Source: Pseudonocardia hierapolitana (GTDB taxonomy: Bacteria; Actinomycetota; Actinomycetes; Mycobacteriales; Pseudonocardiaceae). From it: 64,000 nucleotides of DNA. The notes under the pieces are model-generated. The model ran no database searches. It had not been told where the DNA came from and saw nothing but the letters and a program-made list of their open reading frames with translations. The stretch spans positions 3,100,001 to 3,164,000 of the forward strand of contig NZ_VIWU01000001.1 in assembly GCF_007994075.1 (NCBI RefSeq). Reading direction: 5' to 3'. The translations under genes were made by a program, and so were the position numbers. Of this stretch, positions 1-64,000 are shown one piece after another. Position 1 is the stretch's first letter. Each line of letters starts with the position of its first letter.

Positions 1-844
1 CTGATCCCCGCCTCGCTCAGCAGCCGCTTCCACTGGTGGTAGTCGGTGCTGGGATCGATCGGCTCCCCAGTGGGTGTGGCGAACGCGTACCCGCCGTCTC
101 GCCAGAGCTGTGCTGCCGTCGCCCGCTCTGCTTCCTGCTCCTCCCGATGCCGCTTGAGCAGCTCGATGAGCTCGTCAGGCAACCCAATGGCGCGGCGGGG
201 GCGCGAGACCGCGTCTCGTCGGTCTCGCTCCGGACCTGTCGCCGGTCCGGGCAGTACCCCGGCGACTTTCCACACCTCCCGCCGCACCCGTGCTCGTAGC
301 GTGGTCGAAGCCGGCCTCGTCGCACCCAGAGGGTGCCGCTGTCGAGGTCTACGTCTGACCACCGAGTCCGAGCACTTCTCCCTGGCGCAGTCCGAGCGCG
401 AGCGCGATCGCCCACCTCGCGCTGTTCCGGCGACGGTCGGCGGTCCGCAGCAGCGCCTGCACCTCCTCGATCGAGTACGGCTCGATGTCGTGATCTGCGA
501 GCCGCGGCGCCTTAACCACCTTGGCGGGATTCCGGATGATGCGGCCGCGTCGCTCCGCTTCGCCGAGCGCGGTCCGAATGGTGCGGTGCGCCTGATGCGC
601 CGTCCCCGGCGAACGGCCGGCCGCGATCATACGAGCGTAGAGCCGCTCCAGGTGCTCCGGCTCGAGGCGGTCGAGGCGATGTGCCCCGACACCCGGAATT
701 AGATGCGTGTTGATCGCGACGCGATAGCCGGCGAGCATGTTCTCGCGGACGGCGGGTGCAGCGAAGTTCTCCACCCAGTAGGTCAGCCACTCGCCGACCG
801 TCCACACCCGTCCGGTCCGACGGACCGATCCCGCGTCGCGCTGC
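1..844 (-). pseudogene. Tyrosine recombinase (phage-type integrase) remnant, frameshifted, cut by window edge
   Basis: The minus strand encodes the core-binding and early catalytic part of a tyrosine recombinase, spread over three reading frames. The first part (about 835 down to 370) has the SAM-like core-binding domain, starting near VWTVGEWLTYWVENF and ending at ALGLRQGEVLGL, where the Arg of GLRQGE is the expected first catalytic residue. A base seems to be missing near 363, so the next block RWSDVDLDSGTLWV lies in another frame. A second shift at a run of five G (197-201) moves the reading to LPDELIELLKRHREEQ, which continues to the window edge. The remaining catalytic His/Arg/Tyr boxes would lie left of base 1. 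The N-terminal DNA-binding arm is absent because the gene is joined directly to ligase sequence. It is probably a dead integrase, unless the shifts are assembly errors. Confidence 0.8.
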
Positions 845-1631
845 TTGCTCGGTAGCTGTCCGAACCAGCTGTACGAGATGGCCGGTGGCCAGGGGTGGCC
901 GCGGCGGCCGGGGTCAGCAGGGCGGCGAGTTCGGCGCGCGCCGTGGGAGACAACGGCCTGGTGCGGCCGGCGACCCGTAGCCGGCGCTGCGGATCGGCTC
1001 GGCCGAGGAAGAGGGCCTCGGGGTGGTCGAGCGAGCCGAGGACCCCGCCCACGACGGCTCCGCCCGTCAGCCTGGTGCGGATCTTCAACCAGGGTCGGCC
1101 GCCGCTGGGTCGGTAGGTGTGGGTGAGGCGTTTGACGACCACGCCTTCGACTCCGGCATGGCTGTGGTCGAGCATCCAGGTGCGGGCGACAGCGAGATCG
1201 GTGGTCATGGGCATCAGGACGAGGCCGGTCAGGTCCTCGAGGAGGGCCCGGCGCGCGGCATAGGGCCTCGTGCGCACGTCGGTGCCGGGGAGGGCGAGGA
1301 TGTCGAACACGACGTAGGCGGCCGGCATCGCGACGACCAACTCCTGCGCTCGTGCCTGGCTGGGGTGCAGACGCCGCTGCAGCGCAGCGACGTCGACCCG
1401 TCCCTCGTTCCAGCAGACGAGTTCTCCGTCGAGCACCACGTCGCCGCCGAGCTCGGCGACGGCGTCGACGATCTCCGGGAAGTACCGGGTGAGCGACCGG
1501 CACTGGCGAGACTGCAGAGCAACGGTGCCCAGGCTGCGCAGCGCGATGCAGCGGAAGCCATCGAGCTTGGGTTCCGCTGCCCAGCCGCCGCGGCGGCTGG
1601 TGGGCAGCTGCAGCGCGGGCACGGCGAGCAT
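845..1631 (-). pseudogene. ATP-dependent DNA ligase, 3' truncated and frameshifted
   Basis: The reading begins MLAVPALQLP and contains the ligase nucleotidyltransferase motif I with the adenylated lysine (AEPKLDGFR), then LDGELVCW (motif III-like), GVEGVVVKRL (motif IV) and PWLKIRTRL (motif V). This is a small single-subunit ligase of the LigC/LigD catalytic-domain type, normally about 300-350 residues with an OB-fold C-terminus. Near 890-905 the frame shifts, and the typical family segment HPWPPAISYSWFGQLPS continues in the next frame. About 60 C-terminal residues are then missing and integrase sequence follows. A complete ligase of the same broad family lies at 25102-26022, so loss of this copy need not affect the cell. 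Identity is clear; activity is unlikely. Confidence 0.8.
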
Positions 1632-2218
1632 CGGTCGGACCGGGTACTCGATCCGGCGATGCCCGTCAACCCGCTCACCCCGCGGACAATACGCAGGTCA
1701 CAGCGGGTGCGACGCTGGTGGACAGGGCCGTGGCGACGCCCGTGACCGCGCCGCTGCCCTCCGTCCACGCCGCGTCCTGTTGGCCGCCGGGCCCACTCAC
1801 CAATCGGCCGGGCAGGATCTGTACTGCTTCCGGTGCAGGACGCCCGCGCCAACAGGAGCAGCCACCTGGTTCTGTCCACGAGTTTCGACCGCGATTCTCT
1901 GTGGGAACCGACCGCACCCCGCTCGGCCCGGACGCCCGTGTTCGCGAACGATGACCACGCCGGACGACCCGAAGGTGATCGCGACCATCAAGACCCGGCT
2001 GGACGACTGACCGGTACAGCAAATCCAGGCGAAACCGGTACAGGTGAGTGGACCGGTTCGGAACTAGCGTCGCTCCCATGCAGTCCTCGAACTCGATCTT
2101 CACATCCCTCGCCCACGCACACTCGTCGCGGCCAGGGCCGGCGGCCACTTCCATTGCGCACAAGGTCTGAACAGGCAGTCATCGCGTTGATACCGATGCG
2201 TAGGCCACGGAGGCACCA
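1632..2218. other. Gene-poor stretch with no convincing coding region
   Basis: This stretch of almost 590 bases lies between the ligase remnant and the oxidoreductase. Only short overlapping frames are present, none with a recognisable domain. A 19-codon frame at 1950-2010 begins MTTPDDPKVI but has no partner or ribosome-binding site worth trusting. The only structured signal I see is the ACCGGT repeat cluster near 2010-2058, listed separately. The rest looks like decayed sequence at the edge of an old integration site. Confidence 0.5.
2033..2058. promoter_or_regulatory. Inverted repeat AACCGGT-N12-ACCGGTT, candidate operator
   Basis: AACCGGT (2033-2039) and ACCGGTT (2052-2058) form a perfect 7-bp inverted repeat spaced by 12 bases. 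A further copy of the core, ACCGGTACAG at 2010-2019, repeats exactly at 2034-2043. The site is about 160 bases upstream of the oxidoreductase. It resembles operators of TetR-like repressors, but no regulator gene is adjacent in this window, so the protein that binds it is unknown. Confidence 0.35.
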
Positions 2219-3136
2219 ATGAAGGCAATCGTCGCTACGGACCAGGCCGCGGAAGCAGCCGGGATCACACTCGCGGAGCGGCCTGAGCCGACCCCGGCGA
2301 TCAACGACGTCGTCGTTGAAGTCCATGCGTCGGGCTTCGTCCCGGCAGAGTGGGAGTGGCCCTCGACGTGGGTCGATCGCTCCGGTCACGATCGAGCCCA
2401 GGCGATCATCGGCCACGAGTTCGCCGGAGTGGTCACCTCCCTCGGCTACGGCACAACGGGACTCTCGCTCGGACAGCGGGTGTTCGGGATCACGGACTGG
2501 CACCGCGACGGAACCCTGGCCGAGTACGCGGCCGTGGAGGCACGCAACCTTGCGCCGCTGCCGGGGAACGTCGACTTCACGGTGGGCGCCAGTCTGCCGA
2601 TCTCCGGCCTGACCGCGTGGCAAGGCCTGTTCCAGCACGGTCGTCTTCAGGCGGGGCAAAGCGTCCTCGCACACGGCGCCGCCGGCGCGGTCGGGTCCGT
2701 GGTGACGCAGCTCGCCCGAGAGCTCGGCGCCTACGTCATCGGTACCGGGCGGGCGGCGGACCGCCAGGCGGCGCTCGACTTCGGCGCGAACGAGTTCCTC
2801 GACCTCGACAACGAGGATCTCGACGACATCGGCGGGGTCGACCTGGTCTTCGATGTCATCGGCGGTGACATCCAAAGGCGCTCGGCGAGCATCATCCGGC
2901 CTGGCGGGACGCTGGTGTCGGTCGTCGGACCTGCTGAAGCTCGCCCTGCCGACGGCCTCGCGGCCGACTTCGTCGTCGAGTCCGTCCCGAGTCAGCTGGT
3001 GGAGATCGTCGACCGGGTGCGGGACGGGCGCCTCCGTACGCACATCGGAACCGTCGCGACCCTCGACGACGCCGTCCCCGCGCTCAACCCGAGCGAGCGG
3101 CGCAAGGGCAAGACCGTCATCCGTGTGCGCCCCTGA
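2219..3136 (+). CDS. NADP-dependent, zinc-free quinone oxidoreductase-type alcohol dehydrogenase (MDR superfamily)
   Basis: The 305-residue protein belongs to the medium-chain dehydrogenase/reductase superfamily. These enzymes reduce quinones or enones with NADPH in the cytoplasm. The N-terminal GroES-like domain carries the conserved GHEFAG at about 65-70. The Rossmann domain contains the nucleotide-binding stretch HGAAGAVGSVV at about 152-162. The cysteine ligands of zinc-dependent members are absent, which fits the quinone reductase branch. The ATG start follows GGAGGCACC, a good ribosome-binding site. A palindromic operator candidate lies upstream. Its stop at 3134-3136 almost touches the remnant of an asparaginase gene, so the 3' flank was probably rearranged. 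The specific substrate cannot be told from sequence. Confidence 0.85.
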   Translation: MKAIVATDQAAEAAGITLAERPEPTPAINDVVVEVHASGFVPAEWEWPSTWVDRSGHDRAQAIIGHEFAGVVTSLGYGTTGLSLGQRVFGITDWHRDGTLAEYAAVEARNLAPLPGNVDFTVGASLPISGLTAWQGLFQHGRLQAGQSVLAHGAAGAVGSVVTQLARELGAYVIGTGRAADRQAALDFGANEFLDLDNEDLDDIGGVDLVFDVIGGDIQRRSASIIRPGGTLVSVVGPAEARPADGLAADFVVESVPSQLVEIVDRVRDGRLRTHIGTVATLDDAVPALNPSERRKGKTVIRVRP

Positions 3137-3141
3137 ACACT

Positions 3142-3873
3142 CTGGCGCACGGCCTCGACACGGTCGAGGACACGGCCTTCCTCACCGACCTCGTGCTCGA
3201 TGAGGTCGCCGAGCAGGGCGTTGTTGTCGTGTTCACGGGAGCGGCCCGTCCTCTCGACGCCGCTGCGCCCGACGGGCCGCGCAACCTCGCGGACGCGCTC
3301 ACCGCGGCACGCTCGCCCGCCCTGCGCGGAGCCGGCGCTGTGGTGTGCGTGGACGGCGGGGTGCACGCAGGCCCGGTGGGCCACCGTGCTCGACGCACGC
3401 CGACCCGGTGGCCTGTCGTCGGAACCACACCCGATGCTCGCCCGCGTCGCGGCCGGTTCGTGCATCTCCGAGGCGCCGGCCCCGCCGCGTCCGCCCGCGC
3501 CGGCCGGCCCGCCCGAGACGGAGGCCGCCCTCGTCACGACCTATCCGGGACTGGACCCGGCACTGCTCACCACTGTGGTGGACCTCGGAAGCCGCAGTGT
3601 GGTGCTCGAGGGTGCCGGACCGGGCAACGTCCCGGTCGATCTACTCGCCACCATCGGCGAGCTGCGGGACTGGGGCATCCCGACGGTGATCGCTTCTCGG
3701 GCCCGGCACGCATCCTCCCGTCTCGAGGATCTGGGGCCACCGGACGGACTCGCAGCCGGCGTCGGCGCCATCGGTGCTCGCGGCCTGCCGGCGCACAAGG
3801 CCCGCTACGCGCTGATGGCCGCTCTCGGCGGGGCGGGTTGGAGGAGTGCCGTGCCTGGTTCGCGCGGTTCTGA
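3142..3873 (+). pseudogene. Type I L-asparaginase remnant: 5' truncated, two frameshifts
   Basis: Translation from 3142 starts in mid-protein with LAHGLDTVEDTAFLTDL, matching the second active-site motif of bacterial asparaginases (usually HGTDTxEETA). The entire N-terminal part with the first catalytic Thr loop is missing. The match continues through VVVVFTGAARPL and VVCVDGGVHA. An extra base near 3370 then moves the frame to ARWATVLDARRPGGLSSEPHP, followed by VVLEGAGPGNVP and GIPTVIASRA. A second shift in a G-rich run near 3830-3837 restores the C-terminus EECRAWFARF with a stop at 3873. It begins six bases after the oxidoreductase stop, which marks a deletion junction. It cannot make an active asparaginase. 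Confidence 0.8.
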
Positions 3874-4129
3874 CAACGGCCCACTCGGGTCGGTCGCCCG
3901 CGTCGTGCTGGGAACCCGGTCGCGCTCCTGCTGGTGTTGCTGTTGCTACGACTCGTCGGGATCCTCTGAGCGACGAGAACGCCGGGTCGGCCCGTGAGGG
4001 CGGCCCGCTGTTCCGGGGTCGGCGCCGCCGGGTGAGCCTCGTCCTCCGGGGCCGGGTGCGGATCGTCTCGTGCAGGGGCACCGCGGTGGGTGGGTGAAGG
4101 CTGCGAGTGCCGCGAGCAGGATCCATGCC

Positions 4130-5203
4130 TTAGCCGACATCGCCGTTGATCCGTCCCCAGAAGCGACCGGCCGTGGTGGACACCGCCTCGCCGACGTCGG
4201 CGAAGACCTTGGCGAGCGGATCGCTGGAGGTGACGACGGAGTCCCGGTAGCTCTTGGCGGCGGAGCCGATGTCGGCCGACCAGTGGTCCGTGGGGCGGTC
4301 CTCGGTCCGGCGCGCGTAGTCCCCGGCGAGGATGGCGCGGTACTCGACCGACGCCGCCCATTGCTGCAGCTGCGCCGCGCGCACCACGGCGAGGGGGTGG
4401 CTCAGCCGCTCCGTGTGCCGCAGCTTCAGAAGGCTGTCGCGGACGTCCTCGCCCGCGCTGTACTCGGCGGCCTGCTGGAGGAACGCGGGGATGTCGACCT
4501 CGGCGGGACGCAACCCGCCCGCCATCACGATGTGGGTCTCCAGGGCGGCGCGCGGGTCCTGGGCGCACAGCAGTCCGGCGCGGTCGCACGACAGCTCCGC
4601 CTTGCGGTACCACTCGCTCAGCGCGGCCCTGATCGCCCGCAGGCCGATCGCGCTCACCGGCATCCAGGACATGCTCAGCTGCAGCTCGATGAGGCGCACC
4701 ATCATCGTCCGGTACACGGCGTGGCCGGAGAGGATGTGCCCCATCTCGTGCCCGATCGCGAACCGCAGGCAGTCGGTGTCGAGCAGCTCGACGAGCCCCG
4801 TGTTCAGCACGATGAACGGCGCGTCCATGCCGAGGGTCATCGCGTTGGCGTCGGGGTCGCGGGTCACGAACATCTGCGGGGGATCGATGTCGAGGATCTC
4901 CGCGCACTCGAGACGCAGCCGGTCCAGTTCGGGGTACTGGGTGGGGCCGACGCGGATCGACGACCCGACGGCCCTGAGTCGTTCCCCACGCTCGTGGAAG
5001 AAGCCCGACAGTGCCTTGAGCACCTCGGCGAACCCGGGGGCCATGCGGAGGGCGGCGAGCGCGCCCCGGTCCACCGGGTGTTCGTAGGCGCGCGGGCTGA
5101 TCCCGGGAAACCGCACCCTGCCTGTGGGATGGGCGGGTTGTCCGCGGCGGGACTTGCCCGCCCCACCGGACTTGCGCGGCCCCGGGTTCGATCGCGTGGT
5201 CAT
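4130..5203 (-). CDS. M48 family zinc metallopeptidase
   Basis: This is a 357-residue protein with the metallopeptidase motif HEMGH at about 152-156 and a downstream glutamate at about 203 (KAELSCD) in the place of the third zinc ligand of M48 peptidases. I see no clear signal peptide or paired membrane helices, so it looks like the soluble M48 type found in actinobacteria rather than HtpX, though a hydrophobic patch around 175-190 might contact the membrane. The N-terminal 40 residues are basic and low in complexity. It stands alone, convergent to the asparaginase remnant. Family assignment is secure; the substrate is unknown. Confidence 0.85.
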   Translation of the reverse strand: MTTRSNPGPRKSGGAGKSRRGQPAHPTGRVRFPGISPRAYEHPVDRGALAALRMAPGFAEVLKALSGFFHERGERLRAVGSSIRVGPTQYPELDRLRLECAEILDIDPPQMFVTRDPDANAMTLGMDAPFIVLNTGLVELLDTDCLRFAIGHEMGHILSGHAVYRTMMVRLIELQLSMSWMPVSAIGLRAIRAALSEWYRKAELSCDRAGLLCAQDPRAALETHIVMAGGLRPAEVDIPAFLQQAAEYSAGEDVRDSLLKLRHTERLSHPLAVVRAAQLQQWAASVEYRAILAGDYARRTEDRPTDHWSADIGSAAKSYRDSVVTSSDPLAKVFADVGEAVSTTAGRFWGRINGDVG

Positions 5204-5359
5204 GCCGGGTTCGACCCGGCCTCGATCGAGAGCGTTGGGGAACGCGCTGGACTGTGATGAAGGCCATACCGGCAGGACTGGTGGTCAGGTCGGTCACCAA
5301 CGCAGGCCCCGTCAGCCACCCGGTCGTAGCCTGCAGGTGGGCCCGCAACCGCGGCACCC

Positions 5360-5399
5360 CCGGACGAGCGACGTCGTACCCGGCACGACAAGACGACGC
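5360..5399 (+). ncRNA. Guanidine-III riboswitch (ykkC-III type)
   Basis: The 40-base segment has the invariant blocks CCGGACGAG, GTACCCGG and GACAAGACG in the order and spacing of the guanidine-III class. The CCGG at 5360-5363 can pair with CCGG at 5379-5382, and CGTCGT (5371-5376 region) pairs with ACGACG before 5399, giving the two helices of the known pseudoknot. The second helix differs in sequence from the form I remember from Thermobifida but keeps its pairing, which supports a real structure. It ends just before the ribosome-binding site GGAGGTG of the SMR transporter gene. By family precedent, binding of guanidinium frees translation of the exporter. The identification is from remembered consensus, not a covariance search. 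Confidence 0.85.
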
Positions 5400-5413
5400 A
5401 CCGGAGGTGTGTC

Positions 5414-5728
5414 GTGGCGTGGCTCGTGCTGCTGGTGTCGGGCGTTCTGGAGACGGTCTGGGTGGCCTCTCTGAGCCGCTCGGAGGGGTTCAGCCGGTTC
5501 GTGCCCTCGCTCGTGTTCGTGGTGGCGCTCGGGCTGAGCATGGTCGGGCTGGCCTACGCCCTGCGGGAGATCCCGGTGGGCACCGGATACGCGGTGTGGG
5601 TCGGGATCGGCGCCGTCGGAACCGTCCTGTACGGGATGGCGGTGCTCGGCGAGCCGGTCACCGTGATGCGGCTGCTGTGCCTCGGGGCCGTCGTCGGTGG
5701 CGTGGCCGGCCTGAAGTTCCTGCATTAG
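5414..5728 (+). CDS. Small multidrug resistance (SMR) transporter, probable guanidinium exporter (Gdx/SugE type)
   Basis: The 104-residue protein has four hydrophobic helices and the membrane-embedded glutamate typical of SMR proteins (Glu13 in GVLETVWV). SMR proteins work as antiparallel dimers that exchange protons for small cations across the cytoplasmic membrane. The guanidine-III riboswitch directly upstream argues for the Gdx branch, which exports guanidinium, rather than for the broad-range Qac/EmrE branch. The GTG start is 6 bases after GGAGGTG. It appears to be a single-gene homodimeric type because there is no SMR partner gene next to it. Confidence 0.88.
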   Translation: MAWLVLLVSGVLETVWVASLSRSEGFSRFVPSLVFVVALGLSMVGLAYALREIPVGTGYAVWVGIGAVGTVLYGMAVLGEPVTVMRLLCLGAVVGGVAGLKFLH

Positions 5729-5800
5729 TACCGGCGAGATCGGGAACACGGCCTGCAGCGGGTCGTCAGGAGCGGCCCCAAGGGGGAATCAGGAGGAACG

Positions 5801-6076
5801 ATGACCGTCACGGGCATCATCACCGCGATCATCATCGGAGCCATCATCGGATTCCTCGGCCGCCTCGTGGCACCGGGGAAGCAGGACATCCCGATCTGGC
5901 TGACCGTCCTGGTCGGCATCGTGGCCGCGTTCATCGGCACCTGGATCGCCGGCTTCTTCGGCGTGGCCGACACCCGGGGCATCGACTGGATCGAAATCGT
6001 CATGCAGGTCGTCGTGGCCGCGATCGGCGTCACGCTCGTCGCAGGGTTCTACGGACGCCGGGCCGTACGGCGGTAG
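5801..6076 (+). CDS. GlsB/YeaQ/YmgE family membrane protein
   Basis: This is a 91-residue, very hydrophobic protein with three predicted membrane segments and the glycine-rich first helix (IIGAIIGFLGRLVAPGK) of the transglycosylase-associated or GlsB/YeaQ family. Members are small membrane proteins linked to general stress, with no proven biochemical role. The start follows a strong AGGAGGA site. A hairpin terminator lies immediately downstream, so the gene is probably a short unit. Confidence 0.85.
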   Translation: MTVTGIITAIIIGAIIGFLGRLVAPGKQDIPIWLTVLVGIVAAFIGTWIAGFFGVADTRGIDWIEIVMQVVVAAIGVTLVAGFYGRRAVRR

Positions 6077-6095
6077 ACCAGCAGGTGTTCCGCGA

Positions 6096-6126
6096 CGCCG
6101 GGTCCGCCTCACTGGTGGACCCGGCG
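6096..6126 (+). terminator. Intrinsic-type hairpin after the GlsB-family gene
   Basis: CGCCGGGTCC (6096-6105) and GGACCCGGCG (6117-6126) form a perfect 10-bp GC stem with an 11-base loop. There is no U tract, as is usual for terminators in high-GC actinobacteria. It lies 20 bases after the stop of the gene upstream. Confidence 0.7.
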
Positions 6127-6185
6127 TTCGTCTGCCGCTCGCGCTCGGCGCATGATCGGGTGGACCGGACCGCGACAGGAGGACG

Positions 6186-7160
6186 ATGCCGACGCCACCC
6201 ACCTTCGCCGACGTGCAGGCGGCCGCGGAGCGGATCCGAGGGCATGCGCACCGCACGCCGGTGCTGACCTCACGACGGATCGACGCCGAGATCGGCGCCC
6301 ACATCCATTTCAAGTGCGAGAACTTCCAGCGGATGGGCGCGTTCAAGTTCCGCGGCGCCTTCAACGCCTTGTCGCGGTTCGACGAAGATCGGCGCCGGGC
6401 GGGGGTCGTGACCTACTCGTCGGGCAACCACGCCCAGGCGATCGCACTCGCGGCGAGGATCCTCGACGTCCCGGCCACCATCCTGATGCCGCACGACGCG
6501 CCCGAGAGCAAGGTCGCCGCGACGCTGGGGTACGGCGCATCGGTGGTGCGGTTCGACCGCTACACCGAGGACCGCGAGGAGATCGGCCGTGCGCTCGCCG
6601 CGGACAAGGGCCTCACCCTGGTGCCGCCGTACGACCACCCGGACGTCATCGCCGGGCAGGGCACGGCCGCCATGGAGTTGTTCGAGGAGGTCGGCGAGCT
6701 CGACGCGCTGTTCGTCTGCCTCGGCGGGGGTGGCCTCCTGTCGGGATCGGCGCTCGCCGCGCGGGCGCTGTCGCCGTCGTGCCGGGTGATCGGCGTCGAG
6801 CCCGAAGCGGGCGACGACGGTCTCCGTTCGCTGCGCACCGGGTCCATCGTGCACATCGACACGCCGCAGACGATCGCCGACGGCGCGCAGACCCAGCACC
6901 TCGGCGTGCTCCCGTTCGAGATCATCCGCCGCGACGTGGACGACATCCTCACGGCGAGCGACGATGAGCTCGTGGCGGCGATGCGGGTGTTCGCGTCGAC
7001 GATGAAGATCGTCGTGGAGCCGACGGGCTGCCTCGCGTTCGCCGCCGTGCGCCGGTTCGGCGCCGAGCTCGCCGGGCAGCGGGTCGGGGTGCTGGTGAGC
7101 GGCGGCAACGTCGACCTCGACCGTTTCGCTGCGCTCGTCACGGCGCCGGCCGGCTCCTGA
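6186..7160 (+). CDS. PLP-dependent threonine dehydratase-like ammonia-lyase (possible threo-3-hydroxyaspartate ammonia-lyase or serine racemase type)
   Basis: The 324-residue protein is a fold-type II PLP enzyme. The lysine that binds the cofactor lies in GAFKFRGAFNAL (Lys54). SSGNHAQ (78-84) binds the substrate carboxylate, and CLGGGGLLSG is the phosphate-binding glycine loop. It lacks the C-terminal ACT-like regulatory domain of biosynthetic threonine deaminase, so a catabolic lyase or racemase is more likely. Members remove water and then ammonia from hydroxyamino acids to give 2-oxoacids. The ATG start follows AGGAGGACG. The exact amino acid cannot be settled by eye. Confidence 0.85.
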   Translation: MPTPPTFADVQAAAERIRGHAHRTPVLTSRRIDAEIGAHIHFKCENFQRMGAFKFRGAFNALSRFDEDRRRAGVVTYSSGNHAQAIALAARILDVPATILMPHDAPESKVAATLGYGASVVRFDRYTEDREEIGRALAADKGLTLVPPYDHPDVIAGQGTAAMELFEEVGELDALFVCLGGGGLLSGSALAARALSPSCRVIGVEPEAGDDGLRSLRTGSIVHIDTPQTIADGAQTQHLGVLPFEIIRRDVDDILTASDDELVAAMRVFASTMKIVVEPTGCLAFAAVRRFGAELAGQRVGVLVSGGNVDLDRFAALVTAPAGS

Positions 7161-7285
7161 TCGGCACGTTCGGCGAACCCCCGGACGCACAGAGTGGCGA
7201 TCAGTGGCGGATCGATGACGGTTCGTAGCCAGGCGCCCGTTCCGGCTCCTAGGATCGCCGTTCGTCCGACCACGGAGAGCCAGCC

Positions 7286-7786
7286 ATGCCACCGTTCCGA
7301 GCCCTGACCGCTGCCGCCGTGCTCGCGCTCTGCGGCGGGTGTTCGGCGGCCGGAGGGCCGGCCGACCTGCCGGCCGCCGCGGTCGCCGCCCCGTGCGCGG
7401 AAACCGCGCCCACGCCGCCCGCGGACCGTCCACCTGCGCTCGCCGCCACCACGAGCAACTGGTACGGGCAGGGCGACCTGTGGGTGGCTCTTCCCGACTA
7501 CCCGCCCGTTCCGCAGGGTGACGCGCTGGTGCTGAAGTTCCCGATGGTCACGCTCGTGGACGGCCTGCCGACGGCGTCGCGCGGCGCGCCCGCCGTCACC
7601 GCGGTCCGGGCGGATGCCGCGGGCGCGGCGCCCGGCCAGGTCGGCGGATTCGCCCAGGCGTTCGGCACCACCGATCTGTCGTTCTGGCCCGCGTCGGTGG
7701 CCTTCCCCTCCCCCGGGTGCTGGACCGTGACCGGGCTGCTCGCGGCGGAGTCGGTGCAGTTCACGATGTCGGTCGAGGAGCCGTGA
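7286..7786 (+). CDS. Putative secreted lipoprotein, unknown function
   Basis: The 166-residue protein begins with a signal peptide and a lipobox-like ALCGGC, so it is probably lipidated at the Cys near residue 19. The mature part has an Ala/Pro-rich linker, then a compact domain with the motifs NWYGQGDLWVALPDYP and PGCWTVTG. The latter ending recalls small actinobacterial proteins with an immunoglobulin-like fold, but I cannot name the family. The 3' end overlaps the convergent P450 gene by 26 bases. Confidence 0.65.
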   Translation: MPPFRALTAAAVLALCGGCSAAGGPADLPAAAVAAPCAETAPTPPADRPPALAATTSNWYGQGDLWVALPDYPPVPQGDALVLKFPMVTLVDGLPTASRGAPAVTAVRADAAGAAPGQVGGFAQAFGTTDLSFWPASVAFPSPGCWTVTGLLAAESVQFTMSVEEP

Positions 7787-9053
7787 CCCCGAGGTCCACG
7801 GGCAGGGTGTCGATCCCGAACACGAACGACAGCTTCCGGAACGGCAGCTCGGACGGCTCGGTGCCGAGGCGGATGTCGGGGAACCGCCGGACGAGCGCCG
7901 GGTAGGCGGCACGCAGCTCCATCCGGGCGAGCTCCGCGCCGATGCAGCGGTGCAGGCCGTGGCCGAAGGCGAGGTGGGGGCGGGTGGGGCGGCCGGGGTC
8001 GAACTCGTCCATTCCGCCGTCGCGGTTGGCCGCGCTGAGGGAGCACAGGACGATGTCGCCCTTCTCGATGGTGGCGCCGCCGATCTTCAGCCGGTGCCGG
8101 GCGAAACGCGGGAACGCGACCTGCACGACCGTGAGGTAGCGCAGCAGCTCGTCGACGAACGCGTCGACCGCCTCGTCGCTCTCCCCGATCGCATCCCGGC
8201 TCTCCGGGTGCCGCATGAGCACGATCGTGCCCAGCGCCAGCATGCTGGCGGTGGTCTCCAGCCCACCGGTGAGCAGCCCGTCGGCGAGACCCGCCAGCTC
8301 GTGGTCGGACAGGTCGTCGCCGTGCTCGCGCACGAGCCGGCCGAGCAGCCCGTCGCCGGGCTCGTCCCGCTGCTTCTGCACGATCTTGAGCAGGTACTCC
8401 ATGGACTCGGAGATCGCGCCGAGCGAGCCGGTGACCCCGCCGAGCAGGTCGAAGCGGGTGGTGGACAGGCGCTGGAACTCGGACCGGTCGGAGTAGGGCA
8501 CGCCGAGCAGTTCGCAGATCGTGAGCGACGGGATGGGCAGCGCGAAGGTCTGTACCAGGTCCACCCGCTCCCCCGCCGCGGCCGCGGCCTGCATGTCGTC
8601 CAGCTGACCTTCGACGATCGCCTCGATCCGAGGCGTGAGCCTCCGCAGCCGGTGGCCGGTGAACTCAGGCGTGAGCAGCTTGCGCAGCCGGGTGTGGTTG
8701 GGGGGGTCGGTGAACCCGAGGCCTCCCGGGTTCTGATCGGCGGTGATCCCGACCGTGCCGACGAGGTTGCTGAAGTCGTTGCTGAACGCGGGCGAGTTCG
8801 CGAGCACCGCCTTCGTCTCCTCGTACCCGGTGACCAGCCAGGCGCGCAGCCCGAACGGGAGCTTCATCCGGCTGACCGGCTCCACCGCGCGCCGCTCTGC
8901 GAGCTCGGCCACCGGGTCCAGCCCCTCGCGCTGCAGCGGCACGAGGGCCGAGTCCGGCAGGACCGACAGCAGAGCGTCCGTGCTGCCGGTGTGCCTGCGT
9001 CCCAGCCGCAGGCGGGCGAGAGCGGCGATGATGCGTGTGCGGGCCCCCCACAT
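7761..9053 (-). CDS. Cytochrome P450
   Basis: The 430-residue protein has the hallmarks of a soluble bacterial P450. The haem-binding loop FGHGLHRCIG carries Cys370 as the axial ligand. The I-helix oxygen-activation motif is GGLETTASM, and the K-helix ExxR is seen in DELLRYL. P450s insert one oxygen atom into a substrate using electrons from a ferredoxin; no ferredoxin gene is adjacent. I chose the ATG of MWGARTR because longer readings add no family sequence. It starts 11 bases after the stop of the hydrolase gene, so the two are probably co-transcribed. The substrate is unknown. Confidence 0.9.
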   Translation of the reverse strand: MWGARTRIIAALARLRLGRRHTGSTDALLSVLPDSALVPLQREGLDPVAELAERRAVEPVSRMKLPFGLRAWLVTGYEETKAVLANSPAFSNDFSNLVGTVGITADQNPGGLGFTDPPNHTRLRKLLTPEFTGHRLRRLTPRIEAIVEGQLDDMQAAAAAGERVDLVQTFALPIPSLTICELLGVPYSDRSEFQRLSTTRFDLLGGVTGSLGAISESMEYLLKIVQKQRDEPGDGLLGRLVREHGDDLSDHELAGLADGLLTGGLETTASMLALGTIVLMRHPESRDAIGESDEAVDAFVDELLRYLTVVQVAFPRFARHRLKIGGATIEKGDIVLCSLSAANRDGGMDEFDPGRPTRPHLAFGHGLHRCIGAELARMELRAAYPALVRRFPDIRLGTEPSELPFRKLSFVFGIDTLPVDLGVTAPRPTS

Positions 9054-9064
9054 GCGGCAGAACT

Positions 9065-9982
9065 CTATGCAGGTGAGCGCCCCTGATGGTGAGAGTGTGC
9101 TGAGATCGGTCGTCCACCGTCGGTGAAGAACATCCGAAATGCGCCGGCGAGCTCGTCCGGCGCCTCCTCGGCCATGTGGTGGCCGGACTCGATCGGCCCG
9201 CCGCTCAGATCGGTGGCCCAGCTCCGCCAGATCTCCAGCGGGTCGCCGTAGAGGTCCTCGAGGTCGTCGTGGCGGGACCACATGACCAGCAGCGGACAGG
9301 CCACCCGCCGCCCTGCGGCCCGGTCGGCCTCCTCGTGGGCGCGGTCGATGCCGAGCCCGGCCCGGTAGTCCTCGAGCATCGCCCGCACGGTCTCCGGGTT
9401 CCGGATCGCGCTGCGGAACTCGGCGAACGCCTCCTCGCCCATGTGCAGCGGGCTGCCGCCGTACCAGGCGTCGGGATCGGCGAGGATCGCGCGCTCCGGC
9501 TTCTCCGGCTGGGCGAAGAAGAACCAGTGCCACCACTCTCGCGCGAACCGGGCGTCGCACCGGGCGAGGTGCTCGGAGATCGGGATGCAGTCGAGGAGCG
9601 CGAGGCGCTCGACGGCGTCCGGGTGGTCGAGGGCGAGGCGCAGCGCGACGTAGCTGCCGCGGTCGTGGCCCGCCAACCCGAACCGGTCGTGGCCGAGCCC
9701 GCGCATCAGCCGGACGACGTCGCCCGCCATGGCGCGCTTGGAGTACGGCGCATGGTCCGCGGTGGTGGGTGGCTTCGACGAGCGCCCGTAGCCACGCAGG
9801 TCCGGCACCACGACGATGTGCCCCGCCGCCACCAGCTGCGGCGCCACGCGGTGCCAGGTGGCGCCGGTCCGCGGGTGGCCGTGCAGGAGCACGACCGCGG
9901 GCCCTGCGCCCCCGTGGCGCACGTACAGCTGCACGTCACCGACGTCGACGACGCCGGTGGTGAAGCCCTCGAAGAGCGACAT
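9065..9982 (-). CDS. Alpha/beta hydrolase of the haloacetate dehalogenase/epoxide hydrolase branch
   Basis: The 305-residue protein has the alpha/beta-hydrolase fold with HGHPRTG as the oxyanion region and the nucleophile Asp107 in LAGHDRGSYVA. His152-Trp153 (WWHWFF) sits where fluoroacetate dehalogenases have their halide-binding His-Trp. The family's second carboxylate-binding arginine, three residues after the HDR arginine, is a tyrosine here (Tyr111), so true fluoroacetate dehalogenase activity is doubtful. The ESGHHMAEE segment supplies the catalytic His. The start at MSLFEG avoids overlap with the divergent gene at 10023. It precedes the P450 gene in a likely two-gene unit. Confidence 0.8.
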   Translation of the reverse strand: MSLFEGFTTGVVDVGDVQLYVRHGGAGPAVVLLHGHPRTGATWHRVAPQLVAAGHIVVVPDLRGYGRSSKPPTTADHAPYSKRAMAGDVVRLMRGLGHDRFGLAGHDRGSYVALRLALDHPDAVERLALLDCIPISEHLARCDARFAREWWHWFFFAQPEKPERAILADPDAWYGGSPLHMGEEAFAEFRSAIRNPETVRAMLEDYRAGLGIDRAHEEADRAAGRRVACPLLVMWSRHDDLEDLYGDPLEIWRSWATDLSGGPIESGHHMAEEAPDELAGAFRMFFTDGGRPISAHSHHQGRSPA

Positions 9983-10022
9983 CCCTGCATGCTCGGCCGG
10001 CTTGGCTACGCTCGCAAACGCG

Positions 10023-10622
10023 ATGTCGAACCCGACGGACACCCAGGACGCCGTGCTGGCCCTGATGTCGGCCCGCGCCGGGCACTTCCCGCTGGAGTCG
10101 GGTCACCACGGCGAGCTGTGGCTGGAACTGGACGCGCTGTTCTGGGAGCCCGCGGCCCTCGAGCCCTTCGCGAACCGGCTGGCGGAGCTGATCCGGCCGC
10201 ACGCGCCGGACGTCGTGTGCGGCCCGCTCGTCGGCGGCGCGTACCTCGGCCAGGTCGTCGCCACCCGGCTCGGGGTGCGGTTCTGCCACACGGAACGGAC
10301 CTCGGCCGGCGACGGCGGCCTGTACGCGGCGACCTACGAGCTCCCCCGCGCGCTGGACGCCCGGCTCGCCGGCCTGCGGGTGGCGGTCGTCGACGACGTG
10401 GTGAACGCCGGGTCGGCCGTACGTGCCACCCTCGCCGCGCTCACGCGGGCCGATGCGCGGCCGGTGGCGCTCGGGGCGCTGCTCGCGCTCGGCACCACGC
10501 CTGCGGCGGTGGCCGCATCGGCCGGCCTGCCGCTCGAGACGGTCGCCACCCGGCGGAACGAGATCTTCGAGCCGGAGCACTGCCCGCTGTGCGTAAAGGG
10601 AGAGCCCCTCCAGCGACCCTGA
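10023..10622 (+). CDS. Orotate phosphoribosyltransferase-like protein
   Basis: This 199-residue type I phosphoribosyltransferase carries the PRPP-binding motif VAVVDDVVNAGSA. The substrate hood includes VVCGPLVGGAYLGQ. It resembles PyrE, which makes OMP from orotate and PRPP, but the C-terminus ends in an unusual Cys-containing EHCPLCVKGEP that is not part of classical PyrE. Such proteins in actinobacteria are often PyrE paralogues of unproven substrate. A nucleotidyltransferase gene follows after 15 bases. The start is the ATG at 10023, which leaves about 40 bases to the divergent hydrolase gene for a shared promoter. Confidence 0.75.
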   Translation: MSNPTDTQDAVLALMSARAGHFPLESGHHGELWLELDALFWEPAALEPFANRLAELIRPHAPDVVCGPLVGGAYLGQVVATRLGVRFCHTERTSAGDGGLYAATYELPRALDARLAGLRVAVVDDVVNAGSAVRATLAALTRADARPVALGALLALGTTPAAVAASAGLPLETVATRRNEIFEPEHCPLCVKGEPLQRP

Positions 10623-10637
10623 GGGGATCATCGGGCC

Positions 10638-11399
10638 ATGGCAGTCCTCGACGCGATCGTTCCCGAGCTCGTCACCCTCCCCGGGGTCGTCGCGGTGGTG
10701 CTCGGTGGGAGCCGCGCGCGCGGCACGGACCGCCCGGACAGCGACTGGGACATCGGGCTCTACTACCGCGGCGGCTTCGACGCCGGGCTCATCGCGGGCC
10801 TCGGCTTCCCCGGGCACGTCGCGCACCCCGGGGAGTGGGGCCGGATCGTCAACGGCGGGGCGTGGCTGTCGGTCGAGGGCGAGCCGGTGGACGTGCTGCT
10901 GCGCGACCTCGACGTCATCGAGGGGTGGTGGGCGGACGCGCAGGCAGGCCACTTCGAGATCGACAACGTCGAGGGCCACATCGCCGGTCTGCCCACCTAC
11001 ACCCCGGTCGGCGAGCTCGCGATCTCCCGGGTCCTGCACGGCAGGCTGCCGCAGGTGACCTACCCGGACGCGCTGCGGACGGCGGCGGGCAGGCGGTGGC
11101 GCTGGGGCGGCGGCTTCTCGCTCACGTACGCCGAGAAGTACGCGAGGCGTGGGGACGTCGCCCTCGCCGCGGGGATGATGGCGCGGGCCACCGCGCAGAC
11201 CGCGCACGGCGTACTGGCCGAGCGCGGCGAGTGGGTGCTGAACGAGAAGGGCATCGTCGACGCCGCCGGCCTCGCCGCGGCCCACGAGATCATCGGAACG
11301 AGCGCCCGCGATCCGGAAGGGGCGGTGCGCGAGGTGCGTGAGCTCCTGTCCCCTCCTCGGCTGGACGAACTGAGCGCCCGTACGGCCGGTGCCCCGTAG
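10638..11399 (+). CDS. Nucleotidyltransferase-domain protein (aminoglycoside adenylyltransferase-like fold)
   Basis: The 253-residue protein begins with a Pol-beta type nucleotidyltransferase domain. The motif is GGSRARGTDRPDSDWDIG at about 23-40, with the two aspartates that bind metal and nucleotide, and a third carboxylate is likely in GEPVDVLLRDLD. The C-terminal half is helical, as in aminoglycoside adenylyltransferases and related kanamycin nucleotidyltransferase-like proteins. Activity on an antibiotic is not shown by sequence alone. It sits 15 bases after the phosphoribosyltransferase gene, so the two may act on the same nucleotide-like substrate. The 3' half overlaps a reading on the other strand. 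Confidence 0.75.
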   Translation: MAVLDAIVPELVTLPGVVAVVLGGSRARGTDRPDSDWDIGLYYRGGFDAGLIAGLGFPGHVAHPGEWGRIVNGGAWLSVEGEPVDVLLRDLDVIEGWWADAQAGHFEIDNVEGHIAGLPTYTPVGELAISRVLHGRLPQVTYPDALRTAAGRRWRWGGGFSLTYAEKYARRGDVALAAGMMARATAQTAHGVLAERGEWVLNEKGIVDAAGLAAAHEIIGTSARDPEGAVREVRELLSPPRLDELSARTAGAP

Positions 11400-11875
11400 G
11401 GGCTAGTGCCAGCTCCTCCCCCCACGTACACGCGGTCCGGCGCGACGGCGGCGATCTCGCCGAGAACGTCGTCGATGCGCAGGGGGAGCGTGACGCTCAT
11501 GATGTGCATGGAACCGCCGAACAGCGCCCGGTCGAGCCGCGTGACGACGCCCTCCCGCCTTGCCGACGCAGCGCCATCCTGCACGTCGACGCCGATCCAG
11601 CTCTGCCCGACGCCGCCCCGGTGTTCGTACACCCCGTCGATCTCCGCCCACGGCAGGAACGTGGTGCCGGTCAGCGAGGTCGCGTCGCTGATCCCGCGTT
11701 CGTCCAGCACGAGCACGGGGCGACCGGAGAGCATCTTCCAGAGGAAGAGCACGGTGCCCGGGGCGAAGAGCCCACTCACGAGGACCAACAGGCCGCGGCG
11801 CACGCGGCTCGGATACATCCTGACGCGACGCACCGGCGAGCCTTCCCGCACGACTCGGTCGCCAATGATCGACAC
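11060..11875 (-). CDS. STM3941-like small membrane-anchored protein with an abnormal C-terminal extension
   Basis: The first 150 or so residues look like a real protein: one or two membrane segments (GLLVLVSGLFAPGTVLFLW), then DERGISDATSLTGTTFLPWAEIDGVYE, the typical PH-like segment of STM3941-family proteins. The expected stop is absent near 11400. The frame runs another 110 residues antisense through the nucleotidyltransferase gene, giving Ser/Arg-rich sequence that is clearly shadow coding. Either the original stop was lost by mutation or frameshift, or the protein tolerates the tail. The GTG start at 11875 is tentative; ATG at 11818 is an alternative. No function is known. Confidence 0.55.
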   Translation of the reverse strand: MSIIGDRVVREGSPVRRVRMYPSRVRRGLLVLVSGLFAPGTVLFLWKMLSGRPVLVLDERGISDATSLTGTTFLPWAEIDGVYEHRGGVGQSWIGVDVQDGAASARREGVVTRLDRALFGGSMHIMSVTLPLRIDDVLGEIAAVAPDRVYVGGGAGTSPYGAPAVRALSSSSRGGDRSSRTSRTAPSGSRALVPMISWAAARPAASTMPFSFSTHSPRSASTPCAVCAVARAIIPAARATSPRLAYFSAYVSEKPPPQRHRLPAAVRSASG

Positions 11876-11999
11876 GACCTGAAGCCAACGGGCATCCGTG
11901 GGAGGTCCCCGTCACGGTGGCTCGCCGATGCAGGAGGGCCGGAGGTCCTCGATGGGCCAGGGGGAACATCGTCCGAGCGGATGCAGCCGGAGGTGAGGG

Positions 12000-12698
12000 C
12001 TACCCGCCGGTCGGCGCGGGTTCGTGAGGTGTACGACCGGTCAGTGCGGCCGCGGTCATCGCGACGTGCCGGGCCAGTAGCTCGGCCGCGGTGTCGGCGT
12101 CGCGGGCCAGCGCCGCCTCCTCCAGGCGCCGGTGTTCCTCGAAGCCGTCCCGGTCGGGGTTGCGGTGGGTCGACCAGCGGCGGGCCAGCTCGCTCGCGGT
12201 CCACGTGCGGTCGAAGGCCTCCAGCAGGACGGAGTTTCCGCAACCCTCCAGCAGGGTGCGGTGGAAGACCCGGTGGGCTTCCGACCACGCGCTGCTGTAG
12301 TGCTCGCCCTCCTCCGGCACGTACACGGGGGTGCGGGTCAGACGGTGGTGGGCGGCTCGCACGCGGGCCTCCCAGTCGACGTCGCCGCGCTCGATGGACA
12401 TGCGCAGCACGACCGGTTCGATGGCCTGGCGGGCCTCCGCGATCTCCTGCCAGCGGCGATCGGAGAAGGCCGCGACGGCGAAGCCCCGGTTGGGCAGTCG
12501 GTCGGCGATGCCGTCGCCGACCACCCGCACGAGCGCCTCGCGCACGACGGCCAGGCTCACGCCCCGTTCCTTGGCGAGGTCCTGCGGCTTGAGGGCGGCA
12601 CCGGGCGCGTACTCGCCGCGCATGATCGCGTCCCGCAGGTGTGCGTAGACCTGCTCGGAGAGCATCTGCTTCCCCGATGTGTCGGACGTCGGCGCCAT
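12000..12698 (-). CDS. GntR family transcriptional regulator (FadR-type C-terminal domain)
   Basis: The 232-residue protein has an N-terminal winged helix (YAHLRDAIMRGEYAPGAAL, then GVSLAVVREAL as the recognition helix) and an all-helical FCD ligand-binding domain with metal-type His/Asp residues (ARQAIEP, HRVFHRTLLEG, EHRRLEEAA). Such regulators bind palindromic operators as dimers and are released by small acids. A palindrome lies between it and the divergent YbhB-like gene, 21 bases from this start. Autoregulation and control of the neighbour are therefore likely. Confidence 0.88.
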   Translation of the reverse strand: MAPTSDTSGKQMLSEQVYAHLRDAIMRGEYAPGAALKPQDLAKERGVSLAVVREALVRVVGDGIADRLPNRGFAVAAFSDRRWQEIAEARQAIEPVVLRMSIERGDVDWEARVRAAHHRLTRTPVYVPEEGEHYSSAWSEAHRVFHRTLLEGCGNSVLLEAFDRTWTASELARRWSTHRNPDRDGFEEHRRLEEAALARDADTAAELLARHVAMTAAALTGRTPHEPAPTGG

Positions 12699-12718
12699 GC
12701 CACGAGCATAGACGATCC

Positions 12719-12740
12719 CACAGATAATCGATGATCTGTG
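12719..12740. promoter_or_regulatory. GntR operator palindrome CACAGAT-N8-ATCTGTG
   Basis: A perfect 7-bp inverted repeat with an 8-base AT-rich centre lies between the divergent GntR and YbhB-like genes. A -10-like TATGGT (12742-12747) begins two bases after it, so the palindrome covers the -35 and spacer region of the rightward promoter. This is the expected placement for repression by the adjacent GntR protein. The binding assignment is inferred from position and symmetry. Confidence 0.7.
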
Positions 12741-12786
12741 CTATGGTCGATTGGACGTCACAACACAGCTCGAGAGGATCGACGCG

Positions 12787-13326
12787 ATGAGCGCCAACGA
12801 CCCCTTCGCCCGCCACCCGGAGGTGGCCTCCTTCACCGTCACCAGCACCACCATCAGCGACGGTGCCGCTTGGTCGCCCGAGCAGTACTCCGATATCTTC
12901 GGCGTCCCGGGCGGGAAGGACATCTCCCCGCAGCTGTCCTGGCACGGCGCCCCGGACGGCACCAAGAGCTACGTCGTCACGGTCTACGACCCCGACGCCC
13001 CCACCGGGTCCGGCTTCTGGCACTGGGCGGTCGTCGACATCCCGGCCACCGTCACCGAGCTGCCCGAGGGCGCGGGCGACGACACCGGCTCGGGCCTGCC
13101 CGCGGGCGCCTTCCAGCTGCGCAACGACGCAGGCGCGGCCCACTTCATCGGCGCCGCCCCGCCGGCCGGGCACGGGCCTCACCGCTACTTCGTCGTGGTG
13201 CACGCCCTCGACGTCGAGTCCATCGGCGTGCAGGCCGACGCCACCCCGGCCGTCCTCGGCTTCACCATGTTCGGACACACCCTCGGCCGCGCCGTTCTGA
13301 TCGCCACCGGCGAGACCCCGGCCTGA
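12787..13326 (+). CDS. YbhB/YbcL family Raf kinase inhibitor-like protein
   Basis: The 179-residue protein belongs to the bacterial PEBP (phosphatidylethanolamine-binding protein) family. It shows SPQLSWHGAPDGTKSYVVTVYDPDAP, which forms the anion-binding pocket, and later GFWHWAVVDIP and GPHRYFVVVHALD. The biochemical role of the bacterial members is unsettled. I chose the ATG at 12787 because GAGAGGA lies just upstream; an ATG at 12751 would add 12 residues that are not family-like. It is divergent from a GntR regulator whose probable operator covers its promoter. Confidence 0.85.
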   Translation: MSANDPFARHPEVASFTVTSTTISDGAAWSPEQYSDIFGVPGGKDISPQLSWHGAPDGTKSYVVTVYDPDAPTGSGFWHWAVVDIPATVTELPEGAGDDTGSGLPAGAFQLRNDAGAAHFIGAAPPAGHGPHRYFVVVHALDVESIGVQADATPAVLGFTMFGHTLGRAVLIATGETPA

Positions 13327-13463
13327 GGAACAGCTCGTCGGGACTCGCCCCGACGGCGTGCTCCCTCGCCGGAGTTCATGTCGCCCGCTCGCTGCACGGC
13401 GCCGCCGGCGCTGGTCAGGGACCACCGCCGGCCGCTTGACCAGACGAAATACCACCACAACGG

Positions 13464-13502
13464 CGAACGCCGGGCACTCCCTCGCGGGAGGCCCGGCGTT
13501 CG
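13464..13502. terminator. Strong hairpin terminator between YbhB-like gene and tRNA-Ser
   Basis: CGAACGCCGGGC (13464-13475) pairs perfectly with GCCCGGCGTTCG (13491-13502). Inside, CTCCC pairs with GGGAG around a TCGC loop, so the whole makes a 17-bp stem with one bulged A. It lies 13 bases beyond the tRNA 3' end and can end transcription from both sides. Confidence 0.75.
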
Positions 13503-13514
13503 GCCTGTTCAGGC

Positions 13515-13602
13515 TGGCGGTAGCGGTGGGATTTGAACCCACGGAGGCTTGCACCTCACGCGCTTTCGAGGCGCGCTCCTTCGGCCGCTCGGACACGCTA
13601 CC
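13515..13602 (-). tRNA. tRNA-Ser (anticodon CGA)
   Basis: Read on the minus strand, the acceptor stem is GGTAGCG/CGCTACC with discriminator G and an encoded CCA at 13515-13517. The anticodon loop is CTCGAAA, giving anticodon CGA, which reads UCG serine codons. A long variable arm (TGAGGTGCAAGCCTC region), typical of serine tRNAs, precedes the T arm with GTGGG-TTCAAAT-CCCAC. Confidence 0.95.
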
Positions 13603-13669
13603 GCCGAAGAGCTTACAAGGTGCCCCACCGGCGTTTCGCCCCGCCCGCGGGACACGGCAGAATCCAGCG

Positions 13670-14527
13670 GTGATCTCCTCGTCCGCGGTCCGGCGTGTGC
13701 TCGCGGTCGCCGCTCTCGTCCTCGCCGCCGCCTGCGCACCCGAGCCCGCCGCACCCCCGGCGGCGGGCGCACCGTCCTGCGAGCCCGGCGCACTGCCGAC
13801 CCTCACGTCCGGCACGCTCACGTTCGGCACCGACCAGCCCGTCTACCCGCCGTGGTACCTCGACGACGACCCGGCGTCCGGCCGTGGCTTCGAGGGCGCC
13901 GTGGCGTACGCGATCGCCGACGGGCTCGGCTACCCGCGGGAGAAGGTCACCTGGGTGCGCGTGCCGTTCAACGCGTCCATCCAGCCGGGGCCGAAGTCCT
14001 ACGACCTGAACCTCACCGAGTTCTCGATCACCGCGGAGCGGGCGCAGGCCGTGGACTTCTCCGCGCCCTACTACGACGTGAAGCAGGCGGTGGTCGCGAT
14101 GCAGACCGGCGCGGCCGCCGCTGCCGGCTCGATCGCCGACCTGAAGGGCCTGCGGCTCGGCGCACAGGTGGGCACCACCAGCTACCAGGCGATCCTCGAC
14201 CAGATCGCCCCCACAGGCGAGCCCGCGGTGTTCAACACGAACGACGACGCGAAGCTCGCCCTGTCCAACGGCCAGGTCGACGCGATCGTGGTGGACCTGC
14301 CCACCGCCTTCTACATCACCTCGGCCGAGCTGGAGGGGGCGAAGATCGTCGGGCAGCTCCCGTTGGGCAGCGGCACGCCGGAGCAGTTCGGCGCCGTGCT
14401 GGACAAGGACAGCCCGCTCACGGCGTGCGTCTCGGCCGTGGTCGAGAAGCTCCGCGGCGACGGCACGCTCGCCGCGCTGGAGGACCAGTGGCTCGCGTCG
14501 GCGGAGACCGCCCCGGAACTGCGGTGA
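13670..14527 (+). CDS. Polar amino acid ABC transporter substrate-binding lipoprotein
   Basis: The 285-residue protein has a lipoprotein signal (VAALVLAAAC) and the periplasmic-binding fold of family 3 solute receptors: TFGTDQPVYPPWYLD, then GRGFEGAVAYAIADGLGY and later VDAIVVDLPTAFY. Such receptors capture amino acids outside the membrane and deliver them to the permease. The GTG start is preferred because the upstream reading crosses the tRNA region. The stop overlaps the permease start by GTGA, so the three genes here form one operon. Specificity is unknown. Confidence 0.88.
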   Translation: MISSSAVRRVLAVAALVLAAACAPEPAAPPAAGAPSCEPGALPTLTSGTLTFGTDQPVYPPWYLDDDPASGRGFEGAVAYAIADGLGYPREKVTWVRVPFNASIQPGPKSYDLNLTEFSITAERAQAVDFSAPYYDVKQAVVAMQTGAAAAAGSIADLKGLRLGAQVGTTSYQAILDQIAPTGEPAVFNTNDDAKLALSNGQVDAIVVDLPTAFYITSAELEGAKIVGQLPLGSGTPEQFGAVLDKDSPLTACVSAVVEKLRGDGTLAALEDQWLASAETAPELR

Positions 14528-15372
14528 CCCTGCTGCAACCGGCAGCGAGCCCGCTGGCGCAGGAACGGCTGGCGTACCGCCGGTTGCGGGCCCGGCGCTC
14601 CACCCTGGTGGCCCTGGGCTCCACCGTGCTGTTCGCGGTGGTGCTCGCGGTCGGGGTGACGAGCGCTCCCGGCTGGCCGCGCGTCCAGGAGACGTTCCTC
14701 GACCTGCGGGTCGGCTGGGAGTCGCTGCCGGCCGTCGCGGCGGGGCTGTGGCTGAACGTGCGGGTGCTCGTGGTCGCCGAGCTCGGCGTCCTCGTGCTCG
14801 GGCTGCTGATCGCGGTGCTGCGCACGCTGCGCGGCCCGGTGTTCTTCCCGCTGCGGGCGCTGGCCACCGGCTACGTCGACCTGTTCCGCGGCGTGCCGCT
14901 GCTCATCGCGCTCTACCTGATCGGCTTCGGGCTGCCCGCGTTGCGGCTGCAGGGCATCCCGACCGACACCGCGGTGCTCGGCACCATCACGCTGATCCTG
15001 ATCTACTCCGCGTACGTGGCCGAGGTGTTCCGGGCGGGAATCGAGTCGGTGCACCCGTCGCAGCGCGCCGCCGCCCGCTCCCTCGGCCTGACCCACCGCC
15101 AGTCGATGCGGCTGGTGATCCTCCCGCAGGCGGTGCGGCGGGTGCTGCCACCGCTGCTCAACGACTTCGTGGCCCTGCAGAAGGACGTCGGGCTCATCTC
15201 CGTGCTCGGCGCCGTGGACGCGATCCGGGCGGCCCAGATCGCGTCGGCGCGCACGTTCGACTTCACGCCGTACGTCGTGGCGGCGCTGCTCTTCGTGCTG
15301 CTCGCGGTGCCCACCGGCCGGATCGCCGACGCCGTTGCGGCGCGGGCGACCAGGCGGCAGGGGCTCGCATGA
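14524..15372 (+). CDS. Polar amino acid ABC transporter permease (HisM type)
   Basis: This is a 282-residue membrane protein with several helices and the conserved ATPase-contact (EAA) loop VFRAGIESVHPSQRAAARSLG, followed by LVILPQAVRRVLPPLLNDF. It forms the channel of the importer with the neighbouring ATPase. One permease gene is present, so a homodimer is probable. It overlaps both neighbours by 4 bases (GTGA upstream, ATGA downstream), which indicates translational coupling. Confidence 0.9.
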   Translation: MTLLQPAASPLAQERLAYRRLRARRSTLVALGSTVLFAVVLAVGVTSAPGWPRVQETFLDLRVGWESLPAVAAGLWLNVRVLVVAELGVLVLGLLIAVLRTLRGPVFFPLRALATGYVDLFRGVPLLIALYLIGFGLPALRLQGIPTDTAVLGTITLILIYSAYVAEVFRAGIESVHPSQRAAARSLGLTHRQSMRLVILPQAVRRVLPPLLNDFVALQKDVGLISVLGAVDAIRAAQIASARTFDFTPYVVAALLFVLLAVPTGRIADAVAARATRRQGLA

Positions 15373-16115
15373 CACCGGTGCTGGACGTGCGCGGCCTCGT
15401 CAAGCGCTACGGCGACGCCACCGTGCTCGACCACGTCGACCTCACCGTCGGCGAGCACCAGGTCGTCACGGTGATCGGCTCGTCGGGCTCCGGGAAGTCG
15501 ACGCTCCTGCGCTGCGTCGACCTCCTCGAAGAGATCGACGACGGTCAAGTGCTGCTGGACGGCGTCGACATCTCGGACCCGCGGGCCGATGCAGCGGCGG
15601 CGCAACGGCGCATGGCGATCGTGTTCCAGGCGTTCAACCTGTTCCCGCACATGACGGCGCTGCAGAACGTCGCGCTGGCCCCGCGCGTGGTCCACGGCCT
15701 GCCCGCCGCCGAGGCCGACGAGCGGGCGCGCGAGCTGCTGGACCGCGTCGGGCTCGCCGACCGGGCCGACGCCCACCCCGACCGGCTCTCCGGCGGCCAG
15801 CAGCAGCGCGTGGCGATCGCCCGTGCGCTCGCGGTCCGCCCGCGCCTGCTCCTGCTCGACGAGATCACCTCCGCGCTCGACCCGGAGCTGGTCGGCGAGG
15901 TGCTCTCGATCGTCCGCGGGCTCGCCGCCGACGGCGTCACGATCCTGATGGCGACGCACGAGATGGGTTTCGCCCGCCAGGTGTCCGACCGGGTCTGCTT
16001 CCTCGACGGCGGTCGCGTGCTCGAGTCCGGGCCACCGGACCAGGTGCTGGGCGATCCCGTTCAGGAACGCACCCGGCAGTTCCTGTCCCGCGTGATCGCC
16101 GCGGGGCGGTTATAG
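15369..16115 (+). CDS. Polar amino acid ABC transporter ATP-binding protein (GlnQ/HisP type)
   Basis: The 248-residue ATPase has a Walker A GSSGSGKST, a Q-loop VFQAFNLFPHMT, the ABC signature LSGGQQQRVAIARAL, Walker B LLLLDEITSALD and a switch histidine in LMATHEMGF. The HMTALQNV segment and the MATHEM motif are typical of amino acid importers. It couples ATP hydrolysis to the permease encoded just upstream. Its stop lies at the edge of a long inverted repeat that probably ends the operon transcript. Confidence 0.93.
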   Translation: MTPVLDVRGLVKRYGDATVLDHVDLTVGEHQVVTVIGSSGSGKSTLLRCVDLLEEIDDGQVLLDGVDISDPRADAAAAQRRMAIVFQAFNLFPHMTALQNVALAPRVVHGLPAAEADERARELLDRVGLADRADAHPDRLSGGQQQRVAIARALAVRPRLLLLDEITSALDPELVGEVLSIVRGLAADGVTILMATHEMGFARQVSDRVCFLDGGRVLESGPPDQVLGDPVQERTRQFLSRVIAAGRL

Positions 16116-16186
16116 GAGGTGCTGATGAACTCCGGCCGTAGCGAGCGGCCGCCGCGCAGTAGGTCGGAGTTCATCAGCGCCCTCCT
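16114..16186. repeat. Long imperfect inverted repeat with a Shine-Dalgarno/ATG module in each arm
   Basis: Arm one is 16114-16134 and arm two 16165-16186; each reads AGGAGG, a short spacer, then CTGATGAACTCCG on its own strand, with a single-base insertion in arm two. The loop is rich in GCGGCCGC. The element overlaps the stop of the ABC ATPase gene and can act as a terminator. Each arm also looks like a ribosome-binding site followed by ATG. On the plus strand this opens a 22-codon frame (16124-16192, beginning MNSGRSERPP), which I treat as a by-product of the repeat. A mobile REP-like palindrome is another possibility. Confidence 0.65.
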
Positions 16187-16217
16187 CAGATAGGGGCGCC
16201 CTATTACCTCCAATACG

Positions 16218-17657
16218 GTGAATGCCATGCGCCGGTTGCTCGCCGCCCTGCCCGTCGTGCTGCTGTTGCTCGCGGGCTGCGCATCGACGCCGACGCCACC
16301 GCCTCCCCCGCCACCTCCTCCCGCCCCGGTGACCCCCACCGTGGAGACGACGGCAGGCGAATGGGCCGGCCGGATCGGTGTCCCCGGCGCGCCGCTCGAG
16401 ATCGGCATCCGGCTGACGGCCGAGAACGGCAAACTGCGCGGGGAGATCGACATCCCGGCGCAGGCGATCAAGGCGATGCCGCTCTCGGACGTGCTGCTGG
16501 AGGGCCGCGAGCTCTCCTTCCGCCTGCCGGAGGTCGGGGGCGACGCCTGGTTCCGCGGCACCTTCGAGACCGACGGGAAGAGCATCCCCGGCGCGTTCAC
16601 GCAGTTCGGGCAGTCGTTCCCGCTCGTCCTGCGCCCCGGGCCCGTCGCGGGCAGGCCGCAGGAGCCCAAGCCGCCGTTCCCGTACCGGATCGAGGACGTC
16701 AAGTACCCCGGCCAGGGCGTCGACCTCGCCGGCACGCTGACCCGGCCGGAAGGGCCGGGCCCGTTCACCGCGGTCGTGCTCCTCACGGGCAGCGGCGCGC
16801 AGAACCGCGACGAGGAGCTCTTCGGCCACAAGCCGTTCCTGCTGCTCGCCGACGTCCTGACCCGCGCGGGATACGCCGTGCTCCGGGTCGACGACCGCGG
16901 CGTCGGCGGATCCGGCGGGCAGCTCTACGAGGCCGACTACGACCGGCTCGTTGGCGACGTCGTGGCCGGCGTCGACTTCCTCCGCGGCCGCCCGGAGATC
17001 AACCGCGACCGGATCGGGCTGCTCGGGCACAGCGAGGGTGGCTACCTCGCGCCGCTCGTCGCGCAGCGCACCCCGGTCGCGTTCGCGATCATGATGGCGG
17101 GGCCCGCCGCGACCGGCGAGGACGTGCTGGTGGCGCAGAACCAGCTGCTGCTGGAGGCCGCGGGAGCGCCCCCCGAGGTCGTGTCGCAACAGGTCGCGTA
17201 CGTGCGCACGCTGGTCGCCCTGCTGCGCGCCGAGGACTACCAACGGGCACGCGCACTCGCCGTTCGGCAGCTCGTGACACAGGCCACGGGCCTGCCGCCG
17301 GAGCAGCAACCGAGCCCGGAGCAGATCGAGGCCCAGGTGGCGGCGACCGTCAACCCGTACTACCGCTCGTGGGCGGTGCACGACCCCGCCCCCGCGCTGC
17401 AGGCGCTGCGGGTGCCGGTGCTCGCGTTCTTCGGCGGCGCCGACCTGCAGGTGCCCGCCGGGCAGAACGAGCCGCTGATGCGCTCCCTGCTCGCGGGAAG
17501 CCCGGACGCCACCGTCCGCACCCTCCCCGGGCTCAACCACCTCATGCAGCCGGCCGGCAGCGGCGGGCTGGACGAGTACGCCACGATCGACACGACCATC
17601 GACCCGTCGGCGCTCGAGCTGGTACGGAGCTGGCTGACCCAACGCTTCCCGAGGTAG
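16218..17657 (+). CDS. Exported alpha/beta hydrolase lipoprotein
   Basis: The 479-residue product starts with a signal peptide ending in a lipobox (LLLLLAGC), then a proline-rich linker of nine consecutive prolines. A beta-rich N-terminal domain (GEWAGRIGVPGAPLEIGIRL) precedes an alpha/beta hydrolase of the dienelactone hydrolase/S9-like type. The nucleophile is probably the Ser in GLLGHSEGGYL, with Asp in FFGGADLQVP and His in LPGLNHLM. It probably acts as an esterase or peptidase on the outer face of the membrane. The GTG at 16218 and ATG at 16227 are both possible starts. Confidence 0.83.
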   Translation: MNAMRRLLAALPVVLLLLAGCASTPTPPPPPPPPPAPVTPTVETTAGEWAGRIGVPGAPLEIGIRLTAENGKLRGEIDIPAQAIKAMPLSDVLLEGRELSFRLPEVGGDAWFRGTFETDGKSIPGAFTQFGQSFPLVLRPGPVAGRPQEPKPPFPYRIEDVKYPGQGVDLAGTLTRPEGPGPFTAVVLLTGSGAQNRDEELFGHKPFLLLADVLTRAGYAVLRVDDRGVGGSGGQLYEADYDRLVGDVVAGVDFLRGRPEINRDRIGLLGHSEGGYLAPLVAQRTPVAFAIMMAGPAATGEDVLVAQNQLLLEAAGAPPEVVSQQVAYVRTLVALLRAEDYQRARALAVRQLVTQATGLPPEQQPSPEQIEAQVAATVNPYYRSWAVHDPAPALQALRVPVLAFFGGADLQVPAGQNEPLMRSLLAGSPDATVRTLPGLNHLMQPAGSGGLDEYATIDTTIDPSALELVRSWLTQRFPR

Positions 17658-17660
17658 GCC

Positions 17661-18131
17661 CTAGCCGCGGTGAGAGGCGAAGAACGCCTCCAGCAGCGCG
17701 GCGCAGTCCGCCTCCAGCACACCGCCCACCACCTCGGGACGGTGGTTGAGCCGCCGGTCCCGCAGCACGTCCCAGAGCGAGCCCGCGGCACCCGTCTTCG
17801 GTTCCCACGCGCCGAAGACGACCCGCCGCACCCGGGCCAGCCCGAGCGCGCCCGCGCACATCGTGCAGGGCTCGATCGTGACGGCGACCGTGCAGCCCTC
17901 CAGCCGCCACTCGCCCGCGACGCGCGCGGCCTCGCGGAGGGCGAGCAGCTCGGCGTGCGCCGTGGGGTCGCCGAGGGCCTCGCGCGCGTTGCAGGCGGCG
18001 GCCAGCTCGCGGCCGGCGGCGTCGACGACGACCGCCCCGATCGGGACGTCGCCGGTGGCGGGTGCGGCCGCGGCCACCTCGAGCGCACGCCGGACGAGCG
18101 CCTCGTCCGAGGCGAGCGGGAGAAGCGTCAC
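17661..18131 (-). CDS. tadA: tRNA(Arg) adenosine(34) deaminase TadA
   Basis: The 156-residue cytidine-deaminase-fold enzyme converts A34 to inosine in tRNA-Arg(ACG). The zinc site is visible as HAELLALREA (His plus catalytic Glu) and PCTMCAGAL (two Cys). GDVPIGAVVVD is the usual N-terminal strand. The GTG start overlaps the stop of the upstream partner gene (GTGA), so the two are translationally coupled. Length and motifs match TadA well. Confidence 0.93.
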   Translation of the reverse strand: MTLLPLASDEALVRRALEVAAAAPATGDVPIGAVVVDAAGRELAAACNAREALGDPTAHAELLALREAARVAGEWRLEGCTVAVTIEPCTMCAGALGLARVRRVVFGAWEPKTGAAGSLWDVLRDRRLNHRPEVVGGVLEADCAALLEAFFASHRG

Positions 18132-18652
18132 CGCGGGTCGCTGACCACCTCGGCGAGCGCGTCGGCGAACCCGCAGCGGCGGCCGATCGCGGCCAGCTGC
18201 TCGTCGGGGTAGAGCTCCACCTCGGCCGCGAGCACTTCCAGCTCGTCGGCGGGCAGGCCGAGATCGGCGAGGATCCCGAGGTCGCCCTCCGGCCACGGCG
18301 GCGCGTCGAGCGCGTCCTCCTCGGAGGGCAGCTCCACGCGGAGCAGGTCGAGCACGTCGGCGGCCACGTCGTAGTCCAGGGCCGCGACCGCGTCGGACAC
18401 CATCAGCGCGACCCCACCCGGGGTGGGCCGCAGCAGCACGAAGAACTCGTCGTCGACGTCGAGCAGGCCGAGCACCGCGCCCGTGGAGCGCAGGGAGCGC
18501 AGCTCGGTGATCGCGGTGTCGAGGTCGACCAGCGCATCGGGGGCCAGACGCAGGCAACGCCACAAGCCGTCCTCCCGGATCGCCGCCACGGCGTATCCGG
18601 GCAAGGCCTGTTCGCGCACGTCCGCGGGACGCTGGACGCTCTGCACTGCCAT
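18128..18652 (-). CDS. tRNA adenosine deaminase-associated protein
   Basis: The 174-residue protein is acidic, with no known catalytic motif. It matches the actinobacterial family found next to tadA: WRCLRLAPDALVDLDTAITELRSLRS near the start and GVALMVSDAVAALDYDVAADVL in the middle. The ATG at 18652 is chosen because sequence before it is not conserved in character. Its function is unknown, but 4-bp overlap with tadA suggests a shared role. It is divergent from the M20 amidohydrolase gene. Confidence 0.85.
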   Translation of the reverse strand: MAVQSVQRPADVREQALPGYAVAAIREDGLWRCLRLAPDALVDLDTAITELRSLRSTGAVLGLLDVDDEFFVLLRPTPGGVALMVSDAVAALDYDVAADVLDLLRVELPSEEDALDAPPWPEGDLGILADLGLPADELEVLAAEVELYPDEQLAAIGRRCGFADALAEVVSDPR

Positions 18653-18744
18653 GCCTCTACCGTAAGCCTCCTGGTGACTGTGCTCCAAACCACAACCGGA
18701 AGTTGGCCCTCGCGTCACCTTCCGGAGATGCCAGGATCGTGCAC

Positions 18745-19956
18745 ATGTCGCTACCGGGTGCCCCGATCGACGGACTGCATGCCCACGCCCGCAGCGTCCA
18801 ACCACGCACCGTGACGTTGCGGCGCGCGCTGCACCGCCATCCCGAGCTCGGGCTCGACCTGCCGCGCACCCGGGACGCCGTGGTCGCCGCGCTCGCCGAC
18901 CTGCCCGTGCAGGTGCACCTCGGGCGGTCGGTCAGCTCGGTGGTCGCCGTGCTCGAGGGCCACCGGCCAGGGCCCACGATCCTGCTGCGCGGCGACATGG
19001 ACGCACTGCCCATGCCGGAGGACACGGGACTCCCGTTCGCCTCCGAGGTGGACGGCACGATGCACGCCTGCGGGCACGACACCCACGTGGCGATGCTCGC
19101 GTCGGCCGCCCACGTGCTCGCCGAGCGCCGCGACGAGCTCGCCGGGCGCGTCGTGTTCATGTTCCAGCCCGGCGAAGAGGGCTTCCACGGCGCGCGGTAC
19201 ATGATCGAGGAGGGCTTGCTCGACCGCACCGGGCCCTTCGGCCGGCCGGACGCCGCGTTCGCGCTGCACATCTCCGCGACGCTGCCGTCCGGCGAGGTGC
19301 ACGCCCGCCCCGGGCCGCTGATGGCCGCGGCCGACACGATCCGGGTCACCGTCAACGGCCGCGGCGGGCACGCCTCCGCGCCGCACGACGCGCTCGATCC
19401 GGTGCCCGCGGCCGCCGCGATGGTCGGAGCGCTGCAGACGGCCGTGACCCGGCGCATCGACACCCACCAGCCCGTCGTGCTCACGATCGCGCACATCGTC
19501 GCCGGCACCACCACCAACGTCATCCCGGAGACCGCCTACCTCGAGGGCACGCTGCGCAGCCTGTCCGAGACCGCCCGCGCCACGATGTACGAGGAGATCC
19601 GGCGGGTCTGCCGGCACACCGCGATGGCTCACGGGTGCACGGCCGAGGTGGAGATCGAGCCGGGCTACCCGGTCACGGTCAACGACTCCGGCGCAACGGA
19701 CCACGTCACCGGTCTCGCCGGCGCCGTGCTCGGGCTCCACAACGTGGCGATGATGCCGGCGCCGATCATGGGCGCCGAGGACTTCTCCTACGTGCTGGCC
19801 GAGGTGCCCGGCGCCCTCGCGTTCCTCGGCGGCTGCCCGCCCGGCGTCGACCCCGCCATCGCGCCGCCCAACCACTCCAACCGCGTCGTCTTCGACGAGG
19901 AGGCGATGGCCGCGGGCGTGGCCGTCTACGCGGGACTCGCCCTGGCCGGGCTGTAA
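18745..19956 (+). CDS. M20 family amidohydrolase (hippurate hydrolase/IAA-amino acid hydrolase type)
   Basis: The 403-residue protein has the bimetal site of M20D amidohydrolases: HACGHDTHVAML with the Cys and His ligands, and the general base in QPGEEGFHGA. A dimerisation lid follows (VNGRGGHASAPHDALDPV). MGAEDFSYVLAEVPGALAFLG and the late PPNHSNRVVFDE complete the site. These enzymes cleave N-acyl amino acids in the cytoplasm. It is followed after 2 bases by an amidase gene, which suggests joint use of amide substrates. Confidence 0.9.
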   Translation: MSLPGAPIDGLHAHARSVQPRTVTLRRALHRHPELGLDLPRTRDAVVAALADLPVQVHLGRSVSSVVAVLEGHRPGPTILLRGDMDALPMPEDTGLPFASEVDGTMHACGHDTHVAMLASAAHVLAERRDELAGRVVFMFQPGEEGFHGARYMIEEGLLDRTGPFGRPDAAFALHISATLPSGEVHARPGPLMAAADTIRVTVNGRGGHASAPHDALDPVPAAAAMVGALQTAVTRRIDTHQPVVLTIAHIVAGTTTNVIPETAYLEGTLRSLSETARATMYEEIRRVCRHTAMAHGCTAEVEIEPGYPVTVNDSGATDHVTGLAGAVLGLHNVAMMPAPIMGAEDFSYVLAEVPGALAFLGGCPPGVDPAIAPPNHSNRVVFDEEAMAAGVAVYAGLALAGL

Positions 19957-19958
19957 GG

Positions 19959-21296
19959 ATGGCGGGCGTGCTGCCTGATCTCCGCGACCTCGGCATGGCC
20001 CTGCGCTCCCGCGAGCTGTCCGCCACCGAGCACGTCCGGGACGTCCTGGACCGGCTCGCCGCCGACACGCTGAACTCCGTCATCGCCCTCGACCCCGAAC
20101 GCGCGCTCGCCGCGGCCGCCGAGCGGGACGCCGAGCTCGCCCGCGGGGAGTGGCGCGGGCCGCTGCACGGCGTCGCCGTCGGGGTGAAGGACCTGATCGA
20201 CGTGGCCGGCCTCCCGACCCGCGCCGGCTCGAACGTCCTCGCCGACGCCCCGCCCGCCACGGCGGACGCGCCGGTGGTCGCCCGGCTGCGGGAGGCGGGC
20301 GCCGTGGTCGTCGCGAAGCTGCACACCCACGAGTTCGCCTACGGCCCCACCGGCGACGTCGCCGCCACCGGGCCCGCCCGCAACCCGCACGATCCGTCGC
20401 GCATCACCGGAGGCTCGTCGTCGGGTTCCGCAGCCGCAGTCGGTGCGGGGCACCTGCCGCTCGCCCTCGGCACCGACACCGGCGCGAGCGTGCGCACCCC
20501 GGCCGCGCTCTGCGGTGTGGTCGGGCTGAAGCCTGCGTTCGGTGCGCTCCCGACGGACGGGTCCTTCCCGCTGTCGGAGACCCTCGACCACATCGGCGTG
20601 ATCGCCCCCGACGTGCACGCGGCGTCCGTCGCATGGGACGTGCTGAGCAGGCCGGACGGCACCGGCGGTGGCATCCAGTCCCCCGGCGTGGGCGGTGTGC
20701 GTGTCGGTCTGCTCACCGACGAGTACTGGCGCCCGCTCGACCCGGCACTCGCCAAGGCCGTCGAGGCGGCGGCCGCCCGGCTGCAGGCCCGCGGGGCGCA
20801 GCTGCACGAGGTGAGCACCCCGATGATCGAGGAGCTCGCCGCCACGTACCCGATGATCGTCGGCGCCGAGGCTTACGCCACGCACGCGCAGTGGCTCGCC
20901 GACCGGCCGCAGGACTACCAGCCGATCACGCGCGAGCGGCTGCTCCCGTTCGCCGACCAGCCGGCGCGGGCCTACGTCGACGCCGTGCGCGCGCGCAGGC
21001 GCCTCAAGGCGGCAATGCGCGCGGCCGTCGCCCACCTCGACGTCCTGCTGCTGCCCACCACCCGGCTGCGCGCCACGCCGATCGGGGCGGAGGAGGTGAC
21101 CGTCGACGGCGCAGCCGTGGCGGTGCGCCCCCAGCTGCTCGCGCTCACCCTGCCGTTCAACCTCACCGGCTGGCCAGCGGCCTCCGTGCCCGGCGAGGTG
21201 GCCGACGGCGGCCTGCCTGCGGGCGTCCAGGTCGTCGGGGTGCGGCTGGAGGAGCGTGGGGTCCTGCGGGTGGCGGGGGCGCTCGCCCGGGACTGA
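19959..21296 (+). CDS. Amidase (amidase signature family)
   Basis: The 445-residue protein carries the Ser-cisSer-Lys triad: the lysine in GVAVGVKDLIDVAG, the glycine/serine-rich GGSSSGSAAAVGAG, and the nucleophile region GTDTGASVRTPAALCGVVGLKP. Most family members have GTDTGGSIR, so the alanine for glycine is a small deviation. It hydrolyses an amide to acid and ammonia; the family includes GatA but there are no gatB or gatC genes here. The start is two bases after the M20 gene stop. Confidence 0.88.
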   Translation: MAGVLPDLRDLGMALRSRELSATEHVRDVLDRLAADTLNSVIALDPERALAAAAERDAELARGEWRGPLHGVAVGVKDLIDVAGLPTRAGSNVLADAPPATADAPVVARLREAGAVVVAKLHTHEFAYGPTGDVAATGPARNPHDPSRITGGSSSGSAAAVGAGHLPLALGTDTGASVRTPAALCGVVGLKPAFGALPTDGSFPLSETLDHIGVIAPDVHAASVAWDVLSRPDGTGGGIQSPGVGGVRVGLLTDEYWRPLDPALAKAVEAAAARLQARGAQLHEVSTPMIEELAATYPMIVGAEAYATHAQWLADRPQDYQPITRERLLPFADQPARAYVDAVRARRRLKAAMRAAVAHLDVLLLPTTRLRATPIGAEEVTVDGAAVAVRPQLLALTLPFNLTGWPAASVPGEVADGGLPAGVQVVGVRLEERGVLRVAGALARD

Positions 21297-21322
21297 CGGC
21301 GGGCCGCGTACCGTTCCGCGGC

Positions 21323-22261
21323 GTGACGGAGCGGGCGGTGTGCGTGATCGGCGCCGGGTTGATCGGCGGGTCGCTGATGCGGGCCGCGGACAAGGCCGGG
21401 CGGGCGGTGTGGGGCACCAGCGCGTCCGAGGAGACCGCTGCCGAGGCCCGCGCCGTGGGGTTCGACGTCGACACCGACACCGACGCCGCGCTGCACCGGG
21501 CCGCCGAGGCGGACGCGCTCGTGGTGCTGGCCGTCCCGCTGCCCGCGCTGGACGGCGTGCTGCGCCGGGTGGCCGCGGTGGCGCCGGCGTGCCGGCTCAC
21601 CGACGCGGTGAGCGTCAAGGTCGCCGTCGCCGACGCCGTGGCCCGGCTCGCCCCGCGCGCCCGTTTCGTGGGCGGGCACCCGATGGCCGGCACCGCCGAG
21701 TCGGGCTGGGGCGCGGGGAACGGCGAGCTGTTCGCCGACGCGGCGTGGGTTGTGGCCGCCGATGACGGCATCGACCTCGACGTGTGGGCCGACGTCGCGG
21801 AACTCGCCTGGGCCTGCGGGTCGCGGGTGGTGCCTGCCGCGTCCGACGAGCACGACCTCGCGGTCGCCCGGGTCTCGCACCTGCCGCACCTGCTCGCCGC
21901 GGTGCTCGCGGCCGTGGGCGCCGCGGGCGACGACGACCTGCCCCTCGCGCTGGCCGCATCCTCGTTCGCCGACGGAACGCGGGTGGCCGGCACGCGGCCC
22001 GAGCTCGTGCTCGCGATGTGCGAGGGCAACCGGGACGCGCTGCTCGCCGCGGTGGACGACGCGCTGGGCCGGCTCGGCGCGATGCGTGGTGCGCTCGCCT
22101 CGACCGGTGGGCTGGCGGCGACCGTCCGCGCCGGGTACGCGGGACGCCTGCGCTGGGCCGCGGCCCGGGACCCGCAGCCGGTGCGGGTGCGGCGGGGCAC
22201 CGCGCCCGCCGAGCTGCGGGAGATCGGCCGCCGCGGCGACGCCGTCGTGGGCTGGGCCTGA
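21323..22261 (+). CDS. tyrA: Prephenate dehydrogenase
   Basis: The 312-residue protein begins with an NAD-binding Rossmann motif (VCVIGAGLIGGSLMRAA). The middle has the TyrA signature VGGHPMAGTAESGW, where the His is the catalytic residue, and SHLPHLLAAVLA in the helical dimer domain. It oxidatively decarboxylates prephenate to 4-hydroxyphenylpyruvate for tyrosine synthesis. No ACT domain is seen at the C-terminus. In many actinobacteria this gene sits beside tadA; here the amide-hydrolysing pair lies between them. Confidence 0.88.
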   Translation: MTERAVCVIGAGLIGGSLMRAADKAGRAVWGTSASEETAAEARAVGFDVDTDTDAALHRAAEADALVVLAVPLPALDGVLRRVAAVAPACRLTDAVSVKVAVADAVARLAPRARFVGGHPMAGTAESGWGAGNGELFADAAWVVAADDGIDLDVWADVAELAWACGSRVVPAASDEHDLAVARVSHLPHLLAAVLAAVGAAGDDDLPLALAASSFADGTRVAGTRPELVLAMCEGNRDALLAAVDDALGRLGAMRGALASTGGLAATVRAGYAGRLRWAAARDPQPVRVRRGTAPAELREIGRRGDAVVGWA

Positions 22262-22295
22262 TCGGAATCACGAAGACCCGGCGCCCAGATCTTGG

Positions 22296-22430
22296 TAGCC
22301 TCGGGCTCGTGCACCTGTACTTCCTCTGAGACGTCGGCCTGCCCGACGTCCATCTCACTTCTCCCGGACCCTCCCGGCCTCAGCCGGTGATGGCGCCTGC
22401 GCGGCGCGGGGTCCGGTCCCGGAGGAAGCA
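22296..22430 (+). promoter_or_regulatory. Leader-peptide attenuator upstream of the ABC-F gene
   Basis: A -10-like TAGCCT (22296-22301) is placed so that transcription would begin at or near the GTG of a six-codon leader (22309-22329). A perfect 8-bp hairpin follows the leader stop (GACGTCGG 22330-22337 with CCGACGTC 22343-22350). CCGGACC (22364-22370) can pair with GGTCCGG (22410-22416), and CTTCTCC just before it can cover the GGAGG ribosome-binding site at 22421-22425. This is the layout of ribosome-mediated attenuation: a drug-stalled ribosome on the leader would change the folding and expose the ABC-F start. The mechanism is inferred from structure. Confidence 0.65.
22309..22329 (+). CDS. 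Leader peptide MHLYFL
   Basis: A GTG start is followed by codons for His-Leu-Tyr-Phe-Leu and TGA. The start seems to coincide with the transcription start, so the leader would be read from a leaderless mRNA. Its role would be to sense ribosome stalling for the downstream ABC-F gene. It is too short for homology; the evidence is position and the hairpins that follow. Confidence 0.55.
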   Translation: MHLYFL

Positions 22431-24047
<1,617 letters not shown>

Positions 24048-24096
24048 TGCTCCCCGCCGCGAGGCCGCCGTCGTCGGCTGGATCGACCGAGCGGGC

Positions 24097-24321
24097 TCAG
24101 TACGAGAAACCCCAGCTGCCGTACCACGACTCCTTCACGCAGGGGCCGGGATGGCGGCCTTGCGAGAGGTGCCATTCGCGGGCCTTCTGGCAGTCCTGCT
24201 TCGTCTTGTACCCGTCCACATACATGGCCGGTACGGCGGGCTGCGCCGCGGAGGCCGGCCCCGCGGCGAGCAGCAGACCGAGCGGAACGGCGGCCACCGC
24301 GGCCAGGAACACCTTGCTCAT
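24097..24321 (-). CDS. Small secreted protein, unknown function
   Basis: The 74-residue product is a clear Sec-exported precursor: a hydrophobic core (VFLAAVAAVPLGLLLAAG) and cleavage after PASAA. The mature part has two cysteines (DCQKAREWH and GPCVKESW), which may form one disulfide, and ends in aromatic WYGSWGFSY. I cannot name the family, although similar short Cys-containing exported proteins are common in actinobacteria. ATG at 24330 would add three residues. Confidence 0.7.
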   Translation of the reverse strand: MSKVFLAAVAAVPLGLLLAAGPASAAQPAVPAMYVDGYKTKQDCQKAREWHLSQGRHPGPCVKESWYGSWGFSY

Positions 24322-24385
24322 GCCGATCATTCTCGTCGACGATCAACGGGGGTCGAGGCCATCGACAGGACACCGACCGGACAGA

Positions 24386-24982
24386 TCAGCTGGTGGCGGG
24401 CTCCAGCCGGCGCGCGAGGCCCGGGTAGGTCGTCACGACGCCCTCACCGTCGACCACGAGGTCGGCGGTGAAGTCGCCCCACCGGAACCCGATCTCCGCG
24501 TGGCCGGTGCTCTCGTCCAGCTCCGACACCGTGCGGTAGGTCTGCTCGGCGACCCGGACCTCGAGTTCGGGCAGCGCCACGAACACCATCGGCAGGGTGT
24601 GCTCGCCCGACTGCCGGTGCAGACCGAGCCTGCGGATCGGGATGGTGTTGAACATCGGGCTGAAGGCCAGGTCGACATCGACCGCACCGGCGCAGTCGTC
24701 GCGGACGGCGCCGGTGCCGCTGCCCGTGTCGAGCAGCCAGACGCCGTCGTCGGTGCGGTTGATCGTGAGATGCCGCTCCCGCTCGGCGGTGGCACTGGTG
24801 ACCGAGAGCCGGGACAGCCTGCCGTCCTCGCCGACCACCAGCCGGTAGGAGGCGGTGAAGCCGCCGACCGGCTCGACGCGCACCATGCGCCCGAGGGCCC
24901 GGAACCCCCCGTGACCGGGAATCATCCGCACGCCCTCGAGGCCGTGGCCGTCCTCGGCCTGCCACGTCAGCATCGTCGTCAC
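24386..24982 (-). CDS. Putative glycolipid-binding domain protein (PF06475 type)
   Basis: The 198-residue protein is beta-rich with the family features WQAEDGHGLEGVRM at the start, RHLTINRTDDGVWLLD in the middle and DVDLAFSPMFNTIPIRRLGL, then TYPGLARRL near the end. The fold is related to lipoprotein-carrier domains and is proposed to bind glycolipids; the biochemical role is unproven. It stands alone between the small secreted protein and the DNA ligase. Confidence 0.8.
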   Translation of the reverse strand: MTTMLTWQAEDGHGLEGVRMIPGHGGFRALGRMVRVEPVGGFTASYRLVVGEDGRLSRLSVTSATAERERHLTINRTDDGVWLLDTGSGTGAVRDDCAGAVDVDLAFSPMFNTIPIRRLGLHRQSGEHTLPMVFVALPELEVRVAEQTYRTVSELDESTGHAEIGFRWGDFTADLVVDGEGVVTTYPGLARRLEPATS

Positions 24983-25101
24983 CGGAACAACCGTAGTCGA
25001 GCCGGACGTCCTGCGTGACCTTGTGGCATGCCTGCTCGCAGCACGTGGCCTCCTCGTCGCGCGGGGTGACCCGAGGTGGGTGGAAGGCCATTGTCGGCCG
25101 T

Positions 25102-26022
25102 TCAGGCCTCGAACTCCACATGCGCGGGATCCAGGTCGTCACGCACACCGCGGAACACCGGGTGCCACAGGCGCCCGGCCTCGGTCCGGCCGCTGTGGCT
25201 CACCTCGACGACCATGTGCGGGTCGCACCACCGCGCGCCCGCGACCTCCGCACGCGGCAGCGGCCCGGCGAACGGCGGGCCCTCCACCTGGATCAGCCGC
25301 TCCCGAAGGAGCCGCTGCACGCGCTCACCCGCCAGCCCCGAACCCACGCGGCCCACGTACCGCAGCACGCCGCCGTCCGGCACGCCGAGCAGCAGTGCGC
25401 CGATCCGGTTCGATCCGCTGCGCTCCGGTCGCCACCCGCCCACCACGCAGGCCTGCGAGTGCCGGTGGGTGACCTTCGTCCAGCTGGGGCTGCGGCGGCC
25501 GGGCCGGTACACGCCGTCGCGCCGCTTGGCGACGACGCCCTCCATCCCCCGCTCCCGCGTGGCGTCCAGCAACGCCGCGCCGTCGGTGTAGATCGGGGAG
25601 AGCGAGAGCACCGGGACCGACGCGAGGTCCAGCCGTTCCAGGGTGCCGCGACGCTCTGCGAACGGGCGTTCCAGCAGCGGCACGCCGTAGAGCCGGAGCA
25701 CGTCGAACACCATGAACGTGACGGGCCTCGCCTGCGCGATCCTCGGCGCGACCGGGCCGTGCATCCGCTCGGTCAGCGCCGCGAAGCTGGGCGCACCGTT
25801 CTCCAGCAACACAACCTCGCCGTCGAGGAGCACGTCGGGTGCGAGGCCGGTGAGGGCCGCGAGCTCGGGGAAGTTGGCGGTCACGTCGCGCTCGCTGCGG
25901 CTGGAGAGCCTGACCCGGCCGTCGGCGACGTCGGCGAGCAGCCGCATGCCGTCCCACTTCACCTCGAACAGCCACTCCGGGCCGCTCGGAAGGGCTCCGG
26001 GGGTGGCGAGCATGGGCTGCAC
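25102..26022 (-). CDS. ATP-dependent DNA ligase (LigC/LigD ligase-domain type)
   Basis: The 306-residue ligase has the adenylation lysine in FEVKWDGMRLL (motif I), DVLLDGEVVLL (motif III), GMEGVVAKRR (motif IV) and SPSWTKVTHR (motif V), followed by an OB-fold domain ending VVEVSHSGRTEAGRLWHPVF. It seals DNA breaks, most likely in nonhomologous end joining with Ku, which is encoded on the opposite strand just beyond a palindromic element. The GTG start giving MQPMLATPG is the usual start for this group. A decayed relative lies at 845-1631. Confidence 0.9.
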   Translation of the reverse strand: MQPMLATPGALPSGPEWLFEVKWDGMRLLADVADGRVRLSSRSERDVTANFPELAALTGLAPDVLLDGEVVLLENGAPSFAALTERMHGPVAPRIAQARPVTFMVFDVLRLYGVPLLERPFAERRGTLERLDLASVPVLSLSPIYTDGAALLDATRERGMEGVVAKRRDGVYRPGRRSPSWTKVTHRHSQACVVGGWRPERSGSNRIGALLLGVPDGGVLRYVGRVGSGLAGERVQRLLRERLIQVEGPPFAGPLPRAEVAGARWCDPHMVVEVSHSGRTEAGRLWHPVFRGVRDDLDPAHVEFEA

Positions 26023-26039
26023 GCCGCCATGCTGACACC

Positions 26040-26205
26040 TAGTGTCCCGGAGCGGAGGTCCACCACATAACTCGACGGCCCAGCTTTCCGCTGGCCGCAC
26101 CGGCGAACCGGCCGAGTACACCCGGTACGAGGCCGCCCCGCCGGCGCACCCAGCGGAAACCTGGATCCGCCGATTCATGCACCGGACCTCCGCTCCGGGA
26201 CACTA
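26040..26205. mobile_element. 166-bp palindromic MITE-like element between the end-joining genes
   Basis: The ends are a perfect 22-bp inverted repeat: TAGTGTCCCGGAGCGGAGG.. at 26040-26061 and its complement at 26184-26205. A second, near-perfect 15-bp pair lies inside: CCAGCTTTCCGCTGG at 26080-26094 and CCAGCGGAAACCTGG at 26150-26164, with almost equal spacing to each end. Weaker complementarity continues toward the centre, so the whole element can fold into one hairpin. No transposase is encoded and no clear target duplication is seen. It fills the divergent promoter region of ligase and Ku. A MITE or large regulatory palindrome are both possible. Confidence 0.65.
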
Positions 26206-26249
26206 ACTCGCGAAACGACTCGCGGAACGCGGAGGAAACGGGGGCTCGC

Positions 26250-27152
26250 ATGCGCGCGATGTGGAGCGGCGCGGTGTCGTTCGGACTGGTCAGCGTGCCG
26301 GTGAAGGCGTACTCGGCCACGTCCAACCACGACATCAGGTTCCACCAGGTGCACGCGGCCGACGGTGGACGGATCAAGTACAAGCGCACCTGCTCGATCG
26401 ACGGCGAGGAGGTGGAGTACGCCGACATCGTGAAGGGCTACGAGACCGAGGACGGCGAGCTGATCACCCTCGACGAGGAGGACCTCGACTCCCTGCCCAC
26501 GAAGTCCGGGCACGAGATCGACGTCGTCGAGTTCGTCCCGGCCGACCAGATCGACCCGCTGCTGTTCGACAAGAGCTACTACCTCGAACCGGACGCCAAG
26601 GCGGCCAAGCCGTACGCGCTGCTGCGCGAGGCGCTGGTGCAGACCGACCGGATGGCGGTCGTCAAGGTCGCGCTGCGGCAACGCGAGAGCATCGCGCTGC
26701 TGCGCGTGCGCGACAAGGCGATCGTGCTGCAGACGATGCTGTGGCCCGACGAGGTGCGCGAGCCCGAGTTCGACATCCTCGACGCCGAGGTCGAGCTGCG
26801 GCCCCAGGAGCTGACGATGGCCGCCTCGCTCGTGGAGAGCCTGGGCGCCGACTTCGACCCCACGCAGTTCCACGACGAGTACCGCGACGCGGTCGTCGAG
26901 CTGATCGAGCGCAAGCGCACCACCGGCGACACCCGGCCCGCCCCGGCCGCCGAGAAGCGCGACGAGGGCCCGGACAGCATGACCGACCTGCTCAGCGCGC
27001 TGCAGGCGAGCGTGGAGGCCGCGCGCGCCGCGACGGGGAAGCCCGCCGAGACACCAGCGGAACCCGAGGAGAAGAAGCCGGCCCCGCGCAAGTCGTCGTC
27101 GCGGAAGAAGGACGAGGACGAGGCCCCGCGCAAGCGGCGCAAGCCCGCCTGA
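26250..27152 (+). CDS. ku: Ku protein, nonhomologous end joining
   Basis: The 300-residue protein starts with the Ku core signature MWSGAVSFGLVSVPVKAYSAT and contains RIKYKRTCSIDGEEVEYADIVKGYE and FDKSYYLEPD. Ku forms a homodimeric ring on DNA ends and recruits LigD-type ligases. The C-terminal tail after about residue 255 is rich in Lys, Arg, Glu and Pro (RKSSSRKKDEDEAPRKRRK), as in actinobacterial Ku proteins with DNA-bridging tails. The ligase partner is divergent across the palindromic element. The gene start follows GGAGGAAACGG at a loose spacing. Confidence 0.95.
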   Translation: MRAMWSGAVSFGLVSVPVKAYSATSNHDIRFHQVHAADGGRIKYKRTCSIDGEEVEYADIVKGYETEDGELITLDEEDLDSLPTKSGHEIDVVEFVPADQIDPLLFDKSYYLEPDAKAAKPYALLREALVQTDRMAVVKVALRQRESIALLRVRDKAIVLQTMLWPDEVREPEFDILDAEVELRPQELTMAASLVESLGADFDPTQFHDEYRDAVVELIERKRTTGDTRPAPAAEKRDEGPDSMTDLLSALQASVEAARAATGKPAETPAEPEEKKPAPRKSSSRKKDEDEAPRKRRKPA

Positions 27153-27171
27153 GCGCTCCCGATTCCGAGGG

Positions 27172-28413
27172 TCAGGGGCCCAGTGCGTTCTCGGGGGGCC
27201 TCTCGTCGGCCGCCAACGCGTCGAACAGGGCCTTCGCTCTCGTGCGGTCCCAGTTCACCGCGCCGTCGCGGACCGGGACCGTGGTCGAGACGCCGTCCGA
27301 GAGACCGCGCATCGCCAAGCCGAGCTGGGCCAGGTGCCAGACGTGCGTGCCGCCGTCCACCGCGATCGAGCCGGACAGCCCGGTGGCCAGCGGGACGATG
27401 CGGAACGGGTTGAACAGGGTGCCCGGGCTCGTGGCCTTGTCCAGCAACGCGGAGATGAAGGCGCGCTGGCGCTCCACCCGCCCGAAGTCGGACGACGCGG
27501 TGGCGCGCGTGCGCACGTAGCCGAGCGCGGTGGCCTCGTCGAGCGTCTGGCAGCCGGCCTCGATGTCCAGCGCGGCCTTCGGGTCCTTGATCGCCTCGGG
27601 GACGCACATCTCGACACCGCCGACCGCGTCGACCACGGACACGATGCCGAGGAAGCCGATCTCGACGTAGTGGTCGATGCGCAGGCCGGTGGCGTTCTCG
27701 ACGGTGCGGACGAGCAGCTCGGGCCCCCCGCCTTCGGCGCCGCCACCGCGAGCGTATGCTGAATTGATCTTGTGGCGGCCCTTGCCGGGGATGTCGACGA
27801 TGGAGTCACGCGGGATGCTGACCAGGGTGGTGGGCCCGCTGCCGGTGTGCAGAAGCATGATCGTGTCGGTGAGCTCCGACTCCGGGTCGCCCGTGGCGTA
27901 CTCCTTGCGCTGCTCGGCCGTGAGGTTCGCCCGGCTGTCGGAGCCGACGATCAGCCAGTTGGTGCCTTCCGACGACGCCTCGCTGTTCGACGGCAGCGCG
28001 GGCACCCGGGCGAGCGTGCCGTCCACGTACACGGCGAACCCGGCCGCCGCGACCAGCAGGGCGAGCAGCGCGATGCCCAGCCTGCGCCCCCAGCGCGGCC
28101 TGCCCCGGACGGGACGTGGCCGCGGCGGGCGCCGCGGCGGGGCGCCGGTGGCCCCCTGCGGACCCTTGCGACGCTGGGCCGGGAGCAACGCGGTGCGCTG
28201 CAACGGACGCGGCCTGCGCGGGGGTGCAGGAGGCGGCGGCGGGTACCCCGCTCCCTGCCCGGGCGGTGGGGGCGGAGGCGGATAGGCCCGCCCCGGGTGC
28301 GGCCGTTGCGGCTGCCCCCGTTGCGGCTGGCCCCATTGGGGGGCTCCGCCGCGGCGTCCCGGCACTGGTGGCCGCCCCGGGGGCGGCCCACCTCTGCCAC
28401 GGAAGTCGTCCAT
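27172..28413 (-). CDS. LytR-CpsA-Psr (LCP) family protein
   Basis: The 413-residue protein has a long cytoplasmic N-terminus rich in Pro, Arg and Gly, one membrane helix (LGIALLALLVAAAGFAVYV) and an extracellular LCP domain. Key motifs are LIVGSDSRANL, TDTIMLLHT, LVSIPRDSIVDIP, KINSAYA and the later YVRTRATASSDFGRVERQRAFI. LCP enzymes move lipid-linked glycopolymers such as arabinogalactan or wall teichoic acid onto peptidoglycan. The ATG at 28413 is preferred to a GTG nine bases upstream. It is convergent with ku. Confidence 0.9.
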   Translation of the reverse strand: MDDFRGRGGPPPGRPPVPGRRGGAPQWGQPQRGQPQRPHPGRAYPPPPPPPGQGAGYPPPPPAPPRRPRPLQRTALLPAQRRKGPQGATGAPPRRPPRPRPVRGRPRWGRRLGIALLALLVAAAGFAVYVDGTLARVPALPSNSEASSEGTNWLIVGSDSRANLTAEQRKEYATGDPESELTDTIMLLHTGSGPTTLVSIPRDSIVDIPGKGRHKINSAYARGGGAEGGGPELLVRTVENATGLRIDHYVEIGFLGIVSVVDAVGGVEMCVPEAIKDPKAALDIEAGCQTLDEATALGYVRTRATASSDFGRVERQRAFISALLDKATSPGTLFNPFRIVPLATGLSGSIAVDGGTHVWHLAQLGLAMRGLSDGVSTTVPVRDGAVNWDRTRAKALFDALAADERPPENALGP

Positions 28414-28504
28414 GCTCCCCACCCGTCGCGATCGGTGTACAGGTCGTGCATGAAGAGGGACGCACGGGCGGGCGGTCAGGTTCCACCGGCGCGCCGGGCG
28501 GCCG

Positions 28505-29026
28505 TCAGGAAGAGAGCAGCGGCTCCCCCTCGAAGAAGCCGAGCTTCTCGCAGTAGAACTCGAGCCCGACGCCGTTGGGGTCGCGGAAGTAGAGGCTGTT
28601 CTCCACGCCCCGGTCCGGTCCGAGGTAGGAGACGCCCGCGGCGTCCAGGCGTTCCTTCGCGGCCGCGAACTCCTCCGGCGAGGTGGAGAGCGCCAGGTGC
28701 TGAACGGCGCCGATCGTCTCGGAGAAGTCCGGGTGGTCGTGGCCGGGGAAGTCGAAGAAGCCCAGGAGGTTGTTGTTCCCGATGTCGAAGAAGAAGTGGC
28801 TGGACCCGGCGTAGTCGCGGTTCTCCACGAGCTCGACGAGCGGGAACCCGAGCAGCTCCTGGTAGAACCGGATCGTCTCCTCGACGTCCCGGCAGATCAG
28901 CGCGAGGTGGTGCACCCCCTGCACGGTGGATGCGGGGCGCTTGGCGATGTCGACGAGGTAGCGCTCCTTCAGCTCCGCCCGTCGGGCGCGGATCGCCTCG
29001 AGCTCGGCTCCTTGCGGCTGTGGCAT
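28505..29026 (-). CDS. VOC (glyoxalase/dioxygenase fold) family protein
   Basis: The 173-residue protein contains a complete vicinal oxygen chelate domain: GVHHLALICRDVEETIRFYQELLGF, then AVQHLALSTSPEEF and the terminal DPNGVGLEFY. His in VHHLAL, His in VQHLAL and Glu in LEFY are the expected metal ligands. Members include glyoxalases, ring-cleaving dioxygenases and drug-binding proteins; the substrate here cannot be told. It lies downstream of the metallo-hydrolase gene on the same strand and may be co-transcribed. Confidence 0.85.
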   Translation of the reverse strand: MPQPQGAELEAIRARRAELKERYLVDIAKRPASTVQGVHHLALICRDVEETIRFYQELLGFPLVELVENRDYAGSSHFFFDIGNNNLLGFFDFPGHDHPDFSETIGAVQHLALSTSPEEFAAAKERLDAAGVSYLGPDRGVENSLYFRDPNGVGLEFYCEKLGFFEGEPLLSS

Positions 29027-29042
29027 CGGATCATCCCTTCGT

Positions 29043-29822
29043 TCACGACGTCCCGGCGCGCAGCACGAGCCCGTCGACGGCTGCGGCGTGCTCGGCCTCT
29101 CCCGACCGGGCCAGCATCTCGGGCCCCATGTGCGTCAACACCAGCCGGCCCGCCGCCAGCTCGCCAGCATGCTCGCGCAACGTCCGGTAGTCGAGGTGGT
29201 AGCGCACCTGCCGATCCCAGGTGTAGGCCTCGCAGGCGAAGACCTCCGCCCCGTCGGCCGCCGGGACCAGCGCCGGGGTCCACGCGGTGTCACCGGAGTA
29301 GCCGAAGCCGTGCCCGCCCGCGTCGACGCGCACCGCGAGCGCAGGCGCGCCGCTCGCGTGGTCGACCTCCCAGCCGCGCACGGAGAACGGCCCGTGCCGG
29401 AGGCTGCCCCCGGCACCGTCGAGCTCCACCACCTCCACCTCGAACCGCCGCTTCACCCCGGTGGAGCCGGGGTAGAGCGTCTCCATCGCGGTGTGCAGCC
29501 GGTCGCGCGTGCTCACCGGCCCGAACACGGTGAGCGGCGCAGTGCGCCGGGTGAACTGGCCGTCGAGGACGAGGAACGGCAGCCCGCCGAAGTGGTCACC
29601 GTGCAGGTGGGTGATGACGACGGCCCCGACCTCGCCCGGGTCGATGCCCTGGGCGCGCATCGCCGTGAGGCTCGTGGCACCGCAGTCGACGAGCGCGGTG
29701 GCCCCGTCCGCCCGCACCCGGATGCACGTCTGGAAGCGGCCACCGCTGCCGAACGCGTCCCCGCTGCCGACGAACGTGATCTCCACTTCCGGCACTGTGC
29801 CACTCGGGTCGGGTGCGCGCAT
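29043..29822 (-). CDS. MBL-fold metallo-hydrolase (RNase Z-like)
   Basis: The 259-residue protein has the metallo-beta-lactamase metal site ITHLHGDHFGGLPF, with the further ligands in GFGYSGDTAW and VLTHMGPEM. The N-terminus VEITFVGSGDAFGSGGRFQT resembles the RNase Z/arylsulfatase branch that binds two zinc ions. The exosite needed for tRNA processing is not obvious, so a phosphodiesterase or lactonase activity is as likely. Its gene ends 17 bases before the VOC gene. Confidence 0.85.
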   Translation of the reverse strand: MRAPDPSGTVPEVEITFVGSGDAFGSGGRFQTCIRVRADGATALVDCGATSLTAMRAQGIDPGEVGAVVITHLHGDHFGGLPFLVLDGQFTRRTAPLTVFGPVSTRDRLHTAMETLYPGSTGVKRRFEVEVVELDGAGGSLRHGPFSVRGWEVDHASGAPALAVRVDAGGHGFGYSGDTAWTPALVPAADGAEVFACEAYTWDRQVRYHLDYRTLREHAGELAAGRLVLTHMGPEMLARSGEAEHAAAVDGLVLRAGTS

Positions 29823-29886
29823 CACCCCGCGGGTAGTCCGGTCGCATGATCGACCGCTTCGCCCGCCTCTGCACGGGCGCGTAGCC

Positions 29887-30336
29887 GTGCAGACCTTCCT
29901 CCCCTACCCCGACTTCGCCGCCAGCGCCGCCGTGCTGGACGACCGAAGGCTCGGCAAGCAGCGCGTGGAGGCGCTGCAGGTGTTGCGCGCGCTGACGTGG
30001 ACGACGTACGGCTGGAAGCACCACCCGGCCGTGCGCATGTGGGAGGGCCACCCGGACGGGGTCGCCGCGTACGGCCTCGCCGTCTGCGCGGAGTGGGCCC
30101 GCCGCGGCCGTCCCGACACCTGCGCCGCGACGATCGCCACCGACCTCGCGTCCGCGGGCCGTCCGGGTCCCCGGACCCAGGCCGAGCTCGCGCGGCGGTG
30201 CGAGCTGCCGGCCTGGCTCGGCGACGAGCGGGTGCACCGCAGCCACCGCTCCGCGCTGGTGCGCAAGGCCCCGGAGTTCTACGGGCCGCTGTTCCCGGAC
30301 GCGGATCCCGGGGAGGACTACTTCTGGCCGGTCTAG
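29887..30336 (+). CDS. MSMEG_6728-type conserved protein (pyrimidine dimer DNA glycosylase-like)
   Basis: The 149-residue protein starts MQTFLPYPDF and carries DDRRLGKQRVEALQVLRAL and the YGWKHHPAVRMWEGH region, which match the small actinobacterial family named after MSMEG_6728. This family is distantly related to T4 endonuclease V, a glycosylase/AP lyase acting on UV dimers. The basic KQR helix and histidines fit DNA binding, but catalysis is not proven. It ends FYGPLFPDADPGEDYFWPV and overlaps the convergent isomerase gene by four bases. Confidence 0.8.
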   Translation: MQTFLPYPDFAASAAVLDDRRLGKQRVEALQVLRALTWTTYGWKHHPAVRMWEGHPDGVAAYGLAVCAEWARRGRPDTCAATIATDLASAGRPGPRTQAELARRCELPAWLGDERVHRSHRSALVRKAPEFYGPLFPDADPGEDYFWPV

Positions 30337-31070
30337 AGCCAGCGGGGTGGAGCCGGGACGGCGGTGGGAGCGCCGTCGGCCCCTACGGCCTCGAGGGCGT
30401 CGGCGCCGGTGCGGCCCACCAACCAGCCGAGCACCTGGGCCGCGTCGCCGCGCACCCGCAGCGGCTCGTCCGAGGCGGGCCCGAGCGTCCAGGTCCGTTC
30501 CCGGTCGGTGGGGGCCAGCACCGCGGACGGACAGCCCTCGGCGGCCGACAGCGTGCCGGTGGAGTCGTCGAGCAGGGTGTCCACGACGTCGGGGGCGATC
30601 TCCGCGACGGAGACCCCTGCGTCGAGGTCCACCGCGTGCAGCCACACCTCGCGCACCCGCATCCACGGGATCTCGGCGGCCGGGATCGGCCTGCCCTGCG
30701 CGGTGCGGACCTCCGACCGCCATGTCGTCTCGTCGAGGGCGGCGAGAGCGGCGTCGAGGTCGGCGGCGGTGCTGACGAGCTCCGCGCGCAGGACGTCGAC
30801 CGGCGCCTGCGACGACGACTCGATCTCCGCGGCCCTGGCCTCCCGCGACGGGTACATCGGCGTCTCGATCCCGGTGCGCGCCCAGGTGGCCAGGCGGGTG
30901 AGCGCCTCGGCGTTGCGGGCGACGTGCGCGACGACGTGCGCGCGGTTCCAGCCGGGCAGGGCGCTCGGCGCGCGCAGCGCGTCGTCGGGAAGGGCGCCGA
31001 CCGCCCGGGTGAGGAGCTCGGTGCCCGCTCCCATCCAGGGCAGGGTCACTGCGGTGTCACGGCGATCCAC
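30333..31070 (-). CDS. Mycothiol-dependent maleylpyruvate isomerase-type protein
   Basis: The 245-residue protein has the DinB-like four-helix metal fold: ALPGWNRAHVVAHVARNAEAL near the start with one His ligand, and IPWMRVREVWLHAVDLDAG carrying the Glu and second His. A C-terminal mycothiol-domain-like segment follows (RVRGDAAQVLGWLVGRT). Family members isomerise maleylpyruvate in gentisate breakdown or perform other thiol-dependent steps. No gentisate pathway gene is adjacent. It implies that the host makes mycothiol. Confidence 0.85.
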   Translation of the reverse strand: MDRRDTAVTLPWMGAGTELLTRAVGALPDDALRAPSALPGWNRAHVVAHVARNAEALTRLATWARTGIETPMYPSREARAAEIESSSQAPVDVLRAELVSTAADLDAALAALDETTWRSEVRTAQGRPIPAAEIPWMRVREVWLHAVDLDAGVSVAEIAPDVVDTLLDDSTGTLSAAEGCPSAVLAPTDRERTWTLGPASDEPLRVRGDAAQVLGWLVGRTGADALEAVGADGAPTAVPAPPRWL

Positions 31071-31089
31071 GTACGGATCGTAGGCGCGG

Positions 31090-32238
31090 TCAGCCCCCGG
31101 CGAGCGGATCAGGGCGGGCGGCCCGGCGCAGCTCGGGGATGCGCAGGCGCCGTCCCGGGGCCGGACGGCGACCCGCCACCAGGCCGAGCCCTGCGCGCAG
31201 GGCGCTGGCGGCGTCGAGCGTGGCGTCGCGTGCGGCGGCGCTCAGCGCGGTGAAGCTGGCGTAGCCGTGTACGAGGCCGGGGAAGCGGCGGGCGACCACC
31301 GGCACCCCTGCCTCGCGCAACCGGGCGGCGAGCTGCTCGCCCTCGTCGCGCAACGGGTCGAATCCTGCGGTCGCGAGGTACACCGGCGGCATGCCGGACA
31401 GGTCGTGCGCACGCAGGATCGCGCCGCGTGTGTCGTCGGTCGGCACGCCGTCGGGCAGGTACATGCGCTCGAGGTCGCGCAGGAGATCGGCGGTGAGCCC
31501 GAACCCCGTGCCGAACAGCTCCCGCGATCCTCCGTCGCACTCGGCGTCCGTGACGGGGTACAGCGCGAGGACGAACGCCGGCACGGGCCCGCCGAGAACG
31601 GCCTGCTGGTGGGCGACGACGAGCGCGAGGTTGCCACCGGCGCTGTCGCCGCCGACCGCGATCAGGTCCGGTTGGACGCCGAACGCGGCCGCGTCGGCCC
31701 GGACCGCCCGGAACGCCGCGAGGGCGTCCTCCAGCGCCGCCGGGTACGGGTGCTCCGGCGCCAGCCGGTACTCCACCGAGAGCACGCGCACTCCCGACTG
31801 GGCGGCGAGCAGCCGGCAGAGCGGGTCGGTGGACGCGACGCTGCCCATCACGAAACCGCCGCCGTGGAAGTAGACGATCAGCGACCGGGTCTCGGGCACG
31901 GCGGGCGGGACGTACAGCCGGGCGGGCAGCGGTCCGGCCTCACCGGGCACCTGCAGGTCGCGCGTCTCGATGTGCGCGAGGAGGGCGTCCGCCACGAGGT
32001 CGGCGGCGAGGTCGGCCTGGCGACGCTGCTCGGCGAGGGTGGCCCGGTCGACCGTGCCGCCGTCGCTGCTGGACAGCAACCGGTCCACCCGGCCGAGGAG
32101 CTGGAGGTCGAGGTCGAGCTCCTGCTCGTCCACCCGGATCGGACGGCCGGCGAGCAGGCGCTTGACCGGTCTGGGCAGCCCGAACAGGACGCGGAACACC
32201 CACCGCAGCGCCTGCACGCGCACCTTCTCGCCGATCAC
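31090..32238 (-). CDS. Alpha/beta hydrolase of the hormone-sensitive lipase (HSL/GDSAG) family
   Basis: The 382-residue esterase has the oxyanion motif VYFHGGGFVMGS, nucleophile GDSAGGNLAL, the catalytic Asp in GFDPLRDEG and His in LVHGYASF. HSL-family enzymes hydrolyse short to medium acyl esters in the cytoplasm. An N-terminal helical cap of about 100 residues precedes the catalytic core. A basic, proline-containing tail follows the His. The GTG start has weak support. It stands alone upstream of the sugar ABC genes. Confidence 0.88.
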   Translation of the reverse strand: MIGEKVRVQALRWVFRVLFGLPRPVKRLLAGRPIRVDEQELDLDLQLLGRVDRLLSSSDGGTVDRATLAEQRRQADLAADLVADALLAHIETRDLQVPGEAGPLPARLYVPPAVPETRSLIVYFHGGGFVMGSVASTDPLCRLLAAQSGVRVLSVEYRLAPEHPYPAALEDALAAFRAVRADAAAFGVQPDLIAVGGDSAGGNLALVVAHQQAVLGGPVPAFVLALYPVTDAECDGGSRELFGTGFGLTADLLRDLERMYLPDGVPTDDTRGAILRAHDLSGMPPVYLATAGFDPLRDEGEQLAARLREAGVPVVARRFPGLVHGYASFTALSAAARDATLDAASALRAGLGLVAGRRPAPGRRLRIPELRRAARPDPLAGG

Positions 32239-32284
32239 ATCCGCACGGTACGCCGCGACGAGCAGATCGTCCCGGCGAGCGCGC

Positions 32285-33187
32285 TCACTTGAGTGCGCCC
32301 ACCGCCAGCCCGTCCTGGATCCGCCGCTGGAACGCGATGTACACCGCGAGCACCGGCAGCAGGGCGATCACCAGACCGGCGAAGAGCGCGCTCCAGTCGG
32401 AGCGGTAGCCCTGGTTGGCCGCCAGCACCGCGAGCCCCTGGGAGAGCACGTACCGCTCCTGGTCGGGCATGAGCACCAGCGGCAGCAGGAACTGGTTCCA
32501 CAAACCCAGGAAGTTGAGGATGCCGACGCTGATCATCCCCGGCCTCGCCAGCGGCAGCATGATCCGGAAGAACGCACCCGAGTGCGAGCAGCCGTCGAGC
32601 ATCGCCGCCTCGACGAGCGCGCCCGGCAGCGTCCGGAAGAAGCTCGTGAGGAAGAAGACGGTGAACGGGAGCGCGTACGCCGTGTAGACGAGGATCAGCC
32701 CGTGGTAGGTGCCGAGCATGCCGAGGTTCTGCACCACGAAGAACAGCGGCACGAGCGCCAGGAAGATCGGGAACGTCATCCCGGCCACGAAGGTGTAGTA
32801 GATCGCGTTGCGGCCCGGGAACTCGTACCGGGCGAGCACGTAGGCGACCATCGCGCCGAGCAGCATCACCAGCACCACCGCCGCGCAGACGACGATCGCG
32901 CTGTTGATGAAGTACCGGCCGATGTTCGCCGTGGTCCAGGCCCGCACGAAGTTCTCGAAGTGCCACTCCGTGGGCGGGCTCCACGGGCTCGTGAAGATCT
33001 CGCGGTCGGACTTGAAGCTGGTGAGCACGGCCCACAGCAGGGGCACCACGCCCAGCAGCACCCATACGACGAGCAGCCCGTGCGATACGGCGTTCAGGCC
33101 GCGCTCGCCCGCCGACCCCCCGTCCTGCGCCCGCCGGGCGGGCGAGCGCGGCGGCACGGAGACCGGGGTGCGCGTGTCGATCGACAT
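32285..33187 (-). CDS. Carbohydrate ABC transporter permease (MalG type)
   Basis: The 300-residue membrane protein has six hydrophobic segments and the ATPase-contact loop LVEAAMLDGCSHSGAFFRIMLPLARPG, which is the EAA loop of the MalG family. The C-terminus ends RRIQDGLAVGALK, as usual for this group. It pairs with the permease encoded just upstream. No ATPase gene is in the cluster, so a shared MsiK-like ATPase elsewhere is likely, which is usual in actinobacteria. Confidence 0.9.
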   Translation of the reverse strand: MSIDTRTPVSVPPRSPARRAQDGGSAGERGLNAVSHGLLVVWVLLGVVPLLWAVLTSFKSDREIFTSPWSPPTEWHFENFVRAWTTANIGRYFINSAIVVCAAVVLVMLLGAMVAYVLARYEFPGRNAIYYTFVAGMTFPIFLALVPLFFVVQNLGMLGTYHGLILVYTAYALPFTVFFLTSFFRTLPGALVEAAMLDGCSHSGAFFRIMLPLARPGMISVGILNFLGLWNQFLLPLVLMPDQERYVLSQGLAVLAANQGYRSDWSALFAGLVIALLPVLAVYIAFQRRIQDGLAVGALK

Positions 33188-33197
33188 CCGACTCTCC

Positions 33198-34109
33198 TCA
33201 GAACTCGACCCGCTCGCGGCGGCCCATGCGCAGGACCACGATCGCCAGCACCAACGTCACCAGGCAGAGCGCCACCCCGATGGCCGACGCGTAGCCGAAC
33301 CGGCCTTCGGTGAACGCCGCGCGGTACAGGTACTGCGCCACGACCTCGGTCGACCCGTCCGGGCCGCCGTCGGGCAGCATCACCTGCAGCAGCGCGAAGC
33401 AGTCGAGCATCAGGATCCCGAGGTAGATGTACGAGGTCTTGAGACTGTCGGTGAGCATCGGGATCGTGATGCTCACGAACGTCCTGAACCCGCCCGCGCC
33501 GTCGAGCACGGCAGCCTCGAACACGTCCGTGGGCAGCGACTTCATGGCCGCGCTGAGCACGATGTAGAAGAAGCCGACGAAGCTCCAGATCAGCACGGCC
33601 ATCACCGCGGGCAGCGCGAAGGTCGTGTCCCCCAGCCACGCGCGGGTGAGCCAGTCGAACCCGACCAGCCGCAGCAGGCCGTTCAGCAGCCCTGCCTCCG
33701 GGTTGTAGAAGAACCCGAACAGCACACCCGCGATCACCAGCGGAACGACGTGCGGGAAGACGAACACGACCTGGTAGAAGCGGGAGCCGCGCACGCCGCC
33801 GTGCCCGACGGAGCCGCGCCGCCCCGCCACCGTGGTCATGGTGGCGAGGAACAGCGCGATCCCGAGCGTCACGACCGGAACGACGATCAGCAGCAGCGCG
33901 TTGTGCCACATCGCCCGCCAGAACCGCCCGTCGCCGAGCAGTTCCGCGTAGTTCGCCAACCCGATGAAGTTCCGGTTCGGCGAGAAGCCCCGCCAGTCGG
34001 TCATCGAGATGTAGATCGCCTGAAGGTACGGCGACACCACGAAGACGATGTAGAGCAGCAACGGGATCGCGAGGAAGCTCGCGACGAACCGGTACTTTCC
34101 GTAGCGCAT
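33198..34109 (-). CDS. Carbohydrate ABC transporter permease (MalF type)
   Basis: The 303-residue protein has six membrane helices and the EAA loop VFEAAVLDGAGGFRTFVSITIPML. The early motif YISMTDWRGF with the first periplasmic loop is typical of the MalF/UgpA branch. It forms the heterodimeric channel with the product of the next gene, which starts ten bases after its stop. Both serve the binding protein encoded upstream. Confidence 0.9.
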   Translation of the reverse strand: MRYGKYRFVASFLAIPLLLYIVFVVSPYLQAIYISMTDWRGFSPNRNFIGLANYAELLGDGRFWRAMWHNALLLIVVPVVTLGIALFLATMTTVAGRRGSVGHGGVRGSRFYQVVFVFPHVVPLVIAGVLFGFFYNPEAGLLNGLLRLVGFDWLTRAWLGDTTFALPAVMAVLIWSFVGFFYIVLSAAMKSLPTDVFEAAVLDGAGGFRTFVSITIPMLTDSLKTSYIYLGILMLDCFALLQVMLPDGGPDGSTEVVAQYLYRAAFTEGRFGYASAIGVALCLVTLVLAIVVLRMGRRERVEF

Positions 34110-34121
34110 GGAAACGGCCCC

Positions 34122-35543
34122 TCAGCGCTTGAACTTGGGCACATTCTGGTCGGCGGCGAGCTTGTCGGACTCCGACTGCACGGTGGAGATGAACGTGTTC
34201 GCGTCGATCCGGCCGGCGAGCAGGTTGCCGAGTTGCTGCTGCAGCACCGACTTCCAGAAGTTCACGTACCAGGTGTTGATCTGCCAGGAGAAGACGTCGC
34301 TGCCGGCGGCGTCCAGCGCCGCCGTCACCGACTGGAGAGCGGGCGTGGCGGCGGCACCGGCGTCGGCCCCCTTCACGCTGGGCACCGACGCCGTGAGCTC
34401 GGCGAACTTCGACGCGCCCTCCTTGGACATCATGAGCCGCAGGTACTCCAGGCCGCCGTTCACGTTCTTCGCGCGCGCGGGCACGATGAACGCCTCGGTC
34501 GGCTGGGTGCGCAGTGCCGTTGCCGGCAGGGCCGAGCCGCTGTCCAGCGCGGGCACCGGGGCGGCCGTCATCGTGAAGTCCGGCGGCGCGATCCCCTTCA
34601 TCTCGTTCTCCAGCCAGGAGCCGGAGACGTAGAACGCCGCCTTGCCCTGCACCCACGCGGTCTGCGCCTCGGTGTGCTTGAGGCCCTCCGAGCCGGGCAT
34701 GAAGTAGCCCTTGCGGACCATCTCCTCGATCGCCTGCACCCCGGCGACGACGACGTCCTGCTGCCACGCCCCCGGCTCGAGGTTGTCGATCTTCTTGGCG
34801 ACCTCCGGCCCGCCCTGCTTCACCGCCATGCCGAGCGAGAGGTCGAACACGTAGTCGGCGGCGTTCGTGCCCCCGTAGGCCCATGGCGAGATGCCAGCCG
34901 TCTTGATCTGCTCGCAGAGCGCCATCATCTCGTCGAGCGTGGTGGGCGGTTGCCAGCCGTGCTGCTCGAACAGCGGCTTCGAGTACCACATCGGGAACGC
35001 GGCGTAGACGTAGTTCAGCATGAGGAACTTGCCGTCGTAGGTGCCCTGCTCGAGCACGCCGGGCAGCAGGATGTCGCGGATCTTGACGTTCGGGTCGTCC
35101 AGCGTGGGGGCGTCGAGCAGCGGAGCGAGGTCGGCGCACTGCCCCTCGGCCGCGAGCGTCGCGTAGTCGATCTTCTGCGCACCCGAGTTGTCCAGCACGT
35201 CCGGCGGGTTGCCCGCGACGAAGCGCGGCTGCATCTCCTGCGCGATCTGCGTCGTGGCGGTGTGCTCGACCTGCGCCTGCGGGTACGCCTTCTTGTAGAG
35301 CTCCTCGTGGAACAGCGCGTACTCGTCGCCGTAACCACCCTTGAAGATCACGACGTCGAGGCCGGCGTCGGCCGCAACGCCGAGCGGGTTCTGCGCGCTC
35401 ACGTCACCCTGCGCCGCCGTGGTGGGGCCGCCGCCGCTCGTGGCGCACGCCGACAGCACGCCTGCGCTCGACACGGCGAACAGCCCGACGGCGGCGTGCC
35501 TCAGGAACTGCCTGCGGTCGAGTCCGGGACGGGGCCTGTTCAT
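34122..35543 (-). CDS. Extracellular sugar-binding lipoprotein of an ABC importer (family 1)
   Basis: The 473-residue receptor has a twin-arginine signal (DRRQFLRHAAVGLF) that ends in a lipobox LSACA, so it is probably exported folded and lipidated. The mature part is a family 1 solute receptor with VDVVIFKGGYGDEYALFHEELY-like start, YAAFPMWYSKPLF and GKAAFYVSGSWLENEMKG. Together with two permeases, a SIS protein, an RpiR regulator and a BadF-type kinase it suggests uptake of an amino sugar or its disaccharide such as chitobiose. Sugar identity is inferred only from context. Confidence 0.88.
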   Translation of the reverse strand: MNRPRPGLDRRQFLRHAAVGLFAVSSAGVLSACATSGGGPTTAAQGDVSAQNPLGVAADAGLDVVIFKGGYGDEYALFHEELYKKAYPQAQVEHTATTQIAQEMQPRFVAGNPPDVLDNSGAQKIDYATLAAEGQCADLAPLLDAPTLDDPNVKIRDILLPGVLEQGTYDGKFLMLNYVYAAFPMWYSKPLFEQHGWQPPTTLDEMMALCEQIKTAGISPWAYGGTNAADYVFDLSLGMAVKQGGPEVAKKIDNLEPGAWQQDVVVAGVQAIEEMVRKGYFMPGSEGLKHTEAQTAWVQGKAAFYVSGSWLENEMKGIAPPDFTMTAAPVPALDSGSALPATALRTQPTEAFIVPARAKNVNGGLEYLRLMMSKEGASKFAELTASVPSVKGADAGAAATPALQSVTAALDAAGSDVFSWQINTWYVNFWKSVLQQQLGNLLAGRIDANTFISTVQSESDKLAADQNVPKFKR

Positions 35544-35597
35544 GACTGCCTCCTCATCGAGATCTCCTGCTGCGACGGCCGCGGCGGCCGGACTTCG

Positions 35598-36371
35598 TCA
35601 GGCGGGGCGGCGGATGCGCCCCGCGTACCGCGCTTCGAGCGCGGTGTTGTGGGCGTCGCCCTCGGGCACGTTGGACGACAGGTAGACGGGCGGGGTCTCG
35701 CCCGCGGCGAGCATCGTGCGCACGACCTCGGCGACGATCATCTGCGCGAGCAGCGCCGCCGTGATGGACGAGACCGCGCAGACCGTGACGCCGCCGGTTG
35801 CGAGCACGGCGTCGCCGTAGGGCGCCCCGTTGTCGAGCACGACGTCGGCGAGCTCGAAGAGGCGCTTCCCCGACGGGTGACGCGAGGTCACCCGGCCCGT
35901 GTGCGCCATGGACGTGATGACGATCAGCGGGTGGCCGTGCTCCTTCACGGCGTGCGCGAGCTCGACCACCGAGCCGTTGCCGCCGGAGTTCGACGCCATC
36001 ACGAACACGTCAGAGGGCGCCACCCCGGCGAGGTCGTAGAGCCTGCGGCCGACCGCGGGGTCGCGCTCGAGGTACTCGGTGAACAGCAGCTCCGGCGGCT
36101 CACCGCCGAGCAACACCAGGTCGCGCAGCGCGATCATGTTGGTCGGCACGAGGCCGCCCGCCCGCCCGCTGAGCTCCATGGCGAGGGCCTGCGAGTGTCC
36201 GGTGCCGAACGCCTGCACGATCCCGCCGGCGCGCAGGCCTTCGTCCACCAGGTCGGCCGCGGCCGCGACGCCGGCCGACTGTTCCCGAGCCACCCGCCGC
36301 ACCGCCTCCTCGGCGGCCGCGGCGAAACCCGCGGCGGATACCGTCTCCAGCGCGCTGTGGTCGATGCTCAT
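35598..36371 (-). CDS. SIS-domain protein, probable amino-sugar phosphate isomerase or etherase
   Basis: The 257-residue protein has a sugar-isomerase fold: GIVQAFGTGHSQALAMELSGRAGG, then VFVMASNSGGNGSVVELAHAVKEHG and HPSGKRLFELADVVLDNGAP. This matches the UPF0309/SIS group related to MurQ and GlmS isomerase domains. It could remove or rearrange an amino-sugar phosphate made by the adjacent kinase. It lacks a recognisable deaminase (NagB) active site, so the reaction is open. Its ATG overlaps the stop of the regulator gene (ATGA). Confidence 0.8.
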   Translation of the reverse strand: MSIDHSALETVSAAGFAAAAEEAVRRVAREQSAGVAAAADLVDEGLRAGGIVQAFGTGHSQALAMELSGRAGGLVPTNMIALRDLVLLGGEPPELLFTEYLERDPAVGRRLYDLAGVAPSDVFVMASNSGGNGSVVELAHAVKEHGHPLIVITSMAHTGRVTSRHPSGKRLFELADVVLDNGAPYGDAVLATGGVTVCAVSSITAALLAQMIVAEVVRTMLAAGETPPVYLSSNVPEGDAHNTALEARYAGRIRRPA

Positions 36372-37345
36372 CGGGCTCCTCCGCGCGAGGCGTCTGCCGC
36401 CTCGTCGTTGTTCACGGCGGCGCCGCGGCGGGCCCGCGACTCGTACGGCGTGCGGTGCGGCGCGACGGCGTCGGCCGCGCGCGTCCAGGTCTCCGTCGCG
36501 CGCTCGTGGGTGCGCTGGGCGACGCCGAGGTAGAGCAGGTCGAGCACGAGGAACTGGGAGTGCCGTGCCGACATCTCCCCCGAGCGGTAGGAGGTCTCGC
36601 GCACCGATGTGCACAGCAGGTGCTCGGCGACGTCGGCGATCGGCGATGTCGAGAAGTTCGTGATCGCCACGGTGGCCGCGCCGCTGGCGCGTGCCTGCGT
36701 GAGCATGTCGACGGTCTCGGCGGAGCGGCCGCTGTGGGAGAGCGCGATCGCCACGTCGCCGGGGCGCAGCAGTGCCGCGCTCATGAGGCCGTTGTGCACG
36801 TCCGACCACGTCCACGAGGCGAGGCCGATGCGGTGCATCCGCATCTGCATGTCCTCGAGCACTGCGGCGCTGCCGCCCACGCCGTACATGTCGACGCGGC
36901 GGGCGGCGACGAGCGCCTCGATCACGGTCTCGACGGTGCGCAGGTCGAGACCGGTGGCGGTCTCGTGCATCGCCTGCAGGTCGACGGCGAGCAGGGTGCG
37001 CAGCACGCGGTCGAGCGGGTCGGTGGGGAGCACGTCGGCGCCGATGCCGACCTCCCAGCCGGCCTGGTCGGCGCGGCCGATGTCGGTGGCGATGCCGACG
37101 CGCAGCTCCGTGTAGCCGGCGAGGCCGAGGCTGCGGCAGAACCGGGTGACGGTGGCCGGTGAGGTGCCGCTGCGCTCGCCGAGCTCGACGATCGTGGCTC
37201 GGGACGCCCATGCCGGGTCCTCGAGGATCACGGTGCCCACCTGCCGCAGCGCCCCGGCGAGGCCGGGCAGCACGCTGCGGAGATGGGAGAGCAGCTGACC
37301 CGTTCCCGCCTCGACGGGCGGCTCGGATCCGGCTGTCACTGCCAT
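36368..37345 (-). CDS. MurR/RpiR family transcriptional regulator
   Basis: The 325-residue protein has an N-terminal HTH of the RpiR type (ATIVELGERSGTSPATVTRFCRSLGLAGYTELR) and a C-terminal SIS domain that binds phosphosugars (RVDMYGVGGSAAVLEDMQ, then IALSHSGRSAETVDML). Such proteins sense sugar phosphates and repress or activate uptake genes. The start at 37345 follows AAAGG. A palindrome GTGAAAATTTCCAC lies 31 bases upstream and is the probable binding site. It overlaps the SIS gene by 4 bases. Confidence 0.9.
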   Translation of the reverse strand: MAVTAGSEPPVEAGTGQLLSHLRSVLPGLAGALRQVGTVILEDPAWASRATIVELGERSGTSPATVTRFCRSLGLAGYTELRVGIATDIGRADQAGWEVGIGADVLPTDPLDRVLRTLLAVDLQAMHETATGLDLRTVETVIEALVAARRVDMYGVGGSAAVLEDMQMRMHRIGLASWTWSDVHNGLMSAALLRPGDVAIALSHSGRSAETVDMLTQARASGAATVAITNFSTSPIADVAEHLLCTSVRETSYRSGEMSARHSQFLVLDLLYLGVAQRTHERATETWTRAADAVAPHRTPYESRARRGAAVNNDEAADASRGGAR

Positions 37346-37375
37346 CGGCAAACCTTTCAAGCCCGGGCGGAGTGG

Positions 37376-37389
37376 GTGAAAATTTCCAC
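37376..37389. promoter_or_regulatory. RpiR-type operator GTGAAAATTTCCAC
   Basis: A nearly perfect 14-bp palindrome with an AT-rich AAATTT core lies in otherwise GC-rich DNA between the divergent regulator and kinase genes. TGAAA-N-TTTCA-like palindromes are typical targets of RpiR/MurR proteins. Its place fits control of both transcripts. Binding is inferred. Confidence 0.55.
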
Positions 37390-37448
37390 CACGCCGGGTG
37401 AACTGTCAAGACTTCGGTAAGACGTTTCCGTAACGAGGGAGTAACGGC

Positions 37449-38402
37449 ATGGCGCTGTACGTCGGCATGGATGCGGGCGGCACGCGCTCACGCGCCGCCG
37501 TGCTCGATGCGTCCGGGGCCCTGCGCGGGACGGCCGTCGGGCTCGGCGCCAACCCCGTCTCGCACGTGCCCGAGCGCGCCTTCGACGCCCTCGCCGGCAC
37601 GCTGCGCGCCGCGCTCGACGGGCTCCCGGCGAGCGACGTCCGCGGGTTGGTCCTCGGGCTCGCCGGGGCGGGGACGAGCGGCCGGATCGCGGTGGCGGAC
37701 CTCGCGCGCGCGGCCGGCCTGGCCTGCCCGGCCCACGCGGTGGGCGACGTCGTCACCGCGTTCGCGGCGGGCACCGCGGAGCCGGACGGCACGGTCCTGG
37801 TCTCGGGCACCGGAGCCACCGCCGTCCGGATCGTGGGCCGGTGCGAGGCCGCGGTGGCCGACGGGAACGGCTGGCTCCTCGGCGACGACGGCTCGGGCCT
37901 GTGGCTGGGCCGGGAGGCCGTCCGGGCCGCGCTCGCCGCGCTGGACGGCCGGGGTGCCCCGACCACGCTCCTGACGGCCGTGACCGCCGCGCTGCTGGGC
38001 GCCCCGCTGGCCACGGGCGCCGGCCGCGAGGGTGCAGAGCGGGTCGTGGCCGCCGTGCACGGCGAGCCGCCGATCGCGCTGGCCCGGCTCGCACCCCTGG
38101 TCAGCGCGGCCGCGGCCGCCGGGGACGGCGTGGCGGGCGGGATCGTCGCGCGTGCCGCGGACGCGCTGGTCGGGGCGGTCGCTGCCGTCCGGGCCAGCAC
38201 CGAACGCACGCCGATCGTGCTCGCCGGCAGCGTGGTGGCCGGGCCCACGCCGGTCGCCGACCGCACCCGCGACGCGCTTGCGGAGCGCTGGCCCGGCTGT
38301 GTGCGCATGGCGGGCGACCCGGCAAAGGCGGCGGCGTGGCTCGCGGCCGTGCGGTCAGGACTCCCGGCCCGACTGCACCGGACTATGGTGAGCCTTCCTT
38401 AA
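37449..38402 (+). CDS. BadF/BadG-family kinase, probable N-acetylglucosamine kinase
   Basis: The 317-residue protein belongs to the ASKHA phosphotransferases: MALYVGMDAGGTRSRAAVLD is the phosphate-1 loop, TVLVSGTGATAVRI the phosphate-2 loop and DGNGWLLGDDGSGLWLGREAV the sugar-binding region typical of GlcNAc kinases. PIVLAGSVVAGPTPVADRTR is the adenosine motif. It would phosphorylate an amino sugar imported by the divergent ABC system. The last codons overlap an iron-box-like sequence serving the next gene. Confidence 0.85.
   Translation: MALYVGMDAGGTRSRAAVLDASGALRGTAVGLGANPVSHVPERAFDALAGTLRAALDGLPASDVRGLVLGLAGAGTSGRIAVADLARAAGLACPAHAVGDVVTAFAAGTAEPDGTVLVSGTGATAVRIVGRCEAAVADGNGWLLGDDGSGLWLGREAVRAALAALDGRGAPTTLLTAVTAALLGAPLATGAGREGAERVVAAVHGEPPIALARLAPLVSAAAAAGDGVAGGIVARAADALVGAVAAVRASTERTPIVLAGSVVAGPTPVADRTRDALAERWPGCVRMAGDPAKAAAWLAAVRSGLPARLHRTMVSLP
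38384..38402 (+). promoter_or_regulatory. Candidate iron box (DtxR/IdeR type)
   Basis: TATGGTGAGCCTTCCTTAA agrees at 12 of 19 positions with the IdeR consensus as I remember it, including the GGTnAG and the CTTAA end. It lies at the end of the kinase gene, about ten bases before the iron-type binding protein. The match is partial, so this is only a candidate. Confidence 0.4.
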
Positions 38403-38411
38403 CTCGAGAGG

Positions 38412-39437
38412 ATGGCTGGGTCGATGGAGCTGGAGCTGAGCCGCCGCACGGTGCTGCGGTTGGGTTTCGTCACGCTGACCGGCCTCGCGGCCGGATGCGC
38501 CGGCAGCACCCCCGACACGGCGGGGAACGCCCCCACGGCCTCCGCCGAACCCGGCGCCCTCCCGGTGACCCTCGACCACGCATACGGGTCGACCACCGTG
38601 GCGGTGCCGCCCGGCCGGGTGGCAGTCGTCGGGCTAGGTGACGCCGACGTGCTGCTGGCGCTGGGGGTCGTCCCGGTGCTCGTGCCCGTGTGGAACGGCT
38701 CGGTGGACGACGGCGTCGGCACGTGGGCGCGGCCGCATCTCGGCGGCGCGGCGCCGGTCCCCCTCGCGAACGCCACCACCGACTTCGACCTCGAACCGAT
38801 CGCGGCGGCCGACCCGGACCTGATCGTCGCGGTGAACAACGCGATCGAGGAGGACGTCTACCGCAGGCTCAGCGCGATCGCACCCACCGTGCTGCACGCG
38901 CCGGGGCAGACCGACTGGGCGCTGCCGTGGAAGGACGTCACCACGCGGATCGGGGCGGCGGTCGGGCTCCCCGGCCGGGCCGCCGCGGAGGTCGGGGAGG
39001 TCGAGGAGCTCTTCGCCCGCACGCGAGCGGAGAACCCGCGGTTCGCAGAGCGCACAGCGGCGCTCGTCCGGGTGCTCGACGGCGGCGTGCTGCGCGTGTT
39101 CAGCCCCGGTTCCGGCCGCGGCCAGCTGCTCACCGAGATGGGGTTCCAGCCGGTGGCCGGGGTGCGGGACGCGTTCGGCGACGCCTTCTACGTCGACGTC
39201 TCGCCGGAGAACACCGCGTTGGTGGACGGCGACCTGCTCGTCGTCGACAACCACGAGGCGGCGAAGCCGCGCCTGGACGCGCTGCCGACGTTCGCCGCGC
39301 TGCCGGTGGTCCGGGACGGGCGGATGATCGGCCTGGACCCGGTGGCGAGTGACGCGGTGTCGATGCCGAACTCGCTCACGATCCCGTTCGTCATCGGTGA
39401 GCTGCTGGAGCGGATCCGGCAGGTCCCGCTGCGATGA
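38412..39437 (+). CDS. Iron-siderophore ABC transporter substrate-binding lipoprotein
   Basis: The 341-residue protein has a signal with an RR pair (LSRRTVLRLGFVTLTGL) and lipobox LAAGCAG, then a family 8 solute receptor: PPGRVAVVGLGDADVLLALGVVPV, FDLEPIAAADPDLIVAVNNAI and LPTFAALPVVRDGRM. Such receptors bind ferric siderophores outside the membrane. No permease or ATPase gene is linked, so it must work with components encoded elsewhere. A partial iron box precedes it. ATG at 38424 is an alternative start. Confidence 0.87.
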   Translation: MAGSMELELSRRTVLRLGFVTLTGLAAGCAGSTPDTAGNAPTASAEPGALPVTLDHAYGSTTVAVPPGRVAVVGLGDADVLLALGVVPVLVPVWNGSVDDGVGTWARPHLGGAAPVPLANATTDFDLEPIAAADPDLIVAVNNAIEEDVYRRLSAIAPTVLHAPGQTDWALPWKDVTTRIGAAVGLPGRAAAEVGEVEELFARTRAENPRFAERTAALVRVLDGGVLRVFSPGSGRGQLLTEMGFQPVAGVRDAFGDAFYVDVSPENTALVDGDLLVVDNHEAAKPRLDALPTFAALPVVRDGRMIGLDPVASDAVSMPNSLTIPFVIGELLERIRQVPLR

Positions 39438-40653
39438 GTCGTCCGCGGGCGCTGCAGAACCACAGGAGCGTGGCCGCGACGGCGACCGTCGCGGCCAGCG
39501 CCCACCACGGCACGCCGGAGGACACCCGTCCGGCGTCGACCTGGTCGTAGATCCACCCCACCCCGGAGGAGCCCAGCAGGGTGAGGAGCCCTCCCACGGT
39601 GCTCAGCATCCCGAAGTGCGCGCCGAGGTGGCGCTCGTTCGCGAGCCTTCCGATGACGTCCCGCATCGGGGGCACCATCAGCATCTGCCCGGCGTGCACC
39701 AGGCCGACCCAGACCACGAGCCCCGCCGTCCCGGCCAGCAGCGGCGGCGCCAGGAACGACAACGCGATCGTCGCGAGCCCGGCGACGATCGCGCGCCGGT
39801 GCCCGAGGCGGTGCGCCAGGCCCACCATCGGCGCCTGACCGGCGATCACCAGCACGGCTGCGCCGGCGAAGAACCAGCCCAGCGCGGCCTGCGAGCCGAC
39901 CGACCGCGCCAGCTGCTCGGGGAGCATGAGGTAGAGCTGGTTGTAGGCGAGCAGCTGCACGGCGCACAGCACGACGAAGACCATGAACGCCCGGTGGCCC
40001 AGCACCGTGCGCCACACGACGCGCAACGTCGGCGCCCCGCCCGTGACGCCCGCGCTGGCGGGCAGCAGGCGCGCGAACGCCACCCACAGACCGGCGAACA
40101 GGCAGGCGGCGGCCACGGCCGTCCACCGGAACGGAACGGTGAGCAGCAGGGCGCCGAGCGCCGGCCCGACCACCGAGCCCAGCCGGCTGCACATCTGCTC
40201 GATCCCGAAGAGCTCGGTGCGCCGCAGCACGCCGTCCGCCTCGAGCCGGTGCCCGTACGCGGCGTTCAGCGACTCGACGGCGGGCGCGAACAGCGCCGCG
40301 GCCACCCCGACCAGCACCGCGCCGACGAGCACCGACCACAGCTCCGCGGCGAAGCCGAGCACGACGAACCCGACCACCCGCAGCGCCACCCCGACCAGCA
40401 CGACCGGGCGCGCCCCGAACCGGTCGGCGATGCTCCCCCCGACGAAGAACAGGCCCTGCTGGCTGAAGGTGCGCACACCCAGCACCAGACCGACGGCCCA
40501 CGCCGCCAGGTGCAGCTGCTCCGAGAGGTGCACCGCCAGGAACGGCACGACCAGGTAGAAGCCGATGTTGAACAGCACCATCGACGCGAGGACCAGGCGA
40601 ACGGCGGGCGGTAGGCGGAGGGCCCTCCGGACATCGGTCGAGAGCCTCCGCAT
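39391..40653 (-). CDS. MFS transporter
   Basis: The 420-residue protein has 12 predicted membrane helices and the MFS loop GGSIADRFGARPVVLVG between helices 2 and 3. The overall pattern resembles drug or siderophore exporters of the MdtH/EntS-like kind. Its 3' end overlaps the iron-binding protein gene by 47 bases in convergent orientation. A role in siderophore export would suit the neighbour but is not shown. Confidence 0.85.
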   Translation of the reverse strand: MRRLSTDVRRALRLPPAVRLVLASMVLFNIGFYLVVPFLAVHLSEQLHLAAWAVGLVLGVRTFSQQGLFFVGGSIADRFGARPVVLVGVALRVVGFVVLGFAAELWSVLVGAVLVGVAAALFAPAVESLNAAYGHRLEADGVLRRTELFGIEQMCSRLGSVVGPALGALLLTVPFRWTAVAAACLFAGLWVAFARLLPASAGVTGGAPTLRVVWRTVLGHRAFMVFVVLCAVQLLAYNQLYLMLPEQLARSVGSQAALGWFFAGAAVLVIAGQAPMVGLAHRLGHRRAIVAGLATIALSFLAPPLLAGTAGLVVWVGLVHAGQMLMVPPMRDVIGRLANERHLGAHFGMLSTVGGLLTLLGSSGVGWIYDQVDAGRVSSGVPWWALAATVAVAATLLWFCSARGRLIAAGPAGSAPAAHR

Positions 40654-40662
40654 CTGATCACC

Positions 40663-40902
40663 CTAGGTCGGCGGGCGGCGCGCGCTGCCGGAGGCGGCGA
40701 GGACCGCGACGATCCCGGCCACGGCGACCGAGAGGTTCGCGTACAGCTCGTAGCCGCGGAGCCCGTCGACCGTGGGGATCAGCAACCGGTTGACGACGTT
40801 GAGGAAGCCGAAGATCGGCTGGTGCCCGAGCAGCCGGTCGACCGTCCCGCTGACACCGACGGCGAGGAGCACGACGCCGGCGAACTGGAGGGCACTGCGC
40901 AT
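40663..40902 (-). CDS. Small two-helix membrane protein, unknown function
   Basis: The 79-residue product has a first helix FAGVVLLAVGVSGTVD, a short loop with HQPIFGFLNVVNRLL, and a second helix LYANLSVAVAGIVAVLAA. The ATG at 40902 is chosen because longer readings run into shadow sequence of the divergent kinase. It starts upstream of, and on the same strand as, the MFS gene, which begins ten bases after its stop. Small proteins of this layout are found in actinobacteria without known roles. Confidence 0.6.
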   Translation of the reverse strand: MRSALQFAGVVLLAVGVSGTVDRLLGHQPIFGFLNVVNRLLIPTVDGLRGYELYANLSVAVAGIVAVLAASGSARRPPT

Positions 40903-41052
40903 GCTCAGGAACGCTAGGTAGCGCCCCCACCTGCGCGGATCGGTCGGCGGTGTCGGCTCGCTCCGACCGAAGTACCGAGTTCGCCACCCTCGGTACCGCC
41001 GCGTCGGGAGTGGCCGTCGCCGACGATCAGGCGACCGTAGGCTCGCTCCACG

Positions 41053-42177
41053 ATGGACGGGACCACCGGGAACGGCGCGCGGCGCAGCAGGCGCGACTGG
41101 ATCGTGGACACCACGATCTTCGCGCTCGCCGTGCTGTTCGGGTTGTTCACGGCCGCCCAGCGGGCAGGCTCGCCCGTGCTGCCGGAGTGGCTGTTCGAGC
41201 TCGACCAGGTGGTCGGCGCACTGGGCTGTGCGGCGCTGTGGCTGCGCCGGCGCATGCCGCTGCTGCTCTCCGTGGTGCTCGTGGCCGCTTCGGCGATCTC
41301 GGAGCTGGTGGCCGGTGCGATGCTCGCCGCGCTGTTCACGGTGGCCGTGCACCGTTCGCGGCGGGTCTCCGTCGCGGTGTTCGCGCTGAGCCTGGTCGCG
41401 GCGCTGGTCTACACGGTCGTGCGGCCCGAGCCCGAGATCCCCCAGATCGTCATGATCACGATCGGGGTCGCGACCCAGAGCGCCGCCTACGGGTGGGGCG
41501 TCGCCATCCACCACCAGCGCCAGCTGGTCGCGCGGGCACGCAGCGAGGCCCGGCTGCGCACCGAGCAGGCCCAGATGGAGGCCCGCGAGGCCGTCGCGCG
41601 CGAGATGCACGACGTCCTGGGGCACCGGCTGTCGCTGCTCAGCGTGCACGCCGGGGCCCTGGAGTACCGCCCCGACGCCCCGGCCGAGGACATCGCCAGG
41701 GCGGCGCGGGTGATCCGGGAGAGCGCCCACCAGGCGCTGCAGGACCTCCGGGAGGTGATCGGGGTGCTGCGGGCGCCGGTGGGAGAGCTCCCCCAGCCGA
41801 CCGTCGCCGACATCCCCGAGCTGGTGGCCGAGTCCCGGCGCGCCGGGATGGACGTGGAGCTGCGCGACGACGTCGCGGGAGCGCCACCGGACACCGTCGG
41901 GCGCACGGTGTACCGGGTGGCGCAGGAGGCCCTGACGAACGCCCGCAAGCACGCACCCGGGACCCCCGTGACCGTCGCCGTCGGCGGCTCCGCCGGGTCG
42001 GGCCTCACGGTCGAGGTCGAGAACGGCGCACCGGAGCGGACGCGACCGGCAGGGGCACCGGGGCAGGGGCTCACCGGCCTCGCCGAACGCGTCGGGCTGG
42101 CCGGGGGCCGGCTGGAGCACGGCCCGACCGATGCCGCCGGCTGGCGGGTGGCGGCATGGCTACCGTGGCCGACGTGA
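41053..42177 (+). CDS. Two-component sensor histidine kinase (NarL/DesK type)
   Basis: The 374-residue protein has several N-terminal membrane helices, a coiled coil (ARSEARLRTEQAQMEARE) and a HisKA_3 dimerisation domain with the phospho-accepting His in REMHDVLGHRLSLL at about residue 186. A HATPase domain follows (VYRVAQEALTNARKHAP as N-box, then GQGLTGLAERV as G-box). It senses an unknown, probably membrane-related, signal. The partner response regulator overlaps its last 22 bases. Confidence 0.9.
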   Translation: MDGTTGNGARRSRRDWIVDTTIFALAVLFGLFTAAQRAGSPVLPEWLFELDQVVGALGCAALWLRRRMPLLLSVVLVAASAISELVAGAMLAALFTVAVHRSRRVSVAVFALSLVAALVYTVVRPEPEIPQIVMITIGVATQSAAYGWGVAIHHQRQLVARARSEARLRTEQAQMEAREAVAREMHDVLGHRLSLLSVHAGALEYRPDAPAEDIARAARVIRESAHQALQDLREVIGVLRAPVGELPQPTVADIPELVAESRRAGMDVELRDDVAGAPPDTVGRTVYRVAQEALTNARKHAPGTPVTVAVGGSAGSGLTVEVENGAPERTRPAGAPGQGLTGLAERVGLAGGRLEHGPTDAAGWRVAAWLPWPT

Positions 42178-42842
42178 TCCCGGACGATCCCGTCGACGTG
42201 CTGATCGTCGACGACGACCCGCTCGTGCGCGCGGGCCTGACGATGATGCTCGGTGGCACGCCGGACATCCGCGTGGTCGCGGAGGCCGGGGACGGCACCG
42301 AGGTGCTCCCGCTCGTCGACCGGCACGCGCCCGCCGTCGTGCTCATGGACATCCGGATGCCCGGGATGGACGGCCTCGCCGCCACCGAGGCGCTGCGTGC
42401 CCGTGGGCGAGCGCCCGAGGTCATCGTGCTGACCACGTTCGACGCCGATCACCACGTCCTGCGCGCGCTGCGGGCGGGGGCGGCCGGCTTCCTGCTCAAG
42501 GACACCCCGCCCGAGGAGATCGTGGCTGCGGTGCGCCTCGTCGCCCGGGGCAGACCGGTGCTCTCACCCGATGTCACGCGGCGGCTGATCGCCCGCGTCG
42601 CGGAGAGCGACCACGACCGCCGCCGCGACCGGGCCCGGGCCCGGCTCGCGCTGCTCAACGACCGCGAGCGCGACGTCGCCGTCGCGGTGGGGCAGGGCCG
42701 TTCGAACGCCGAGATCGGCGCGCTGCTGCACCTCGCGGTGCCCACCGTGAAGACCCACGTCTCGAACATCCTCACGAAGCTCGACCTGAACAACCGCGTC
42801 CAGATCGCGCTGCTCGCCCACGACGCGGGGATGCTCGACTAG
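42156..42842 (+). CDS. LuxR/NarL family response regulator
   Basis: The 228-residue protein has a receiver domain with the acidic pocket VDDD and the phosphorylated Asp in VVLMDIRMPGMDG, plus the conserved Lys in FLLKDTPPEE. The C-terminal LuxR HTH is LNDRERDVAVAVGQGRSNAEIGALLHL with VPTVKTHVSNILTKLDL as the recognition helix. It is activated by the kinase encoded in the overlapping gene upstream. Targets are unknown. Confidence 0.92.
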   Translation: MATVADVIPDDPVDVLIVDDDPLVRAGLTMMLGGTPDIRVVAEAGDGTEVLPLVDRHAPAVVLMDIRMPGMDGLAATEALRARGRAPEVIVLTTFDADHHVLRALRAGAAGFLLKDTPPEEIVAAVRLVARGRPVLSPDVTRRLIARVAESDHDRRRDRARARLALLNDRERDVAVAVGQGRSNAEIGALLHLAVPTVKTHVSNILTKLDLNNRVQIALLAHDAGMLD

Positions 42843-42853
42843 AACTAGGCGGC

Positions 42854-43696
42854 TCACGCCGGCCGGGCGACGCCCATCGCGTTCGGGTAGGGCACGGCGC
42901 CCGAGTTCGCCAGCGACTCGGCGACGGGACGGAGCCCGTCGCACAGCTCCCGCAGCTCGGAGGCGCCGAGCGTGCGCAGGGCGGCCGCCGCCGATCGATC
43001 GGTGCCCCGCTCGATCTCGGTGCGCAGCTCGTGGCCGCGAGGCGTCTTCTCGCCGGCGGCGTCGAGCAGCCCGCGGGCGCGCAGCCGCTCGCCCGCGTCC
43101 GCCCATTCCTCCTCGGTCCAGCCCCGGAACTCCCGCTGCTGCGAGACCAGCGAACCCCCGTGCAGGAGATGACACTCCGCGCCGTCCACCTGTGCCGCGA
43201 CGAGCTCGGCCACGTGCCCGTCACCGCGGTACTCCCGCAGCACGGTCGCGGCGTGCCAGATCCGGGACAGCGGGTCGGCAGGCACCGGGACGTCCAGGTG
43301 CGCGGCCGCGAGCGGCCGTCCGGCGACGTCGAGCGCGGCGAGCACGGAGGCGAGCAGGTCGGCAGCGTCCGCGAGCCCGTCGCCTGCGTGCTCGGCGAGC
43401 GCCGACCGGGCGAGCTCCGACCGGGTGTCGAGCACCCGCGCGCGGTCGGCGAACGCCCACGCATCGGGCAGCGCCCGCTCCACCATCCGTGGCGCGAACC
43501 CGTAGAAGAGCGCGGTGACCAGGCGCGGGCCCGGTGTACCCAGCGCCGCGGAGCGGGAGGCGAAGTAGCCCATCCAGTACCCGCGCAGGCCCAGCGCCCC
43601 GTACGCCGCCTTCGCACCAGGTGCGAAGTACACGACCGCGTGCACCGCCTCCAGGGTCCGCCACAGCTCGCGCTCCAGGAGCGCCCGTTCCGCCAT
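42854..43696 (-). CDS. SCO6745-type conserved protein
   Basis: The 280-residue protein is mainly helical and matches the actinobacterial group named after SCO6745: LWRTLEAVHAVVYFAPGAKAAYGALGLRGYWMGYFASRSAALG at the N-terminus and FRGWTEEEWADAGERLRARGLLD with a winged-helix-like C-terminal part. Members are sometimes labelled SalK-like; the function is unknown. The ATG of MAERALL is chosen over the GTG one codon upstream. It is convergent to the response regulator gene. Confidence 0.75.
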   Translation of the reverse strand: MAERALLERELWRTLEAVHAVVYFAPGAKAAYGALGLRGYWMGYFASRSAALGTPGPRLVTALFYGFAPRMVERALPDAWAFADRARVLDTRSELARSALAEHAGDGLADAADLLASVLAALDVAGRPLAAAHLDVPVPADPLSRIWHAATVLREYRGDGHVAELVAAQVDGAECHLLHGGSLVSQQREFRGWTEEEWADAGERLRARGLLDAAGEKTPRGHELRTEIERGTDRSAAAALRTLGASELRELCDGLRPVAESLANSGAVPYPNAMGVARPA

Positions 43697-43748
43697 CACT
43701 GCGGTCTACCGCTCGACGACGGCGAGGACAAGCATCAGGATCAGGGGA

Positions 43749-43777
43749 TTGCCGGATTGTTGAACGATCAGTATGGT
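43749..43777 (+). promoter_or_regulatory. Promoter TTGCCG-N17-TATGGT
   Basis: A -35 element TTGCCG (43749-43754) and a -10 element TATGGT (43772-43777) are separated by exactly 17 bases in a locally AT-rich patch. It would start transcription near 43784, about 30 bases before the small gene at 43817. The spacing is ideal for the main sigma factor. Confidence 0.5.
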
Positions 43778-43816
43778 GCTCGATACGCAGGTCGGGCGGA
43801 GCACATGGAGGCACCC

Positions 43817-44077
43817 ATGCGAGCGGCACTGGTCGACGATGTCCCCACCGGAATGTCCAACCGCGACCTGCGGCTCCTGCACGCCGTCGCAGACGGCCGG
43901 GTGGAGTGCACCGGGAGCGTCGAGCCGGACTTCTTCATCGACGGATTCGCCTGCTGCGACCACATGGCCGCCCGCGCGCTCGTGCGCAGCGGCATGATCC
44001 GCCCGGCAGGCGACGGCGGGCGCGTGCCGGTGCAGCTGACGGCCGCAGGCCGGGAGGCGATCGCGGCCGCGCGCTAG
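43817..44077 (+). CDS. Small winged-helix-like protein, unknown function
   Basis: The 86-residue product begins MRAALVDDVPTGMSNRDLRLLHAVADGRVEC and ends VQLTAAGREAIAAAR. The last part resembles the wing end of MarR/PadR-like helices (LTxxGREA), and the middle FIDGFACCDHMAARALVRSGMI has adjacent cysteines that might bind metal or form a switch. It has a good GGAGG site and its own promoter. I do not recognise the family. Confidence 0.6.
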   Translation: MRAALVDDVPTGMSNRDLRLLHAVADGRVECTGSVEPDFFIDGFACCDHMAARALVRSGMIRPAGDGGRVPVQLTAAGREAIAAAR

Positions 44078-44081
44078 TGCT

Positions 44082-44630
44082 CTAGCTGCCGGCCACGGCC
44101 CGGCCCACCGCGGCGATGTCGTTCGTGTGGTGCCGGGCCTCGTGCAGGCCGTGGCGCACCAGCCAGCGCGCGGTGCGCAGCTCGCCGGGTCGCCGGGTGG
44201 CGGTGCGGTCCCAGCCGGTGGTCGCCGCGATCTCGTCCAGGAACCCGGCGACGTGCACGTCCAGCTCGGCCAGCACCGCGTCGAGGTCGGCGTCGTTGTA
44301 GCGGAACCGCACGACCCGCAGGTCGGCGAACATCGGTTCCAGCGCCGGCACGTCCTCGGTGCTGATGCGGTGCAACCGGATCGTGAACGAGGCGAACACG
44401 TCCCGGACGTGGCAGGCGTACTCCACCACCGACCAGGTCGCCGGATCCGGGCGCACCCGCCGGTGCGCGTCGGGCACGGCGAGCGCGGCGCCCCGGACGT
44501 CGGCCGGAACCGAGTGCAGCGCGCGCACGGCCGCCTCGAGGCCGGTGCCTGCGTAGGACATCGCACAGTCCGCGCAGACGTGGTCCTCGCCTGCGAGCGG
44601 CGGCAGGCCCGCGGATCCGAGCACGCTCAT
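44082..44630 (-). CDS. DinB-family protein
   Basis: The 182-residue protein has the DinB four-helix metal fold with His in VVEYACHVRDVF and in GLHEARHHTNDIAAVG. An N-terminal extension carries a CADC pair (HVCADCAMSY), which might bind zinc. DinB-like proteins include thiol-dependent enzymes using mycothiol or bacillithiol; the reaction here is unknown. The ATG at 44630 is preferred to the GTG nine bases earlier. Confidence 0.8.
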   Translation of the reverse strand: MSVLGSAGLPPLAGEDHVCADCAMSYAGTGLEAAVRALHSVPADVRGAALAVPDAHRRVRPDPATWSVVEYACHVRDVFASFTIRLHRISTEDVPALEPMFADLRVVRFRYNDADLDAVLAELDVHVAGFLDEIAATTGWDRTATRRPGELRTARWLVRHGLHEARHHTNDIAAVGRAVAGS

Positions 44631-44661
44631 CCCGATCACCCCCGGCGTAAGCTACGCGCCC

Positions 44662-45615
44662 GTGACGGCCGGTACCACGCGATTGGGCATCGGTCTCGCC
44701 GCCGTCGCCCGCCCCGCCTACATCACCTCGGGCCGGGCCACCGACCTCGGCCCGCACCGCGGCGTCTCCGACCTGCGGGCCCGCACCGAGGCCGTCCTCG
44801 ACGCCGCGTACGCCGCCGGCATCCGCTACATCGACGTGGCCCGCTCCTACGGGCGGGCGGAGGAGTTCCTCGCCGGCTGGCTGGCCCACCACCCGGAGGT
44901 CGACGACGTCGAGATCGGGTCGAAGTGGGGTTACCGGTACGTGGGCGAGTGGCGGCTCGACGCGCCCGTGCACGAGGTCAAGGACCACTCGCTCGCGGCC
45001 TTCACCGAGCAGCTCGCCGAGACCGCGGCACTGCTCGGACCGCGTCTGGCGGTCTACCACGTGCACTCCGCCACGCTCGACAGCGGCGCGCTCGACGACG
45101 CGGCCCTGCACCGGGCGCTCGCCGGGCTGCGCGACCGCGGGGTGCGGGTCGGCCTGTCCACCTCCGGTCCCGCGCAGGCCGACGCCGTGCGCCGGGCGCT
45201 CGACATCCGGGTCGGCGGGGCACCGCTGTTCACCTCGGTGCAGTCCACGTGGAACGTGCTGGAGCCCTCGGTCGGTCCCGCGCTCGCCGAGGCCGCCCAC
45301 GCAGGCGCCCGGGTGATCGTCAAGGAGGCCGTCGCGAACGGGCGCCTCACACCCGGAGCTCCCGACGCGCCTCCCCGCGCGGTGGCGCTCGCCGCGGAGC
45401 TGGGTGTGTCACTGGACCAACTCGCGATCGCCGCCGCGCTCGCCCAGCCCTGGACGTGGTGCGTGCTCTCCGGGGCGGTCGATCCGGCACAGGTCGCGAG
45501 CAACGCGGCATCCACCGGGGTATCCCTCCCCGCACGGGTGCTGACCGAACTGGAGGCACTGGCGCAGGCCCCGGCCACGTACTGGTCGGCCCGCTCGGCC
45601 CGCGCCTGGAGCTGA
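44662..45615 (+). CDS. Aldo/keto reductase
   Basis: The 317-residue protein has a TIM barrel with the catalytic Asp/Tyr pair in YIDVARSYGRAEEFL, Lys in IGSKWGYRYV and His in VYHVHSATL. The cofactor end shows RVGLSTSGPAQADAV and VKEAVANGRL. Such NADPH-linked reductases act on aldehydes, ketones or sugars in the cytoplasm. A short gap separates it from the divergent DinB gene. Confidence 0.87.
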   Translation: MTAGTTRLGIGLAAVARPAYITSGRATDLGPHRGVSDLRARTEAVLDAAYAAGIRYIDVARSYGRAEEFLAGWLAHHPEVDDVEIGSKWGYRYVGEWRLDAPVHEVKDHSLAAFTEQLAETAALLGPRLAVYHVHSATLDSGALDDAALHRALAGLRDRGVRVGLSTSGPAQADAVRRALDIRVGGAPLFTSVQSTWNVLEPSVGPALAEAAHAGARVIVKEAVANGRLTPGAPDAPPRAVALAAELGVSLDQLAIAAALAQPWTWCVLSGAVDPAQVASNAASTGVSLPARVLTELEALAQAPATYWSARSARAWS

Positions 45616-45683
45616 CCGCGTCCCGCCGGGGAGCACTAGGTGGCGGGGAGGCAACGGTACGGCTCCAAGGTGCTCCGGGCGCG

Positions 45684-45725
45684 TGGACAACGTCCGTGGC
45701 GTGTGCGATGTTTCGTGATCACGAA
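45684..45725 (+). promoter_or_regulatory. Promoter and 14-bp perfect palindrome before the TAXI-TRAP operon
   Basis: A -35-like TGGACA (45684-45689) and -10-like GATGTT (45707-45712) are 17 bases apart. The palindrome TTCGTGATCACGAA (45712-45725) begins at the end of the -10 element and covers the expected start of transcription. It is a likely repressor site, perhaps of a GntR-type protein. The regulator is not next door. Confidence 0.5.
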
Positions 45726-45739
45726 CAGCAGGAGGTGCC

Positions 45740-46714
45740 ATGGTCGTCACCACCCAGCGTCGGAGCCTGGCCGTCTTCGCCGCCGCGGGAGCGCTGCTCC
45801 TCGCCGCGTGCGGTGGTGGGGAGACCGCGGCTCCGGGCGCGGACAGGTCGCTGTCCATCGCCACCGGGGGAACCGGCGGCGTCTACTACCCGTACGGCGG
45901 CGGCATGGCCACCGTGCTCTCGGAGAAGCTCGGCGTCACGGCCACCGCCCAGGAGACCAACGCGTCGGTCGACAACGTGCTGCTGGTGCAGGACGGCGGG
46001 GCCGACATCGCCTTCGCGCTCGGCGACACGGTGGCCGACGCGGTGGGTGGCAAGGCCCAGTTCGAGGGCCGCGAGATCACCATCTGCACGCTCGGCAAGC
46101 TCTACAACAACTTCACCCAGACCGTCACCACGAGCGGCACCGGCATCCGCACCGTCGCGGACCTGCGCGGGAAACGGGTGTCGGTCGGCTCGCCCGGCTC
46201 GGGCACCGAGGTGATCGCGCTGCGGATCCTGGAGGCGGCCGGGATCAACCCCGAGACCGACATCCAGCGCAGCCAGCTCGGTGCCGGCGAGACCGCACAG
46301 GCCCTGCGCGACGGCACGATCGACGCCGGCTTCTGGTCCGGCGGCCTGCCCACCGGAGCGCTGGTCGACCTGGCGACGACCGGCCAGATGGTGGTGATCC
46401 CGACCGGGGAGTACGCGGACGAGCTGGCCTCGACGTTCGGTCCGTACTACATCAGCGAGGACATCCCGGCGAACACGTACCAGGGCCAGGCGGAACCCAG
46501 CCCGCAGGTCGTGGTGCCGAACGTGCTGATCGTGCGCTCCGACATGCCGCAGCAGCTGCAGCAGGACATCACGCGCACGATCTTCGAGAGCAAGGCGCAG
46601 CTCGCGGCCGTGCACCCGGCCGCCAACGACCTCGACCCGGCCACGGCGGGCGACGTCGGGTTCGTCGAGGTGTGCCCCGGTGCGAAGGCCTACTTCGATC
46701 AGGCCACGGGCTGA
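45740..46714 (+). CDS. TAXI-family TRAP transporter solute receptor
   Basis: The 324-residue receptor has a lipoprotein signal (LLLAACGGG) and the TAXI family start SLSIATGGTGGVYYPYGGGMA. QETNASVDNVLLVQDGGADIAFALGDT and VSVGSPGSGTEVIALRILEAAGI are further conserved stretches. It binds an organic acid such as a dicarboxylate or glutamate outside the cell and delivers it to the fused permease encoded two genes on. It has an SD AGGAGG seven bases before its ATG. Confidence 0.93.
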   Translation: MVVTTQRRSLAVFAAAGALLLAACGGGETAAPGADRSLSIATGGTGGVYYPYGGGMATVLSEKLGVTATAQETNASVDNVLLVQDGGADIAFALGDTVADAVGGKAQFEGREITICTLGKLYNNFTQTVTTSGTGIRTVADLRGKRVSVGSPGSGTEVIALRILEAAGINPETDIQRSQLGAGETAQALRDGTIDAGFWSGGLPTGALVDLATTGQMVVIPTGEYADELASTFGPYYISEDIPANTYQGQAEPSPQVVVPNVLIVRSDMPQQLQQDITRTIFESKAQLAAVHPAANDLDPATAGDVGFVEVCPGAKAYFDQATG

Positions 46715-47189
46715 CCGGGCGGCCGCGTGCCTGGCGGTCCTGGCCGCGGGCGTGCTCGGGTCGGGATGTGCCGTGGCGGAGCAGGGGCCCGCTCTCACCG
46801 TGCGGGACAGCGACGGGGCGCTGCTGACGCGGGTCCCGCTGCCGGCGGCGGAGTTCGCCGTGAGCTACCGCAACTCCGTCTACGGCACGGTCGCCGAGGA
46901 GCGCTACCACGTGCGGGACGGCGGGCGGTTCGGGCTGGTCGAACTGGCGGCCGACCAGCTCGCGGTGCTGGAGGAGTACTACGCCGTGCCAGGGCCGGTG
47001 CGCGCGGCACCGGGCGGTGACCGCAGGCGCTGGGTGGCCCGACCGCGCGACCACCCGGTGTTCGGCGAGCTGGCGATCGCCGCCACGGCGCTCGGCGAGC
47101 GCACGCTGCACGTCCCGGGGCACGCGCCCGTCCCGCTCCCCCCGCTGGTGACCGACGAGGTCACCGTGGTTCTCGATGTCGAGGAGTAG
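46680..47189 (+). CDS. DUF1850 protein of a TAXI-TRAP system
   Basis: The 169-residue protein has an N-terminal hydrophobic signal ending in a lipobox-like GSGCA and a DUF1850 domain: FAVSYRNSVYGTVAEERYHV and PVFGELAIAATALGERTLHVPG. DUF1850 genes are regularly found between TAXI receptors and fused TRAP permeases; their role in transport is unproven. The GTG at 46680 overlaps the receptor gene by 35 bases, so coupling is likely. Confidence 0.8.
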   Translation: MRRPTSIRPRADRAAACLAVLAAGVLGSGCAVAEQGPALTVRDSDGALLTRVPLPAAEFAVSYRNSVYGTVAEERYHVRDGGRFGLVELAADQLAVLEEYYAVPGPVRAAPGGDRRRWVARPRDHPVFGELAIAATALGERTLHVPGHAPVPLPPLVTDEVTVVLDVEE

Positions 47190-47196
47190 TAGTGCC

Positions 47197-49170
47197 ATGA
47201 CCACACGCCCCGACGGCGACGAGGCACCCGCTGTCGACGAGGAGGCACTGCTCGCCGAGTACGAGGCGGAGAAGCCGGCACGGCGGCTCTCCGGCCTGCC
47301 GTTGCGGGTGGTGCAGGTGCTGGGCGCGATCCTCACGCTGTACGGCCTGTGGTGGGTGTTCAACCCGATGCCCGCGCAGCAGTACCTGCCCTCGTTCCTC
47401 GCGGTCGGGCTGGCGTTGACGTTCCTGGTCTACCGCGGCTGGGGAGGCTCGCGGGGATCCACCACGGACAACCCCCACCTGCTGGACTGGCTGCTCGCCG
47501 TCGTGGCACTCGTGCCGTTCGCCTACATCGTGGCGGACTGGGACTCGTTCTTCCGGCGCGCGGTGGTGCCCACCGATCTCGACGTCGTGATGGGCACGCT
47601 CGCGATCCTGCTGGTGCTGGAGGCGGCGCGGCGCACCGTGGGCCTCGTGGTGCCGCTGGTGGTGGTCGGCTTCCTCGCCTACGCCTACTTCGGCCCGTAC
47701 TTCCCCGGCCCGTTCGCCACGTCGTCCTTCACCTGGGAGCGCCTGGTCGGCCACAACATGATGGGCACGCAGGGCGTGTTCGGCGTGCCCATGGAGGTCG
47801 CGGCCACCTACATCATCCTGTTCACGCTCTACGGCGCGGTGCTCACCGCGTCGGGGGCCACCCGGTTCTTCATCGACCTGTCGTTCGCCGCGTTCGGGCA
47901 GTCGGGGGCCGGGCCCGGGCGCACCGTGACGCTCGCCGGGTTCCTGCTCGGCACGGTGTCGGGCTCAGGGGTGGCCACCACCGTGACGCTCGGGGGCGTG
48001 GCGTGGCCGCTGCTGCGCAAGGCGGGCTACCCGCAGGAACACGGCGGGGCCGTGCTCGCCGCGGCCGGCATCGGCGCGATCCTCTCCCCGCCCACGCTGG
48101 GCGCGGCGGCGTTCATCATCGCCGAGCTGTTGAACGTCTCCTACCTGCAGGTGCTGATCTGGGCGACCATCCCCACCCTGCTGTACTACCTGGGGATCAT
48201 CCTCGCGGTCGAGATGGACGCCCGGCGCTACCGCACCCACGCGATCGACATCGACGTCCGCCCCGCGGGTGCACTGCTGCTGCGGTTCGGCTACCACTTC
48301 AGCTCGCTGGTGGCGATCGTCGTGTTCATGGCGCTCGGCCTGACGCCGTTCCGCGCGGTCGTCTACGCCACGGCGCTCGCGTTCGTGCTGAGCTTCCTCG
48401 AGCGCAGCGCGTGGATGACGCCACGGCGCATCGGCGAGGCGCTCGCCGCGGGCGCGACCGGGGCGCTGTCCGTGATCGCGGTGATGGCGGTGGCCGGGAT
48501 CATCGTCGGGGTCATGACGCTCACCGGGCTCGGGCTGAAGCTGGCCGGGATCATCGTGGCGCTCGCGGGCGGGAGCCTCGTGCTCACCGCGATCTACTCG
48601 GCCGTCTCGGTGGTGCTGCTCGGGCTCGCGGTGCCGGTGACGGCGAGCTTCATCATCTCCTGGGTGATCATCGGCCCGGCGCTGCAGAACGTGGGCGTGC
48701 CCGCCTACGCCGCGGCGATGTTCATCTTCTACTACGCGGTGCTGTCCGAGGTGTCCCCACCGACGGCACTGTCGCCGTTCGCGGCCTCGGCGATCACGGG
48801 TGGGCGCCCGGTGCGGACGATGTGGCTCACGTGGAAGTACACGCTGCCCGCGTTCCTCGTCCCGTTCGTCGTGGTGCTCTCGCCCCAGGGTGTGGGGCTG
48901 CTGTTCGAGGGCGGCGCAGGCACCGTGCTGGTCGCGACGCTCGCGGCAGCCGCCGCCGTGGCCGCGCTGGCCGTCGTCACCGGGGCCTGGCTCGCCGGTC
49001 CCGCGGGCTGGCCCGAACGGGTGCTGTTCGCGGTTGCCGCGGTCGCGCTGCTGGTGATGGCGCCGCTCTCGCTCGGGATCGGCGTCCTCGCGGCGCTGGC
49101 CGGCATCGGAGTGCACGTGGTACGCCTTCGAAAGAAAGCGACTGACAACCAATCGAAAGCCAACCGTTAG
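47197..49170 (+). CDS. TRAP transporter permease, 4TM/12TM fused
   Basis: The 657-residue membrane protein joins the small DctQ-like and large DctM-like TRAP subunits, as usual for TAXI systems. Signature stretches are GTVSGSGVATTVTLGGVAWPLLRKAGYP, GAILSPPTLGAAAFIIAELL and LSEVSPPTALSPFAASAITGG. It moves its substrate with an ion gradient, not ATP. The ATG at 47197 follows GAGGAG in the end of the DUF1850 gene. Two or three extra C-terminal helices precede a basic tail. Confidence 0.93.
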   Translation: MTTRPDGDEAPAVDEEALLAEYEAEKPARRLSGLPLRVVQVLGAILTLYGLWWVFNPMPAQQYLPSFLAVGLALTFLVYRGWGGSRGSTTDNPHLLDWLLAVVALVPFAYIVADWDSFFRRAVVPTDLDVVMGTLAILLVLEAARRTVGLVVPLVVVGFLAYAYFGPYFPGPFATSSFTWERLVGHNMMGTQGVFGVPMEVAATYIILFTLYGAVLTASGATRFFIDLSFAAFGQSGAGPGRTVTLAGFLLGTVSGSGVATTVTLGGVAWPLLRKAGYPQEHGGAVLAAAGIGAILSPPTLGAAAFIIAELLNVSYLQVLIWATIPTLLYYLGIILAVEMDARRYRTHAIDIDVRPAGALLLRFGYHFSSLVAIVVFMALGLTPFRAVVYATALAFVLSFLERSAWMTPRRIGEALAAGATGALSVIAVMAVAGIIVGVMTLTGLGLKLAGIIVALAGGSLVLTAIYSAVSVVLLGLAVPVTASFIISWVIIGPALQNVGVPAYAAAMFIFYYAVLSEVSPPTALSPFAASAITGGRPVRTMWLTWKYTLPAFLVPFVVVLSPQGVGLLFEGGAGTVLVATLAAAAAVAALAVVTGAWLAGPAGWPERVLFAVAAVALLVMAPLSLGIGVLAALAGIGVHVVRLRKKATDNQSKANR

Positions 49171-49188
49171 CAGTTACCAAACTGTTCA

Positions 49189-49217
49189 TTGACGGTTACG
49201 GCGGTGCTTCCTACGGT
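49189..49217 (+). promoter_or_regulatory. Promoter TTGACG-N17-TACGGT, leaderless start of the DeoR gene
   Basis: TTGACG (49189-49194) and TACGGT (49212-49217) are separated by exactly 17 bases. Transcription would start about seven bases later, at the GTG of the regulator (49224), which has no ribosome-binding site. Just upstream lie two CGAAAG direct repeats and an AACCGT/ACGGTT inverted repeat around the -35 region, both candidates for DeoR binding and self-control. Confidence 0.65.
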
Positions 49218-49223
49218 TCGCCC

Positions 49224-50018
49224 GTGGCGGGCATCGCGGAGCACGAGCGGCAGCAGGAAGTGCTGCGCCTGCTCGACGTCGACGGCCGGGTGAGCGTCGC
49301 CGACCTCGTCCGCCGCTTCGGCGTCACCGCGGTGACGATCCGCAAGGACCTCGAGGTGCTGGAGCGCAGGCACCTGCTCGCGCGGGTGCGCGGCGGCGCC
49401 GTCACGGCCGACGGGGCCGACGAGGGCGCGTTCGAGATGCGCCTGCGCCACGGCACGGCGGCGAAGGCCGCCATCGCACGCGCCGCGGCCGCGATCGTGC
49501 CCGACGGTGCCGCGATCGCGCTCGACTGCAGCACGACCTGCTACCACCTCGCGCACGAGCTGCGCGGACGGCGCAGCCTGATCGTGGTCACCAACGGCCT
49601 GCGCGCCGCCGAGTTGCTGAGCGACAGCGGGGTCACCGTCGTGCTCCCCGGGGGCACGCTGCGGCGATCGTCGTGGTCGCTCGTCGGCGACTTCGGCGAC
49701 GTCGTGGTGAGCCGCGGGCGCCTGACCATGGGCTTCTTCGGGATCCGCGGGCTCTCCCGCGAGCACGGCCTGATGGAGCTCTCGGTGGAGGAGACCACGG
49801 TGAAGCGGAGGCTGGCCGCGGCGTGCGCGGAGGTCTACGGCCTCTTCGACTCGTCCAAGATCGGCCGGTTCGCGCTGCACAGCTTCGTGCCCACCCAGCG
49901 GATCACGGGGCTCTTCACCGACGACGGAGCCGCCCCCGACGCGCTCGCCGGGTTCGCGGAGCAGGGCGTCGAGATCAACCGGTTGCCCGTCGACGACACG
50001 CACAAGACGTCCGCCTGA
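49224..50018 (+). CDS. DeoR/GlpR family transcriptional regulator
   Basis: The 264-residue protein has the DeoR HTH (RQQEVLRLLDVDGRVSVADLVRRFGVTAVTIRKDLEVLE) and the DeoRC sensor domain (PDGAAIALDCSTTCYHLAHEL, then LVVTNGLRAAELL-like and VYGLFDSSKIGRFALHSF). DeoR regulators respond to phosphorylated sugars and usually repress their neighbouring catabolic operon, here the sugar ABC importer. The mRNA is probably leaderless. Confidence 0.9.
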   Translation: MAGIAEHERQQEVLRLLDVDGRVSVADLVRRFGVTAVTIRKDLEVLERRHLLARVRGGAVTADGADEGAFEMRLRHGTAAKAAIARAAAAIVPDGAAIALDCSTTCYHLAHELRGRRSLIVVTNGLRAAELLSDSGVTVVLPGGTLRRSSWSLVGDFGDVVVSRGRLTMGFFGIRGLSREHGLMELSVEETTVKRRLAAACAEVYGLFDSSKIGRFALHSFVPTQRITGLFTDDGAAPDALAGFAEQGVEINRLPVDDTHKTSA

Positions 50019-50045
50019 CCACAGGCGCGGAGGAAGGGAGCGAGG

Positions 50046-51074
50046 ATGCTCAGCAGGCGCATCACCGCGGCATTGGCCGTGGCAGCGGCGGGGGCGCTCG
50101 CCCTCACCGGCTGCACCCAGCAGAACCCCGGTGGCGGGGGCGGGGGCGGCGGAGGCGGCGAGGACAGAGTCAGCGTCGCGTTCGTGCCCAAGCTGCAGGG
50201 CATCCCCTACTTCGAGGCGATGAACACCGGCGGGCAGAAGGCCGCGCAGGAGCTCGGCATCGAGTGGATCTACCGCGGCTCCTCGACGGCCGACCCCGGT
50301 GCCCAGACCGAGATCGTCAACTCGCTCATCCAGCAGCGGGTGGACGTCCTCGTGGTCGCACCGAACGACCCCGACTCGATGGCCCCGGTGCTGCAGGAGG
50401 CCGCCGACGCCGGCATCAAGGTCATGACGAGCGACACCGACGCGCCCAACTCCGTGCGCGAGGCGTTCGTCAACCAGGCCACGCCGGAGGGCATCGGCAC
50501 CGCGCTCACCGACGCCCTGCTGGAGGCGATGGGCGGCTCCGGGAAGTACGCGATCGTCTCCTGCGGGCAGACGGCGGCGAACCTCAACTCCTGGATCGAG
50601 GTCCAGAAGCAGGTGACCGCCGAGAAGTACCCGAACGCCCAGATCGTCGACATCGTGTACGCGGGTGAGGACGAGGCGCAGTCGGTCACGATGGCGAAGG
50701 ACCTGATGAACGCCCACCCCGACCTCAAGGGCCTCGTCGGTGAGTGCACGGCGTCCGCCCCTGGCGTGGCGAAGGCCGTGACCGAGGCCGGCAAGATCGG
50801 GCAGGTCTTCACCGTCGGGCTGGGTACGCCGCAGTCGATGAAGCAGTACCTGGAGAACGGCTCGTCGTCCGCGGCGATCCTCTGGGACGTCGAGCAGCTC
50901 GGCTACCTCACCGCGTGGGCCGGCCTGCAGGTCGCGTCCGGCACGCCGTTCCAGGCGTCGAACGCGGTGAACGACCAGCTCCCGGCCGTGGCGTGGGACG
51001 CGAACGAGAAGATGCTGCTGCTCGGTGACCCGCTGCGGATCACGAACGACAACGTGAACAACTACGAGTACTGA
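50046..51074 (+). CDS. Sugar ABC transporter substrate-binding lipoprotein (RhaS/LsrB type)
   Basis: The 342-residue receptor has a lipobox LALTGC followed by a run of ten glycines. The mature part is a family 2 sugar receptor: VAFVPKLQGIPYFEAMNTGGQKAAQELG, RVDVLVVAPNDPDSM and AILWDVEQLGYLTAWAG. This resembles the receptors for rhamnose and autoinducer-2. With DeoR control, two permeases and a class II aldolase, it suggests uptake of a deoxy-sugar or polyol. The stop overlaps the ATPase start (TGATG). Confidence 0.87.
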   Translation: MLSRRITAALAVAAAGALALTGCTQQNPGGGGGGGGGGEDRVSVAFVPKLQGIPYFEAMNTGGQKAAQELGIEWIYRGSSTADPGAQTEIVNSLIQQRVDVLVVAPNDPDSMAPVLQEAADAGIKVMTSDTDAPNSVREAFVNQATPEGIGTALTDALLEAMGGSGKYAIVSCGQTAANLNSWIEVQKQVTAEKYPNAQIVDIVYAGEDEAQSVTMAKDLMNAHPDLKGLVGECTASAPGVAKAVTEAGKIGQVFTVGLGTPQSMKQYLENGSSSAAILWDVEQLGYLTAWAGLQVASGTPFQASNAVNDQLPAVAWDANEKMLLLGDPLRITNDNVNNYEY

Positions 51075-52582
51075 TGGCCGGCGACGTCCTTCTGCGGCTG
51101 CGCGGCGTCCAGAAGCGCTACGGCGGCGTGCGGGCGCTGCGGGGCGTCGACCTCGACGTTCTCGCCGGCGAGGTGCACGCGCTCGTCGGTGAGAACGGCG
51201 CAGGCAAGTCCACGCTGATCAAGATCGTGTCCGGTGCCGAGCTGGCGGACGAGGGCACGGCCGAGATCGACGGAGCCCCGCTCACCGGCGGGAGCACCCA
51301 GGCGGCCATGGAGGCGGGGATCGCCACCGTCTACCAGGAGCCGCACCTGTTCGGCGAGCTCACCGTGGCCGAGAACGTGTTCCTCGGCCGGGAGCTGCGG
51401 GCGAGCGGACGCGTGGACTGGGCGACGCAGCGAACCCGGGTGAGCGAGCTGCTGACCCAGATCGGCCTCGACCCGGCGATCGGCGACGTCCGCGTCGCCG
51501 ACCTCCCGGTGGCCGAGCAGCAGCTCGTGTCCATCGCCAAGGCGTTCGCGCACTCGGCGAAGGTGCTGATCCTCGACGAGCCGTCGGCGATCCTCACCGA
51601 CCGGGAGATCGAGGTGCTGTTCGGCGTGGTCCGGAACCTGCGTGCGGCAGGCGTCGGGATCATCTACATCTCCCACCGGCTCGACGAGCTGGCGCAGATC
51701 AGCGACCGGGTCACCGTGCTGCGCGACGGCGAGGTGGTCGCCAGCCGGCCGACGAGCGAGCTGACCGTGCGGCAGGTGGCCGAGCTGATGGTCGGCCACG
51801 AGCTGGGATCGGCCACCGCCGACCGGCCCGCCCCGACCGGCGAGCCGGTGCTCATGGTGGCCGGGCTCGGCCGATCCGGGGCGTTCACCGGCCTCGACCT
51901 GACGGTGCGACCGGCGGAGGTGGTGGCGCTCTACGGCCTCATCGGCTCGGGCACGGACTCGATCGCCCGCGCCCTCTACGGCGTGAGCCCGGCCGACACG
52001 GGCACCGTGCGGGTCGACGGCCGGGAGGTGCGGCTGCACTCGCCGCAGGACGCATCGTCGGCCGGGATCGCGATGCTGCCCGGCAACCGCAAGCAGCAGG
52101 GCGTGTTCGCGAACAAGTCGATCGCGTTCAACATCTCCAGCGCCCACCTGCGTCATCTGGCCAAGCTGGGCTTCTGGTTCGACCGGCGCCGCGAGCGCTC
52201 GATCGCGGAGGACTTCCTGCGGCGCATCGCGATCAAGGCCCCCGATGTGGACACCGCCGTCGGGGCGCTGTCCGGCGGCAACCAGCAGAAGGTCGTGCTC
52301 GCCCGCCAGCTCGTGCGCGCCCCCCGCGTGCTCGTGCTGGAGGAGCCCACGCAGGGCGTCGACGTGGGGGCGAAGGAGGAGATCCACCGGCTCGTCCTGG
52401 AGCTGGCCGACGGCGGCAGCGCCGTTCTCGTCATCTCGACGGATCTGCCGGAGGTGCTGCAGCTCGCGGACCGGGTGCTGGTGGTGCGCAAGGGCGCTGT
52501 GGTGCGCGAGTTCGAGCGGGGCGCGAGCCAGGCCGACGTGCTCGCGGCCGCAGCGGGCGACGAGGGCGAGGCAGCCGCATGA
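51074..52582 (+). CDS. Sugar ABC transporter ATP-binding protein, two-domain (RbsA/MglA type)
   Basis: The 502-residue protein has tandem ATPase domains. Domain one has GENGAGKST, VYQEPHLFGELTV and LILDEPSAILTDREIEVLF. Domain two lacks a normal Walker A (GLIGSGTDS), as usual in RbsA-type proteins, but keeps LSGGNQQKVVLARQL and LVLEEPTQGVDVG. It drives the two permeases encoded just after it. It overlaps both neighbours by a few bases. Confidence 0.93.
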   Translation: MAGDVLLRLRGVQKRYGGVRALRGVDLDVLAGEVHALVGENGAGKSTLIKIVSGAELADEGTAEIDGAPLTGGSTQAAMEAGIATVYQEPHLFGELTVAENVFLGRELRASGRVDWATQRTRVSELLTQIGLDPAIGDVRVADLPVAEQQLVSIAKAFAHSAKVLILDEPSAILTDREIEVLFGVVRNLRAAGVGIIYISHRLDELAQISDRVTVLRDGEVVASRPTSELTVRQVAELMVGHELGSATADRPAPTGEPVLMVAGLGRSGAFTGLDLTVRPAEVVALYGLIGSGTDSIARALYGVSPADTGTVRVDGREVRLHSPQDASSAGIAMLPGNRKQQGVFANKSIAFNISSAHLRHLAKLGFWFDRRRERSIAEDFLRRIAIKAPDVDTAVGALSGGNQQKVVLARQLVRAPRVLVLEEPTQGVDVGAKEEIHRLVLELADGGSAVLVISTDLPEVLQLADRVLVVRKGAVVREFERGASQADVLAAAAGDEGEAAA

Positions 52583-53580
52583 CGACTGTGACCAAGGACG
52601 TCGCGGCCCCGGTGCGCCGCAGGCCGCGGGTGCGGGCGATCGAGGGGCAGGAGCTCGCCCTCATCGCCGTGGTCGGCCTGCTGTGGGTGGTGCTCTCGCT
52701 CGTCACCGACACGTTCCTCACCACCGGCAACCTGCAGAACATCCTCTTCACGGTGGCCCCGATCGCGCTCGTCGGGATCGGGATGACGGCCGTGATCGTC
52801 ACCGCCGGGATCGACGTCTCGGTGGGCAGCCAGGCCGCCGTGGTGATGGTGATCGTCGCGCTGCTGGTGCGCGACTCGGGCCTGCCGTTCCTGCCGGCCG
52901 TCGCCGTCGCGGTGGTGATCGGGCTCGTGCTCGGCGCCGTCAACGGCCTGCTGGTGGCCTACGGCGGCATCCACCCGATCATCGTCACGTTCGGCACGCT
53001 CAACATCTACCGGTTCGTCTCGCTGCAGATCTTCGGCACCGAGCAGGTCGCCGGGGTGCCCGCGACGCTCGCCCCGATCGGCGGCGGTCTGGAAGGCCGG
53101 CTGCTCGGGGTGCCGACGGCCTGGTGGCTCACGCTGCTGCTGGCGGCCGGCATGTGGTGCTACATGCGCTACTGGGCCACCGGCCGGCACCTCTACGCGG
53201 TCGGCGGCGACGCGTTCGCCGCGCGGCTCGCGGGAGTGCGGGTGCGGCGGCGGCAGATCAGCGCGTACGTGCTCACGGGGGCGTGCGTCGGGCTCGCGGC
53301 GTGCGTGCTCATCGGCAGCGGCGGGCTGGTGCAGCAGAACGTGGGCACCGGGCTGGAGCTGCGGGTGATCGCCGCGGTGGTGATCGGTGGCACGAGCATC
53401 ATCGGCGGCCGCGGCACGGTGCTGGGCACCCTGCTGGGCGCGCTGCTGGTGGGCACCGTGTCCAGCGCCGTCACGCTGCTCTCGTGGCCCTCGGAGCTCA
53501 CGCAGCTGTTCATCGGCCTGTTCATCCTCGTGGCGGTCGGGGTCGACCTGCTGCGCGAGCGGCGGAGGAGCGCCCGATGA
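52579..53580 (+). CDS. Sugar ABC transporter permease 1 (RbsC/RhaP type)
   Basis: The 333-residue protein has eight to ten hydrophobic segments. It shows the family stretch MTAVIVTAGIDVSVGSQAAVVMVIVA and the signature GACVGLAACVLIGSGG with VIGGTSIIGGRGTVLGTLLGALLVG. This matches the RbsC permease family. It would pair with the permease encoded next, giving the heterodimer usual for rhamnose and AI-2 systems. ATGA overlaps on both sides show strong coupling. Confidence 0.9.
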   Translation: MTTVTKDVAAPVRRRPRVRAIEGQELALIAVVGLLWVVLSLVTDTFLTTGNLQNILFTVAPIALVGIGMTAVIVTAGIDVSVGSQAAVVMVIVALLVRDSGLPFLPAVAVAVVIGLVLGAVNGLLVAYGGIHPIIVTFGTLNIYRFVSLQIFGTEQVAGVPATLAPIGGGLEGRLLGVPTAWWLTLLLAAGMWCYMRYWATGRHLYAVGGDAFAARLAGVRVRRRQISAYVLTGACVGLAACVLIGSGGLVQQNVGTGLELRVIAAVVIGGTSIIGGRGTVLGTLLGALLVGTVSSAVTLLSWPSELTQLFIGLFILVAVGVDLLRERRRSAR

Positions 53581-54653
53581 CCGAGATCGAGACCGTCCCG
53601 CCCGCGGAGCGCACCCGCGGCGAGGGACTCGCGGCCAAGGTGCTGCGGATCGGGCTGACCGAGCGCATCGTGCTGCTCGCGGTGCTGCTGGTCGTGGTGG
53701 TCGTGTGGTTCCGGGTGCTCGGCGCGGGCGGCTACCTCGTGGCCCCGTACGACCTGCGCTACCTGGGCAACGCGCTCGAGTCGATGGTGCCGTTCGCGCT
53801 GCTGGCGGTCGCGGAGCTGTTCGTGATCGTCTCCGGCCGCGGCGGGATCGACCTGTCGGTGGGCGCGATCGTCTCGCTCGCCGGCATGGTGTTCGGGTTC
53901 ATGGTCGGCGTGTGGGGATGGCCGCTGCTCCCGTCGATCCTCGGGTGCATCGTCGTGGGCGCGCTGCTCGGCGCCGTCAACGGGGCGCTCGTGGCCTACG
54001 TGCGGTTCCCGGCGTTGATCGCGACGCTCGCGACGTACTACGCGTACAGCTCGCTCGCGCTGATCAGCAACGCGAACGCGCCGATCTCCACGCCGCCGGT
54101 CGTGGCACTGCACTCCCTGACCAGGAACGTCAACCTCCCGGCGCCGCTCCCGCCCGTCCCCCTGCACGTGTTCACGATCCTGCTGCCCTGCGCCGTGCTG
54201 GCCTGGGTGGTGCTGTCCCGGTCGACATACGGGCGGTCGCTGTACGCGGTGGGCACCAACGACGTCGCGGCCGCGTACGCCACGCAGTCGGTGGCGCGCA
54301 CGCGGTTCACGGCGTTCGTGCTGTCCGGGCTGCTCTCGGGCGTGGTGGCCGTCGTGACGGTCGGGCAGTTCGCCTCCGCCCGCCCGGACGCCGGCATCGT
54401 GGGCAACGGCATGGCACTGCCCGCGATCACCGTTGCGGTGCTGGGCGGCGTCGCGATCCAGGGCGGGATCGGGCGCGTCGGCGGCGTGCTGGTGGCGGCG
54501 CTGCTGATCACCTGGTTGAACGCCGGGATGCTGCTCGCGTTCCCGGAAGGCGCCGAGGGCAGCCGTTACCAGCTGCTCGCGCTCGGGTTGGTGCTCGTGC
54601 TGTCCGCCCTGCTCAACACGCTCGCACTGCGCCGCTACGGGAGGCTCGCGTGA
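53577..54653 (+). CDS. Sugar ABC transporter permease 2 (RbsC/RhaQ type)
   Basis: The 358-residue protein is a second RbsC-family permease with FVIVSGRGGIDLSVGAIVSLAGMVFG and AVLGGVAIQGGIGRVGGVLVAALL. A hydrophilic N-terminus of about 30 residues precedes the first helix. It forms the channel with permease 1. It overlaps permease 1 by ATGA and the aldolase gene by GTGA, so all the genes from the receptor on are read as one unit. Confidence 0.9.
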   Translation: MTEIETVPPAERTRGEGLAAKVLRIGLTERIVLLAVLLVVVVVWFRVLGAGGYLVAPYDLRYLGNALESMVPFALLAVAELFVIVSGRGGIDLSVGAIVSLAGMVFGFMVGVWGWPLLPSILGCIVVGALLGAVNGALVAYVRFPALIATLATYYAYSSLALISNANAPISTPPVVALHSLTRNVNLPAPLPPVPLHVFTILLPCAVLAWVVLSRSTYGRSLYAVGTNDVAAAYATQSVARTRFTAFVLSGLLSGVVAVVTVGQFASARPDAGIVGNGMALPAITVAVLGGVAIQGGIGRVGGVLVAALLITWLNAGMLLAFPEGAEGSRYQLLALGLVLVLSALLNTLALRRYGRLA

Positions 54654-55501
54654 CGTTCACCGTACGCCCGGACGAGGTGCCGGACGAGCTGGTGGCGCTC
54701 ACCCGGCGGATCGGCGACCCCGCGGCCGACCTGGTCGTCCTGGCCGAGGGCAACACCTCGGTCCGGTTGGACGGCGACCGGTTCGCCGTGAAGGCGAGCG
54801 GGTCGCGGATGGACCTCGCCGAGGCGGGCGACTTCGTCGTCGGCGAGCTGCCCGCGCTCGTCGACGTGCTGGAGAAGGGCGGCACCGACCAGGAGACGCT
54901 GTCGCGGCTGTTGTCGGCCGCGGAGCCGGCAAGCGCGGATGGGACTGCCGGCTGCTCGCGCGAGCGGGCGGTGCCTGAAGGGCCCGCGAGCCCGCCTGAG
55001 CGAAGCGGAGGCAATCGGATACGGGCGTCGATCGAGACGCTCGTGCACGTCGTCGCGCTCGCCGCCGGGGCCACGTGGGTGGCGCACACGCACCCGACCG
55101 CCGTGGTCGGGCTGCTCGCGGTGCGCGAGGCCGAGGAGCTGTGGTCGGCGCCGCTCTTCCCGGACGAGGCGGTGGTGCTCGGCGAGCCGGTGTGGGTGCC
55201 CTACGCGGCACCGGGCATCGCGCTCGGTGCGGCCGTCCACACAGCCGTGCGCGAGCGGCTGGACCGCGACGGCGTCGCACCCCGGCTCGTCCTGCTCGGC
55301 AACCACGGCATCGTCGCGCTCGGGGCCACCGCCTCCGAGGTGGAGACCATCACCACCATGGCGGTGAAGGCGGCCCGCGTCCGCTCGGTGGGTCTCGGCG
55401 CAGGCACGCTCGCCCCGCTGGGGATCGAGCACGCCCGCGAGCTCGCCGGGCGGCCCGACGAGGCGGCCCGCCGCACACTTCTGGGGCGCTCCAGGCCATG
55501 A
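54650..55501 (+). CDS. Class II aldolase/adducin family protein with an in-frame insertion
   Basis: The 283-residue protein has the class II aldolase fold: LVVLAEGNTSVRLDGDRFAVKASGSRM at the N-terminus, zinc-binding HTHP in WVAHTHPTAVVG, and LLGNHGIVALGATASEVETITTMA. Such enzymes cleave phosphorylated ketoses or deoxy-sugar acids. Residues about 92-124 are unlike the family: GTAGCSRERAVPEGPASPPE looks like translated repeat DNA inserted in frame before the conserved ASIETLVHVV. The protein may still fold if the insertion is in a surface loop. Confidence 0.8.
   Translation: MTFTVRPDEVPDELVALTRRIGDPAADLVVLAEGNTSVRLDGDRFAVKASGSRMDLAEAGDFVVGELPALVDVLEKGGTDQETLSRLLSAAEPASADGTAGCSRERAVPEGPASPPERSGGNRIRASIETLVHVVALAAGATWVAHTHPTAVVGLLAVREAEELWSAPLFPDEAVVLGEPVWVPYAAPGIALGAAVHTAVRERLDRDGVAPRLVLLGNHGIVALGATASEVETITTMAVKAARVRSVGLGAGTLAPLGIEHARELAGRPDEAARRTLLGRSRP
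54927..55022 (+). repeat. In-frame inserted repeat-like segment within the aldolase gene
   Basis: About 95 bases rich in GAGCGGGCGG, GGGCCCGCGAGCCCGCC and GAGCGAAGCGGAGG break the aldolase similarity. They keep the reading frame. The base pattern, with CTCGCGCGAG and GGGC/GCCC palindromes, resembles extragenic repeats of actinobacteria rather than coding DNA. Other copies in this window were not seen. Confidence 0.5.
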
Positions 55502-55554
55502 GGCCGGTCGGCATCCACGCCGGGTGGTTCATCGCGGAGACGCCCACCCGCTGA
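55498..55554 (+). pseudogene. Gene remnant of 18 codons coupled to the aldolase stop
   Basis: An ATG overlaps the aldolase stop (ATGA), as for the other genes of this operon, and opens MRPVGIHAGWFIAETPTR before TGA. The coupling suggests that another catabolic gene once followed, for example a sugar isomerase or epimerase, whose body has been deleted. A very short real peptide cannot be excluded. Confidence 0.4.
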
Positions 55555-55632
55555 AGTCCCTCCCCTGCGGGCGGGGCGGAGATCCCTCGCGCGCGGGAGG
55601 TGGACACCGCCGGGCGTCGCGAGGCTGGGTGC

Positions 55633-56157
55633 ATGGCCACGTCATCCGCGGTGCGGCTCCCCGATGACCGCCGGGACGGGCGGCCCGTCCCCCGCTGGGC
55701 GGCCGTCGCCGCGCACCTCGTCCCGCTCACGACCCTGCCCTCCGGGCTCTGGCGCGTCCCGCTCGCACTCGGCTTCCCGATGGGGATCGTCGGCGTCCAC
55801 CTCGCGTGGTGGGAGCCCGCCTACTTCATCGGGCTCAGCCTGGTGACCGAGGGCGCAGCACTGCTGACGCTCGGCCTGGTGCGGCCGTGGGGCGAGCGCG
55901 TGCCGGCTTGGGTTCCGCTGCTCGGTGGCCGCCGCGTGCCGCCGCTCGCCGCCGTCGTGCCCGCCTCGATCGGGGCGGTGGTGGTGGCGCTGATCTGGGC
56001 GTTCGCGTTCCGCGACTTCCCGGAGCTCGGCGCGTTCCAGTTCACCCACCACGGCTGGAAGGTGCTCATGATCGCGTCCTACCTGCCGCTGCTGCTGTGG
56101 GCACCGCTGTTGGCGGCGGTCACCGTCGCCTACTACCGGCGGCGCTGCCAGGACTGA
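55633..56157 (+). CDS. Four-helix membrane protein, unknown function
   Basis: The 174-residue protein has about four hydrophobic segments (LWRVPLALGFPMGIVGVHL, FIGLSLVTEGAALLTLGLV, PPLAAVVPASIGAVVVALIWAFAF and a C-terminal IASYLPLLLWAPLLAAVTVAYY). PSGLWRVPLALG and the overall layout occur in actinobacterial membrane proteins without a known role. It overlaps the convergent LysR gene by 25 bases. A hairpin-rich stretch (55560-55600) lies upstream. Confidence 0.65.
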   Translation: MATSSAVRLPDDRRDGRPVPRWAAVAAHLVPLTTLPSGLWRVPLALGFPMGIVGVHLAWWEPAYFIGLSLVTEGAALLTLGLVRPWGERVPAWVPLLGGRRVPPLAAVVPASIGAVVVALIWAFAFRDFPELGAFQFTHHGWKVLMIASYLPLLLWAPLLAAVTVAYYRRRCQD

Positions 56158-57038
56158 CCCGGGAAGATCTCGGCGGCCACCGCCAGGAAGCCGCCGAGCA
56201 CCGGCGACTCGTCCCCGGGCCGCCAGGTCAGGGCCACGGGCACGCGGACGTCGGCGCCCGTGACCGGTCGGAAGGCGACGCCCTCGAACTGCAGCCACTC
56301 CGCCGACGCCGGAAGGAGCGCCACGCCCACGGCGGCGGCGACCAGAGCAACCACCGTGTAGGTGTCCTGTGCCTCCTGCACGACGCGCGGCCAGAAGCCG
56401 ACCTCGGCGCAGGCGCGCATCGCGGTGTCGCGCAAGTTGGAGCCCTGGCGGTCGGGATAGCTCACGAAGTTCTCCCCGGCCAGGTCGGCCAGCGGGACGG
56501 ACGGCCGGCCGGCGAGCGGGTGGTCGTCGGGGAGTACGGCGACGAGCTCCTCGTCCAGGACCGTGCGGCTGGCCAGCGGCCCGGGCACGGGTGCGCGAAG
56601 CAGGGCCACGTCTATGCTGCCGTCCAGCAGGCCGCCGATCTGCGCGCCGCTGAACACCGACGGGTGCAGCGACAGGCGGACGAGTGGGTAACGCGCCCGG
56701 TAGGCGCGGGTCATCCGGGGCAGCAGCCGCCACGTCGTCGCGCCGGTCAGGCCGACGCGGATCTCACCGCGCTCGCCCTGCTCGGTGAGCAGCACCGACT
56801 CCCGGGCACGGTCGGCCTCGGCGAGCACGCGGCGGGCGTGCTCGAGGAAGACGACGCCTGCGTTGGTGAGCCGGACCCGTCGGGTGGTGCGCTCGAGCAG
56901 CCGCACTCCCAGGTCGCGCTCCAGGTACTTGATCTGCTGCGACAGCGGCGGCTGGGCGATGTGCAGGCGCGCCGCGGCGCGCCCGAAGTGCAGCTCCTCG
57001 GCCACGGCGGCGAAGGCCCTCAGGTGCCGCAGCTCCAT
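56133..57038 (-). CDS. LysR family transcriptional regulator
   Basis: The 301-residue protein has the LysR HTH (MELRHLRAFAAVAEELHFGRAAARLHIAQPPLSQQIKYLERDLG) and a periplasmic-binding-like effector domain (IRVGLTGATTWRLLPRMTRAY, then FVSYPDRQGSNLRD). LysR proteins usually activate a divergent operon when they bind a pathway intermediate. Here the divergent operon encodes the TctABC importer and its CoA-transferase and ThDP enzymes, so it is the likely regulator. Confidence 0.92.
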   Translation of the reverse strand: MELRHLRAFAAVAEELHFGRAAARLHIAQPPLSQQIKYLERDLGVRLLERTTRRVRLTNAGVVFLEHARRVLAEADRARESVLLTEQGERGEIRVGLTGATTWRLLPRMTRAYRARYPLVRLSLHPSVFSGAQIGGLLDGSIDVALLRAPVPGPLASRTVLDEELVAVLPDDHPLAGRPSVPLADLAGENFVSYPDRQGSNLRDTAMRACAEVGFWPRVVQEAQDTYTVVALVAAAVGVALLPASAEWLQFEGVAFRPVTGADVRVPVALTWRPGDESPVLGGFLAVAAEIFPGQSWQRRR

Positions 57039-57113
57039 GGCCAGTATTGATACCGCATCCGTCTCAGTCGTGCCGCATCTTGTATTGGACTGGCCAACCC
57101 CGCACTGCATACG
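57039..57113. promoter_or_regulatory. LysR control region and promoter of the tct operon
   Basis: The divergent region has an inverted pair GGCCAGT (57039-57045) and ACTGGCC (57089-57095), and a direct repeat CCGCATC at 57053-57059 and 57073-57079, two helical turns apart. A promoter TTGGAC (57085-57090), N17, CATACG (57108-57113) points to tctB. The repeats lie just upstream of and over the -35 element, where LysR activators bind. Confidence 0.55.
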
Positions 57114-57152
57114 GTCGCTGATCAGACATCCGGCCTCAGGGAAGAGGTGCTG

Positions 57153-57602
57153 ATGGAGCAGTGGCGTGGGCAGCTGCACCGGATCGGTCCGCTGCTCGTC
57201 CTCGCCGTGGGCGTCGGCGCCGTCGGGCTCTCGCTCGGGTCGCTGACAGCGCCCGGCCCCGGCCTGTGGCCGTTCGTCGTGGCGCTGCTGCTCACCGGCA
57301 CGGGGCTCGTGCTCCTGGTGGTCGACGACCCGGAGGACTACGAACCGTTCACCCGCGGCTCGGCCCGGATCGCGGGCGGGCTCGGCGGGCTGGCCGTCTT
57401 CGTGGCGGCGTTCGAGGTGGTCGGGTTCCTGCTCCCGGCGTTCCTCATGCTCCTGCTGTGGCTGCGGGTGTTCGGCCGGGAGCCGTGGCGGTGGGCACTG
57501 GGCCTGGCGCTCGTCGGTTCCGTCGGGCTCTACCTGTTGTTCGACACCGCGCTCGGGGTCCGGTTCCCCGACGACGTGGTGGCCGAGCTGGTGGGCGGCT
57601 GA
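57153..57602 (+). CDS. tctB: Tripartite tricarboxylate transporter small permease TctB
   Basis: The 149-residue protein has four membrane helices and the TctB features PGPGLWPFVVALLLTGTGLVLL near the start and FGREPWRWALGLALVGSVGLYLLFDTALGVRFP at the end. It is the small membrane subunit that works with TctA. The ATG follows GAAGAGG at good distance. It is the first gene of the operon and ends one base before tctA. Confidence 0.92.
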   Translation: MEQWRGQLHRIGPLLVLAVGVGAVGLSLGSLTAPGPGLWPFVVALLLTGTGLVLLVVDDPEDYEPFTRGSARIAGGLGGLAVFVAAFEVVGFLLPAFLMLLLWLRVFGREPWRWALGLALVGSVGLYLLFDTALGVRFPDDVVAELVGG

Positions 57603-57603
57603 C

Positions 57604-59136
57604 ATGGGTGTCCTGGACGGGATCGCGCAGGGGTTCGCCGTCGCGCTGGACCCGGTGAACATCCTCTACGTCTTCCTCGGTGTGCTCATCGGCACGGTGA
57701 TCGGCGTGCTGCCGGGGCTCGGCCCGACCGCGACGATCGCGCTGCTGCTGCCGCTGACCTACGAGATCGAGCCGCACACGGCCGTGATCCTCCTGGCCGG
57801 GATCTACTACGGCTCGATGTACGGCGGCACGATCACGTCGGTGCTGCTGCGCCTCCCCGGCGAGGCCGCGTCGGTGGTCACCACGTTCGACGGCTACGAG
57901 ATGGCCAAGCAGGGCCGCGCCGGCCCCGCGCTGGGGATCGCGGCGATCGGGTCTTTCGTCGGGGGCGTGCTCGCCGTGATCGGGCTCGCGCTGCTCGCCC
58001 CGCCGCTGGCCGCGCTCGCCGTGTCGTTCGGCCCGCCGGAGTACGTGGCGATGACCGTGCTCGGCATCCTGCTCGTCACCTACCTCGGCACCGGCTCGGC
58101 CGTGAAGAGCCTCAGCATGGCGGCGCTGGGCCTGCTGCTCGCCACGGTCGGCCAGGACCCGATCGCCGGCACGACCCGGTTCACGTTCGGGCAGGTCGCG
58201 CTGTTCGACGGCCTCGACTTCGTGGCCGTCGCGATGGGGCTGTTCGGCGTCGGCGAGATCCTCCACAGCCTGGAGCGCACCGAGAAGGTCCAGGCCGTCA
58301 CGCAGAAGATCAAGAACATCTGGCCCAGCCGCGCGGACATGCGCGAGTCGGCGGGGGCCATCGGGCGCGGCAGCGTGCTCGGGTTCCTGATCGGTGTGCT
58401 GCCGGGGGGCGGTGGCGTGGTCTCATCGCTCGCCTCGTACGCGCTGGAGAAGCGGCGTGCCAAGGACCCGAGCCGGTTCGGCCGGGGCGCGATCCAGGGC
58501 GTCGCGGGGCCCGAGACGGCGAACAACGCCTCGTCGACCTCGGCGTTCATCCCGCTCCTGACGCTCGGCATCCCGGCCAACGTCGTGCTCGCGCTGATCT
58601 TCGGCGCGCTGCTCGTGCAGGGCGTGACGCCCGGCCCGCAGCTGATCGACCAGCACCCGGAGATCTTCTGGGGCGTGATCGCGTCGATGTTCGTCGGCAA
58701 CCTCATGCTGCTGGCGCTCAACATCCCGCTGGTCGGGGTGTTCGTGCAGATCCTGCGGGTGCGCGCCGGGATCCTCGCCGCGTTCGCCCTGCTCGTCACC
58801 ATGGCCGGGGTTTTCTCGATCAACAACGACGCCACCGACATGTGGGTGGTGCTCGCGTTCGGCCTGCTGGGCTGGCTGATGAAGAAGACGGGGTTCGAGC
58901 CCGGTCCGCTGGTGCTGGCGTTCGTGCTCGGGTCGATCCTCGAACGCGCGTTCCGCCAGTCGATGCTGATCTCCGGGGGCAACCTCGGCGTGTTCGTCAC
59001 CCGGCCGATCTCCGGCGGCCTGCTCGCCGCAACGGCCGTGATCGTCGTGATCAGCATCGTCACGGCCCGTCGCAGGGCCCGCGTGCTGCACCGCCACGAC
59101 ACCCCCGAACTCACACCCGCCGAGGGAGACCGATGA
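57604..59136 (+). CDS. tctA: Tripartite tricarboxylate transporter large permease TctA
   Basis: The 510-residue protein is highly hydrophobic and carries the TctA signatures GTVIGVLPGLGPTATIALLLPLTY, IYYGSMYGGTITSVLLRLPGEAASVVTTFDGYEM and GVAGPETANNASSTSAFIPLLTLGIPAN. It forms the ion-driven channel for carboxylates delivered by a TctC receptor. Two tctC genes in this operon could each serve it. It overlaps the first tctC by ATGA. Confidence 0.95.
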   Translation: MGVLDGIAQGFAVALDPVNILYVFLGVLIGTVIGVLPGLGPTATIALLLPLTYEIEPHTAVILLAGIYYGSMYGGTITSVLLRLPGEAASVVTTFDGYEMAKQGRAGPALGIAAIGSFVGGVLAVIGLALLAPPLAALAVSFGPPEYVAMTVLGILLVTYLGTGSAVKSLSMAALGLLLATVGQDPIAGTTRFTFGQVALFDGLDFVAVAMGLFGVGEILHSLERTEKVQAVTQKIKNIWPSRADMRESAGAIGRGSVLGFLIGVLPGGGGVVSSLASYALEKRRAKDPSRFGRGAIQGVAGPETANNASSTSAFIPLLTLGIPANVVLALIFGALLVQGVTPGPQLIDQHPEIFWGVIASMFVGNLMLLALNIPLVGVFVQILRVRAGILAAFALLVTMAGVFSINNDATDMWVVLAFGLLGWLMKKTGFEPGPLVLAFVLGSILERAFRQSMLISGGNLGVFVTRPISGGLLAATAVIVVISIVTARRRARVLHRHDTPELTPAEGDR

Positions 59137-60095
59137 AACGCCTGCTCGCCCTCACGCTCGCGGCCGCGCTGCTCTCCGCCGCGTGCGGCGGGCAACGCTC
59201 CGACGAGCCGGAGGCCTACCCCTCCGACCAGATCCGGCTGATCGTGCCGTACACGGCCGGCGGTCCCACCGACATCGCCGCACGCTCGCTCGGCAAGTAC
59301 ATGGAGACCTCGCTCGGCCAGACGGTCGTGGTGGAGAACCTTCCCGGCGCCTCGGGCTCGACGGCCTACCAGGAGCTGCTGTCCGCCGAGCCGGACGGCT
59401 ACACGCTGTCGATGTCCGCGCTGCCCACGGCCGTGCTCAACTACCTCACGAACGACGTCGGCTACACCCGCGACTCGTTCGCCCCGGTCGGGGTGATCAC
59501 CCAAGTGCCGTCGGCCCTCGTCGTGCCCGCCGCATCGCCGTACGCCGACCTGGCGGCGCTCTTCGCGGCCGCGCGCAGCGACCCCACGCTCGTCAGCGTC
59601 GGCACGCCGGGAGCGACCAACACGCACGCCGCGGAGACCCGCCGGATCACCCAGATCCACGGGGTACCGCTCACCGTCGTCCCGTTCAACGGCGCGCAGG
59701 AGGTGCTCGCGGCGCTACTGGGCGGCAACGTCGTCGCCGGGTTCGTGAACGCCTCGCAGGACATGCTGCCCGCCATCGAGTCCGGGCAGCTGCGGGTGCT
59801 GGCCGTCGGCACCGAGGAGCGGCTGCCGTACATCGACGCGCCCACCTTCGCCGAGCAGGGCTATCCGGAGATCACGCAGAGCACCACCACGTTCGGCGTG
59901 GTCGCCCCGGCCGGCACACCTCAACCGGTGATCGCGCGGCTCGAGGAGACCATGCGGGCGGCCTCGGCCGATCCGGAGACCCGGCGCGGGCTCGACGAGC
60001 GGTACGTGCCCGAGCAGTTCATGGGCAGCGCCGATCTCGCGGCGCTGTTCACCGAGACCGAGCAGACGTTCCAGGGGGTCGCAAGTGGTGGATGA
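59133..60095 (+). CDS. tctC: TctC-family solute receptor 1
   Basis: The 320-residue lipoprotein (LLSAACGGQ) is a Bug/TctC receptor: IRLIVPYTAGGPTDIAARSLGKYME, VVVENLPGASGSTAYQEL and VVPFNGAQEVLAALLGGNV. Receptors of this family bind carboxylates by the acid group outside the membrane. It is followed, with an 11-base overlap, by the ThDP enzyme gene. A second receptor, not obviously a recent copy, lies at 63019. Confidence 0.93.
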   Translation: MKRLLALTLAAALLSAACGGQRSDEPEAYPSDQIRLIVPYTAGGPTDIAARSLGKYMETSLGQTVVVENLPGASGSTAYQELLSAEPDGYTLSMSALPTAVLNYLTNDVGYTRDSFAPVGVITQVPSALVVPAASPYADLAALFAAARSDPTLVSVGTPGATNTHAAETRRITQIHGVPLTVVPFNGAQEVLAALLGGNVVAGFVNASQDMLPAIESGQLRVLAVGTEERLPYIDAPTFAEQGYPEITQSTTTFGVVAPAGTPQPVIARLEETMRAASADPETRRGLDERYVPEQFMGSADLAALFTETEQTFQGVASGG

Positions 60096-61725
60096 CGGGG
60101 CGGCGGACAACGGCGCAGGGGCGCTCGTCGACGCGCTGCGGGAGCTGGGCGTCGAGCTGGCGTTCGGGCTGCCGGGGGTGCACAACCTCGCGGTGTGGGA
60201 GGCGTGTGCCGAGGCCGGGATCCGGCTCGTCGGCGTGCGGCACGAGCAGGCCGCCGCCTACGCCGCCGACGGCTACGCGCGGGCCACCGGGCGGCTCGGC
60301 GTGGCGGTCGTGACCACCGGGCCGGGCGCGGCCAACACCCTGGGCGCCACCGGCGAGGCCATGACGTCGGGGGCACCGGTGCTGGTGATCGCCACCGACA
60401 TCCCGTCGACGCTGCGCCGGCCGGGCGTCTACCGCGGCGTGCTGCACGAGACGCGCGACCAGGCGGCCATGTTCGCCCCGGTGACGAAGGCGGCGACGAC
60501 CACCGCCGCGGCCGCCGACCTGTACGCCGACGTGCTGCGGGCGGGGCGGGAGGCGCTGCGAGCGCCCACCGGGCCCGTCTACCTCGGGGTGCCGACCGAC
60601 CTGCTGTCCGCCCCGGTCACCGAGCGCACGCCCGCGCCTGCCGGGCCCGCGGGGCTCCCGGAGCCGGACCTCGACGCCGCGATCGCGCTGATCGAGCGGG
60701 CCGAGCGCCCGCTGCTGTGGGTCGGCGGCGGGGCGGTGCGCGCCGGCGCAGGGGATGCCGTGGGCCTGCTGGCCGAACGGCTCGCCGCGCCGGTCGTCAC
60801 CACGTACCACGGGCGCGGGATCCTGCCGCCCGACCACCCCTGCCTCGCTCCGGCCCTCACCCACGTCCCGGCCATCGGGGCGCTGTGGGACGAGGCCGAC
60901 CTGGTGATCGCGATCGGCAGCGACCTGGACGGGATGACCACCCAGAACTGGCGGATGCCGCAGCCACCGGCGTTGCTGGCGATCAACGTCGACGCCGCGG
61001 ACGCCGCGAAGAACTACCGGCCCGACCACGTCCTGACCGGGGACGCCCGGGCCGTGACGGAACGGCTGGCCGCCGCGGTGCCGCAGCGGGACGGACTCGA
61101 CGTGCTGGCGGTGCAGACCGGGTCGATGCGCACGCACGTGACCACGCTCGTCCGCGAGGAGGAACCGCAGGCAGCGCTCCTGCTCGACACGTTCGACCGG
61201 CTGCTGCCCGCCGACGCCACGGTGCTCGCCGACATGTGCATCGCCGGCTACTGGGTGGCCGGTTTCCACCGGGTGCCCGCCCCACGGCGGCTGGCGTACC
61301 CGATGGGCTGGGGCACGCTCGGCTTCGCCTTCCCCGCCGCACTCGGCGCCGCTCTACGAGGGCGAGCGGTGGCCGTGGTCGGCGACGGCGGGTTCCTCTT
61401 CGCCTGCGGCGAGCTGGCCACCGCCGTGCAGGAAGCGCTGCCCGTCACGATCGTGCTCGTCGACGACGGCGGGTACGGCATGCTCCGCTTCGACCAGGTG
61501 CAGGCGGGCGTGCCCACCCGCGGCGTCGACCTGGTCACGCCCGACTTCGTGGCGCTCGCCGGAGCGTTCGGGGTGCCCGCGGAGGCCGTCGACGGCTTCG
61601 GCGACGCGTTCGAGGCAGCGCTCGCGAAGAGCCTCGCGACCGAGGGGCCGTCGCTGGTGGCGGTGCGGGCCGCGCTCACGCCCCCGCCGTCGACCTCGCC
61701 GCGGTGGTACCGGGCGGCTCGATGA
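60085..61725 (+). CDS. Thiamine-diphosphate-dependent enzyme (acetolactate synthase-like family)
   Basis: The 546-residue protein has the three domains of the ThDP decarboxylase/synthase family. The catalytic Glu that activates ThDP is Glu54 in VRHEQAAAYAADGYARATGR. The C-terminal ThDP motif begins GDGGF at about 433, but the usual Asn pair at its end is Asp-Asp (DDGGYG at about 460), which is unusual for acetolactate synthases. An FAD-type middle domain is possible but not clear. It lies between a carboxylate receptor and a CoA-transferase, so it probably decarboxylates or cleaves an imported 2-oxoacid or an acyl-CoA. The GTG start overlaps tctC by 11 bases. Confidence 0.87.
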   Translation: MVDDGAADNGAGALVDALRELGVELAFGLPGVHNLAVWEACAEAGIRLVGVRHEQAAAYAADGYARATGRLGVAVVTTGPGAANTLGATGEAMTSGAPVLVIATDIPSTLRRPGVYRGVLHETRDQAAMFAPVTKAATTTAAAADLYADVLRAGREALRAPTGPVYLGVPTDLLSAPVTERTPAPAGPAGLPEPDLDAAIALIERAERPLLWVGGGAVRAGAGDAVGLLAERLAAPVVTTYHGRGILPPDHPCLAPALTHVPAIGALWDEADLVIAIGSDLDGMTTQNWRMPQPPALLAINVDAADAAKNYRPDHVLTGDARAVTERLAAAVPQRDGLDVLAVQTGSMRTHVTTLVREEEPQAALLLDTFDRLLPADATVLADMCIAGYWVAGFHRVPAPRRLAYPMGWGTLGFAFPAALGAALRGRAVAVVGDGGFLFACGELATAVQEALPVTIVLVDDGGYGMLRFDQVQAGVPTRGVDLVTPDFVALAGAFGVPAEAVDGFGDAFEAALAKSLATEGPSLVAVRAALTPPPSTSPRWYRAAR

Positions 61726-62381
61726 TCGACAAGCGAGCGAAGTCGCTCGGCGAGGCCGTCGCCGGGGTGAAGGACGGCGACACCGTGCTGGTCGGCGGGT
61801 TCGGCAACTCCGGCGTGCCGGTCGAGCTGGTGCACGCGCTGCTGGAGCTGGGCACGCGCGACCTCACGGTCGTCACCAACAACGCGGGCAGCGGCGAGAC
61901 CGACATCGCCGCGCTGATCCGCGAGCGCCGGGTCCGCAAGATCGTCTGCTCGTACCCGCGGTCGGCGGGGTCGGTGTGGTTCGAGAAGTTGTGGCGGGCC
62001 GGCGAGATCGAGCTGGAGCTGGTGCCGCAGGGAACGCTCAGCGAACGGATGCGCGCCGCGGGCGCCGGGCTCGGCGGCTTCTTCACGCCGACCGGGGCGG
62101 ACACCCCGCTCGCGGACGGCAAGGAGGTGCGCGTGATCGGCGGACGCAGGCACGTCTTCGAGGAACCGCTGCACGCGGACGTCGCGCTGATCAAGGCCGA
62201 GCGCGCCGACCGCTGGGGCAACCTCGTCTACCACTCCGCGGCCCGCAACTTCGGGCCCGTGATGGCCACCGCGGCGAAGCTGACGGTGGCGCAGGTGCGT
62301 ACGTTCGTCGAGCTCGGGGAACTCGACCCGGAGGCGGTCGTGACGCCGGGGATCTTCGTCGACCGGGTGGTGCGGGCATGA
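61722..62381 (+). CDS. Class I CoA-transferase, alpha subunit
   Basis: The 219-residue protein is the A subunit of the 3-oxoacid CoA-transferase family: GDTVLVGGFGNSGVPVELVHALLELG is the CoA-binding glycine loop, and GGFFTPTGADTPLADGKEVRVIGGRRHVFEEPL is typical of the PcaI/ScoA group. It forms an active enzyme only with the B subunit, encoded next with an ATGA overlap. It moves CoA between carboxylic acids. The acid used here is not apparent. Confidence 0.93.
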   Translation: MIDKRAKSLGEAVAGVKDGDTVLVGGFGNSGVPVELVHALLELGTRDLTVVTNNAGSGETDIAALIRERRVRKIVCSYPRSAGSVWFEKLWRAGEIELELVPQGTLSERMRAAGAGLGGFFTPTGADTPLADGKEVRVIGGRRHVFEEPLHADVALIKAERADRWGNLVYHSAARNFGPVMATAAKLTVAQVRTFVELGELDPEAVVTPGIFVDRVVRA

Positions 62382-63022
62382 ACCTCACCGCGCGGCGGAT
62401 GGCCGCCCGGGTGGCGCAGGACATCCCGGACGGCTCCTACGTCAACCTCGGGATCGGGCTGCCCACGCTCGTGGCCGACGTGGTGCCGCCGGGCCGGGAG
62501 ATCATCTACCACAGCGAGAACGGCATCCTCGGGATGGGACCGGCACCCGAGCCCGGCACCGGGGACCCGGAACTGATCAACGCGGGCAAGCAGCTGGTGA
62601 CGCTGGTGCCCGGCGGCGCGTACTTCCACCACACCGACGCGTTCGTGATGATGCGCGGCGGCCACATCGACATCACGGTGCTCGGCGCGTTCCAGGTGGC
62701 GGCGAACGGCGACCTCGCCAACTGGGCCACCGACGACGCCACGCTGCCACCCGCCGTCGGCGGCGCGATGGACCTCGCGGTGGGGGCACGCCAGGTGTTC
62801 GTACTGACCACGCACACCACCAAGGACGGCAAGCCCAAGCTCCTGCCCACCTGCACCTACCCGCTCACCGCTGCGGCCGTGGTGGACCGGGTCTACACCG
62901 ACCTCGCCGTGCTCGACGTGACACCGGAGGGGTTCGTCGTCCGGGAGATGGTCCCCGGTCTCAGCCGCGACGAGCTGCAGGCGCGGACCGGCGCCCCGCT
63001 GCGTTTCGGGGACGGGTCATGA
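62378..63022 (+). CDS. Class I CoA-transferase, beta subunit
   Basis: The 214-residue B subunit starts MNLTARRMAARVAQDIPDGSYVNLGIGLPTLVAD and has the catalytic glutamate, which forms the acyl-CoA thioester, in YHSENGILGMG (Glu47). Later GGHIDITVLGAFQVAANGDLANW and VFVLTTHTTKDGKPKLLPTCTYPLT are family signatures. It completes the heteromeric enzyme with the A subunit. The gene ends with an ATGA overlap with the second receptor gene. Confidence 0.95.
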   Translation: MNLTARRMAARVAQDIPDGSYVNLGIGLPTLVADVVPPGREIIYHSENGILGMGPAPEPGTGDPELINAGKQLVTLVPGGAYFHHTDAFVMMRGGHIDITVLGAFQVAANGDLANWATDDATLPPAVGGAMDLAVGARQVFVLTTHTTKDGKPKLLPTCTYPLTAAAVVDRVYTDLAVLDVTPEGFVVREMVPGLSRDELQARTGAPLRFGDGS

Positions 63023-63984
63023 GGTTCATCGGGCTCCTCGCCGGGCTCACCCTGCTGGCCGGGTGCGGCGGCGGGCCGGCACCCGCCGAGGACGCGCCGC
63101 AGTTCCCGACCGAGGAGATCCGGTTGCTCGTGCCGTACGCCGCGGGCGGGCCCACCGACCTCACCGCGCGGGCGTACGGCGAGTTCCTCGAACGCGACCT
63201 CGGCCGGCCGGTCGTGGTGGAGAACCTGCCCGGCGGCTCGGGCGCGCTCGCGACGCAGGAGCTCGTGCAGGCCGAGCCCGACGGGCACACGCTCGCGCTG
63301 ATCACCGCAGGCACCACCGTGCTGACGCCGCTGGTGAACGACGTGGGCTACACCGCAGCCGACGTCACACCGGTCGGGGTGCTCTCCGAGGTCCCGTCGC
63401 TGCTCGCGGTCGCGGCGGACTCGCCGTACCCGGACATCGCGGCGTTCGTCGCGGACGCGCGGGCCCGGCCGGCCGCGATCACCGTGGGCGTGCCCGGGGC
63501 GTCCACGCCGCAGGGCGTGGAGCTGCAGCGGCTGCGCGCCGAGCACGGCGTCGAGGTGACCGCCGTCCCGTTCAACGGCAACGCCGAGATGACCACCGCG
63601 CTGCTCGGGCGCAACGTCGACGCCGTGCTGATCAACGCGTCGCAGGACGTCACCGCGAACATCGACGCAGGCGAGTTCCGGCCGCTCGCCGTCTCCACCG
63701 AGCAGCGGCTCGGCTGGCTGCCGGACACGCCGACGCTGGTCGAGGCCGGCTTCCCGGGCCTGACGCTCTCGGGCTCGACGTTCGGGCTCGCCGGGCCGGC
63801 CGGGCTACCCGAACCCGTCGTGACCCGGCTCGAGGACGCCCTGCGCCGAGGGCACGCCGACCCGGCGGTCGTCGCGGCGGTCGGCGAACGCTATCTGGGG
63901 ACGCAGTTCCGCGGGGCCGCCGAGATGCGCGCGGTCCTCGACCAGACACAGGCCGTCTACGAGCCGATCCTGGGAGGGTCCTGA
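63019..63984 (+). CDS. TctC-family solute receptor 2
   Basis: The 321-residue lipoprotein (LLAGCGGG) is a second TctC/Bug receptor with IRLLVPYAAGGPTDLTARAYGEFLE, VVVENLPGGSGALATQEL and VTAVPFNGNAEMTTALLGRNV. It differs from receptor 1 at many positions, so it probably recognises a different or related carboxylate. Placement after the catabolic genes instead of beside tctA suggests later recruitment. It is translationally coupled to the CoA-transferase B gene and to the next gene. Confidence 0.92.
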   Translation: MRFIGLLAGLTLLAGCGGGPAPAEDAPQFPTEEIRLLVPYAAGGPTDLTARAYGEFLERDLGRPVVVENLPGGSGALATQELVQAEPDGHTLALITAGTTVLTPLVNDVGYTAADVTPVGVLSEVPSLLAVAADSPYPDIAAFVADARARPAAITVGVPGASTPQGVELQRLRAEHGVEVTAVPFNGNAEMTTALLGRNVDAVLINASQDVTANIDAGEFRPLAVSTEQRLGWLPDTPTLVEAGFPGLTLSGSTFGLAGPAGLPEPVVTRLEDALRRGHADPAVVAAVGERYLGTQFRGAAEMRAVLDQTQAVYEPILGGS

Positions 63985-64000
63985 TGAGACGAACGTGGGC
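63984..64000 (+). CDS. Start of a further gene of the tct operon, cut by the window edge
   Basis: An ATG overlaps the stop of receptor 2 (TGATG) and opens MRRTW before the sequence ends. The coupling shows that the operon continues. Nothing can be said of the product. Confidence 0.5.

Follow-up and report, generated by a model that had tools for sequence, protein, structure and literature searches.

The locus studied here lies at the end of a window of 64,000 nucleotides from Pseudonocardia hierapolitana, and it raises the question of which acid is handled by an operon that combines transporter genes with a ThDP-dependent enzyme and a CoA-transferase, and of the order in which decarboxylation and CoA transfer would follow each other. 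The host is a soil actinobacterium.

Layout and conservation of the operon

The operon noticed earlier is real. Its genes are tctB-tctA-tctC1-ThDP-ctfA-ctfB-tctC2-tctC3-SDR, all intact and on the forward strand, and they diverge from a LysR-type regulator gene (56133..57038, reverse strand; PF00126 HTH_1, 84 bits; PF03466 LysR_substrate, 151 bits) located 108 bp from tctB, through which the operon is probably induced. There is a gap of 1 base between tctB and tctA, and overlaps of 1 to 11 bases are present at all seven junctions from tctA through the SDR gene, as expected from the original prediction of a single overlapping unit facing a LysR regulator. The small membrane subunit of the tripartite tricarboxylate transporter is encoded by tctB (57147..57602; PF07331, 72.9 bits), the large one by tctA (57604..59136; PF01970, 517.8 bits), and a substrate-binding lipoprotein by tctC1 (59133..60095; PF03401, 154.6 bits), whose N-terminus contains LSAAC, which we take to be the lipobox. 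A second binding protein is encoded by tctC2 (63019..63984; PF03401, 151.5 bits). The further gene that had been predicted after it is present when the sequence is read past 64000, and it is a third binding-protein gene, tctC3, from 63984 to window-equivalent position 64958 (L010:958; PF03401, 170.3 bits, scanned from L010:23), followed by an SDR gene (adh_short_C2, window-equivalent 64951-65742, forward strand). These final two genes extend 1.7 kb beyond the window end. Pfam gathering scores were exceeded by TctB, TctA, the three TctC proteins, the three TPP domains, the two CoA_trans domains and adh_short_C2. The transporter set is thus complete, and the TctABC genes are predicted to form an importer for a carboxylate or another small organic acid.

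By comparing 80 named loci, tct genes upstream and ctfAB downstream of the ThDP gene were found in 15, which belong to Pseudonocardia and Geodermatophilaceae and form one clade with the window locus. Since the arrangement is repeated in two actinobacterial families, it is not expected by chance, and the gene order is conserved. The LysR ortholog was found at 13 of these 15 loci; the two exceptions are L069 and L063, the latter truncated by its contig end. Four further members of the same clade (two Pseudonocardia and two Geodermatophilus) contain the ThDP gene without tct or ctf, a pattern that we read as one gain and four losses.

The ThDP enzyme and the CoA-transferase

The ThDP protein (60085..61725, forward strand; PF02776, PF00205 and PF02775) possesses E54, the catalytic Glu of the cofactor site, and GDG at residues 433-435. 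The best NCBIfam profile was guanidino-oxopentanoate decarboxylase (AruI, PRK07524); two models with no function given came next, ahead of the best acetolactate synthase model, and no score reached the cut-off of its model; AruI membership is therefore rejected at 351.7 bits against 500. Acetolactate synthase membership was rejected with TIGR00118 (256.3 against 538.35 bits) and with PRK08322, the best such model (281.5 against 509 bits), and sulfoacetaldehyde acetyltransferase (Xsc) with TIGR03457 (171.2 against 676.4 bits). In the tree, IlvI pairs with the genome's own paralog L162 and E. coli Gcl with the genome's paralog L163, so neither acetolactate synthase nor glyoxylate carboligase is the group of the ThDP protein, although the reference branches are long. 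E. coli Oxc stands apart on a long branch and is 26% identical to the ThDP protein, and no Oxc model was present among the best 25 of its 53 profile matches. The ThDP protein forms a separate clade that excludes IlvI, Gcl and Oxc and lies in an unresolved fork with the AruI-like group. Both profile scores and tree thus place the enzyme outside the acetolactate synthases, Gcl and Oxc, and the case of accidental neighbours, namely an acetolactate synthase in an unconserved gene order, is contradicted on both counts. The relatives are annotated, for example, as 'acetolactate synthase-1/2/3 large subunit' or 'thiamine pyrophosphate-binding protein'. Among solved proteins, acetolactate synthases and benzaldehyde lyase/formolase come closest in sequence and fold, and Foldseek with the AlphaFold model returned the general ThDP fold only. 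The model has a mean pLDDT of 78.2, with low values at residues 283-288, 387-389 and 391-411; because it is weak in the active site, the substrate residues could not be placed. We propose that the protein may be a 2-oxo-acid decarboxylase, perhaps one for 2-oxo diacids like the cyanobacterial KGD.

The class I assignment of the CoA-transferase was confirmed, since ctfA (61722..62381, forward strand; TIGR02429, 331.7 bits, cut-off 128.5) and ctfB (62378..63022, forward strand; TIGR02428, 289.5 bits, cut-off 243.55) both exceed the 3-oxoacid CoA-transferase thresholds. CtfB contains a SENG motif, presumably with a catalytic role. In a tree of both subunits, CtfAB falls among pcaF-linked pairs, and AtoDA and the genome's other pair branch elsewhere; this tree was built without a ScoAB reference, and the nearest solved chain is a ScoA. 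No help toward function came from the 120 CtfA homologs listed of 8000, which carry automatic names and, where an organism is given, come from Pseudonocardia, from a Geodermatophilaceae member or from an Actinomycetota MAG. The context of plasmid relatives of CtfB was read in 6 of 572 records.

Proposed pathway and its alternatives

The lysine-breakdown genes that adjoin some relatives of the ThDP enzyme point to a possible pathway in which a keto-diacid, for instance 2-oxoadipate, is split. We tentatively regard the operon as serving the uptake and breakdown of an organic acid from outside the cell, with 2-oxoadipate as the leading substrate guess, a scheme to which we give somewhat less than an even chance. 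The substrate and the order of steps, as we infer them, would be the following. TctABC with its three binding proteins would import the organic acid, and a semialdehyde would arise as the ThDP enzyme takes CO2 off a 2-oxo acid that is probably a diacid. The semialdehyde would be oxidised by a dehydrogenase encoded elsewhere or reduced by the SDR, and the resulting acid would be activated by CtfAB with a CoA donor such as succinyl-CoA. 2-Oxoadipate would pass through glutarate semialdehyde and glutarate to glutaryl-CoA. That decarboxylation precedes CoA transfer is suggested by several related clusters that combine ThDP, aldehyde dehydrogenase (ALDH) and CoA-transferase genes.

2-Oxoadipate is the leading guess because some clade relatives sit in lysine/2-aminoadipate clusters. 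In more distant order-mates (f6 and f10), the ThDP ortholog adjoins L-lysine 6-transaminase (LAT) and ALDH in all nine regions read, frequently with a class III CoA-transferase, and the same neighbours occur in G667, which is labelled as the same phylum only. Three of these LAT proteins scored 685-721 bits (cut-off 520.8). Among 16 genomes of f6 and f10 with both LAT and ThDP, the genes are on the same contig in 10, always within about 6 kb, and on separate contigs in 6. L088 has the order DAO-ThDP-L-piperidine-6-carboxylate dehydrogenase (781 bits, cut-off 730). The best model of CaiB-type neighbours, scanned in four lineages, was succinate--glutarate CoA-transferase, with all scores below its cut-off. 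It is possible, if unlikely, that enzymes of the ThDP clade decarboxylate 2-oxoadipate non-oxidatively and so give actinobacteria a route from L-lysine via 2-aminoadipate, 2-oxoadipate, glutarate semialdehyde and glutarate to glutaryl-CoA, and that in Pseudonocardia and Geodermatophilaceae the same enzyme became part of a remodelled scavenging operon with TctABC and a class I transferase. In this lineage an importer and a CoA-transferase of class I appear to have been joined to the ThDP enzyme, where the transferase of some relatives is of class III. Several observations count against 2-oxoadipate: the operon contains no ALDH gene, no distal-carboxylate residue was established in the ThDP protein, the ALDH adjoining LAT falls below every equivalog cut-off, f45 homologs adjoining LAT are without the catalytic Glu, and the four clade members noted above retain ThDP without tct or ctf. 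Furthermore, 2-oxoglutarate dehydrogenase could consume 2-oxoadipate instead: passages of an article on the actinobacterial enzyme (PMC10415282) name 2-oxoadipate as a substrate of the human complex, without saying the same of the actinobacterial one. In favour of 2-oxoadipate, LAT and the 71%-identical ALDH adjoin each other in the window genome at 296771-299652, and a search there returned neither a second ThDP ortholog nor HglS; against it, the pair is 2.86 Mb from the operon.

The same import, decarboxylation and CoA transfer may serve another 2-oxo acid (2-oxoglutarate, branched or aromatic), the lysine link being a trait of distant relatives only; this is quite conceivable, yet well short of an even chance. 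LAT was found in none of the 80 named loci, the window's nearer relatives, within the fetched DNA. Among genomes with a ThDP match, it was found in 0 of 23 from f16, some of whose matches are paralogs, and in 2 of 40 from f1, so in the Geodermatophilaceae sampled the substrate cannot come from LAT. Moreover, 26 of the 80 loci, all Amycolatopsis, have HyuA and HyuB instead, 21 of them with DAO, and the cyanobacterial KGD shares the spacing of D461 from GDG. However, no pathway-specific neighbours other than LAT or L-piperidine-6-carboxylate dehydrogenase recur across deep lineages.

The nearest solved structures would also suit a carboligase whose acyloin the SDR reduces or oxidises while CtfAB and Tct serve a separate acid, and ThDP and SDR genes adjoin without ctf in L064 and L080. 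This is improbable, because the decarboxylase model outscores the best acetolactate synthase model, albeit with neither above its cut-off, and ALDH partners the enzyme in several relatives. Least probable is that one promoter governs two unrelated functions, a Tct and CoA-transferase uptake module having been placed around an older ThDP gene. The ThDP gene does stay while tct and ctf come and go, and L213 has a related CoA-transferase pair next to a TRAP carboxylate importer with no ThDP gene, but the genes overlap and ThDP is kept between tctC1 and ctfA in the 15 loci of both families.

In the open-licence PMC literature, we found no paper combining 2-oxoadipate decarboxylase with lysine and nothing relevant on a Tct, ThDP and CoA-transferase cluster; the one paper matching ketoadipate decarboxylase concerns 3-oxoadipate. 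Of the original prediction, the conserved operon, the class I transferase, the ThDP enzyme outside the acetolactate synthases and a possibly undescribed route stand, and its analogy to oxalate does not. The lysine-cluster linkage of some relatives offers a testable candidate for 2-oxoadipate handling in lysine-transaminase bacteria without HglS, and binding tests could reveal what the operon's Tct importer carries.

Comparison with known systems

The oxalate route resembles the operon in having a CoA-transferase gene beside a ThDP gene (E. coli frc and oxc), but its transferase is class III and the ThDP protein lies outside the Oxc branch. The idea of CoA transfer followed by ThDP-dependent decarboxylation of the thioester is therefore abandoned, the best profile being a 2-oxo-acid decarboxylase, below its cut-off. 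In lysine breakdown by Pseudomonas putida, HglS (DUF1338) also removes CO2 from 2-oxoadipate, although it is described in PMC7286885 as an iron oxygenase that forms 2-hydroxyglutarate. HglS was not found in a search of the window genome or in any of the 15 LAT-positive genomes searched, which had been recognised by profile in 12 cases and by tblastn only in G667, G553 and G647. PcaIJ, by annotation a 3-oxoadipate CoA-transferase beside pcaF, shares SENG with CtfAB, and three pcaF-linked pairs are 61-62% identical to CtfAB, but no pcaF adjoins the latter. AruI and the ThDP protein both contain PGxH and RHEQ, whereas the residue corresponding to Asp461 is Asn in AruI, which falls in a separate clade. 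The gene settings of the cyanobacterial KGD (PMC10418658) and the ThDP gene differ, and KGD residues H385, K386 and K471, docked in that study to 2-oxoglutarate or ThDP, are unmatched here as judged by spacing in unaligned sequences. On the other hand, KGD is described there as carrying out ThDP-dependent non-oxidative 2-oxo diacid decarboxylation, the reaction proposed here, and both proteins have the cofactor-site Glu and an Asp 28 residues past GDG (D462 in KGD, D461 here).

Operon structure and conservation

In the 8.86 Mb single-contig source genome, a divergent LysR gene (56133-57038, minus strand) lies 108 bp before tctB and is followed on the plus strand by tctB, tctA, tctC1, the ThDP gene, ctfA, ctfB, tctC2, tctC3, and SDR. 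The remainder of the operon past base 64000 was found to be tctC3 (63984-64958, plus strand), which continues beyond the window end, and then the SDR gene (64951-65742, plus strand). The next listed plus-strand ORF, about 130 bp past SDR (L010:1871), was left out of the unit. There are three tctC genes per single tctAB pair (window 59133-60095, 63019-64000 and on), whose products share 48-55% identity. Of 277 named loci carrying a ThDP relative, the best 80 were used to assess conservation. In 15 of the 80 (L061-L063, L065, L066, L068-L075, L079, and L114), from Pseudonocardia, Geodermatophilus, Modestobacter, and Blastococcus, tctC1 lies upstream and ctfA and ctfB downstream of the ThDP gene. 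The originally predicted operon is real, with a conserved gene order (tctC1-ThDP-ctfA-ctfB), and consists of known parts; no description of their combination was found in literature searches. Both tctA and tctB were present in 14 of the 15 loci, and L063 starts at a contig end near tctC1. LysR was not found in L069, and SDR was shifted approximately 5 kb away in L062. No SDR ortholog was found in the Geodermatophilaceae loci, which have an additional tctC beyond LysR. Four further loci in the same clade keep the ThDP gene but lack tct/ctf. In L080 and L064, SDR follows the ThDP gene (L064 with only 1.7 kb of upstream DNA); in L067 and L076, the outer flanking genes match those of the tct-bearing Geodermatophilus loci. 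The presence or absence of tct requires at least five changes on the ThDP tree, which we interpret as a single gain plus four losses. In the fetched, partly short DNA of the remaining 61 loci, mostly from Amycolatopsis and Prauserella, tct/ctf were absent.

Other neighborhoods were also observed. HyuA and HyuB follow the ThDP gene in 26 of the 80 loci, all from Amycolatopsis (L078, L083, and 24 others), with DAO upstream in 21; our guess is that they hydrolyze 6-oxopipecolate to 2-aminoadipate. In L125 and L135, the ThDP ortholog is followed by genes resembling a cupin regulator, a D-serine dehydratase-like protein, acetamidase, and class IV aminotransferase (identities from Pfam on L125 only). 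The ThDP homologs of genomes G027, G362, and G369 are each interrupted by one stop codon within the match.

The ThDP enzyme and its lysine-linked relatives

Among the matches listed, no NCBIfam model exceeded its cut-off for the ThDP protein. The top model was PRK07524 (guanidino-oxopentanoate decarboxylase; 351.7 bits vs. cut-off 500), followed by PRK08266 (351.5 vs. 571), PRK07064 (342.4 vs. 495), and acetolactate synthase models (281.5 bits and lower). The tree comparison envisaged in the original prediction, a quick tree of 74 rows with a long-branch warning for the reference sequences, places the protein outside the acetolactate synthases, in a separate clade where its closest named relatives are Pseudonocardia species. 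Assignment to the IlvI or Gcl type was rejected on profile scores and on this tree, in which the E. coli proteins pair with the own-genome paralogs L162 and L163, respectively, on long reference branches. The protein resembling AruI (5-guanidino-2-oxopentanoate decarboxylase) groups with L161, L154, and L155, and the fork between this group and the operon clade lacks resolution. E54, GDG 433-435, H33, and H121 are common to all 20 aligned operon-clade rows. Position 461, 28 residues past GDG, is Asp instead of Asn; compared by spacing, it lies at the same distance from GDG as Asp462 described for the cyanobacterial 2-oxoglutarate decarboxylase KGD (PMC10418658).

The lysine-linked portion of the ThDP clade is a more interesting outcome than the operon itself. 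L-lysine 6-transaminase (LAT) and aldehyde dehydrogenase (ALDH) genes lie near the ThDP orthologs of families f6 and f10 (same order as the window organism, about 54-59% identity) in all nine regions read (L141-L147, L196, and L197), with a CaiB-type CoA-transferase in seven and an acyl-CoA dehydrogenase in six. LAT, ALDH, and CaiB are also present in G667, which shares only the phylum (ThDP homolog 61%). Among genomes with a ThDP match, LAT occurs in 15/17 of f10 and 1/1 of f6; of these 16 genomes, 10 carry both genes on a single contig, no more than about 6 kb apart, and six carry them on separate contigs. By simple arithmetic, two genes in a genome of 3.5 Mb would fall within 6 kb by chance in about 0.3% of cases, but the genomes are related, so the weight of the linkage lies in its persistence. 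LAT presence requires only two changes on the tree. Furthermore, in G553 and G647 (f45), a LAT-like gene and ALDH lie beside a 41-42% ThDP homolog (L194:8797-10497, L195:9041-10693), which may be inactive because it lacks the catalytic Glu E54 and other cofactor residues. The LAT assignments in G667, G553, and G647 are based on tblastn matches (64-68% identity to the LAT of f6); for G667 and G553, the protein also matches Pfam Aminotran_3. L088 (Solirubrobacteraceae) has DAO, ThDP, and L-piperidine-6-carboxylate dehydrogenase, the last above its cut-off. In L110 (Umezawaea), ALDH (69% identity to the f6 ALDH), DAO, CaiB, and acyl-CoA dehydrogenase lie beyond the LysR gene next to ThDP. Counted against the lysine link are the absence of LAT from the fetched DNA of all 80 named loci and from the 23 f16 (Geodermatophilaceae) genomes with a ThDP match, and its rarity in such genomes of f1 (2/40).

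In the window genome, LAT (695 bits) adjoins an ALDH with 71% identity to the f6 ALDH at C1:296771-299652 (within L182), far from the operon. Only the operon's enzyme among 14 ThDP-family matches is an ortholog (next best 38%). HglS is a known bacterial enzyme acting on 2-oxoadipate (PMC7286885). It was found neither in the window genome nor in any of the 15 LAT-bearing genomes among 17 searched, the sole match, a partial one, being in G344, which has no LAT match. Alternatively, 2-oxoadipate could be handled by 2-oxoglutarate dehydrogenase. Since the window genome has 15 CaiB-type matches (E up to 1e-40), none above the succinate--glutarate cut-off, CaiB neighbors alone are weak evidence.

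The class I CoA-transferase and the proposed route

On the tree, CtfAB groups with proteobacterial plasmid pairs, among them three pcaF-adjoining pairs (two Roseomonas, one Sphingobium) with which it shares 61-62% identity. Identity is 50% with the window genome's other pair and 43% with AtoDA of E. coli. A Rhodococcus plasmid protein annotated as succinyl-CoA:3-ketoacid CoA-transferase shares 48% identity with CtfB, and among solved structures the chain closest to CtfA is a ScoA; the CtfAB tree did not include a ScoAB pair. The closest plasmid relative of CtfB is from Tistrella (68%). A DUF1338-annotated gene lies 2.2 kb from its pair, and an L-piperidine-6-carboxylate dehydrogenase gene (797.8 bits vs. 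cut-off 730) is also nearby, both on the opposite strand; this single case is only suggestive. The same region (L209:847-8636) also holds an aminotransferase.

Carboxylate-type uptake is established for the TctABC family. We hypothesize that the substrate would be taken up by TctABC and that the ThDP enzyme would decarboxylate a 2-oxo acid, most likely its chemistry as judged by family. SDR may reduce the semialdehyde or act in a side branch. The original prediction drew a comparison with the oxalate route, in which CoA transfer precedes ThDP-dependent decarboxylation. We prefer the reverse order, in which CoA transfer would follow decarboxylation, because several relatives combine the ThDP enzyme with ALDH and a CoA-transferase.
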